Shown: piece after piece, positions 1 to 39,084 of the stretch
Numbering within the stretch: position 1 is the stretch's first letter
Layout: each line of letters starts with the position of its first letter
Assembly (NCBI GenBank): GCA_016181465.1
Contig: JACOZG010000001.1
Coordinates: 1-39,084, forward strand
Origin: Candidatus Vogelbacteria bacterium
GTDB taxonomy: Bacteria; Patescibacteriota; Minisyncoccia; Phycocordibacterales; JACOZG01
Reading direction: 5' to 3'
Length of the DNA: 39,084 bases
The notes under the pieces: generated by a model
What the model was told of the DNA's origin: nothing
Seen by the model: only the letters and a program-made list of their open reading frames with translations
The model's database searches: none
Translations under genes and position numbers: made by a program

Positions 1-1
1 T

Positions 2-163
2 ATTATAGCACGGCATTATTTCCGCCGCCCCGCGCTAGAAAAGGGTTTTAAACAAAAAATATGTGCCATGAGAATGGAACGAGTGGTGGAAGAAATCATG
101 GCCGAGCCGGAAAAGAAAGCCGAGTTGTTGTGCCGTCAAGAGCCGGAGTGGCAAGAGAGATGA
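2..163 (+). CDS. C-terminal part of a CDS entering from the left edge (partial, unknown product)
   Basis: Frame 2 is open from the edge to TGA at 161-163: IIARHYFRRPALEKGFKQKICAMRMERVVEEIMAEPEKKAELLCRQEPEWQER; a hairpin follows. Confidence 0.35.
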   Translation: MIARHYFRRPALEKGFKQKICAMRMERVVEEIMAEPEKKAELLCRQEPEWQER

Positions 164-167
164 ATAA

Positions 168-201
168 AAAATGCCGTCGGAAGCTGTACGCCGACGGCAA
201 A
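168..201 (-). terminator. Intrinsic terminator-like hairpin
   Basis: GCCGTCGG...CCGACGGC inverted repeat; minus-strand read ends in ATTTTTTATT. Confidence 0.5.
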
Positions 202-433
202 ATAAAAGACTTGGGAACTCCTGTGATGCTTGAGTGTTTATATGATTCCGCTCGAACCTACTTTAGCAAAAATTTCTGATAAGGAAAAGAAAATGTTTTT
301 GCTTGTCTCTGCCCTCAATGCTTCGGGCAGGCGGCGGGGCTTCGCTTCCGGCTCGGTCTCGGCGGAATTCCCCCCACACCCTCCGCCGCGCCCTCGCTTG
401 GGCTGGCAGATTTTTTGGCGACGGGCTTTCAGC

Positions 434-979
434 TTACGCTCTGAGTTGTCCAACCCAGAAACCAAATACAAAACCGAGAATAACTCCAACAATACTGCTT
501 AGTATAAAGCCGATTATAAACCGATTTATATTCAATTGGGGTACTTTGCCTTGCACATCCATAAGAAAATCCGGCGATTCATAGATTTTCTGTGAATTTG
601 AGCCGAGTGCAAAGTCTATAAAAATCTCGTGGAGACCAGCATCCTCAAATGTGTAGGGAAATTCTAACACTCCACCTTGTACCAAAATGTCGCTTTTCTC
701 GAATAGAAACTCTCTTTTTGCGCTGCCGATTCCGCCAAGTTTAGCAATGCGAATTTTGACAACAAGGTCTTCTGAAATGAGTTTGTTGATCTCAAGGTCA
801 ACAAATGAGATAAGCATTGCCGTTCTTTCTCCAACTCTCGGCGTGAAAGGCGAGCGGGCAAGATTGATAAAGTATTTACCTTCAACAACTCGCTGGTCGC
901 CGCCGTTTGCGGAAATAAGTGCGGGCGAAAGAAAAATAAGCAGAAAGAACGCCGTTAAAATTTTTGTCGAGAAGTCCAT
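434..979 (-). CDS. Secreted/membrane-anchored hypothetical protein (signal peptide, beta-rich middle, C-terminal TM)
   Basis: ORF; likely start MDFSTKILTAFFLLIFLSPALISA; C-terminal TM FIIGFILSSIVGVILGFVFGFWVG. Confidence 0.65.
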   Translation of the reverse strand: MDFSTKILTAFFLLIFLSPALISANGGDQRVVEGKYFINLARSPFTPRVGERTAMLISFVDLEINKLISEDLVVKIRIAKLGGIGSAKREFLFEKSDILVQGGVLEFPYTFEDAGLHEIFIDFALGSNSQKIYESPDFLMDVQGKVPQLNINRFIIGFILSSIVGVILGFVFGFWVGQLRA

Positions 980-983
980 AAAC

Positions 984-2624
984 TTATACTCCGCAATTGG
1001 CGCCGCTACGATCCTGCGGCACAAGGCCGAGCTTCTTTATCTCGCTGTCAATATTCGCGTACCATCCGCCAATACTTGAATAATCTTTACCCATGACTAT
1101 TTTCGGATCAACATTTTCCCAATCAATATTTTTGACTGCCTTGAAATACAGGGCCGTCTGGATGTAGTTGTGCGGGAACCAGAAAGAATTGAAGGCAAGG
1201 GCTTCTCTGTAAAGCTCGTCTTCGGTTAACCCCTGCGCCGCGCCAAGCTGAAGAAGTCCGAGCAACGCTGATCCATGATTGCAATCTTGATAAAAAGTTG
1301 AGTTGTTGCAACACGGCCGATATGCGTTTTGAGCAATTTTCGTGACTAATGCTTCTTGCTCCGGCATCAGCTCAACAATTTTGAATTTGTTAAAGTACGC
1401 GCCGCCGTTTTCTTCTTTGCCCAAATCCCAGCCGCCAGTAGAAGCAAAGTTGAAAAGGGATTTGCCATTGATAGGACTCTCTTTATTTGACGACATATAG
1501 TTTGCAAGTCCCAGCGGCCACAAGAGATTCACATAGTAGTTAGCGTTTTGTCTGGTCAAAAGAATCGGCTCTTGGGATGACTTATCAAGTACATCTTTTA
1601 GTTCAGTAGGGAGACCCCCGCGATCTTGATAAATTGCCGAGAACTTCTCGCGGTTAATCACGCCGTTTTGCACAAGTTTTACCATGCTGTCGCTAAGCAC
1701 AATTTTACTCTGAAATCCCTGTTCGGGTAGAACTTTTGCAATCACTTCGTCAATAAGTTTGTTGCCGGTTTGAGAGGTATTTGCGTTATAGAGCGTGTTG
1801 TCGTTGGGATTGACTATGCCGTTCTGACTCAACGCTTTGGCGATTATCGGTTCGGTTTTGATCATATTCCAGCTGACAAAAGTAAGCACGATAACTGCGG
1901 CAAGAAGTCCCAAGAGCCACGGCCGATCCGATTCTTTGAATCGGTGATCTTTCGGCACAGGACAAGTGCCGTCTCCGCACTCAAGTTTTTTGAGGTCTCT
2001 CCGCATGAGCCATACCGGCAAGGCCATGAGTCCAAACGAGAGTACTTTGAGCTCTAAACCTTGAAGTGGAAAGGCGGCAAGTCCTCCGGCGATTCCGATT
2101 GCGGAAAGTATGGTTGAGCCACAGACAGGGCAGGCGGAGGCCGCAATGCCGAAAATCGTTCCAGCCCCGCCACCGGCTTCGGTTTTTAATTTCGGCGGTC
2201 CATATTTTCTCCAGCGATAGACAAGGAGTGAAATATTAACACCGAATAATACGATCGCCCCAAAAGTAAGAATCACATACGGCCAGAAGTAGAGAGGCGT
2301 GCTGTAAGTGTTTGTTACAATGTTCGTAATTGCTGAATCAAGGCGGAGTACCCAATAGAGGACGAGGAAAAAGGCAAGCGATGAAACGATACCGATAAGC
2401 CCGTAGAAAAGTTTTGTCAGAAACTTAATGTCTTCCGGCTTGAGCCCGTCTTTTTTAGATTCGTCTTCTTGCGGGATTGCGTGCGCAGTTATTTCGATGT
2501 TGCAACTCTGGTGTTCTTTGCACCACACTTCGCATTTCTCGGCCCACTCTTTATCTTCGTATTGGAAGCCACACTCCTCGCATTGGTATAGCTCTTTGTT
2601 ATCTTTTTGAATTATTTTGACCAT
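984..2624 (-). CDS. Multi-TM protein with N-terminal Cys zinc-finger-like domain and C-terminal Cys-rich domain
   Basis: CEECGFQYEDKEWAEKCEVWCKEH N-terminus; several TM segments; RPCCNNSTFYQDCNHGSALLGLL C-terminal motif. Confidence 0.75.
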   Translation of the reverse strand: MVKIIQKDNKELYQCEECGFQYEDKEWAEKCEVWCKEHQSCNIEITAHAIPQEDESKKDGLKPEDIKFLTKLFYGLIGIVSSLAFFLVLYWVLRLDSAITNIVTNTYSTPLYFWPYVILTFGAIVLFGVNISLLVYRWRKYGPPKLKTEAGGGAGTIFGIAASACPVCGSTILSAIGIAGGLAAFPLQGLELKVLSFGLMALPVWLMRRDLKKLECGDGTCPVPKDHRFKESDRPWLLGLLAAVIVLTFVSWNMIKTEPIIAKALSQNGIVNPNDNTLYNANTSQTGNKLIDEVIAKVLPEQGFQSKIVLSDSMVKLVQNGVINREKFSAIYQDRGGLPTELKDVLDKSSQEPILLTRQNANYYVNLLWPLGLANYMSSNKESPINGKSLFNFASTGGWDLGKEENGGAYFNKFKIVELMPEQEALVTKIAQNAYRPCCNNSTFYQDCNHGSALLGLLQLGAAQGLTEDELYREALAFNSFWFPHNYIQTALYFKAVKNIDWENVDPKIVMGKDYSSIGGWYANIDSEIKKLGLVPQDRSGANCGV

Positions 2625-2647
2625 AAAAATTGTGGTTAATATACTAA

Positions 2648-3994
2648 TTACGCCTCTTTGGCTACCTCTCTTATGGCCGCGATTCCCTTTTCGGCGTCCT
2701 TTAGCGTGTTGTAGAAGGCAAACGTGGCGCGTAGGGCTCCCTTAACACCCAACGAGTCAAAATCAGCTCCGTCTTGAAGCTCTTTAATTTTTGAATTATG
2801 CTCTTCTTGCGATACACCAAGCAACTGGGGAAGCAATAAATGCGCGCAGAAGCAGCCGTCGCGCACGCTGACTCCCAGCTTGTTGAGCTTCCGCGCTGTT
2901 TCCTCGTAATTTGTTGCCGACAAGCCAATATTAAAAGTAATCACGGCTATTCTTTCGTCAAAATCCTTGGGCCCATAGACCTCCACGCCGTTTATTTTCA
3001 AAATCTCTCCAAGAAAATACTCTCCCATGGCCCGGTCGTGGCGCTTAATGGCGTCCATGCCTATTTTGTTTAGAAAATCAATGACCAAGCCCCACTCTAT
3101 CACGCCTTCAAGATTCTGCGTGCCCGGCTCAAATCTCGCCGGGGACTCCTCGTAAGCCGTCTCGACTTTGCCGACGAGTTTCACCGCGCTGCCACCGCTG
3201 ATCTCATTGCCCAAATATTTATCGCTCTCTTTTTTTACAAACAACGCACCCATACCCATTGAGCCGTACATTTTGTGGGCGGAAACTCCCGCGAAGTCCA
3301 CGCTAAGTTCGTCAAGATTAATCGGTATGTGCCCCGCAGATTGAGCCATATCAAGATAAATAAGCGCGTTATCCGGCAGAATTTCCCTTATTTCTTTTAC
3401 TGGATTTATGACCCCAGTCACATTGGAGACATGCGCGAGCATCAACAATATTTTACCTGTCTGCCGGCGGCGATGCAGGCTCGCTTTGTTCTCGGCCGCG
3501 ATTTTACGCAAAGTGTCTAAATCCAGCCGCCCATCGGGCAACCTTACGGGAATATATTTCACATCTGCCACGGCTTTTTTCGCGTAGTTTCGCGCTGTGA
3601 GCACCTGAGAATTGTGCTCCATATCAGTGATAAGAAGAAGGTCGCCGGGCTCAAAGTTAAACCTTGACCCAAGCAGGTTGGACGCGGCTGTCGCTCCTGA
3701 AGTCAGAGCAATGTAATAATTACTGGCGCTAAAAAACCCGCTGATTTTCTGTTTTGCCTCCTCGTACCTTACCTGGTATTCCCTCGCCTCGTCTGAGTTT
3801 TCTGAATGATTGCTGCCCCTCAAGTGGTTTGTTCTGTAAACGTACATCCTGTCTATTACGCTTTTTGGCACCTGGGTTGTCGCGCCGTTATCCAGATAAA
3901 CCCTGCCGAGCTTGTCTAAATTGGGAAATTCCTTAGCGCGAATTTCTTTTATGCTCGGGAGAAGGCCGTGAAAATCTTTATTTTGCGCTGTCAT
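2648..3994 (-). CDS. Class-V aminotransferase / cysteine desulfurase-like protein (SufS/Csd type)
   Basis: YLDNGATTQVP, SAHKMYGSMGMGAL (PLP lysine), RDGCFCAH cysteine loop. Confidence 0.85.
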   Translation of the reverse strand: MTAQNKDFHGLLPSIKEIRAKEFPNLDKLGRVYLDNGATTQVPKSVIDRMYVYRTNHLRGSNHSENSDEAREYQVRYEEAKQKISGFFSASNYYIALTSGATAASNLLGSRFNFEPGDLLLITDMEHNSQVLTARNYAKKAVADVKYIPVRLPDGRLDLDTLRKIAAENKASLHRRRQTGKILLMLAHVSNVTGVINPVKEIREILPDNALIYLDMAQSAGHIPINLDELSVDFAGVSAHKMYGSMGMGALFVKKESDKYLGNEISGGSAVKLVGKVETAYEESPARFEPGTQNLEGVIEWGLVIDFLNKIGMDAIKRHDRAMGEYFLGEILKINGVEVYGPKDFDERIAVITFNIGLSATNYEETARKLNKLGVSVRDGCFCAHLLLPQLLGVSQEEHNSKIKELQDGADFDSLGVKGALRATFAFYNTLKDAEKGIAAIREVAKEA

Positions 3995-4018
3995 ATTTAT
4001 GGTTCGTTGGCCATAATT

Positions 4019-4561
4019 TTAGTGATGGTGTTCGCTGTCGCCGCCGCAACCGTCCGAGAGATTCCAAACTTGGGTCACTTGCTCGCCAGTGAAGCCATGA
4101 TTTTTAATGAGATATTTTCCTAATCCACCGTAGACATACCATCTCCAACATTTGCAACAGCAAGGCCCTTTCTCGCTTGAATTTTGCATCGCATAGTCAT
4201 ACGCTTTCTGTTCGTCTGGCGTAAGCTCTAGGTCGTAATCCGACATAAGTTCTTTGGCGAGCCCGGCTTCGATGTCGTAAGGATCATCAGGAATTTTTTT
4301 GATGTTTTGGCTGGCAACAGATTTGAACTTTTCCAACCCTTCAACCTGTTCAGAATAGCGCTGGACGCTCATCGGACTGCAACAGGAACCTTGCAGACGG
4401 ACATCATCGGGCATGTCGGCTATTGAATCCCTAAACCCGCCCGAACATGATGAGTTGCCGTTCTTGGATAGGTAGTCAAACTTCGCCGCGAGAGCTTCGC
4501 TTACAACATGAGACGATGAGTCATTCTTTGATGATTGATTCGAGAAATGCGATAGCAACAA
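4019..4561 (-). CDS. Cys-rich protein with His tail, probably metal-associated
   Basis: GSCCSP, GPCCCKCWRWYVYGGLG, C-terminal DGCGGDSEHHH. Confidence 0.6.
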   Translation of the reverse strand: MLLSHFSNQSSKNDSSSHVVSEALAAKFDYLSKNGNSSCSGGFRDSIADMPDDVRLQGSCCSPMSVQRYSEQVEGLEKFKSVASQNIKKIPDDPYDIEAGLAKELMSDYDLELTPDEQKAYDYAMQNSSEKGPCCCKCWRWYVYGGLGKYLIKNHGFTGEQVTQVWNLSDGCGGDSEHHH

Positions 4562-4646
4562 TTGTAATTTGTAATTTTTTATTCATAGTAGATTTCTAAA
4601 GATTCAACAAACAAAATAAACTAAAATTGGCAAAAGCCCGCAAGTA

Positions 4647-5078
4647 TTAAATGTGTGCTGGTTCGTAAATTTTAGGATTGAGAATGCCGTCGGAAAACGC
4701 AACAAGAAAAGGGTCGAGAACTTTTGCGAAGTTGGCTCTACGATAAGCAAGGAATCGCACTGTAGATGCGGTTAGTTTTTTGAGTTGTGAAAATGGTTTT
4801 TTAATGAATGAGGCGAGAGTCGCGATCAACAACGCCACGGCCAGCGCAAGAAAATTCGTCTTTGTCGGTATGCCGAGAAATGCTTGTTGCCACTTGGTAA
4901 TATGCTCCGTAACATTCATTTGGCACATAGTTGCTTGACCCGCCATAAATGGACAGCCGGACATCTGGCCGTCTTTCGTCTCCATACTCATGCCCATCCC
5001 TAAAATACTCATGAAAGCGAACAAGACGAGGATAAAAATTATAAGATTTTCAGAAAGTTTTCCTCGCAAGTCGAGCAT
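4647..5078 (-). CDS. Small membrane protein with Met/Cys-rich loop
   Basis: MGMSMETKDGQMSGCPFMAGQATMCQM between predicted TM segments. Confidence 0.6.
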   Translation of the reverse strand: MLDLRGKLSENLIIFILVLFAFMSILGMGMSMETKDGQMSGCPFMAGQATMCQMNVTEHITKWQQAFLGIPTKTNFLALAVALLIATLASFIKKPFSQLKKLTASTVRFLAYRRANFAKVLDPFLVAFSDGILNPKIYEPAHI

Positions 5079-5174
5079 AGATTCACTGTATCACAAAGTT
5101 TGCTTGTGTTAAACAAATGGCAAGTAAAGAAAAGCGGCTCTTTTTCAAATCAAATCGGCGGTTTCGTGTCATAG

Positions 5175-5203
5175 TTCGCGTGTATGGCCACACAACACGC
5201 GAA
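5175..5203. repeat. Inverted repeat TTCGCGTGT-N11-ACACGCGAA
   Basis: 9-bp perfect arms; a second hairpin GGCAAGGG-GAA-CCCTTGCC follows at 5215-5233. Confidence 0.6.
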
Positions 5204-5241
5204 ACAAGCCCTCCGGCAAGGGGAACCCTTGCCATCAAAAA

Positions 5242-5300
5242 TGACCCCTACGAGATTTGAACTTGTGTTTTCGCCGTGAGAGGGCGATGTCTCCCGATTT
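5242..5300 (-). pseudogene. tRNA-Glu remnant (anticodon arm CTC and T arm retained, 5' half missing)
   Basis: TCGCC-CTCTCAC-GGCGA anticodon arm and TTCAAAT T loop closely resemble the adjacent intact tRNA-Glu; no matching 5' acceptor strand. Confidence 0.6.
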
Positions 5301-5331
5301 TGATTTATCAAAATCGAGGATCCTCGATTTT
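5295..5331. repeat. Compound palindrome CGATTTTGAT-TT-ATCAAAATCG overlapping AAAATCGAGGATCCTCGATTTT
   Basis: 22-nt perfect palindrome at 5310-5331 plus 10-bp inverted repeat sharing AAAATCG. Confidence 0.8.
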
Positions 5332-5342
5332 CTAAAACGCAA

Positions 5343-5414
5343 TGACGCGTACGGGAGTCGAACCCGTGTTTCTACCGTGAGAGGGTAGCGTCCTAGCCAC
5401 TAGACGAACGCGCC
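5343..5414 (-). tRNA. tRNA-Glu (anticodon CTC)
   Basis: Reverse strand GGCGCGTTCGTCTAGTGGCTAGGACGCTACCCTCTCACGGTAGAAACACGGGTTCGACTCCCGTACGCGTCA folds as a cloverleaf. Confidence 0.9.
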
Positions 5415-5415
5415 A

Positions 5416-6285
5416 ATGCCTGTAGTGTATAATATTTGTCGAGAGATGAGCAATGATGATTTAGTTTTTGAGGTGGTGCGGCTGGTGCCGCGAGGTCAGG
5501 TGACGACCTACGGCGCGATCGCAAAATTAACTGGCCTTGGCCCAAGAATCGTGGGCCAGATTCTGCACCGCAACCAGCGGCCCCGGAAAATTCCGTGCCA
5601 TCGGGTGGTGCGCTCTGACGGAAGTTTAGCCGCCGGTTATGCTTTTGGCGGCCCGACGGCGCAGAAGAAAAAATTGCTCGCCGAAGGAATAATCTTTAAG
5701 AACGGCTGTGTCCAGTTAAAAAATTTTTGTTTTACCCGGCCAAACCGGGCGCTTCAACGGTATTTTTTATTGCTTCGGCAATTCGACCGGCCGGCGGTCT
5801 GGCCCTGGTCGGGCGCGCCAGCCCACTCCGAAGAGGAAATCGTCATCGGCGCGATTTTAACCCAGCGGGTCAGTTGGCGCAATGTGGAAAAGGCGTTGAC
5901 TAATTTACGGACGGCGCGGGCGAATAAACTAGAGGCCTTGCGCCGGCTCGGCGAACAACAACCAGAAACATTGGAGCGCTTGATTCGACCTTCTGGTTTT
6001 TACCGCCAGAAAGCCAAGTGTTTACTGACACTGGCTCAATCAGTGACCCGGGCCGGCGACTGGCAGAAATGGCGGCGACTCGGCACCGCCCGGCTCCGCC
6101 AAACCATGCTTGATCTTAAAGGCATCGGTCCGGAAACAGCCGACACGATTTTACTTTACGCGCTCGGTCGGCCGGTGTTTGTGATTGACGAATACACGCG
6201 CCGTTTTGTCAGCTGGCTGGCCGAAAACCAGCAGGGGAGTCAGCCGGCGGCTTTTTGTTGTTGCAGAATCAGATTAACGAATTAG
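5416..6285 (+). CDS. MGMT-type DNA-binding domain (PCHRV) fused to HhH-GPD endonuclease III-like glycosylase, C-terminus apparently truncated
   Basis: GQVTTYGAIAKLTG...IPCHRVVRSDG...; then ILTQRVSWRNVEKAL...LKGIGPETADTILLYALGRPVFVIDEYTRR. Confidence 0.8.
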   Translation: MPVVYNICREMSNDDLVFEVVRLVPRGQVTTYGAIAKLTGLGPRIVGQILHRNQRPRKIPCHRVVRSDGSLAAGYAFGGPTAQKKKLLAEGIIFKNGCVQLKNFCFTRPNRALQRYFLLLRQFDRPAVWPWSGAPAHSEEEIVIGAILTQRVSWRNVEKALTNLRTARANKLEALRRLGEQQPETLERLIRPSGFYRQKAKCLLTLAQSVTRAGDWQKWRRLGTARLRQTMLDLKGIGPETADTILLYALGRPVFVIDEYTRRFVSWLAENQQGSQPAAFCCCRIRLTN

Positions 6286-7199
6286 TGCGCACGGTGGATC
6301 AAAAATTGACCGAATCCAGCCGGACGATTTTTGACTCGATGCGCAATCAATTCGGCGAATCGGCGAAAATTATCCGCGAGGTGACCGAACGCCTGACCAA
6401 GCTCGATGAGACTAATAAGCAGGTTGTCAGCTTTGCCGATCAACTTCAGTCGCTGCAAGACATTTTGAAGAATCCCAAACAGCGCGGGGTGCTGGGAGAA
6501 TATTATTTGGAGACCTTGTTAAAGAATGTTTTGCCGCCCGGCAGTTACCAAATGCAGTATCCTTTCTCCGACGGTACGATCGTTGACGCGGTGGTTTTTG
6601 TCAAAGATAAAATTATCCCGATTGATTCTAAATTTTCGCTGGAAAATTACAATCGCTTGGTTGAGGAACGCGATCCGACCGAGCGCGAGCGGCTAGAAAA
6701 ATTATTCAAACAGGACTTGAAAAACCGGATTGACGAAACCGCCAAATATGTCAAGCCCGAGGAACGAACGATGGATTTTGCCTTCATGTTCATCCCGCAT
6801 GAAGCGATCTATTATGACTTGCTGGTGGCGCAAGTCGGCGCCGTCAAGATTAACACCAGAGATCTCGTTGAGTATGCCTTTAAAGAAAAACGCGTAATCA
6901 TTGTTTCGCCGACTTCATTTCTGGCGTATTTGCAAACGGTCTTGCAGGGGCTGAAAGCGCTCCAGATTGAGGAATCGGCGAAAGAGATCCGAACGCGCGT
7001 GGAAAATCTTGGTCGTCACCTCGCCTCTTACGAAGAGTATATGAAGAAATTAGGCGGTTCGCTGGGCACGACGGTCAATCAATATAATCTGGCGTATCGT
7101 GAATTGAAAAAAGTGGATAAGGATGTGACCCGGATTACCGGCGAGAGTCCTGGTTTGGAGACGGTGGCGCTTGATAAACCGGCCTCTATTGAGGAATAA
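6255..7199 (+). CDS. rmuC: DNA recombination protein RmuC, N-terminal region missing
   Basis: KQRGVLGEYYLETLLKNVLPP..., IPIDSKFSLENYNR, AYLQTVLQGL. Confidence 0.85.
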   Translation: MLLQNQINELVRTVDQKLTESSRTIFDSMRNQFGESAKIIREVTERLTKLDETNKQVVSFADQLQSLQDILKNPKQRGVLGEYYLETLLKNVLPPGSYQMQYPFSDGTIVDAVVFVKDKIIPIDSKFSLENYNRLVEERDPTERERLEKLFKQDLKNRIDETAKYVKPEERTMDFAFMFIPHEAIYYDLLVAQVGAVKINTRDLVEYAFKEKRVIIVSPTSFLAYLQTVLQGLKALQIEESAKEIRTRVENLGRHLASYEEYMKKLGGSLGTTVNQYNLAYRELKKVDKDVTRITGESPGLETVALDKPASIEE

Positions 7200-7206
7200 T
7201 AGGATT

Positions 7207-7332
7207 ATGAAAAATTACGACAAAACCGGAGGGAAAAAGGGCAAACCGGCCTTTCGCACGCCGTCGTGGTTTAAAAACGCGCCTGGCAAGCAAAAAGGAT
7301 TTAAACCGGCCTTTCGCCGCCCGAGTGTTTAA
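7207..7332 (+). CDS. 41-aa basic peptide MKNYDKTGGKKGKPAFRTPSWFKNAPGKQKGFKPAFRRPSV
   Basis: Short ORF between rmuC and recR with internal KPAFR duplication. Confidence 0.4.
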   Translation: MKNYDKTGGKKGKPAFRTPSWFKNAPGKQKGFKPAFRRPSV

Positions 7333-7334
7333 GA

Positions 7335-7943
7335 ATGCCTGATGTAATTGAAAAATTGGTCGCGACGTTTCTGCGTTTTCCCGGGATCGGGCCGCGCCAG
7401 GCGCGGCGCTTTGTTTACCATCTCTTGACCCAAAATTCCGGCGCCGTGGAAAATTTGGCTAAAGATTTGCTGGCGCTGAAAAAACAAATTGGCCAATGCC
7501 AAAGCTGTTACAGATTTTTCGCGGCGACGGAAGCGTCGGCCCAAAGCGTCTGCGATCTCTGCCAAGATCCGGCTCGTGACTCTGGTTTCTTGATGATTGT
7601 TGAAAAAGACGCTGACCTTGAGGCGGTGAGAAAATCCAGTGAATACCAGGGGCGATTTTTCGTCCTGGGCGGCTTGTTGCCCATCCTTGAAGCTGAACCG
7701 GAAAAGAAAATCCGCCTTCGGGAGCTCCAAACCCGTCTCAAGGCCAGCCCGGGTCAACTGAAAGAAATTATTCTAGCTTTGGCGGCGAACGTCGAGGGCG
7801 ACAATACTGCTGACTATCTCCAGAAATTTTTAGCGCCCGCCGGTCTCAAAATTTCTGTCCTCGGCCGCGGACTGTCCACTGGCACCGAACTTGAATACTC
7901 GGACGCGGCCACACTGAAAAACGCCCTTAAAAATCGATCCTAG
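7335..7943 (+). CDS. recR: Recombination mediator RecR
   Basis: FPGIGPRQARRF; zinc finger CQSCYRFFAATEASAQSVCDLC; TOPRIM VEKDADLEAV. Confidence 0.93.
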   Translation: MPDVIEKLVATFLRFPGIGPRQARRFVYHLLTQNSGAVENLAKDLLALKKQIGQCQSCYRFFAATEASAQSVCDLCQDPARDSGFLMIVEKDADLEAVRKSSEYQGRFFVLGGLLPILEAEPEKKIRLRELQTRLKASPGQLKEIILALAANVEGDNTADYLQKFLAPAGLKISVLGRGLSTGTELEYSDAATLKNALKNRS

Positions 7944-8241
7944 TTATTTTAACCTGCGTGTAGGGCTGACGATGCCCGCGTTTTACCCGATAACGAGTTT
8001 TCGCTTTATATTTGAGCACCACCACTTTCTTGGCTCGATTTTGGTCAATGATCTCGCCGGTCACTGTCGCACCGGCCACGATCGGGGTACCGATTTTAAT
8101 CTCTTCCCCGTCTCGCGTTAAAAGCACTTCATTAAAAATCACTGGTTTGCCAGTTTCAACATCCAGTTTTTCCACCCGGAGAGTCTGCCCCTCTGCAACG
8201 CGATATTGCTTCCCGCCGGTTTTAATCACCGCAAATTTCAT
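7927..8241 (-). CDS. rplU: 50S ribosomal protein L21
   Basis: MKFAVIKTGGKQYRVAEGQ...KTRYRVKRGHRQPYTQVKI. Confidence 0.95.
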   Translation of the reverse strand: MKFAVIKTGGKQYRVAEGQTLRVEKLDVETGKPVIFNEVLLTRDGEEIKIGTPIVAGATVTGEIIDQNRAKKVVVLKYKAKTRYRVKRGHRQPYTQVKITRIDF

Positions 8242-8390
8242 GGCTTTAATCCTAACCCATTTCCTCGCCTTCAACCACTTGACAACAAAACTTAATTATG
8301 ATAACCTAAACGTAAACGCCACTGGCAAGGTTAAACCTTGACCGTCATCGCTAGCTTAAATGGCGATCAAGATCGGCGAACAGCTTCTCT

Positions 8391-9749
8391 TCAGAAACCG
8401 CCGAAGTCGCCTTTTTCAATACTCGTGAAGCAGACCCGTTTGTCGTCGAAATAAAGTTCAATCGAGCCAGTCGGGCCGTTCCGATGCTTTTCAATCATGA
8501 TTTCGGCGATATTTTTTTTGTCCGAGTCCTCATTATACTTATCCTCGCGGTGAATAAACATCACCACATCGGCGTCTTGCTCGATTGAGCCGGAATCCCG
8601 AAGGTCGGCCAGTCGCGGCCGGCCGCCGCGTTGTTCCACTTGCCGATTTAGTTGGGATAAGGCCAAAACCGGAATATCGAGTTCGCGGGCCAGGGCTTTC
8701 AACGAACGGGAGATCTCGGTGACCTGCTGGACTAACGAATCATTCTCTCGTCTTGGCGCCATCAGCTGCAAGTAATCAACAATGACGAGTCCCAGGTCGT
8801 GCTCGCTTTTCAACCGGCGGGCCACCGACTTCATCTTGGTGATATTGTTAGACGCGTCGTCGTCAATGAAAATCGGCGCTTTGGCCAGCACATCGAGCGC
8901 GTCACGGATTCTGGCAAATTCGTCATCCGCCGCCAGCCGGCCGGTGCGCAATTTCCACGAGTCCACATGGCTCTCGGCGGCGATCAGCCGATCCACGAGC
9001 TGTTGCGAGCTCATCTCCAGCGAAAAAATGCACACTGGCACATTCCGTTTGGCCACTTGTCGGGCAATATCCAGAGCCAGAGAGGTTTTACCCATTGACG
9101 GCCGGGCCGCGAGAATCACGAGATCAGAGCGCTGGAGTCCGGAAAGGCGATCATCCAATGTTTTGAAACCGGTGGCGAGACCGCGGATGCCTTCGCCGGA
9201 TTTGTGCAAACGTTCAAATCGTTCCCAGGCATCAACCAGTGTGTCTTTAATAGAAGTAAAAGTTTTTTTGGAAAAATTGACCAGGCCAAAAATCGTTTTC
9301 TCCGCTTTGTCAAAGATTGAGTCAATCTCTTCTTCTTCGCGGTAGCCAAGTTCGGACAAGCGCTCGGCCGAATCAATCAGCCGGCGTAATTGAGCTTTCT
9401 TGCGGACAATCTCGCCGTAATATTTTAAATTGCCGGCTGAAGGCACAACATTGACAAGTTCCACTAGATAGCTGGAGCCGCCGACGGCCTCGAGTTGTTT
9501 GGTTTCGCTTAAAGCCGAGGTTAAGGAGACTAGATCAATCGGTTCATTTTTATCAAAAAGTTTCAGCATCGCGCGGTAGATCCGGCGGTGGCGCTCGGAA
9601 TAAAAGTCGTCTGGCGCGATGACGGTGATCAGTTCGTTCAAGCCGCTCGGTTTGATCATAATCGAACCCAAGAGAGCCTGCTCGGCCGTCAGATCCTGCG
9701 GCGGCATGCGCAAAGTCGGCTTTACAAATGGGGCGTCAGTGGTAACCAT
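8391..9749 (-). CDS. dnaB: Replicative DNA helicase DnaB
   Basis: AEQALLGSIM, AARPSMGKTSLALDIA Walker A, VIVDYLQLM, LADLRDSGSIEQDADVV. Confidence 0.95.
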   Translation of the reverse strand: MVTTDAPFVKPTLRMPPQDLTAEQALLGSIMIKPSGLNELITVIAPDDFYSERHRRIYRAMLKLFDKNEPIDLVSLTSALSETKQLEAVGGSSYLVELVNVVPSAGNLKYYGEIVRKKAQLRRLIDSAERLSELGYREEEEIDSIFDKAEKTIFGLVNFSKKTFTSIKDTLVDAWERFERLHKSGEGIRGLATGFKTLDDRLSGLQRSDLVILAARPSMGKTSLALDIARQVAKRNVPVCIFSLEMSSQQLVDRLIAAESHVDSWKLRTGRLAADDEFARIRDALDVLAKAPIFIDDDASNNITKMKSVARRLKSEHDLGLVIVDYLQLMAPRRENDSLVQQVTEISRSLKALARELDIPVLALSQLNRQVEQRGGRPRLADLRDSGSIEQDADVVMFIHREDKYNEDSDKKNIAEIMIEKHRNGPTGSIELYFDDKRVCFTSIEKGDFGGF

Positions 9750-9811
9750 AAGCCAATTGTAAATTGAAAATTGCTAAATTGGAAATTGCCCCCAGTGGAT
9801 GAGCAGGGGAT

Positions 9812-9838
9812 AAAGAAAGGGCCCGCCGGCGCGGGCCC
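9812..9838 (-). terminator. Rho-independent terminator of the 9864-10274 gene
   Basis: GGGCCCGC-CGGC-GCGGGCCC followed by TTTCTTT on minus strand. Confidence 0.8.
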
Positions 9839-9863
9839 TCGAAGTGAGCGGGGGAGAAACAAA

Positions 9864-10274
9864 TCAGGTAAACAAGACACGATCGCTGACTTTTTTCAGA
9901 AAAGTGTCCGGCAACCTGATTCGCACTTCTTTTAAAGCTTTATAATCATCCTCGCCGCACCCTCGGAATCCACCATTGTGCACCCAGAAATGAGCAAGTA
10001 GTTCCAGGGTGATTTGGTACGTCTCCGGCTCTGTGTCGTTGACCTCGATCGCCTTGATTGAAATGACCTTTACATCGCCGCCGCCCGGACTGCCACTCCT
10101 AAGAAAGGGGCCGGAAGTCAATCCCTTCGGAGTAAAGTCAACCTTCACCCCATCAAAATCATTGCCCTCCAATCTGGGAAGATCCCCAAGACGCAAGTAG
10201 GCCTCGCGGCTGTGGACCAAATCCAGAACTTGCCTTAAGCCCTCGCCCGACACGCCGTCATACTTTACAATCAC
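9864..10274 (-). CDS. Hypothetical protein, stand-alone transcription unit
   Basis: AAGGAGGT SD followed by GTG start (MIVKYDGVSGEGLRQVLDLV...); promoter and terminator present. Confidence 0.65.
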   Translation of the reverse strand: MIVKYDGVSGEGLRQVLDLVHSREAYLRLGDLPRLEGNDFDGVKVDFTPKGLTSGPFLRSGSPGGGDVKVISIKAIEVNDTEPETYQITLELLAHFWVHNGGFRGCGEDDYKALKEVRIRLPDTFLKKVSDRVLFT

Positions 10275-10354
10275 CAGGCACCTCCTTCGTTTTGCCCCGC
10301 CTCTGGTGGGGCTGTTCACCGAACGCGACGCGGGAACATCCCAACGTCAACCGA

Positions 10355-10385
10355 AATCATAATAGCACAAGGGCAAAATTATTGC
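10355..10385 (-). promoter_or_regulatory. Sigma70-like promoter TTGCAA-N17-TATTAT
   Basis: Minus-strand TTGCAATAATTTTGCCCTTGTGCTATTAT upstream of 9864-10274. Confidence 0.6.
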
Positions 10386-10511
10386 AAGTTTTAATTCCAA
10401 ACCAAATTTATATCAAGGTTCAACCTTGATAATTCTGAAAAGTGTAAGGTTAAAAATGCCAAGTGTAAAACACATCAGTGGATTAGGGGTGAATAAAAAG
10501 TCGTTTGTTGG

Positions 10512-11813
10512 TTAGATGGTTTCAAGCAGAGGACCAGTTTCAGTGTCTTTAATCTTATAACCGACTTTTTGTATTTCTTGGCGCAAGGCATCGGCCCGCG
10601 GCCAATCCTGTTTTTGTCTGGCAATTTCTCGCTCGGCCGCCAGTTGTCTGACGGCTTCGGGGATGTCGGTTGGCTTGGCCGCGGCGGCCAAATCAAGTCC
10701 TAGCACCCGGTCAAAATCAAGCAGGGTCGCCAGTTTATCGCGCCGCTTTTCTTTATTATCCTTAGTCATAGCCCAAACCGTAGCCAGGGCCTGCGGCAGA
10801 TTCAAATCATCTTCCAACGCCCGATTGAAAGCGTGCTGGTATTTGGCAATGATTTTTCCGGTCCCACTGGCCCCGGCCCAGTCGCGCGCGAAATTCTGCA
10901 ATCGGGCGTAAGCCTTGGCCGCGGCCGCGAGCGCTTCCCAAGTGAAATTGAGCCAAGTTCGGTAATGAACCGTCAGCAGAAAATAGCGATAGGCAAGTGG
11001 ACTGATTTCTTGGGTCATCAAATCAGCCAGCCGCACAACATTGCCCAAAGACTTGGCCATTTTCTGATCGGCGATATTGACGAAAGCCGAGTGTAGCCAG
11101 TACCGCGCCAGAGGTTTACCGGTCAGGGTTTCGGACTGGGCATTTTCATTCTCATGGTGGGGGAAAATTAAATCGGTGCCGCCGAGATGAAGATCAATTT
11201 GCTCGCCCAGCGCGGCGGCGATCATGGCCGAACACTCAATATGCCAACCCGGCCGGCCGCGGCCGAACGATGCGTCCCAGACCGCCTCGCCGTCATCAGG
11301 TTTGTAAAATTTCCACAGAGCAAAATCGCCTTCCGTATCTGGCGTTTGGAATTGACCATAACCTGGAAAACTGGCGATTTTAAAGTAAATTCCATCTTCA
11401 GTCGCGTAAGCCGCGCCGCGCGCCAGCAGTTTTTCAATCAAGACGATCATCTGACCGATAAATTCTGTCGCCCGCGGCAAGGCCGCCGGCCGGCGGATAT
11501 TTAAGGCCGCGAGATCATCGAGAAAAGCCGTTTCGTAACGGGCGGTGAAATTGAGGAGTGTCTCGCCGGCCGCCCGCGCGCCGGCAATCGTTTTATCGTC
11601 AACATCGGTGATATTGATCACTTGGCGAACCGAAAAACCCGACCGTTCCAGCGTCCGCCGGACAAGATCGCTGGTCACAAAAGTCCGTAAATTGCCGAGG
11701 TGCGGTTCGTCGTAAACCGTCGGCCCGCAGGCATAAAACGAGACGGCGGCTGGCAATAAGGGTTTGAAAACTTCTTTTCGCCGCGTCAGAGTGTTGAAGA
11801 AAGTTAGAGCCAT
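10512..11813 (-). CDS. cysS: Cysteinyl-tRNA synthetase
   Basis: YACGPTVYDEPHLGNLR, GWHIECSAMI, FPHHENE, KMAKSLGN. Confidence 0.95.
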   Translation of the reverse strand: MALTFFNTLTRRKEVFKPLLPAAVSFYACGPTVYDEPHLGNLRTFVTSDLVRRTLERSGFSVRQVINITDVDDKTIAGARAAGETLLNFTARYETAFLDDLAALNIRRPAALPRATEFIGQMIVLIEKLLARGAAYATEDGIYFKIASFPGYGQFQTPDTEGDFALWKFYKPDDGEAVWDASFGRGRPGWHIECSAMIAAALGEQIDLHLGGTDLIFPHHENENAQSETLTGKPLARYWLHSAFVNIADQKMAKSLGNVVRLADLMTQEISPLAYRYFLLTVHYRTWLNFTWEALAAAAKAYARLQNFARDWAGASGTGKIIAKYQHAFNRALEDDLNLPQALATVWAMTKDNKEKRRDKLATLLDFDRVLGLDLAAAAKPTDIPEAVRQLAAEREIARQKQDWPRADALRQEIQKVGYKIKDTETGPLLETI

Positions 11814-12727
11814 CGGCGGGAACGAGCCCAAGCTAACATCACAGCCATGATCAAAATCATGAGGCCGAGCACCGTCAAGTAGTCACGCGCCGGTCCGACG
11901 AACGGCAGATTAGTGTTCATGCCGAAGAACTGCACCACGATCGTGATCGGCAAAAAAATAAACGCCAGCACCGTGAGGAGCTTAATCGTTTCGTTTGTTT
12001 TGATGGACAGCAAGGACTCGTTGGTCTGTCGCAGATCAAGAAAGGTATCGCGATTGTTCTCAAGCATATTCCAGAGTTTCTCGTACTCGCCGGCAATGGC
12101 CGCAAGATAATACTTGAACTGATCGCCAAAGAATTCGCGGCCGGCGGCGAGCAGGGAATCGAGCGTGGGCCGGTGAGTTTTGAGCGCCCAGCGAAAATCA
12201 AGCAGGTTGCGATTGATGGCGGAAAGCGATTGGACCATTGCTTTTTGCTCATCGGCGAAGACTTGTCGCTCGGCCTGTTTCAGCGCGCCGTTGATGTAAT
12301 CTAATCCGACCGCGAGGGAATTATAAAGATGCTTGGTCAGAAAATAAAAAAGGTGGCCGGCGTTAACCTGATCGCGATTACCGGCCAAACGGGAGGCCGT
12401 AAAAGTTTTCAAGAATTCATCCAGCGCCTCAATCGGTTGGTAATGGACGGTCACCAGATAATGCCGGCCGATGATAAAATCAATTTCCTCGGCCTCGTAA
12501 CCCGGAGGAGATTTTTGGCCGTAACAAAGACCGCAGGCGGGAAAATGCAAAATCAGATAGATGAAATCGGTGTACAGATCAACTTTGGAACGAGCAGAGG
12601 GCGCCGTCAATTCAGCCGCCGCCAGCGGATGAATCTGGTAGTCGCCGGCGATTTGTTTGATTTCTTCCTCGGTCGGCCGCTCGAGATCAATCCAGACTAA
12701 ACCGTTATAGTCTTGCTTCCGCATCAT
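11804..12727 (-). CDS. corA: CorA-family divalent cation transporter
   Basis: C-terminal two TM segments with GMN motif (FFGMNTNLPFVGP). Confidence 0.85.
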   Translation of the reverse strand: MMRKQDYNGLVWIDLERPTEEEIKQIAGDYQIHPLAAAELTAPSARSKVDLYTDFIYLILHFPACGLCYGQKSPPGYEAEEIDFIIGRHYLVTVHYQPIEALDEFLKTFTASRLAGNRDQVNAGHLFYFLTKHLYNSLAVGLDYINGALKQAERQVFADEQKAMVQSLSAINRNLLDFRWALKTHRPTLDSLLAAGREFFGDQFKYYLAAIAGEYEKLWNMLENNRDTFLDLRQTNESLLSIKTNETIKLLTVLAFIFLPITIVVQFFGMNTNLPFVGPARDYLTVLGLMILIMAVMLAWARSRRWL

Positions 12728-12754
12728 ATTATTTATTATACTAATGAATAAACT

Positions 12755-13987
12755 TTGATGCAAAAGATTTTTTACCGTTTGGGTTTAGCGCTGGTCATTG
12801 CCGCCGTTCTGGCGGGCACTTTTATCACCGGCGTATTTCTCGGTTATGCCGACCGTCCGGCGGTCAAACAAATCACCGCGCTGGCCAATCAAGAAACCGG
12901 CGAGCCAAAAGCGCTTGACTTCAGTCCGTTTTGGCGGGCCTGGCAGATTATTGATGAGAAGTATGTGGATAACGGTCCGGCTTCAAGCACGGATAACGAA
13001 ACCAAATTGCAAAAACGGGTCTGGGGCGCGATCGCCGGTATGGTCGACGCGCTCGGCGATCCCTACACCGTTTTCCTGCCGCCGGCGGAGAAGAAGAATT
13101 TTGAGGAAAATGTGAACGGCCAGTTCGGCGGCGTGGGGATTGAAATTGATTTACGCAATAAGATTTTAACCGTGGTTTCGGCTCTGCCCGAGACGCCGGC
13201 CCGGGCCGCCGGTATTCGGCCTAAAGATTTAATTATCAAAATTGGCGAGCAGAGCGCCGCCAATATGAGTTTGGAGGAAGCCGTCAGTTTGATCCGCGGC
13301 GAGATCGGCACCATCGTCAAATTGACTGTCGCCAGAGAGGGAGAGAAAGAACCGCTGGAGTTTAACCTGCGCCGCGCCAATATTATGATTCCCACGATCG
13401 AGGCTGAATTAAAAGACGGCGTTTTTATCATCAGACTTTTCAGTTTCAGCGGCCAGGCCTCGGCTGGTTTCCGAAACGGTTTGCGCGAGTTTGTGACCGC
13501 CGGAACGAACAAAATGATTCTTGATTTGCGCGGCAATCCCGGCGGCCTGCTTGAGGCCGCCGTGGATCTAGCTAGTTGGTTTTTGCCGGTCGGAGAACCG
13601 GTGGTGATTGAACGCGGCCGGGTCGGCGAGACCGAAAAGATTCACCGCAGTTACGGCTACGACATTTTCACCGACGAATTGAAATTGGCGATTCTGGTGG
13701 ATGGCGGTAGCGCCTCGGCGGCCGAGATCTTGGCCGGCGCTCTCGCCGAATACGGCCGAGCCGTCCTGGTGGGGGAGAAAACTTTCGGCAAGGGTTCGGT
13801 GCAGGAATTGGTCAATGTGACAGACGACAGCTCGCTTAAAATCACCGTGGCCAAATGGTACACGCCAAAAGGAGTGAGTATCTCGGATAACGGACTGACG
13901 CCGCAAGTGATCGTCGAACGCGGTAAAGACGACACTGAAGAAAACGACACCCAGCTCGCCAAAGCGATTGAAATTCTAAAACAATGA
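12755..13987 (+). CDS. S41 C-terminal processing peptidase with PDZ domain
   Basis: GGVGIEIDLRNKILTVVSALPETPARAAGI PDZ; DLRGNPGGLLEAAV; GGSASAAEILAGAL; GKGSVQ. Confidence 0.93.
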   Translation: MMQKIFYRLGLALVIAAVLAGTFITGVFLGYADRPAVKQITALANQETGEPKALDFSPFWRAWQIIDEKYVDNGPASSTDNETKLQKRVWGAIAGMVDALGDPYTVFLPPAEKKNFEENVNGQFGGVGIEIDLRNKILTVVSALPETPARAAGIRPKDLIIKIGEQSAANMSLEEAVSLIRGEIGTIVKLTVAREGEKEPLEFNLRRANIMIPTIEAELKDGVFIIRLFSFSGQASAGFRNGLREFVTAGTNKMILDLRGNPGGLLEAAVDLASWFLPVGEPVVIERGRVGETEKIHRSYGYDIFTDELKLAILVDGGSASAAEILAGALAEYGRAVLVGEKTFGKGSVQELVNVTDDSSLKITVAKWYTPKGVSISDNGLTPQVIVERGKDDTEENDTQLAKAIEILKQ

Positions 13988-14148
13988 ATATAGAACAAAG
14001 TCAAGATTGACGAAAGTCAGGGGTTGGATATACTGATTTGGTCTTTTCACAAATTGAACACGTGCGCGCCGCAGGACGCAAAATTCCTGTTTCCAATGTA
14101 CTTGTACTCCGTACTTGGTACGACGTACTTGTCCAAGTCCAAAGTCCG

Positions 14149-14192
14149 GGACCCAAGTGATAATTTAATTTATCAGGCGGGTCTCTTTTTTT
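14149..14192 (+). terminator. Intrinsic terminator downstream of the S41 gene
   Basis: GACCC-aag-TGATAA/TTATCA-ggc-GGGTC then TCTTTTTTT. Confidence 0.6.
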
Positions 14193-14224
14193 ATTGAGTT
14201 CGATGTTCGATATCGAAAAAACAA

Positions 14225-14268
14225 AAATCTAACCAACTATTTCCGATCGTGAGAAGATGGTTAGATTT
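14225..14268. repeat. Palindromic repeat copy A (uninterrupted), core CGATCG at 14244-14249
   Basis: AAATCTAACCAACTATTTCCGATCGTGAGAAGATGGTTAGATTT; both halves recur at 21098-21122 and 21769-21793. Confidence 0.9.
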
Positions 14269-14345
14269 TTTTGTTCATATCATTCATATAGAATAATGAT
14301 TTTGTCAAGTAGGCGGGGACGGGGGAATGAGATAAGATTTAAGCC

Positions 14346-14792
14346 ATGAAAATTGTGCTTCTGGATGATGTCGCCAAGGTAGGAAAACGATTTGAAATCA
14401 AGAATGTCGCTTCTGGCTACGCCAGGAATTTTCTTATTCCTAAGGGCTCGGCCGCGCTGGCCAATCCGGCAATCCTCAAACGGGTTGAGTTGATGAAACA
14501 TAAATATGAGGTCGAACTAAACAAGCGCCGGGCCGAAGCCAGCCAAGTCATCAATCAATTAGCTGATTCAATCATTGTCATCGAGGCCAAAGCTAACGAG
14601 CAGGGCCATCTTTTTGAAGGCCTTGATCGCGCCGCCATTGCCGCGGCCGTCAAACGCGAGACTAAACTTGATCTGAACCCGGAGTGGCTCCAGCTGGAGC
14701 GGCCGCTCAAGGCGATCGGCGATTATGATTTGGCCATTGCCCAGGGCGACAGCCAAAGCCGAATCAAGGTTAGAGTACAGACACTTCTTTAG
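14346..14792 (+). CDS. rplI: 50S ribosomal protein L9
   Basis: [36 protein letters not shown]. Confidence 0.95.
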
Positions 14793-15042
14793 CTATCCGC
14801 ACCTTGGAATTATAAAGCAGTTTCCGGCGATCACGGAACTGAACGCGGCCGGACTTCAGGGCGAAAATGGTATGGTCAAGTCCGAGGCCGACATTCTGGC
14901 CGGCCAAGTATTGGGTTCCGCGCTGGCGCACGATGATGGACCCGGCCCTAGCCAATTCGCCATGCGCCAATTTAACCCCCAGAAACTTCGGCTGGGAGTC
15001 GCGTAAATTTTTAGCCGTGCCGCCGGCTTTTCGATGAGCCAT
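14770..15042 (-). CDS. rpmA: 50S ribosomal protein L27
   Basis: [24 protein letters not shown]...[26 protein letters not shown]. Confidence 0.95.
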
Positions 15043-15044
15043 AT

Positions 15045-15410
15045 ATGGATAGTATAAAAAATCGTTGGGATAAAATCAAGCCCTGGCTAGGACCAGTCAA
15101 TTTTTTGCTTTTAGCGGTTTTAAGTTTTGGCCTTGGCCGTTTGACAAAAATAGACGAGTCGAGAGAGCCAGTCAGAATCGAATCAGCCGGCCTCGCGGCC
15201 CAAGTCGCCGGGTCAGAACCGCCGGAAATTAAAACCGATAGACAATCGGGACAATTGGTCGGCTCAAAAAACGGGGGCAAGTACCATTACCCCTGGTGCG
15301 CCGGCGCGGCGCGAATTAAAGAAGAAAATAAAATCTGGTTTCAGGACACCGAAGAAGCCAAGCGGGCAGGGTATACCCCGGCCGCCAATTGCCCGGGCCT
15401 CGCCCAATAA
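15045..15410 (+). CDS. Membrane-anchored protein with Ada-like zinc-binding C-terminal domain
   Basis: N-terminal [47 protein letters not shown]. Confidence 0.7.
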
Positions 15411-15449
15411 ACAATGTCGCACATTATATCTTTGACGACTAAGTTAGGC

Positions 15450-15911
15450 CTAAACGGCCCGACTCCAACATTCTCGGCTCCAGACCCAGGGCGCTCGGCC
15501 GTAAGCGCTCATCAACCAGATAGCATATTCAACATTGCCAGCGGCGGTATAGATATCGAACCCAAGCTCGCGACTCTTCTCCAAATGGTACTGCTCGTTG
15601 ATCTGGAAGACGCCGACATCATGCCGGTTACGTTCGCCGCGCAGAACCTCGCCGGTCTTCTTGTCATATTGCCGGAAACGACTTTCGCAGCGCGCGATCG
15701 CCAAAGCCAATCGCGAGTTAATTCCGTATTCGCGGCTTTTTAATTCAATCAATTCCGGCGCCGTTGGTTCTGGCGCGTTGTCAAACACTAGGATATCGGC
15801 CTCGGTTGGCGCGAGGGCGATAACTTTAATCGTCAATTGGTTATTGTCGTCTCGGGCGGCTATAGTCGGAGCGGAGGTTACAGCCGTCGAAGTCAGTTGA
15901 GCCGCGGCCAA
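15450..15911 (-). CDS. SLT/lysozyme-like lytic transglycosylase domain protein (start uncertain; frame open upstream)
   Basis: SRLALAIARCESRFRQYDKKTGEVLRG...DVGVFQINEQYH. Confidence 0.75.
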   Translation of the reverse strand: MAAAQLTSTAVTSAPTIAARDDNNQLTIKVIALAPTEADILVFDNAPEPTAPELIELKSREYGINSRLALAIARCESRFRQYDKKTGEVLRGERNRHDVGVFQINEQYHLEKSRELGFDIYTAAGNVEYAIWLMSAYGRAPWVWSRECWSRAV

Positions 15912-16012
15912 AAGACCGGCGACGCCGATTCGAGTTAAGGTATAAATGGTAGAAAAAACTAGGCAATTTCTTACCTAGTTTGTCAAATTCACTTAATAAT
16001 TAAGGACCAGCC

Positions 16013-16156
16013 CTATCTTAGCATACTGTCTAACGATTGTCGAATGGTGCCCCACCATTCCCCGACCAGCGCCCGCAGGTCAATTTTATAGTAAGTGAGA
16101 ACTGCGACAATGATGATAACCAGTAAAAGAGTTTTGATGAATCCTCGCTGCGTCAT
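16013..16156 (-). CDS. 47-aa single-TM protein
   Basis: MTQRGFIKTLLLVIIIVAVLTYYKIDLRALVGEWWGTIRQSLDSMLR. Confidence 0.55.
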   Translation of the reverse strand: MTQRGFIKTLLLVIIIVAVLTYYKIDLRALVGEWWGTIRQSLDSMLR

Positions 16157-16157
16157 G

Positions 16158-17423
16158 TTATAAGTATAACATCGGGTCAAGATAAGCCCCAGGGTCGGCC
16201 AAGGGCAGAATGACCTTGGCGCCGGCGCAGGAGCGAAAAGCATATTCATCAATCCGGAGACCCTGCGTGGCGTAAACTGTCAGATGCAGATGAGGGCCAG
16301 TGGAATAGCCGGTCTGACCGCTGTAGCCGATAATTTCCCCGACCGACACCGTCTGGCCCTTGGCGACCTTAATGAGCGATAGATGGGCATACAGAGTGCT
16401 TAGGCCGTTGCCGTGATCAATCAAGACCCATTTGCCGTAGGAAGCGCCGCGGCAAACGAGATCGGTGTCTCCGGTGCCGAGGACGATGCCGGCTTCGGCG
16501 GCCATAACCGGCGTGCCGACGGCGGCCCTCAAATCAATGCCATTGTGCGATCCAGAAACATAAAGCCGCTTGGCGTCGACGGTTTGACCGAAATTCTGGG
16601 TGATGAAAATGTTCGTGAGCGGCCATTTAAGCACGCCTCGACCGGCCACCGGCAATTTGCCGAGATCAATGGTAATCCGCAATTGAGATTCAAGCTGGAA
16701 CAATTCTTGTTCAAAGTCCTCTTTACGCGCCACGGTTTCGGCTAAAAGTTTTTTATAATTCGTTTCTTTATTCTTGGTTTGATTAAGCAAACGGTCTTTC
16801 TCGGTCTGATTATCCTTGGCAATTTGACGCTGATCAGCCAGACGCTCCTTGAGGCCAGCCAGCCGAGCGCGTTCTGTCTCTGTCGCTGTTTTCGTGGCTT
16901 CCAGATCTGTTTTGAGCTCAACCACTGCGTCAATATCTTGTTTGAGTTGGCGATCAAAGGCGGCGAACGCGCTTAACTCGGTCCAAGCATCAGACAAACG
17001 ATCATAGCTAAGCACGAGCTCAAACAGTGATTGGTTCTGAAGTTTCCGCCATTGCCGCAAACTTTCGGCCACGGCCGCGCGGCGACGTTTAAGCGTCAAG
17101 TCTTTATCGCTGATCGCCAGCGTCAATTCCTCAATGGTTAGGTCAGTTTTGCCGATTTGCTGTTCGGTTAACTTAATATCGGACGCCAGTTTCTGACGGG
17201 TCAGTTCAAGCCGCGCGATCTCGTTTTGCAAATTTTTACTCGTTTTGGCGACGGCTCGCAGTTCTTGCTGGTAAGCCTCAATTTGAGTTTCCAGTTTTTT
17301 GATTTCGACATTGTGATCGTTGATTCGACTGCGGATTTCTTCCACGGTCGCGGCCCGAGCGCTCGCCGCGACGAGAACCATGACGCCGACCGCCAACACC
17401 CGTTTAAGCCAAACTTGCCGCAT
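16158..17423 (-). CDS. Coiled-coil M23 peptidase (EnvC/NlpD-like murein hydrolase activator)
   Basis: Signal peptide, long coiled coil, GSHNGIDLRAAVGTPV...GKWVLIDHGNGLSTLYAHL...GYSTGPHLHLTVY. Confidence 0.9.
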   Translation of the reverse strand: MRQVWLKRVLAVGVMVLVAASARAATVEEIRSRINDHNVEIKKLETQIEAYQQELRAVAKTSKNLQNEIARLELTRQKLASDIKLTEQQIGKTDLTIEELTLAISDKDLTLKRRRAAVAESLRQWRKLQNQSLFELVLSYDRLSDAWTELSAFAAFDRQLKQDIDAVVELKTDLEATKTATETERARLAGLKERLADQRQIAKDNQTEKDRLLNQTKNKETNYKKLLAETVARKEDFEQELFQLESQLRITIDLGKLPVAGRGVLKWPLTNIFITQNFGQTVDAKRLYVSGSHNGIDLRAAVGTPVMAAEAGIVLGTGDTDLVCRGASYGKWVLIDHGNGLSTLYAHLSLIKVAKGQTVSVGEIIGYSGQTGYSTGPHLHLTVYATQGLRIDEYAFRSCAGAKVILPLADPGAYLDPMLYL

Positions 17424-18627
17424 AGTCGAGTCGGGCCAGAGTTTCGGCCTGACCCAGGATCGCCGCCACCAGAAACGGATCAGCCGACTTTTCCCGACCG
17501 GTCAAGGCGGCGCGGAAAGGCCAGAGCACTTCTCCCCGACCGGCGCTGTCGGCATAAGGCATGATGGCGGCTTTCAGGCGATCGGCTTGGAAATCATTGG
17601 CCGGGATTGATTCGATTAAAGCGCGGAGTTTGGAGAAATGTTTTTGATTTCGGAGCAAGATTTTATCATAGGTCGGCCGGCGGAAAAAATAATTAAACTC
17701 AGTCTCAAGTAATTCCGGGATTTCGGACAAAGTCGTGACCCGGTCTTTCAAAACCGGCCAGAACTTTCTGCCTTTTTCCGGTATCAAGTCGAGGGGTGAA
17801 TTTTTAAGATACTCCCGATTAAACCAATTGAGTTTTTCAAGATCGAAAACAGCCCCGGATTTCTGCACCTTGTCAAGGGAGAACAACCGGCCGAGCTCGG
17901 CGAGCGAGAAAATTTCTTGGTCCGTGTCCGGATTCCAGCCGAGCAAAGCCAGATAATTGTTCAGGGCTTCGGGCAAATAGCCGCGCTCACGATACTCCAA
18001 CGCGGAAACCGCGCCATGACGTTTAGACAATTTTGAGCGATCCGGCGCCAAAATCAAGGGGATGTGAGCGTAGGCGGGACGTGTGGCGCCGAGCGCTGCC
18101 TGAATTAAAATTTGCCGCGGCGTGTTGGAAATGTGATCTTCGCCGCGGATGATATGAGTCACTCCCATTTCCCAGTCATCCACCACCACCGCCAGATGGT
18201 AAAGCGGCTCGGTCAAACTCTTGGCAATGACGAAGTCGCCGAGCTCGCTGGTGTTGAAAGTGACCTCGCCGCGGATTAGATCCGTGAAGGTGACTGACCG
18301 ACCTGGGTTACGCAAGCGGATAGCCGTCTCCCCCTCTCGCTGGTAAGCCAGATCGCCAGCGACTAATTTTTGCAGAGGTTGTTTGTAAATTTCAATTCGT
18401 TCTGATTGCCTAAAAAATTCATCGTAACTTAAATCGAGCCATTTTAAACTCTCGATGATATTTTTTTCAAATTCCGGTTTTGACCGTTCGCGATCAGTGT
18501 CTTCGATACGCAAAATAAACCGGCCGGCGGTTCTTTGAGCAAATAGATAATTAAAAAGCGCTGTCCTGGCGCCGCCTAAGTGCAAGGGGCCGGTGGGACT
18601 GGGAGCAAACCGGACAATAACCGACAT
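17404..18627 (-). CDS. gltX: Glutamyl-tRNA synthetase
   Basis: VRFAPSPTGPLHLGGARTALFNYLFA, LSKRHGAVS. Confidence 0.95.
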   Translation of the reverse strand: MSVIVRFAPSPTGPLHLGGARTALFNYLFAQRTAGRFILRIEDTDRERSKPEFEKNIIESLKWLDLSYDEFFRQSERIEIYKQPLQKLVAGDLAYQREGETAIRLRNPGRSVTFTDLIRGEVTFNTSELGDFVIAKSLTEPLYHLAVVVDDWEMGVTHIIRGEDHISNTPRQILIQAALGATRPAYAHIPLILAPDRSKLSKRHGAVSALEYRERGYLPEALNNYLALLGWNPDTDQEIFSLAELGRLFSLDKVQKSGAVFDLEKLNWFNREYLKNSPLDLIPEKGRKFWPVLKDRVTTLSEIPELLETEFNYFFRRPTYDKILLRNQKHFSKLRALIESIPANDFQADRLKAAIMPYADSAGRGEVLWPFRAALTGREKSADPFLVAAILGQAETLARLDYAASLA

Positions 18628-18685
18628 AATACGTTTATTCTAGCAATCAACTGATTTTTAAGGAAATTAAATAGATTTTCTTTTT

Positions 18686-19822
18686 TTACCTCTCGTGGCT
18701 CAAGGCGAGCTTAATCAATTCTTCGGCAATGAGACGCGCCGCCTGTGGTTTGGCGAAACTTTTGGCCGCGGTGCGCATCGCTTCAAGTAATTTAGGGTTT
18801 CCGATGAGACGATCAATTTCTGACACCAGCACCGAAGGCAGAAAATTATTCTGCTCAATCACGATTGCCCCGCCGGCCCGCGCGTAAGTGAAAGCGTTGC
18901 TCCGTTGGTCGTGGCTGACAGTCTCTGGAATCGGCACCAGAATCGCCGGTATCCCCCACTGGGCGAGCTCAAAGATCATCGAGCCGGCGCGGGAAACCGC
19001 AAGCGTGGCCGCGCCGGCGGCCATCCGCAGCGCCGAACTGTCAAGATAAGCAAAAAGTTTGTAACGGGCGGCGAGCTCATTTTTTTCCAGCACGATCCGT
19101 GTCCGCTTTTCGACGACGTCACGACTGACCGCGCCGGTTTGATGAATCACATTGTACCGTTTTACTAATTCCGGCAAAGCGTCCACCACCACCTCATTGA
19201 TGACGGCCGCGCCCTGCGAACCGCCGGTGACGAGAATGACCGGCAGATCGGGCGCCAGCCCCAGAAATTCTCTCGCGCCCTGCGTCAGCGGATAGTGAAG
19301 CAAACTTCTGATCGGATTGCCGGTAACGGCGATGGCCGCTTGCCGTTTTGGTCCAAAGGCGTCGGCCGCTTCGGCATAAGACAGAGCGATGCGGACAGCG
19401 AACTTTCCGGCCCAGAGATTAGCCCGCCCGGGGCGGGAATCTGACTCGTGAATCACGAGCGGTATGCCGAGCACCCGCGCGGCCAAAACCGTCGGCAAAC
19501 TGACATAGCCGCCTTTGCTCAAAACGACATCCGGGTAAATTAAGTAAAGTCGAATCAGGGCTTTGATTGTTCCCCAAACGATCTTCAAAAGGTCAAAAAA
19601 ATTCAGCAGAGAAAAATAACGCCGCCATTTGCCCGAGCGAATTCGTATAAATTCGATATTATTCTCAAATAAAGCCCGCTCGTCATAAGCCGTGGTGGAA
19701 AAAAGATAAAGTCTGACATTAACCAGTTTGCGTTCTCGGACAATGACGTTGACGGCCTCGGCGATCGCGACAATCGGGTAGAAGTGGCCGCCGGTGCCGC
19801 CGCCGGTAAAAACGATTTTCAT
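18686..19822 (-). CDS. murG: UDP-GlcNAc:MurNAc-pentapeptide-PP-undecaprenol GlcNAc transferase MurG
   Basis: FTGGGTGGHFYPIVAIAEA, VTGGSQGAAVIN, SRAGSMIFEL. Confidence 0.95.
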   Translation of the reverse strand: MKIVFTGGGTGGHFYPIVAIAEAVNVIVRERKLVNVRLYLFSTTAYDERALFENNIEFIRIRSGKWRRYFSLLNFFDLLKIVWGTIKALIRLYLIYPDVVLSKGGYVSLPTVLAARVLGIPLVIHESDSRPGRANLWAGKFAVRIALSYAEAADAFGPKRQAAIAVTGNPIRSLLHYPLTQGAREFLGLAPDLPVILVTGGSQGAAVINEVVVDALPELVKRYNVIHQTGAVSRDVVEKRTRIVLEKNELAARYKLFAYLDSSALRMAAGAATLAVSRAGSMIFELAQWGIPAILVPIPETVSHDQRSNAFTYARAGGAIVIEQNNFLPSVLVSEIDRLIGNPKLLEAMRTAAKSFAKPQAARLIAEELIKLALSHER

Positions 19823-20922
19823 CTTAAAGATTTAGCATGATGTCTGGAAATATTCAGAATAATACCACAACCGACGAGGGAAAACAGGAGTGAACTGCCG
19901 CCGTGACTAATAAAGGCAAGCGGTATGCCGGTCAAAGGCAAAAGTCCCAGCATGGAAGCGATATTGATGAGGGCGCCGGTTGAAATTAAAACGACAATGC
20001 CGACGATTAACTCCGAGCCGAAACGATCGGCCGTGCGGCGTGCCAGCCCGAGCCCCCAAACGACAAAAGCGACAAAAATACCGATAATGAACAGCCCGCC
20101 GATTAAACCGAATTCCTCGCTGGCGACGGCGAAAATTGAATCACCAATCGGCTCCGGCAAATAATGGAATTTTTGGACACTGCGGCCAAAGCCACGGCCC
20201 CAGAGTCCGCCCGAGCCAATGGCAATCAGCGACTGATTAATTTGATACGATGAGGTTAAAAGATTTTCAGTCGGATTGAGAAAAGTCAAGAAGCGCTCGC
20301 GGGCGTAGGGCTTGACAGCGATCACCGAGCCGCCGGCCGCCAGGGCTAGAAGTAAAACTACAAACACTTGCCGCCACGGGCCGCCGGCAGCGAAGAACAT
20401 AGCCAAGGCCGCCGCGATCAAAACAAAAAAGGTTCCTAGGTCTGGTTCAGCGATGAGCGTAGCGCCAGTCACGCCGACAATCAAAAAGAAAGGTAGTAAG
20501 CCGTATGGCCAATCGGCCAACTGGATCTTGGTCCGCGAAAGCCAAGCGGCCAAATAGACGACGAAAGCGAGTTTCAACAGCTCCGAGGGTTGGAAGGTGC
20601 GCGTGCCGAGGGAAATCCAGCGCTGGGCGCCGCCGGAGGCAAAACCTAAACCGGGCACGAAAACCAATAAACTCACAACGAGCGAAACGAGAAATAGCGG
20701 CAAAGCCAGACGTCGCAAGTGGCGATAATTGAAATGGCTGACGGCAATCATCGCCGCTAAAGCGCCGATAAGAATAGCCAGCTGATTGAAAACAATCCGA
20801 CTGTAACTGGCGCCGTCTCGGTTCAAGAGACCAAGCGAGGCCGAGGAAAAAATAAAAAAACCGATTAAGGTAACAATCAAAATAAAAAAGAAGAAACGGC
20901 GGTTGCTCGCAGGGCGGCGCAT
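19819..20922 (-). CDS. ftsW: Lipid II polymerase FtsW/RodA (SEDS family)
   Basis: FQPSELLKLAFVVYLAAW, GFGRSVQKFHYLPEPIGDSIFAVASEE, GIPLAFISHGGSSLL. Confidence 0.93.
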   Translation of the reverse strand: MRRPASNRRFFFFILIVTLIGFFIFSSASLGLLNRDGASYSRIVFNQLAILIGALAAMIAVSHFNYRHLRRLALPLFLVSLVVSLLVFVPGLGFASGGAQRWISLGTRTFQPSELLKLAFVVYLAAWLSRTKIQLADWPYGLLPFFLIVGVTGATLIAEPDLGTFFVLIAAALAMFFAAGGPWRQVFVVLLLALAAGGSVIAVKPYARERFLTFLNPTENLLTSSYQINQSLIAIGSGGLWGRGFGRSVQKFHYLPEPIGDSIFAVASEEFGLIGGLFIIGIFVAFVVWGLGLARRTADRFGSELIVGIVVLISTGALINIASMLGLLPLTGIPLAFISHGGSSLLFSLVGCGIILNISRHHAKSLR

Positions 20923-20962
20923 GGTAGAATAATAATAACACTCCCCTCTCGATTTTACTAAC

Positions 20963-21136
20963 GTGGCTTGCCAGAAATGCGAGTGCGATCTCCGTGCCAC
21001 ATCCGATCGCTGTCCAGAATGCGGCACGACCGCCTCGAATTACCCGGGGCGGTTTTTAGTTTCGAGGAGCCAAAAAGATTGCAATTTTCCACAAAATAAA
21101 TCTAACCATCTTCTCACGATCGGAAGAAGATGGTAA
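20963..21136 (+). CDS. 57-aa zinc-ribbon mini-ORF (possible remnant)
   Basis: GTG start; VACQKCECDLRATSDRCPECGTTASNYPGRF, CxxC...CxxC; C-terminus runs into palindrome B. Confidence 0.35.
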   Translation: MACQKCECDLRATSDRCPECGTTASNYPGRFLVSRSQKDCNFPQNKSNHLLTIGRRW

Positions 21137-21141
21137 CATTT
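21098..21141. repeat. Palindromic repeat copy B, core CGATCG at 21117-21122
   Basis: AAATCTAACCATCTTCTCACGATCGGAAGAAGATGGTAACATTT. Confidence 0.9.
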
Positions 21142-21768
21142 TAATAATAAAAATATAGAAGAGTAAAAGAAAATGAGGAAGATGAAAAAGGGAACTAAGA
21201 AAATTATTAGCCCGACCAAACTAAAAGTTCTGCTCCTTTTCGGTTCAGGGGTGATGCTCGGTCTGACCAGATCACCGAAACAATATTTCAAACTCGTCCG
21301 CACCACAACCAAACTTTGGCACTTCATTGACGAAACTTATTTACGCCGGCTGGTGAAAGAATTTTACGAAGACCGACTGGTGGATTATCGCGAGAGAGAT
21401 GACGGTAAAATTGAGGTAGTGATAACCGAACGCGGCCGTAATACCTTACTCCGTTACGATATTGACCGGTTGGAAATTAGACCCTCGGCGCGCTGGGACG
21501 GCAAATGGCGCATTGTCATTTTCGATATACCAGAACGATTGCGAACCGGCCGCGATGCCTTGCGTCAAAAATTACGCGAGTTAGGTTTTCAAAAATTGCA
21601 AGAGTCGGTTTTCATTATCCCCCACCCTTGTGCGAACGAAATAAATTTTCTGATTGAATTTTTCGATCTCCGTTATTTTGTTCGTCTTTTAGAAACGGAT
21701 AAAATCACTAATGAAGCCGAACTCCTGCTTAAATTCAAACTCCGTAAATAAATCTAACCATCTTCTTC
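21123..21768 (+). mobile_element. Putative 646-bp cassette with terminal inverted repeats carrying a Cas2-like gene, inserted in a palindromic repeat
   Basis: Ends GAAGAAGATGGTAACATTT / AAATCTAACCATCTTCTTC inverted; CGATCG on both sides; removing the cassette plus one CGATCG recreates copy A exactly. Confidence 0.65.
21173..21751 (+). CDS. HTH + Cas2-fold protein (PaaX/Cas2-like)
   Basis: N-terminal winged-HTH-like region; WRIVIFDIPERLRTGRDALRQKLRELGFQKLQESVFIIPHPCANEINFLIEFFDL resembles Cas2 ferredoxin-like fold. Confidence 0.75.
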   Translation: MRKMKKGTKKIISPTKLKVLLLFGSGVMLGLTRSPKQYFKLVRTTTKLWHFIDETYLRRLVKEFYEDRLVDYRERDDGKIEVVITERGRNTLLRYDIDRLEIRPSARWDGKWRIVIFDIPERLRTGRDALRQKLRELGFQKLQESVFIIPHPCANEINFLIEFFDLRYFVRLLETDKITNEAELLLKFKLRK

Positions 21769-21793
21769 CGATCGGAAATAGTTGGTTAGATTT
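21750..21793. repeat. Palindromic repeat copy C, core CGATCG at 21769-21774
   Basis: AAATCTAACCATCTTCTTCCGATCGGAAATAGTTGGTTAGATTT; overlaps the stop codon of the Cas2-like gene. Confidence 0.9.
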
Positions 21794-21814
21794 TCAAATT
21801 TTTGAAAAACTGGA

Positions 21815-22885
21815 TCAGCGGCCGACGAGGGTGATAATCATCCCGATCACCGCGGCGATGATGCTAATAATCCAATAGCGCATCACCACCTTGTATGGCG
21901 GCCAGCCGATCGCTTCGAAATGGTGATGTAGGGGCGCGACGAGAAAAACCTTTTTGCCGTGTCTAAATTTTTTAGAACCGAGTTGAATGACATTAACAAC
22001 CACCGTCGCGAAAAGCGGCAAGGCGATAATCGGCAAAACAACCACTGACTCGGTCAGGAAAGCCAAAATCGTCAAGGTCGTAGTTAAACCCAAGATTCCG
22101 GTCTCGGACATATAAAATCTCGCCGGCGGGATGTTGAACCACAAAAAAGCCAAAATACTGCCGGTCACCACGGCCGCGAACGCCGCCAGATCAATTTGGT
22201 TTTGGAAAAAAGCGATGCCGGCGTAAGCGCCGAAAATAATCGCCATCACGCCGCCGGCGAGTCCATCAAGTCCGTCAATAACACTGCTGGAAAATAAAAT
22301 GATCATTACCGCCACAAAGAACGGGATGATTAGCCAACCGATTGTCAGTTCACCCAAAAATGGCAGGTCAACCGTGGAGAGGCCGAGTTTGTAATAAAAC
22401 CACCAGGCGCCGACGAGGCCGAGCAGGGCGACTAAGATCAAACGTTTCTTAAAAGATAGGCCGCGGTCGCCCCTGGCTGATTGCCAACCCCTAATTTCTA
22501 AAATATCGTCAATCAAACCAACCAATGAACCAACCAGCAAGGTAAAAAACGGCAGCCAGGTTTGATTGCGGCTTAGAAAATTAAGTTTGACCGCGAGCGG
22601 CGTGGGCCAAAATCTGGCCGACAGCCAGAAACCGAAAATCGTCAAGGCCGTGCTGACCCAAATAATGACGCCGCCCAAACGGGGCGTCCCGACCTCGCGC
22701 TCTTTGTGGAGCTGATTGAAAATCGGTGTGTTTCGGCCGTCCGGAGCGATCTTACCGGCCTGTTTTTTCCACAGCCGATATTTATAAAGATAGTGGGTCA
22801 GAATCGGAGTAATGATTAAACCGATGAAAAAAGCAACGGTGCTGGGCGCGAAAACTTTGAAAATATTGACGATCTCGGTGGTCAT
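21815..22885 (-). CDS. mraY: Phospho-N-acetylmuramoyl-pentapeptide-transferase MraY
   Basis: GTPRLGGVIIW, VIDGLDGLAGG, APLHHHFEAIGW. Confidence 0.95.
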   Translation of the reverse strand: MTTEIVNIFKVFAPSTVAFFIGLIITPILTHYLYKYRLWKKQAGKIAPDGRNTPIFNQLHKEREVGTPRLGGVIIWVSTALTIFGFWLSARFWPTPLAVKLNFLSRNQTWLPFFTLLVGSLVGLIDDILEIRGWQSARGDRGLSFKKRLILVALLGLVGAWWFYYKLGLSTVDLPFLGELTIGWLIIPFFVAVMIILFSSSVIDGLDGLAGGVMAIIFGAYAGIAFFQNQIDLAAFAAVVTGSILAFLWFNIPPARFYMSETGILGLTTTLTILAFLTESVVVLPIIALPLFATVVVNVIQLGSKKFRHGKKVFLVAPLHHHFEAIGWPPYKVVMRYWIISIIAAVIGMIITLVGR

Positions 22886-23748
22886 AGAAAATACTGAATT
22901 GTCGCCAGCCAGATTTTTTGCAAGTCCTGGAAACGGCCTGGCTCGGTTGATCCGAGCACCACGATGATGATTGGCTGATTCAAACCTCGGTCAAACACGA
23001 CAGCGACACTGCCGCCGCCGCTGGCGGTGTAACCGGTCTTGGAAGCGATGAGGCCGGGAATTTCTTTAGCGGCGAGGTTAGTATTGGTTAGATGATAGCG
23101 AATGCCGTCAACGGCGACCGGTTCAAAGTCCGCCAAACTGGTGGCGGCGAGCAATTCCGGCTGACGCGACAGAATTTGAGCGAAGAGGCGCGCGATATCG
23201 CGCGCCGTGCTGATGGCGCTTGGCTCGCTCTCGGTTAAATCCAAACCGGTGGCATTCGTAAATCGCGTCGCTTCGAGGTCAAGCTCGCGGGCCAAAGCAT
23301 TCATTCGATCAACTAAGGGTTCAGCCATCACTTCTTCGGCGGTGCGGGCGATCGCCGCCGCCGCCGCGTTAGACGAAGAAACTAAAGTGTAATCAACGAG
23401 GGTCGGTAAACGCCAGGCGCGGCCGATAAAATTAATCGTGGTTTCCGGCGGCAGGATGTCGACAGCGGCCAAGGCCGTCATCACTTTGGTCAACGAGGCG
23501 ATCGGCAATGGCTGATCCGGATTTTTGGCAAACAGAATTTGTTTTTGATTCAAATCATAAACCAACGCCGAAGCCGCCTCAACCGTGAGAGCAGAGAAGG
23601 GGTCTGGTTTCGCCGCCGGCGAGAAATTTTTTACCGCCGCCGGTGTAATTCTCTGACTGAAATCCACCAGAGCCAGCAAGAGAAAAAATAAGGCCGCCAG
23701 ACCGGTTAACCATTGATAGCGGCTACTGATTGGTTTGAAGGAAATCAT
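22882..23748 (-). CDS. D-alanyl-D-alanine carboxypeptidase (PBP5/DacA family, S11)
   Basis: IASLTKVMTALAAVD (SxxK), SSNAAAAA (SxN), SKTGYT (KTG). Confidence 0.92.
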   Translation of the reverse strand: MISFKPISSRYQWLTGLAALFFLLLALVDFSQRITPAAVKNFSPAAKPDPFSALTVEAASALVYDLNQKQILFAKNPDQPLPIASLTKVMTALAAVDILPPETTINFIGRAWRLPTLVDYTLVSSSNAAAAAIARTAEEVMAEPLVDRMNALARELDLEATRFTNATGLDLTESEPSAISTARDIARLFAQILSRQPELLAATSLADFEPVAVDGIRYHLTNTNLAAKEIPGLIASKTGYTASGGGSVAVVFDRGLNQPIIIVVLGSTEPGRFQDLQKIWLATIQYFL

Positions 23749-24268
23749 CAATTTGTTTTTTGACCGCCTCGTATTCCGGCAATTCATCGAGTCGGACGAG
23801 TCCTAAAAGAGACATTGATTCAAAAGTCGGCTGGTAGAATGAGCTCCGGGCGTCATTGGGGTTGGATTTTTTCTCAATTAAGCCGCGGACTAATAAGTGG
23901 CGCAGGGTAAAGCTTGAATTTACGCCGCGGAGGTAATCAATTTCTGATTTGGCCACCGGGCCGCGGTAAAGCACGACTGTTAACGTTTCCAAGCCGGCGC
24001 GGCCTAGGTCGGCGGACAATTCCTCTTTAGTCAAACGGGTCAACAAATCTCCAAGCTCGGGCGCCGTACCGAGCGTCACCTCGTCGTCTTTGACGACGAG
24101 CCGGACGCCTCGATCAGAAAGCTTTGCGGTTAGACCCTCGAGACCGGTTTTAATCTCGGACTCCCCCACTGCTAGAGTTTCAGCCAATTTACTGACCCTT
24201 TGCGGTTCAGCTTTCCAAAAAAGCAAGGCCTCCAGTTTTTCCTCCAATTCTAACACCATCAAGCGCAT
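23723..24268 (-). CDS. scpB: Segregation and condensation protein B
   Basis: LEEKLEALLFWKAEPQRVSKLAETL, LETLTVVLYRGPVAKSEIDYLRGVNSSFTLRHLLVRGLIE. Confidence 0.93.
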   Translation of the reverse strand: MRLMVLELEEKLEALLFWKAEPQRVSKLAETLAVGESEIKTGLEGLTAKLSDRGVRLVVKDDEVTLGTAPELGDLLTRLTKEELSADLGRAGLETLTVVLYRGPVAKSEIDYLRGVNSSFTLRHLLVRGLIEKKSNPNDARSSFYQPTFESMSLLGLVRLDELPEYEAVKKQIDDFLQTNQ

Positions 24269-24287
24269 TATAGCTTAAGTTCTGAAC

Positions 24288-24342
24288 AAAAAAAAGGACC
24301 CCGAGCCAGTTGCGTACCGAAGTACCAACCAACTCGGGGCCT
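24288..24342 (-). terminator. Strong intrinsic terminator
   Basis: Minus strand GGCCCCGAGTTGG...AACTGGCTCGGGGTCC followed by TTTTTTTT. Confidence 0.8.
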
Positions 24343-24358
24343 TCACACGCCGGACAGG

Positions 24359-24448
24359 TCACGTCCGCTTGTCGCTGTCGTTGTCCTTGCAGTTGAAGTC
24401 AGCATCGTTCAGAAGATGGGACACAGGACCCGCTCTTGTCTTGCGCAT
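24359..24448 (-). CDS. 29-aa peptide MRKTRAGPVSHLLNDADFNCKDNDSDKRT (or sRNA unit)
   Basis: ATG preceded by ACGGAGG SD-like sequence; own promoter (24528-24557) and terminator (24288-24342). Confidence 0.5.
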   Translation of the reverse strand: MRKTRAGPVSHLLNDADFNCKDNDSDKRT

Positions 24449-24527
24449 AGGGATGCCTCCGTAGGAACAACCCTTGAGTGAACAACTCCCGAACATTCAA
24501 GAGATGCCACCCAATTGATCCACCTAC

Positions 24528-24557
24528 ATTATATGCATATCCCAGATTTTTTGTCAA
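24528..24557 (-). promoter_or_regulatory. Consensus sigma70 promoter TTGACA-N18-TATAAT
   Basis: Minus strand TTGACAAAAAATCTGGGATATGCATATAAT. Confidence 0.8.
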
Positions 24558-24599
24558 CCATTTTGGCAAGAGGATACTGGGGATAAGTTAAAAAATGGC

Positions 24600-25328
24600 T
24601 TAATAGCGCGGGATTCCGGCCTGCTTGCTTTCGATTTTGATCTCGTCAAAATGATCTTTTTGCTCGACTTCCACCAAACCCTGTTTGCAGAGTTCAAGCA
24701 GGGCCAGAAAACCGACAATGATGTTGATTTTTTCCTTTTTATCTCTGATAAATTCGCTGAAATTCATCTGGAGGGCCGTTTGCACTCGGCTGGTCAGATT
24801 TTTAACCATCTCTTCTAAACTCATGATTTTTTTAACTGTGGCGCGCGGCAGGGAGGCGGTGTTAACCGGCAGGGCCGCGAGCAAATTTTTCATTGCTGCT
24901 AAGAGATTAGAAGTGGTTAGCTCGGCGCTGGGGGAAAAAATGACCGTTTCCGACCGCCGCGGTGACGGAAAAAAGATCGGCCGTTGGCCGAACTGCCCGC
25001 CGAGCGCCAGGGCCGCCTGGCGGATAACTTGATAGAGTTGGAGACGGCGTTCCAGCTCATTGATATCGCCGCTTTCTGATTCGTCAACCGTCAAGGACGG
25101 CAAAAGGGAAATTGATTTAATCAGCATCAAGGTGGAGGCGACCACTAAAAATTCCGCCAGTATCGCCATGGTCGGCGACTCGCGTTCTTTAACATAATTT
25201 AAAAAATCGTCGGCCACTTGGGCGAGCGACACCCGATTGATCGCCAACTGCCGCTTTTCCACCAGTTCCAGCAAAAGCGGCAAGGGCCCTTCAAACTCAT
25301 CCACTCTGACGGCAAATGGTTCGGTCAT
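24600..25328 (-). CDS. scpA: Segregation and condensation protein A
   Basis: FEGPLPLLLELVEKRQLAINRVSLAQVADDFLNYV. Confidence 0.93.
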   Translation of the reverse strand: MTEPFAVRVDEFEGPLPLLLELVEKRQLAINRVSLAQVADDFLNYVKERESPTMAILAEFLVVASTLMLIKSISLLPSLTVDESESGDINELERRLQLYQVIRQAALALGGQFGQRPIFFPSPRRSETVIFSPSAELTTSNLLAAMKNLLAALPVNTASLPRATVKKIMSLEEMVKNLTSRVQTALQMNFSEFIRDKKEKINIIVGFLALLELCKQGLVEVEQKDHFDEIKIESKQAGIPRY

Positions 25329-26716
25329 CGAGAATCAATTTTTAGTTTTAATTCTTTGAGTTGCTCGGGGGTGACGGCGGCCGGCGCGCCCATCAAGAGA
25401 TCCCGGCCCTCGCCGGTCTTAGGGAAAGCGATGACTTCGCGGATGTTCGGCTCGCCAGCCAGAATGCTAACCAACCGATCGAGTCCCCAGGCGATCCCGC
25501 CGTGCGGCGGCGCGCCTCGGGCCAAAGCTTGGAGCAGGTGCCCGAAGTTCCGGGCAATGGCGGCGGCGTCATAGCCCAAAATTCGAAAAACCGCCCGCAG
25601 GGCTTCCGGCCGGTGATTGCGGATACTGCCGCCGCCGATCTCTGACCCGTTCAAAACAATATCGTATTGACTGGTGATAATCTCGCCGATTTTCTCCCCT
25701 TTCAATAGTTGCTCCATGAATTCCGGTTTTGGCGCGGAAAACGGATTATGGGTAAAGGTCCAAGCGCCGGTTTCGGTTTTTTCAAAAAACGGAAAATCAG
25801 TAATCCAGCAAAAAGCCAGAGTCTGGCTGTCATTTTTGTTCGGCCGCAAATCCGGACGATCACTGCCGTATTCATCCATCGCTTCACGATAAGTCAGACG
25901 CGGAAAGGGCGTTTGTAAAATCTTTTTTCCCGGCAATAATTCTTTGACCAAAGCGATGAGCAAGGTCTCGTTCAAAATCATCACTTCCTCCTGTTCGACG
26001 AACGCCATTTCCAAATCAAGCTGGGTAAATTCCGGTTGACGATCGCCGCGGGTGTCTTCATCGCGGAAACAGCGCGCGATCTGAAAATATTTTTCCACGC
26101 CGGCGACCATCAAGAGTTGCTTGTACTGCTGGGGCGACTGCGGCAGGGCGTAAAACTGCCCGGGTTGGAGCCGCGACGGCACCAGGTAATCCCGCGCGCC
26201 CTCGGGCGTGGTTTGAGAAAGAATCGGCGTTTCCACTTCGATGAACCCTCTCTCCGACAGATAATCGCGGATAAATTTGACCAAGCGATGACGGAAATGA
26301 AGATTTTGCTGGAGGCGTGGTCGGCGGAGATCGAGATAGCGGTACTCGAGACGAATTTCTTCAGCGAGCTCGCGGCCGTCAGTCTGAAGATCAAACGGCG
26401 GCGTTTCGGCCTGATTTAAAATCTTAATCTCTCCAACTTCAACCTCGAGGTCGCCGTTGGCGATTTCAGAATTAACCATCTTCTCCGGCCGCTTCTTGAT
26501 CTGGCCAATGACCTCAATCACCCACTCCGGCCGCAATTTGTCGGCGGTTTCGTGAACCGGCCCGGGACCGACCACCAACTGGACCTTGCCCGACCCGTCG
26601 CGGAGATCAAAAAAAATCAGTTGGCCGTGATCCCGCCGCACATCCACCCACCCGGCGAGAGTCACCGTCTCACCAATCCGGTTTTTTAAATCCTCAATCC
26701 TGGTCCGGTTTTGCAT
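25325..26716 (-). CDS. aspS: Aspartyl-tRNA synthetase lacking the GAD insertion
   Basis: GWVDVRRDHGQLIFFDLRDGSG; FRDEDTRGDRQPEFTQLDLEM; RPDLR directly followed by PNKNDSQTLAFCWITDFPFFE; GLDRLVSILAG. Confidence 0.93.
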   Translation of the reverse strand: MQNRTRIEDLKNRIGETVTLAGWVDVRRDHGQLIFFDLRDGSGKVQLVVGPGPVHETADKLRPEWVIEVIGQIKKRPEKMVNSEIANGDLEVEVGEIKILNQAETPPFDLQTDGRELAEEIRLEYRYLDLRRPRLQQNLHFRHRLVKFIRDYLSERGFIEVETPILSQTTPEGARDYLVPSRLQPGQFYALPQSPQQYKQLLMVAGVEKYFQIARCFRDEDTRGDRQPEFTQLDLEMAFVEQEEVMILNETLLIALVKELLPGKKILQTPFPRLTYREAMDEYGSDRPDLRPNKNDSQTLAFCWITDFPFFEKTETGAWTFTHNPFSAPKPEFMEQLLKGEKIGEIITSQYDIVLNGSEIGGGSIRNHRPEALRAVFRILGYDAAAIARNFGHLLQALARGAPPHGGIAWGLDRLVSILAGEPNIREVIAFPKTGEGRDLLMGAPAAVTPEQLKELKLKIDSR

Positions 26717-26731
26717 AAATAAAGTTTAACA

Positions 26732-28117
26732 CTATTTTGCTGGTTTTTCTATCAATTCTTCAACCTTTCTTTTGGCTTCCTCTAGCAATTGTTTCGCCTG
26801 CTTCTGCGCCTCGTGCGATTCACGCACCAGCTCCGCTATTCTTTGCTGGGTATCTTTTCTAACGATTGGAATTTTAAATTTTCTCAAGTTTTTTGCGTAG
26901 ATATATGGCTGTGCAAGGCCGCTTTTATCTCTCTCTGCTTGCATTCTTCCAACTACAGAGTTCAAACAAAAACCTAGAAAAATAGGATCAATTTTTGTCG
27001 CATCGGCCCTAATCAAATTTATGAAACTTCCAATTGCAATATCTTCGCTTTCCAAATAATTATGACAATACCCCAAATTAGCACCGACGGAATAATATAA
27101 AATATCGTTTTTCTTTACCAAATATGGCTTGTTCTTCTTTTCTTCAAAAAAAGATTTCGATACCCTTGGTTCATTATCAGCGGTCAAAAAGGAATAATCT
27201 ATTGATTTATCGCCGATCCATTTTTGAGAAAAAAATCTTACCTCCCCGTTTTCTGAATACGGAGGTTGAACACCGTTATTTATAAAGGTGGTCAAATCTT
27301 CCAAAAATTTCCACCCGATGGAATACTTTTCAATCTTTTCAATAACATCCTGAAATTTCGGCTGGAAGTATTCTGCGTCCATTCTGCTCGCCTTTTTGAC
27401 TTTGGACAGATTCACAACATTCCACAATTCCCCGCCTGCCTCGAAATCTTCCAATCCCAACTTCCCCAAAAGCACCTTTTCTGCTTGAGAGTAAAAATCT
27501 TCCGCTTTTCCCCTTTCCTGAAAAGCATCTGCCGCAATTTTGTCTACCTCTTGTATTTGCGCTACATTTGGACATGGAACAACAAAGGTCTTTATTTTGT
27601 CTATAAACAAATTGAGTTGCACATTGCCAGTAGACTCACGCACAGATTGAAATCTGCCGTACTTACTGTTCAAGAAGGTAGATAAAAAGTATGGGGAAAT
27701 AAGTTGATTGTTATGCAATCGGATTATTCCAACATGACGGTCAGCGTTTGCTGGAAGCATTGATTGGTCCACAACCGCGGCATTTCCTATCGTTCCAACT
27801 GATGACAAAAGTACATCTCCAATTTTTAGCGCTGTTCGTTTATTAACATTGTGTTGCTTTTCGGACATAAATTGTTCAACGCTTTCAAAATAGTTATCTT
27901 TAGGAGCTTGCGCAGAAAAACACCTGATGTTGCTGTCAGGATCATAATCAATAGATGCATGTATACCATCGGTAATAAATGCTAATTCGTCCAACAATTT
28001 TATTTTTTGTTTTCTTAACTTTTCGTTCAACAGAAGATACTCTGGCTGGTAATATTCCGCATCCAGCCGCTTCGCGCCTTCGAGTTGAGATTTTTGGATT
28101 GTTGAAAAAACAGCCAT
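26732..28117 (-). CDS. hsdS: Type I-like specificity subunit HsdS (two target-recognition domains)
   Basis: Two repeats of [KxDAEYxQP...helical spacer]; DIYYSVG / DVLLSSVGTIG. Confidence 0.9.
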   Translation of the reverse strand: MAVFSTIQKSQLEGAKRLDAEYYQPEYLLLNEKLRKQKIKLLDELAFITDGIHASIDYDPDSNIRCFSAQAPKDNYFESVEQFMSEKQHNVNKRTALKIGDVLLSSVGTIGNAAVVDQSMLPANADRHVGIIRLHNNQLISPYFLSTFLNSKYGRFQSVRESTGNVQLNLFIDKIKTFVVPCPNVAQIQEVDKIAADAFQERGKAEDFYSQAEKVLLGKLGLEDFEAGGELWNVVNLSKVKKASRMDAEYFQPKFQDVIEKIEKYSIGWKFLEDLTTFINNGVQPPYSENGEVRFFSQKWIGDKSIDYSFLTADNEPRVSKSFFEEKKNKPYLVKKNDILYYSVGANLGYCHNYLESEDIAIGSFINLIRADATKIDPIFLGFCLNSVVGRMQAERDKSGLAQPYIYAKNLRKFKIPIVRKDTQQRIAELVRESHEAQKQAKQLLEEAKRKVEELIEKPAK

Positions 28118-28119
28118 GG

Positions 28120-28755
28120 TTAATGGAGGTCGTCGGAAATCTGAATAAGCCCTGCTTTTAGTAAAATCTTTGTTGTGTTTTGTATAACGCTATAAATCAC
28201 CTTAACATTCATATCGGCTTTGGCCGTGGTATCAATTGATTCTCCATAAAAATGCGCGGGAGTGTGACGATAATTTCTCAAAAAACTTTTCATTTCTTTG
28301 ATCCTGTCCTTAACGTCTCGTTTCTCGTAAGTTGTCAACTTAGCTGTGGCATCCGCCTTCTTCTCAAGTTCCTTCAGCAACTTATCAACGTGTTTATCAA
28401 TTTTCTCTTCATCAAAATAATAAGCTCCTGCTGTATCGTTGTTTCCTGAAGACGGTAAAGCTAAGTCTTTGGCAACCTGAAAAAGAAAACCTTCTAGCGC
28501 TTTATATGCAGGCGCGGTCGCAAACGAATAATCATTAAAATATAGATCTCCTCGGTCGCGCAAAACTTTGTGGATACACATGGAATCCATAAGGTGGTTT
28601 AGTACTTTCTCGCTCAGGTAGAAAAGGACCGTTTGATCGAAAGTGCTGTCAAGACTGTCTCTCTGCTGATGGCCGCGAGCCCTTCCGAACACTTCCTCTT
28701 GGCTCCAATCTTTGCCAGATGGCAAGCGCTGATTCAATCGATAATATTTACTCAT
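28120..28755 (-). CDS. Putative HEPN-like protein embedded in an RM operon
   Basis: Helical protein; RNYRHTPAH fits the HEPN RX4H motif. Confidence 0.5.
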   Translation of the reverse strand: MSKYYRLNQRLPSGKDWSQEEVFGRARGHQQRDSLDSTFDQTVLFYLSEKVLNHLMDSMCIHKVLRDRGDLYFNDYSFATAPAYKALEGFLFQVAKDLALPSSGNNDTAGAYYFDEEKIDKHVDKLLKELEKKADATAKLTTYEKRDVKDRIKEMKSFLRNYRHTPAHFYGESIDTTAKADMNVKVIYSVIQNTTKILLKAGLIQISDDLH

Positions 28756-29306
28756 ACAGTTATTAGTTTTGCTCCATCTTCCACTATTTTTTGATCGATC
28801 TGCGTGACGAGTCCCAAGTCTTGAGCCGCTACTGAACCTAGCACAGCTCCACCGCGCATCAATTTTTGGATTTCCTCGATTTCCTTTTTACATGTTTCTG
28901 CTATAACTTTCGCAATATTTTGTCTATCGATCCGCAGTCCTTCGACCCACTCAACCAATGTTGTCTCCGATAAATTGAGGGGTTGGGAAGTATTTCTAGA
29001 GATATCGTGAATTATGAATCTAGCATTAGGTACACTGATTCTTTTAGTACCCGCGCAAAAAATTACCGCAGCTATGGAGTCTACACTACCGAAATTTACG
29101 GTTTCTATTTCTTCCACCGGAATACCTTTAAGGTAGTTAAAAACACTCAAGCCAGGGTCCACAAATCCTCCAGGAGAAGAGACTAGAATGCGGAAACGCT
29201 TTACACCTTCTCGAAATTCTCTTTCAACACACTGAATCAACGCTTCGGCGGACTGATTGTCCACCTGCTTCATAAAACGAATGGTGGTTTTTTGATTCGC
29301 GGGCAT
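28752..29306 (-). CDS. ClpP-like SDH serine protease
   Basis: VSSPGGFVDPGLSVFNYL; NFGSVDSIAAVIFCAGTKRISVPNARFIIHDI matches the ClpP Ser and His blocks; start at MPANQKTT. Confidence 0.75.
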   Translation of the reverse strand: MPANQKTTIRFMKQVDNQSAEALIQCVEREFREGVKRFRILVSSPGGFVDPGLSVFNYLKGIPVEEIETVNFGSVDSIAAVIFCAGTKRISVPNARFIIHDISRNTSQPLNLSETTLVEWVEGLRIDRQNIAKVIAETCKKEIEEIQKLMRGGAVLGSVAAQDLGLVTQIDQKIVEDGAKLITV

Positions 29307-29313
29307 ATGACGT

Positions 29314-31266
29314 TTAGAGATTAAGTTTCTGTTCCTTTGCAAACTTCGCGAAGCCTTCTGCGATGGCGTCGAGGTCGTGGTCGAGCACTTTGCGACCTTT
29401 GCCGTCATGAACGTAATTTCCGTTTCGATCCTTTTTGTAGACATAATCTCCGGAATTATCTTTACCACCTTTTTTCGACACGGCCATAAAAATTGGATAG
29501 TCGACTTGTGATTCACCAGCCTCCTTCCCCCATTTTTGCAAGAACAGGACGCTGGTCTTTACGCCGGCGTGAGGTTTAAAAGTATTTCCATGCAATCCGA
29601 CTACAGCTAAAATTCTAGCTTTATCAAATAAATAATCTCGAATGTATTCTGCTTGTGTGTTATTCAAAATACCTTGCGGCAAAACAATCGCCATTCGCCC
29701 GCCGGGTCGAAGCATATCAAGTGCCCGTTCAATAAAAAGAATATGCCGCTCGACATTATTGCGGAGCTTACCGCTTTCCTTTTTTGCCAACTCATACTGA
29801 CGCAAAAGTCCTTGTTCCGGATTTTCCCCGGCAAAGGGCGGATTGGTCAACAGAATATCAAAATTCAGATGCCGATAGGTCAGATAATTTTCTTTATCGC
29901 TCTCGTTATTATCAAGAGTTTGCAGTAAAGATTTAAGCGCCACACGCGCCTCCTCGGCCTCCGTGCCCGTCCACTCCCGAGCGTCCAGTGAATCCCGCTT
30001 GAAAATGTGGTGCTTGCCGTCGCCGGCAATAAGCATGAGCGCCTGCGATATCCGGCGCATATTGTTATCAAAGTCAGTACCGAAAAGGTGTTTGGCCGCA
30101 TAGGCCTTTTTTGCTGGCTCGCTTTTAAGAAAATGATCCCAAACATGATACATCGTATGAAGCAGGAATCCGCCGGAGCCGCAGGCGGGATCTATCACAT
30201 ACTCGTCTTCTTTCGGACCGAGCATTTTAACGCACATTTTAACAACATGGCGCGGTGTGAAATACTGACCTCTGTTTCCTCTTGAAACCTCGGTAATAAG
30301 ATGCTCAAACGCCGCGTCAATAATTTCGTATTCTCCCTGCCCCAACTCAAACAATCGAATATCTTCCATAAACGGAACACAGATGTTAAGACGAGACGCG
30401 GTGAGCTTGATGTGGTCAGAAAGCTCGAATGTATCGGGCCACTCTTTGATTGCGTCCTTAAAAAGTCCGTTAACAACTTCATAGGTTTTCTCCGGATCTT
30501 TATATCTCCTAAACAAGATCTCTTTATTTCCTCTTTTATGGATGGCTAACTGCTCATCATAGAGCTTGGCGTAAATGAGCTTGAAAATTTCCTCAAACAC
30601 ATTCTCGCCGGAACCAGCCAGCGCTAGTTCCTCTATCCGTTTTACAATCTTAATGAAATCAAATTTGGGAGTTAAATCATTCCAGGTCTTTTTAATTTCA
30701 AACAGATCGTCCACAGTCTGATCAGCCGTGGGAATCTCGCTCAACGACTCATACTCCCGCGGATATGGGCGGTACAAAATTACTTTATCTGTGCCGTTTG
30801 ACCAAACGCCAATCTCCGAACCCTCGGCGCTTAAATATGCCTTTAATTGTTCCTGCCCCTTCTTTTCGCTTGGCGCTTTGACCTCAATAATAATATACGG
30901 CGTTATCTTATCTTTTTTGTAAACAACAATATCTGCCGCCTTAGCGTGAATTTCCCGTCCGAAATGAACACTCTTTTCCGTTTCCATCCGTTCCAGTGGA
31001 TATTTATAGTGAGTATAGAGTTTATGGAGCCAAAGCTGGCGAACGATTTCTTCCGGCTTCCCTATATTTTTCTTCGCGTCAAAAACCAAACGCTTTTTGT
31101 CACTCTTCAGATCGGTAATGAAAAAGCGATTCGGTTCGTCCTCGGTGATTTTAAGTGCTGTTTCGAATACCACATTTTCAAATTCCTTGAGCCCGTAGAG
31201 CAGTTCGTTGTCCTTAAAAATTTTCCCGATTATTTCTCCAGCTTTGTTTAGTTTTTTGGTAGGCAT
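29314..31266 (-). CDS. N-6 adenine methylase (HsdM-type) with N-terminal HSDR_N / PD-(D/E)xK-like nuclease domain
   Basis: KAADIVVYKKDKITPYIIIEVKAPSEK nuclease core; DPACGSGGFLL and DILLTNPPFAG methylase motifs. Confidence 0.88.
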   Translation of the reverse strand: MPTKKLNKAGEIIGKIFKDNELLYGLKEFENVVFETALKITEDEPNRFFITDLKSDKKRLVFDAKKNIGKPEEIVRQLWLHKLYTHYKYPLERMETEKSVHFGREIHAKAADIVVYKKDKITPYIIIEVKAPSEKKGQEQLKAYLSAEGSEIGVWSNGTDKVILYRPYPREYESLSEIPTADQTVDDLFEIKKTWNDLTPKFDFIKIVKRIEELALAGSGENVFEEIFKLIYAKLYDEQLAIHKRGNKEILFRRYKDPEKTYEVVNGLFKDAIKEWPDTFELSDHIKLTASRLNICVPFMEDIRLFELGQGEYEIIDAAFEHLITEVSRGNRGQYFTPRHVVKMCVKMLGPKEDEYVIDPACGSGGFLLHTMYHVWDHFLKSEPAKKAYAAKHLFGTDFDNNMRRISQALMLIAGDGKHHIFKRDSLDAREWTGTEAEEARVALKSLLQTLDNNESDKENYLTYRHLNFDILLTNPPFAGENPEQGLLRQYELAKKESGKLRNNVERHILFIERALDMLRPGGRMAIVLPQGILNNTQAEYIRDYLFDKARILAVVGLHGNTFKPHAGVKTSVLFLQKWGKEAGESQVDYPIFMAVSKKGGKDNSGDYVYKKDRNGNYVHDGKGRKVLDHDLDAIAEGFAKFAKEQKLNL

Positions 31267-31267
31267 A

Positions 31268-31903
31268 TTATTTTATCGGTTGCCAATAATTGTTTTTAAG
31301 GATTGAAATTATTTTTCCTTTCAACTCCATCTCGTGGGTAAAAGGGATAAGTTGATATTTTGGATTTTCCGGCTTGAGATACACGTACGGCGGTTTGTCA
31401 TCGGACATAAATCGCTTGATCGTGCCTTCGTCGCCAATTTGAGCATAGACAATTTCGCCGGACACAAATTCCTTTTTAGTTTGAACCAACACCGCATCGC
31501 CATCATCAATGCCCGCATTGATCATTGAGTCGCCTGAAACTTTTAGCATAAACACTTCTTCGATTAATCTGGAAACTTCTTGAGAAACGGGTCGCCACTC
31601 GCCGGAAATTTCGATGGCTTCGGCGGGCATACCCGCCGTCGTTACGCCGAGGATTAGAACGAGCGGCGGCAAGTTAAGCAATTTGTAGCCGAGGGGCAAG
31701 ATTGCCAGAGTTCTTGCCCCCGTCTCTTTTTTAACGATTTTTAACTGCCTTAATTTTTCAAGCAGGTCCGCGACTGACTGATTGGAAGAGACACCGAGAT
31801 TCTCTCGCATTTCTGCAAAAGTTGGCGGATAGCCAGATGATTTGATAAAATCATAAATTACCCCAAGAAGTTGTTTTTGCCTTGCCGTTATTAACTTTTC
31901 CAT
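31268..31903 (-). CDS. LexA-like autoproteolytic repressor
   Basis: TARQKQLLGVIYDFIKSSGYPPTFAEMRENLGVSS HTH; TTAGMP cleavage-type site; SGDSMINAGIDDGD Ser; EGTIKRF Lys. Confidence 0.88.
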   Translation of the reverse strand: MEKLITARQKQLLGVIYDFIKSSGYPPTFAEMRENLGVSSNQSVADLLEKLRQLKIVKKETGARTLAILPLGYKLLNLPPLVLILGVTTAGMPAEAIEISGEWRPVSQEVSRLIEEVFMLKVSGDSMINAGIDDGDAVLVQTKKEFVSGEIVYAQIGDEGTIKRFMSDDKPPYVYLKPENPKYQLIPFTHEMELKGKIISILKNNYWQPIK

Positions 31904-31909
31904 ACTTCA

Positions 31910-31937
31910 ATCATACCCGACTATTTATTCGGGTCAA
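31910..31937 (-). promoter_or_regulatory. Promoter TTGACC-N16-TATGAT with operator-like palindrome ACCCGA-N8-TCGGGT (31915-31934)
   Basis: Minus strand TTGACCCGAATAAATAGTCGGGTATGAT directly upstream of the LexA-like start. Confidence 0.7.
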
Positions 31938-31972
31938 TAATCTTTAGGCCTAAATTGTGGATAAGTGACGAA

Positions 31973-32953
31973 TTACCTCAAACTTACCCCCACCGCCCGG
32001 CGCACCGTCTCCATCTTCGCGCTCGCTCGCGCTCGCGCCTTTTCACTGCCGTGGCGCAAGATTTCCACCACGCGGCCGGGGTCGGTGGCGATCCCCCGCC
32101 GCTTCTCCCGCAAGGGCGCGAGATACTCGTTCATATTATTGAATAAGATCTCTTTTGATTCACGATAGCCGATTTCGCCGTTCACATAGCGGCGCTTCAA
32201 GTCCGACAAATCTTTGGCGCTGAAAAATCGGTGCAAAGCAAAAACATTGCACTCCTCGGGATTTTTCGGCTCTTTCTCCCCTTTTGAATCAGTGACAATG
32301 CTCATCACCAATTGCTTCAATTCTCGTTCATCGGCAAAAAGCGGAATGGTGTTGCGATAACTTTTAGACATTTTTTGACCGTCAAGACCGATGACGGTTT
32401 TCACTTGATCGAAAACCAATGCTTCCGGCAATTTGAAAATCTCGCCGAAAGCGCGATTGAATTTTTCGGCCGTGTCGCGCGCGATCTCCACATGCTGTTT
32501 TTGATCAAGGCCGACGGGCACAACATCGGCATCGTAAAGCAAGATGTCCGCGGCCATGAGCAGAGGATAAGTAAAGACGCCGACATTGACCTCTTTGTTT
32601 TTCGCCAGCGCGTCTTTGTAGGCATGGGCCCGAGCTAAATACGGCATGGTCGTCAAACAATTGAAAATCCAGGCGAGTTCCGTATGCTCGGGCACGGCTG
32701 ATTGCTGAAAGATCACGACTTTTTCCGGATCAAGTCCGATCGCCAGATAATCAATCGCCACATCTAAAATATCTTGCCGTAAGACCGTAGCGTCCGCGGT
32801 GCTCGTCAGCGCGTGGTAGTCGGCAATCATAATAAACGATTCGTATTCGTCCTGGAGATCGACAAATTGTTTCAACGCGCCGAAATAATTGCCAATATGC
32901 GGTCGGCCAGTGGGCTTAACGCCGGAGAGAAGAATTTTTTGCGGATTGGACAT
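31973..32953 (-). CDS. trpS: Tryptophanyl-tRNA synthetase
   Basis: LLSGVKPTGRPHIGNYFGAL, GLDQKQHVEIARD, KMSKSYRN. Confidence 0.95.
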   Translation of the reverse strand: MSNPQKILLSGVKPTGRPHIGNYFGALKQFVDLQDEYESFIMIADYHALTSTADATVLRQDILDVAIDYLAIGLDPEKVVIFQQSAVPEHTELAWIFNCLTTMPYLARAHAYKDALAKNKEVNVGVFTYPLLMAADILLYDADVVPVGLDQKQHVEIARDTAEKFNRAFGEIFKLPEALVFDQVKTVIGLDGQKMSKSYRNTIPLFADERELKQLVMSIVTDSKGEKEPKNPEECNVFALHRFFSAKDLSDLKRRYVNGEIGYRESKEILFNNMNEYLAPLREKRRGIATDPGRVVEILRHGSEKARARASAKMETVRRAVGVSLR

Positions 32954-32989
32954 CAACCAATCATAACAATTTAATTAGTAAATCAAAAT

Positions 32990-33018
32990 TTGACAGATTA
33001 TTGAGTTTCTGCTAGCAT
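32990..33018 (+). promoter_or_regulatory. Sigma70-like promoter TTGACA-N17-TAGCAT
   Basis: Upstream of the PEP-CTERM gene. Confidence 0.6.
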
Positions 33019-33028
33019 TACATATAGT

Positions 33029-33100
33029 TGCTTAACCATTGTGGTTAAGCCCTGCCTGGCGGCAGGCAGGCGTTTTTTGGCCCTTTGTCAAAGGAGACAA
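33029..33100 (+). promoter_or_regulatory. Structured leader: three consecutive hairpins, one terminator-like, one covering the SD
   Basis: GCTTAACCA-TTG-TGGTTAAGC; CCTGCCTG-GCGG-CAGGCAGG-cg-TTTTTT; CTTTGTC-AAAGGA-GACAAAG. Confidence 0.6.
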
Positions 33101-33104
33101 AGCA

Positions 33105-33840
33105 ATGAAGTGGAAGAAAACATTGGGAGTGGCGGTTGTGGTGGCGATGGTCGGGTGGTGGGGATCGGCCAAGGCCGGTCCGGTGGTGGATCAACATTAG
33201 CGAGTCGAGCAGTTTCACCAACAGCTCTCCAACGCAAGGGCAAGCCCAAGGGAGCTTCGGCGGTCAGTTCGTGGCCACCGACTTGCAGTCTTCGTTGTCG
33301 ATTTGGTTGAATCCAGATCCGCAACCCGGAAACCTCGGGCAGTTCAGCTTCTCAAGCTCGGCCAACGGATTTATCCCAGAACCGGGTCAGAACTTGGACG
33401 CGTTCCTCAACAACCAACTCAATACGAACAGCTCGCTTCGGATTAACCAGGTGACAACAGAACCAAGCCCGGACGGCGATTACATCAATTACATTTTCAA
33501 TCCGGAGCTCTCCCTGTACGGCAACGGCAGTTCGAAGTTGTACCAATTCCCGGACACACCGCCGCTTTGGAGCAACTTCTACAGTAACGTTTACGTTGAA
33601 GGCGGAATGGTGACTAACATCTCGACTGACATCGAGCGCAACATCTGGTCCGGGGACGGCGCGCCACCGCCGTGGTTGAGCGATCTGCGCCTCAACTTCT
33701 ACGCGAGCGGCGTGATTACGGCGGGAAACTTTACCATCGTCCCCGAGCCGGCATCACTAGCGCTCTTGAGCGCTGGTGGAGTCGCGATGATCTACCGCAA
33801 ACGTCGTCTCTCGCGCCTCCGACTCAACCCGATCGGCTAA
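33105..33840 (+). pseudogene. PEP-CTERM sorting-signal secreted protein, split by a frameshift near 33180-33200
   Basis: Frame 1 MKWKKTLGVAVVVAMVGWWGSAKAGPVVDQH*, then a +1 frame ORF ending VPEPASLALLSAGGVAMIYRKRR. Confidence 0.75.
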
Positions 33841-33877
33841 TCGGCCAATTGGTCTGATTCGCCGCCGCGGAACTCTC

Positions 33878-33934
33878 CCGCCGTCAATTGTGCAACACTC
33901 GGTGTTGAACACAGTTGACGGCGGTTTTTGTTTC
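33878..33934 (+). terminator. Intrinsic terminator of the PEP-CTERM gene
   Basis: CCGCCGTCAA...TTGACGGCGG long hairpin then TTTTTGTTT. Confidence 0.8.
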
Positions 33935-34022
33935 TATGAGGTAGTATTGCGGAAAAAGTTCTTGTCTCTTATCCTTCTTTTAGAGTTGATTAACCCTGGT
34001 CCTTTTGTAAAGGAGACTTCCA

Positions 34023-34325
34023 ATGACGATGAGACGGGTGTTGGTGATCTTATCCAGTTTGGCGATCGCCGGTTGCGGTTCGGGAATCGGACAGCCGACG
34101 GCGGCGGATGAGTGGAGCCGTATTGTCACCGATTGCCGCGAGGTCGGCACCGAAGCCGACCTCTGGCGATTGAGAAATACGGTGCGAGAAACACGGAGTT
34201 ATGGCTACTCGCGAGATGAGGTGGCAGGCGTGGCCTATAATGGCTGCAACCAGGGTTGCTGGGACTACCGCTGCATCGCCACCTGTTCTGATTGTGTTCG
34301 GGCGATTGTTGATCTGGAATATTGA
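34023..34325 (+). CDS. Small Cys-rich lipoprotein
   Basis: MTMRRVLVILSSLAIAGCGSG lipobox; CNQGCWDYRCIATCSDC; AAAGGAGAC SD. Confidence 0.7.
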   Translation: MTMRRVLVILSSLAIAGCGSGIGQPTAADEWSRIVTDCREVGTEADLWRLRNTVRETRSYGYSRDEVAGVAYNGCNQGCWDYRCIATCSDCVRAIVDLEY

Positions 34326-34340
34326 GAGTCAAAAGTGAGA

Positions 34341-34383
34341 AAACGCCCCGCCCCTCGAGTTGCCTCGGGGCGGGGCGTTTTTT
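34341..34383. terminator. Bidirectional intrinsic terminator
   Basis: AAACGCCCCGCCCC...GGGGCGGGGCGTTTTTT between convergent genes. Confidence 0.85.
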
Positions 34384-34399
34384 AACACTCCCGACACTA

Positions 34400-34795
34400 T
34401 TACCGGCGTCCGGCCAGAAGGGTTTGCCGGGTGAGCGCCGCGTGGATCCGGGTGATTGTTTGGTTGAGAGCCATCCGCTGGGCCTGACCAATGGCGCTTG
34501 AAGCGTAATCGGCCTTGGTCTTGGTTTTACCCCAAGTGGTTCGCACGGTGGTGGTGCCGATGGCCGTAAAACTGCCCTCGGCGGTAAAAGAATCCAGCAG
34601 GCGTCCGGTCGTCGGTTCAACGATCTGCACCTCCAACCCGACCATCCCCAAATGTTTGGTTTCGCTCGCCGAGCGAGTGCCGTGCGCGTAAGCGGCGTAA
34701 TCAATGACGATTACATTGCCCACTCTCTGCAACGCGGAAACAAGTTGCGCCGCCACGCCCGGACCAATCTGTTCGCCCGGGTTCAATATCGGCAC
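34400..34795 (-). CDS. CsgG/LpoB-like protein fragment, N-terminus missing
   Basis: GPGVAAQLVSALQRVGNVIVIDYAAY...GMVGLEVQIVEPTTGRLLDSFTAEGSFT; no upstream signal peptide before HicA overlaps. Confidence 0.45.
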   Translation of the reverse strand: MPILNPGEQIGPGVAAQLVSALQRVGNVIVIDYAAYAHGTRSASETKHLGMVGLEVQIVEPTTGRLLDSFTAEGSFTAIGTTTVRTTWGKTKTKADYASSAIGQAQRMALNQTITRIHAALTRQTLLAGRR

Positions 34796-34845
34796 GACGG
34801 GCGGCGAGACAGGCGCGATCGGCTGAATCGCGCCCGCGTTTTCGA

Positions 34846-35031
34846 TTACTTTTTCAAAAATTCTTCTGTCGACACGCCAACCTGGTCAATAATTGAATCG
34901 AGCGTTCCAACTTTGATTTCCTTATGATGGGGCACCACACAAGTCCTTTTGAGATTTTCGCTCCACCAGATTTCGTGTGTCCCCTTGGTATGTCGTCGAA
35001 AGGCAAAACCGAACTTTCTTAATTTCTTAAT
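34846..35031 (-). CDS. hicA: HicA-like mRNA interferase toxin (no ATG/GTG/TTG start in frame)
   Basis: IKKLRKFGFAFRRHTKGTHEIWWSENLKRTCVVPHHKEIKVGTLDSIIDQVGVSTEEFLKK*. Confidence 0.7.
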   Translation of the reverse strand: MKKLRKFGFAFRRHTKGTHEIWWSENLKRTCVVPHHKEIKVGTLDSIIDQVGVSTEEFLKK

Positions 35032-35234
35032 ACTGGCTCTTTCGACAACAGGGGGATAGTTAAGTCCTCCTCAAGATAGATTTCGATGAGAGTGTTGGCG
35101 ACAGCATAAAGCTCTTGGAGCGCTTCCCCAACAGTATCGCCTTGAGCATAACAGTCCTTCCACGTCGGGCAGAGCGCTAAATAACCGCCGTCTCCTTCCT
35201 TCTGAACTTTGATTGTCAATTCATATATCTTCAT
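35019..35234 (-). CDS. hicB: HicB-like antitoxin
   Basis: MKIYELTIKVQKEGDGGYLALCPTWKDCYAQGDTVGEALQELYAVANTLIEIYLEE. Confidence 0.85.
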   Translation of the reverse strand: MKIYELTIKVQKEGDGGYLALCPTWKDCYAQGDTVGEALQELYAVANTLIEIYLEEDLTIPLLSKEPVLRN

Positions 35235-35274
35235 ACTGAAAATAATAACAAACCCGCCCTTATCTTGCAACTTG

Positions 35275-36915
35275 TTACACCTCCACAATAAACCTCGACC
35301 CCTTCCCCGCCCCTTCGCTCTCGGCCCAAATTTTGCCGTTGTGCGCTTCCACAATTTGCTTGGCCACATAGAGCCCGAGGCCGGTGCCCTGGATATTGAT
35401 TTTGCCGGCGCCGTCGGCGCGGATAAATTTTTGAAAAAGTTTTGGCATCACGCCAGCCGGAATGCCAACACCCGAGTCAACCACGGTTAAACGAACCTTT
35501 CCATCTTTACGTTCCAGCGCCACATTGATCCAGCCTGCGAGCGTGTATTTAACCGCGTTGTCAATCAAATTGCCAACAACTTGCGCCAATTTCCCCGGGT
35601 CGCCGGTAAATTTGTAATCCGTGTCCGGCGCCGGCCCGAAACTAAATTGCAAACCGCGCTTCTCAATGCTCGGCCGCAGTTCAGTCACCACTTTATTAAC
35701 CATCTCTCGAAAATCAAATTCCTGTTTTTCATACTTCATCGTGCCGAGTTCAATCCGGCTAATGTCGAGGAAATCTTCAATCACCTGAACCAACTTCTGA
35801 CTGGATTGAAAGATAATATCAATCGCCTCACGGGCTTTCTCCTCAACCGGGCCGAACGAATTTTCCAGAATCATTGAAGTATAACCCTTGATGGCGGTGA
35901 GTGGCGCGCGCAGTTGATGCGTCGCCATGGACACAAACTCGGTTTTCATCTTATCCAACTCCTGCAATTTCTCGTTAGCCACCCACAATTTGTCGTTAGC
36001 GTGCCCTAACTCGCGCATCAGTCCCTCAATCTTCTCCCGTTGATTGACCTCCTTTTTGACCGAGCGGATGAGAAAGATGCCGGCGACCACCACTAACGCT
36101 AGAGTCAAACCGTTAACTAACCAATCAGTGAGCGTCTTGGACAGTAAAGTCGGAATCAGAATCACGAGCCACAAGGCAAAAACCAAAAGTTGGGTGGCAA
36201 TAACTTTGATGTTAAAAAGATGATGGCGAGTAATGGCGTAGGCGGTAATTCCAAGAAACAGAAGTACATAAAGTGGGGTAAGTGGTACAAAAAAGGTTGA
36301 TCCTAAAATTATTATTGGCAACAAAACAGTAAACACAATTAATAGAAACAACGCGGATAGCGCAAAAAAGACTAGTTTGATTTGGTTCTTTTGATTTGGT
36401 TCATTGAAACGATATGTTTTTCGTAATAATTCAACAACTGCCGAAACACTAAAAAAAGTTGACAATATGGTAAATGGGATAATACCCCAACCTGTTTCGA
36501 TTCCGGCCAATCCTTTTTCTACATCTACATCCTTGAAAGAAAAAGGTGATAAATTAATTAAAATTACAACGAATGTTACTAGATACAGTGTGTTTAAGAT
36601 TTTCCTAGAAATAAACGGGCGATTTTCCGGTATGACTTTTGCTAAAAGCAAGAAACCTAAACTCATTAAGATGGCAAAACTTATACTGGAACGAGCAAGT
36701 ATCAAAAATAGATTTTTATTTTCCAAAACTGTTGGCAAGAAAGCAGTGTAATTAGCACCTAACCAAAGTATTATGCTTAACCCCAAAAAAGAAAAAGCTC
36801 TGTTGCTATGAGATTTTCTATTTGAAAAAAAAACCCCTATAACCAGGATTAAACTTAATAATTGACTTATTAAGAAAATAAGAGAAAGAAGGGGGGTAAA
36901 AATTACCTCTATCAT
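35275..36915 (-). CDS. Membrane sensor histidine kinase with multi-TM N-terminus
   Basis: MATHQLRAPLTAIKGY H-box, GNLIDNAVKYT, DSGVGIP, GTGLGLYVAKQIVEAHNG. Confidence 0.93.
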   Translation of the reverse strand: MIEVIFTPLLSLIFLISQLLSLILVIGVFFSNRKSHSNRAFSFLGLSIILWLGANYTAFLPTVLENKNLFLILARSSISFAILMSLGFLLLAKVIPENRPFISRKILNTLYLVTFVVILINLSPFSFKDVDVEKGLAGIETGWGIIPFTILSTFFSVSAVVELLRKTYRFNEPNQKNQIKLVFFALSALFLLIVFTVLLPIIILGSTFFVPLTPLYVLLFLGITAYAITRHHLFNIKVIATQLLVFALWLVILIPTLLSKTLTDWLVNGLTLALVVVAGIFLIRSVKKEVNQREKIEGLMRELGHANDKLWVANEKLQELDKMKTEFVSMATHQLRAPLTAIKGYTSMILENSFGPVEEKAREAIDIIFQSSQKLVQVIEDFLDISRIELGTMKYEKQEFDFREMVNKVVTELRPSIEKRGLQFSFGPAPDTDYKFTGDPGKLAQVVGNLIDNAVKYTLAGWINVALERKDGKVRLTVVDSGVGIPAGVMPKLFQKFIRADGAGKINIQGTGLGLYVAKQIVEAHNGKIWAESEGAGKGSRFIVEV

Positions 36916-36921
36916 CGACTT

Positions 36922-38466
36922 TTAAAATTTAAATTCTTCTTTTCGTATTAATTCAATCACGCTTTCTATATCTACACGCATATTTCTATCTTTTTCCAAA
37001 AATGCCACTTGTTTTCTAATAAGCGCATGCACTTTTTGAGAAACTTTGCTCGTCTTTCCAATCCCCCGAATTTCCAATGCCTGTGTAGCCGACAAAAAAA
37101 CAATGGCAGTGAGCCGTTCTAAATTTTTTACAGCCTCGTAAAAATCAATAGCCGCGTGTGTTCCCAAACTATTAACATCTTGATTATCTCCTTCAGTTGG
37201 TATCATAAAATTTTGTTGTGAGTGCGCTAATTTTCTATTTTGAACCGCGAGTGCGGCTGAGAGTATTTGTATAGACTTGAAACCGTGATGGGTATTTTCT
37301 TCTATCACTAAATTATCCGGCAGGCCGCCACTTTTTCGAGAATTGTACAAATTAGCTAATATTGCATGAATCCAAGACGATGCTTGTGCTATATCAATTT
37401 TCATTATGTCCGCCGCTTCTGTAATGTAATAGCCCATAAAATTTGCAGTGTGGTAAATAGTGGATTGTTCATCAAATATAGGATTATCATTTGCTGAATT
37501 CATTTCATCCTCTATCCACTTAGTGGCTGTCTGCAAATTTTCATAAAAGGGACCGAAACCGTGAGCTAATGCTCGTAATGAATAATAATCCTGAAGACCT
37601 ATCCCTTTATTTAGAGCTTTTTTATTATTGGTTCTAATTAAACTACTGCCTGCCCATTGATCTCTAACGAAACCAGCCACCTTTTTTTGTCCATCGTGAT
37701 GTTTCTGAAGGTGGACGAATGGTTTATACCCATCATCGTAAATACGCAGAGATTCTAGGGTCATAGCAATACCGCGGAGGAGTTGAGGGAAAATTATTTT
37801 TAAATCATGCATTGCTAAAGAAGAAATCGCCGTCATAAAAGAAGTGCCATTCATCAAGGCCAATCCATCTCTTGACTCGATACTCATTAACTTAATACTG
37901 AATTTTTTAAAAATATCATGTGTCTTTTTCTTTTCATTACCCAATAGCGCGTATTCACTAAAACCAAATAAAACAGAGGCAATGGCTGATAATGGTATTA
38001 AATCGCCACTGGCGCCTATTGAACCATAACGATAAATAATGGGGTGAATATGGTAGTTGAGAAATTTTACAAGCATATCTATAATTTCTGGCCTCACGCC
38101 GGAACAACCACGAGCTAGACTGTTAGCCCTCAAAAGCATGGTTGCTCGTATTACATCTATTGATACAATATCACCCAAACCACATTCAAAAGATTTAATG
38201 AGGTTTTCTTGTCTTTCTCTGATAGATTGTCGATATATCTTATCTTCGGCCCCTAGTTTGTTATCAAAGATATGTCCCTGGCTACCAAACTGTGTAGATA
38301 AACCATAAATAGGTATCCTTTTCACTTGCAATTGTTCTAGAATTTTATAAGATCTTTCTGCTAATTTCTTATCCTTAAACAGAACACTGGCCATATTACG
38401 GGCTACCTCATGACACTCATCGAGTTTTAGATATTTTTTACCATCTATGATTATTGACTTCTTCAT
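36922..38466 (-). CDS. MIO-dependent aromatic amino acid ammonia-lyase / aminomutase (HAL/PAL family)
   Basis: IYRYGSIGASGDLIPLSAIASVL (ASG triad), LLRANSLARGCSGVRPEI, TEGDNQDVNSLG. Confidence 0.9.
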   Translation of the reverse strand: MKKSIIIDGKKYLKLDECHEVARNMASVLFKDKKLAERSYKILEQLQVKRIPIYGLSTQFGSQGHIFDNKLGAEDKIYRQSIRERQENLIKSFECGLGDIVSIDVIRATMLLRANSLARGCSGVRPEIIDMLVKFLNYHIHPIIYRYGSIGASGDLIPLSAIASVLFGFSEYALLGNEKKKTHDIFKKFSIKLMSIESRDGLALMNGTSFMTAISSLAMHDLKIIFPQLLRGIAMTLESLRIYDDGYKPFVHLQKHHDGQKKVAGFVRDQWAGSSLIRTNNKKALNKGIGLQDYYSLRALAHGFGPFYENLQTATKWIEDEMNSANDNPIFDEQSTIYHTANFMGYYITEAADIMKIDIAQASSWIHAILANLYNSRKSGGLPDNLVIEENTHHGFKSIQILSAALAVQNRKLAHSQQNFMIPTEGDNQDVNSLGTHAAIDFYEAVKNLERLTAIVFLSATQALEIRGIGKTSKVSQKVHALIRKQVAFLEKDRNMRVDIESVIELIRKEEFKF

Positions 38467-38473
38467 ATTTTAT

Positions 38474-39084
38474 TTAACTAATTTTACCCAGAAACATTCT
38501 CGGTTTTTTACCGGCAATTTGAATCATTGATTTTTTTCTTACTTGAAACATTGTTGGATTTTGAAATTCAAATAAAAGAATGTTGGGCTCCACTATTTCT
38601 CCGTAGGTCCCATGTAACTTCCGAAATTCTGAACTAAAGTTAAGCAAATTCTTAGTGATAGATTTTTTGATTATTAGCTTGTTCCTCTCTGTAATACTGA
38701 TACCTTTAGCAAGTTCAACCCTTATGAATAACTTTTGTTTTTTTAACTCACCTTCAGTGTAAGTTACGTAGGCGCCTGTTACTAAATTTATTGTATTATC
38801 GGTTTTTAAACCACCATAAATATATTTAGGAAAAATATTTATTGCATAAAATAAAATCATTACATCTAATCTACCAGTTAAAATTAGAAGTGGTTGTTGA
38901 GTTTGTTTAGTTACTAAAGGCATAGTTTTTGCGTATAGCCTATTTTTCCCGAAAAGGTTTTTCAATTCAGTGAAAGAAAAAACGCGCCCAGTATCTTTTA
39001 TGCCATATCGCACAAGCGGTATACCACCGTTAGTGGTTAGTAGAAGTTCTGACTTTTGCTCTTCAAAATAAATTATAGATGGAT
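38474..39084 (-). CDS. C-terminal part of a phenylacetate-CoA ligase-like (PaaK) adenylate-forming enzyme, runs off the window
   Basis: Open to the edge: PSIIYFEEQKSELLLTTNGGIPLVRYGIKDTGRVFSFTEL...; RLDVMI; GEIVEPNI. Confidence 0.65.
   Translation of the reverse strand, partial: PSIIYFEEQKSELLLTTNGGIPLVRYGIKDTGRVFSFTELKNLFGKNRLYAKTMPLVTKQTQQPLLILTGRLDVMILFYAINIFPKYIYGGLKTDNTINLVTGAYVTYTEGELKKQKLFIRVELAKGISITERNKLIIKKSITKNLLNFSSEFRKLHGTYGEIVEPNILLFEFQNPTMFQVRKKSMIQIAGKKPRMFLGKIS

Follow-up and report, generated by a model that had tools for sequence, protein, structure and literature searches.

An apparently undescribed type of miniature mobile element: a palindrome-bounded Patescibacteria cassette encoding a winged-helix Cas2-fold protein

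Introduction

Among described repetitive elements, the closest counterparts of the locus reported here are the REP/RAYT systems (REPtrons), in which an IS200/IS605-type HUH-Y1 transposase accompanies REP palindromes tagged GTAG or CGTC (PMC3733652). REPtrons comprise a small gene flanked by palindromes, gene-less palindromes in intergenic regions and repeat families that each have their own gene, and their distribution is patchy (PMC3733652). Palindromes of this kind are also insertion targets for IS elements that encode ordinary transposases (PMC1525189).

Here, we describe a cassette of ~650 bp that appears to be a miniature mobile element of a type so far undescribed. Like REPtrons, it combines a single small gene between palindromes with dispersed, gene-less intergenic palindromes and a patchy distribution. 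Unlike them, it encodes a winged-helix (wHTH) protein with a Cas2 fold and no Y1 transposase, as judged from Pfam, NCBIfam and fold searches, and its palindromes carry no GTAG or CGTC tag (45 aligned), are symmetric to the centre and bear locus-specific palindromic extensions. REP-inserted IS elements share the use of palindromes as insertion targets, whereas the palindrome and gene of the cassette belong together (PMC1525189). As with classical IS elements and transposons, empty and filled sites occur among relatives, but the cassette has no recognised transposase or recombinase.

The protein invites comparison with three further systems. With CRISPR Cas2 it shares the fold, the strand-1 Asp, the Arg and the QxS motif; it differs in its extra wHTH and, within the cassette itself, in having palindromes in place of a CRISPR array. 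In the Cas1-Cas2 complex, Cas2 is mostly structural. Casposons, which are defined by Cas1, are likewise mobile and linked to a protein family of CRISPR adaptation, but the ~650 bp cassette carries a Cas2-fold protein only. PaaX, a repressor, has the same winged helix and PaaX_M Cas2-like domain (fold match 8a39); unlike PaaX, the cassette proteins are about 165-205 aa long, miss the TIGR02277 cut-off, and are multi-copy and palindrome-bounded. PaaX repressors regulate phenylacetate or other catabolic operons; the window copy has mraY and ftsW next to it. Because it lacks the HUH-Y1 transposase and the GTAG/CGTC tags and falls outside the full definitions of Cas2 and PaaX, we place the cassette family outside the known kinds. 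A literature search, with preprints and most subscription journals outside its reach, found no link between PaaX or Cas2 and palindromic repeats in Patescibacteria.

The window copy and its solo palindromes

The window, the whole stretch of DNA analysed, is 39,084 nt long. Its cassette gene is flanked by ftsW and mraY, both of which are encoded on the other strand (Table 1), and the ORF list holds no other sizeable protein encoded within the cassette. The original prediction had placed palindromes A, B and C in the window and had noticed that the left half of B joined to the right half of C equals the reverse complement of A. Sequence comparison within the window bears this out: positions 1-25 of B followed by positions 26-44 of C reproduce it at 44/44 positions, and the segment 21123-21768 measures 646 bp with CGATCG at each junction, as had been claimed. 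The reverse complement of A has 5 mismatches to B, 2 to C and 7 to the reciprocal C-left + B-right chimera; since C is only 2 bases from A, the half-site argument within the window turns on few diagnostic positions.

Table 1. Coordinates of the cassette, its flanking genes and the solo palindrome within the window
Feature	Position	Strand	Description
Solo palindrome A	14225-14268	.	44 nt; upstream of rplI-like gene
ftsW	19819-21027	-	Flank, outside element
Upstream palindrome B	21098-21141	.	44 nt, centre CGATCG; gene-side arm runs into ORF promoter region
ORF	21173-21751	+	192 aa, wHTH + Cas2-type fold (PaaX_M, PF20803)
Downstream palindrome C	21750-21793	.	44 nt, centre CGATCG; begins at ORF stop codon
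mraY	21815-22885	-	Flank, outside element

Further gene-less (solo) palindromes of the same genome, on contigs C15, C19 (three) and C27, strengthen the half-site pattern. Two of the C19 solos are exactly A. The third, like those on C15 and C27, joins a B-left-type arm to a C-right-type arm, with point differences that amount to 2-4 mismatches from B-left + C-right, although this third copy is equally near to C and to the chimera, with 3 mismatches each. The C19 solos (L060:2367, 3237, 4054) are spaced 870 and 817 bp apart and have their immediate flanks in common. Together they form an array that adjoins alaS and encloses small genes that have no relation to the Cas2-like gene, among them an ORF with an IPTL-CTERM-like tail at its end; the array is possibly palindrome-bounded cargo. 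Assembly gaps (N) fall inside palindromes at L484 and L483 and several elements lie near the ends of contigs C11, C12, C26 and C28, so the element count is probably too low in short-read assemblies.

It had further been proposed that the cassette was inserted into the exact centre of a pre-existing palindrome. This part is not established: central insertion and a solo-LTR-like deletion between near-identical palindromes would leave identical sequence, and across 80 elements the outer half-palindromes of an element are not more alike than other cross-pairs. The cross-pair comparison does not support the outer halves as a general split palindrome and suggests instead that each palindrome behaves as its own unit. 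From that earlier reading, mobile-type behaviour, a REP-like repeat family and a Cas2 fold are supported, and the Cas2-like protein is a candidate mover.

A family of palindrome-bounded genes

A PF20803 profile search found eight PaaX_M/Cas2-like copies in the window's 644-kb, 48-contig genome, and each of the other seven paralogs is bounded by a palindrome pair with a CGATCG-like centre and arms peculiar to that pair. Further afield, the protein was matched in 22 of 60 genomes of relatives, and PaaX_M genes occur in 94 of the 290 genomes sampled from the phylum, with a maximum of 11 per genome. The best 80 loci in a genome collection come from Patescibacteria or from unclassified bins, apart from one in a bin labelled Omnitrophota; this last bin holds a single element-like gene (L231) outside Patescibacteria, which may reflect transfer or a binning error. 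PaaX_M matches were also seen in the control genomes of Thermus composti and Sulfolobus acidocaldarius. The phages and viral contigs searched yielded no relatives and the plasmid matches were two weak PaaX regulators, so that a phage or plasmid origin is not supported.

The palindromes accompany a particular size class. Genes for proteins of ~165-205 aa have palindromes on either side, centred ~37 nt upstream of the ATG and ~36 nt downstream of the stop, with a median centre-to-centre spacing of 636 nt; as an internal control, 6 of the 7 longest homologues (236-269 aa) are without palindromes. In a set of 85 unique PaaX_M ORFs, both palindromes reach a score of at least 10 at 35 ORFs of the short class, and 80 elements have two palindromes with a YRR|YYR-type centre at a score of at least 8. 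Pairs in which both score at least 10 flank 33 of 79 elements vs 8 of 270 neighbouring ORFs. The score alone is unspecific, with 11-17% of control ORFs having one palindrome of at least 10 on one side; specificity lies in the pair and the centre. As the palindrome-gene-palindrome arrangement recurs at dozens of loci across the family, it is not due to chance, and the window cassette is one member of a palindrome-bounded family rather than a coincidence.

The cassette protein

The window protein matches PF20803 (PaaX_M) at 2.3e-23 and falls just under the cut-off of PF09827 (Cas2; 23.1/23.8). It scores 31.5 bits against TIGR02277 (279 positions), for which the cut-off is 264.55 bits. AlphaFold2 (mean pLDDT 83.6; 93-98 for most of residues 101-190) predicts an N-terminal winged helix followed by a C-terminal beta-alpha-beta-beta-alpha-beta fold of the Cas2, ferredoxin type. 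In the PDB it comes closest to Cas2 proteins, a Cas2-like RNase and E. coli PaaX (8a39), all weak matches with a best E of 0.01. The model and these matches support the HTH plus Cas2 fold first proposed from the translation. The Cas2 signature FDIP...R...QxS is present, with D118, R127 and Q143 invariant and S145 near-invariant, and the gene is under purifying selection, with dN/dS of about 0.1 (0.096/0.90) and 0.03 (0.007/0.22) for two ortholog pairs. Profile searches of the cassette proteins, together with the ORF list, upheld the claim that no DDE, HUH or tyrosine recombinase is recognised inside the cassette; the proteins scanned included no recognisable Cas1.

In 49 of 80 elements the upstream palindrome is followed by a -10-like box (37% in shuffles), and such a box lies outside the downstream palindrome in only 24 of 80, which makes autoregulation likely. 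One pair, L028/L048, hinted that the HTH half co-evolves with the palindrome: the C-terminal half is nearly identical, and the N-terminal half and the palindromes have diverged. A partial Mantel test on 80 elements did not support this beyond general relatedness, with 120 of 500 permutations giving values at least as large; for the Cas2 half, the partial correlation with the palindrome is small (0.12, 80 elements).

Palindrome symmetry and dispersal

In a gapless alignment of 45 element-flanking palindromes, 96.7% of arm positions are paired vs 48.0% in shuffles. Seventeen of the 18 arm pairs are altered on both sides, and the covariation score is 1.16 vs 0.22. No common end tag was found among the 45; the central C/G alone is shared. 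G-T pairs are not more frequent than other mismatches, which points to symmetry at the DNA level, although the score used for selection favoured Watson-Crick pairs.

A covariance model of these palindromes matches 10/10 element-bearing vs 2/11 element-free genomes (Fisher p 2e-4); it was trained on element-flanking palindromes partly from the tested genomes, so that their own flanks match by construction, while solos lie outside the training set. Many model matches are solos, mostly intergenic, with 5 of 39 positioned in open frames vs 489 of 667 random positions. Within one genus, element number correlates with palindrome-site number (rho 0.77, p 5e-4), and four element-free genomes of that genus hold one to three palindromes each. 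Model matches, solos and this correlation together substantiate the proposed REP-like dispersed repeat family.

Solos of one genome have a core in common, and the next few outward bases vary by locus yet still pair. For the outward extensions of one family, the mean is 0.14 mismatches in 4 positions from arm to arm vs 1.1 between loci. At the same solo locus in sister species, both arms have changed or the palindrome is wholly different. These paired changes argue that symmetry is maintained or regenerated, whether through conversion, quasi-palindrome correction in replication or the action of the element. Joint changes of the two arms between sister species would constitute a natural record of palindrome correction.

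A hairpin sequence of ~80 bp (CTCCAAGTGAGCGAG...GGAGATATTGTACCCAGTTATAT) interrupts a palindrome precisely at the centre in the flank of L325 (genome G056) and at L422 (G357). It also sits between degenerate palindrome halves near L326 (G056), a second-level insertion into palindromes. Since this hairpin is unrelated to the cassette and splits palindromes at the centre in two species, palindrome centres appear usable as insertion points.

Gain, loss and solo states at orthologous loci

All locus comparisons set species against species, not strains. A search of 29 relatives with MraY gave 24 in which the recovered stretch also holds ftsW, and the mraY-ftsW junction is free of the cassette in every one of these 24. 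They include both genomes of the same family, where the gaps measure 23 and -30 bp, and two with wider gaps of 504 and 703 bp that contain no Cas2-like gene. A lineage-specific insertion is accordingly the best reading of the window copy. Neither outcome that the original prediction had named as refuting it was found: the comparison of junctions that it had called for goes against a cassette fixed at the same locus in all relatives, and the palindromes do not look like ordinary terminators without the half-site pattern.

The yebC-ruvC junction, examined in a genus with 16 genomes, presents several states. G358 has the palindrome-gene-palindrome arrangement. G357 has the left flank ACTACCTTCC and right flank TTAGTGTTTGGG of G358 around one palindrome of the same family, with no gene. 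G056 holds a full cassette whose gene is 81.5% identical, a divergence like that of the flanking genes. Palindromes of other sequence occupy the junction in G352, G364 and G351, and five other genomes are without a palindrome. The three close genomes form a clade with support 1.000, and G056 and G357 group together at only 0.462, so that loss of the cassette in G357 is favoured, not proved. Solo and full states could here reflect ordinary recombination loss without any transposition.

Elsewhere, solo loci L319 and L322 have empty counterparts in congeners, and at one locus in a second genus two species have the element and three do not. A candidate ACAGG repeat was seen at one solo locus only, the relatives being too divergent to define a target-site duplication. 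Judged from such orthologous sites, mobility of the cassette is supported, through the lineage-specific copy at mraY-ftsW and the full, solo and empty states at yebC-ruvC. Several copies occupy the same locus across species, which suggests that mobility is slow.

Two further differences were noticed beside elements. The similarity of L198 and L200 (96% identical) stops precisely where the downstream palindrome ends on its outer side, as though a rearrangement had its breakpoint there. A ~550-bp stretch with a kinase-like gene, adjoining a conserved element locus, differs in presence between L244, L251 and L258 on one side and L249 and L250 on the other, among Nomurabacteria-type species.

Proposed mechanism and alternatives

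We think it probable that these loci form a family of very small Patescibacteria mobile cassettes similar to REPtrons, with a wHTH-Cas2 protein replacing the HUH transposase. The unit would be a wHTH + Cas2-fold gene between two near-identical, near-perfect palindromes, with gene-less solos scattered in the same genomes. The protein may bind the palindrome as a symmetric dimer, with the wHTH on the arms and the Cas2 dimer at the YRR|YYR centre, and may repress its own promoter at the upstream palindrome. By cutting or synapsing palindromes, it would allow the cassette or a bare palindrome to be copied into new intergenic sites; on this view the Cas2-like protein would be the mover. A solo would then be either the product of gene loss by recombination between the two palindromes or a target whose centre receives a cassette. 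Rather more tentatively, a Cas2-fold protein without Cas1 might be the DNA-processing enzyme of a palindrome-based mobile element, cutting or synapsing at the centres of perfect palindromes, with both arms rewritten together so that each event ends in renewed symmetry.

If the proposal of REPtron-like cassettes is true, the Patescibacteria, whose genomes are tiny and whose diversity as a group is vast, harbour an autonomous-looking mobile element that is among the smallest known, of Cas2 type and without Cas1. REP-like repeats would gain a second, unrelated protein partner, many genes auto-annotated as 'Cas2' or 'PaaX' in Patescibacteria genomes would be explained, and a pre-CRISPR role of the Cas2 fold would become testable. 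A Cas2-fold enzyme in the stricter sense would represent a class of prokaryotic transposition of its own and might hint at the function of Cas2 before CRISPR.

The protein could instead be an autoregulated PaaX-family repressor, for which the flanking palindromes are operators and the solos the operators of a regulon, with spread by ordinary transfer or duplication and the protein not the mover. Its PaaX-like fold and family, the repressor already known in PaaX (8a39) and the promoter-like box overlapped by the upstream palindrome are what such a regulator would have. We nevertheless regard this as unlikely, because the downstream palindrome matches the upstream one in regularity, and the outer extensions are locus-specific yet palindromic, which no single repressor could read. 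Sister species also carry solos from different sequence families at one locus, the longer PaaX-like proteins are mostly without palindromes, and one locus alternates between solo and full.

Slightly less plausible still is a passive, trans-mobilised element, in which the palindromes are moved by an unrelated recombinase of the host or of a helper, with the Cas2-like gene as cargo or as a repressor gene. The absence of DDE, HUH or tyrosine recombinases from the cassette would be expected of it, as would the unrelated ~80-bp hairpin at palindrome centres in other species and the three-palindrome array around unrelated small genes in the window's genome. Yet the gene is the palindromes' constant partner across the phylum, and palindrome number follows gene presence.

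Ordinary bidirectional terminators that flank a small gene by chance are very improbable: although the palindromes are intergenic and hairpin-forming and a T run follows A, they are almost missing from element-free genomes (2/11), each genome disperses copies of a few sequences, the lack of excess G-T pairs points to symmetry at the DNA level, and the solos have T runs in just 8 of 28 cases, a stem G+C of 0.35 and pairing to the centre without a loop.
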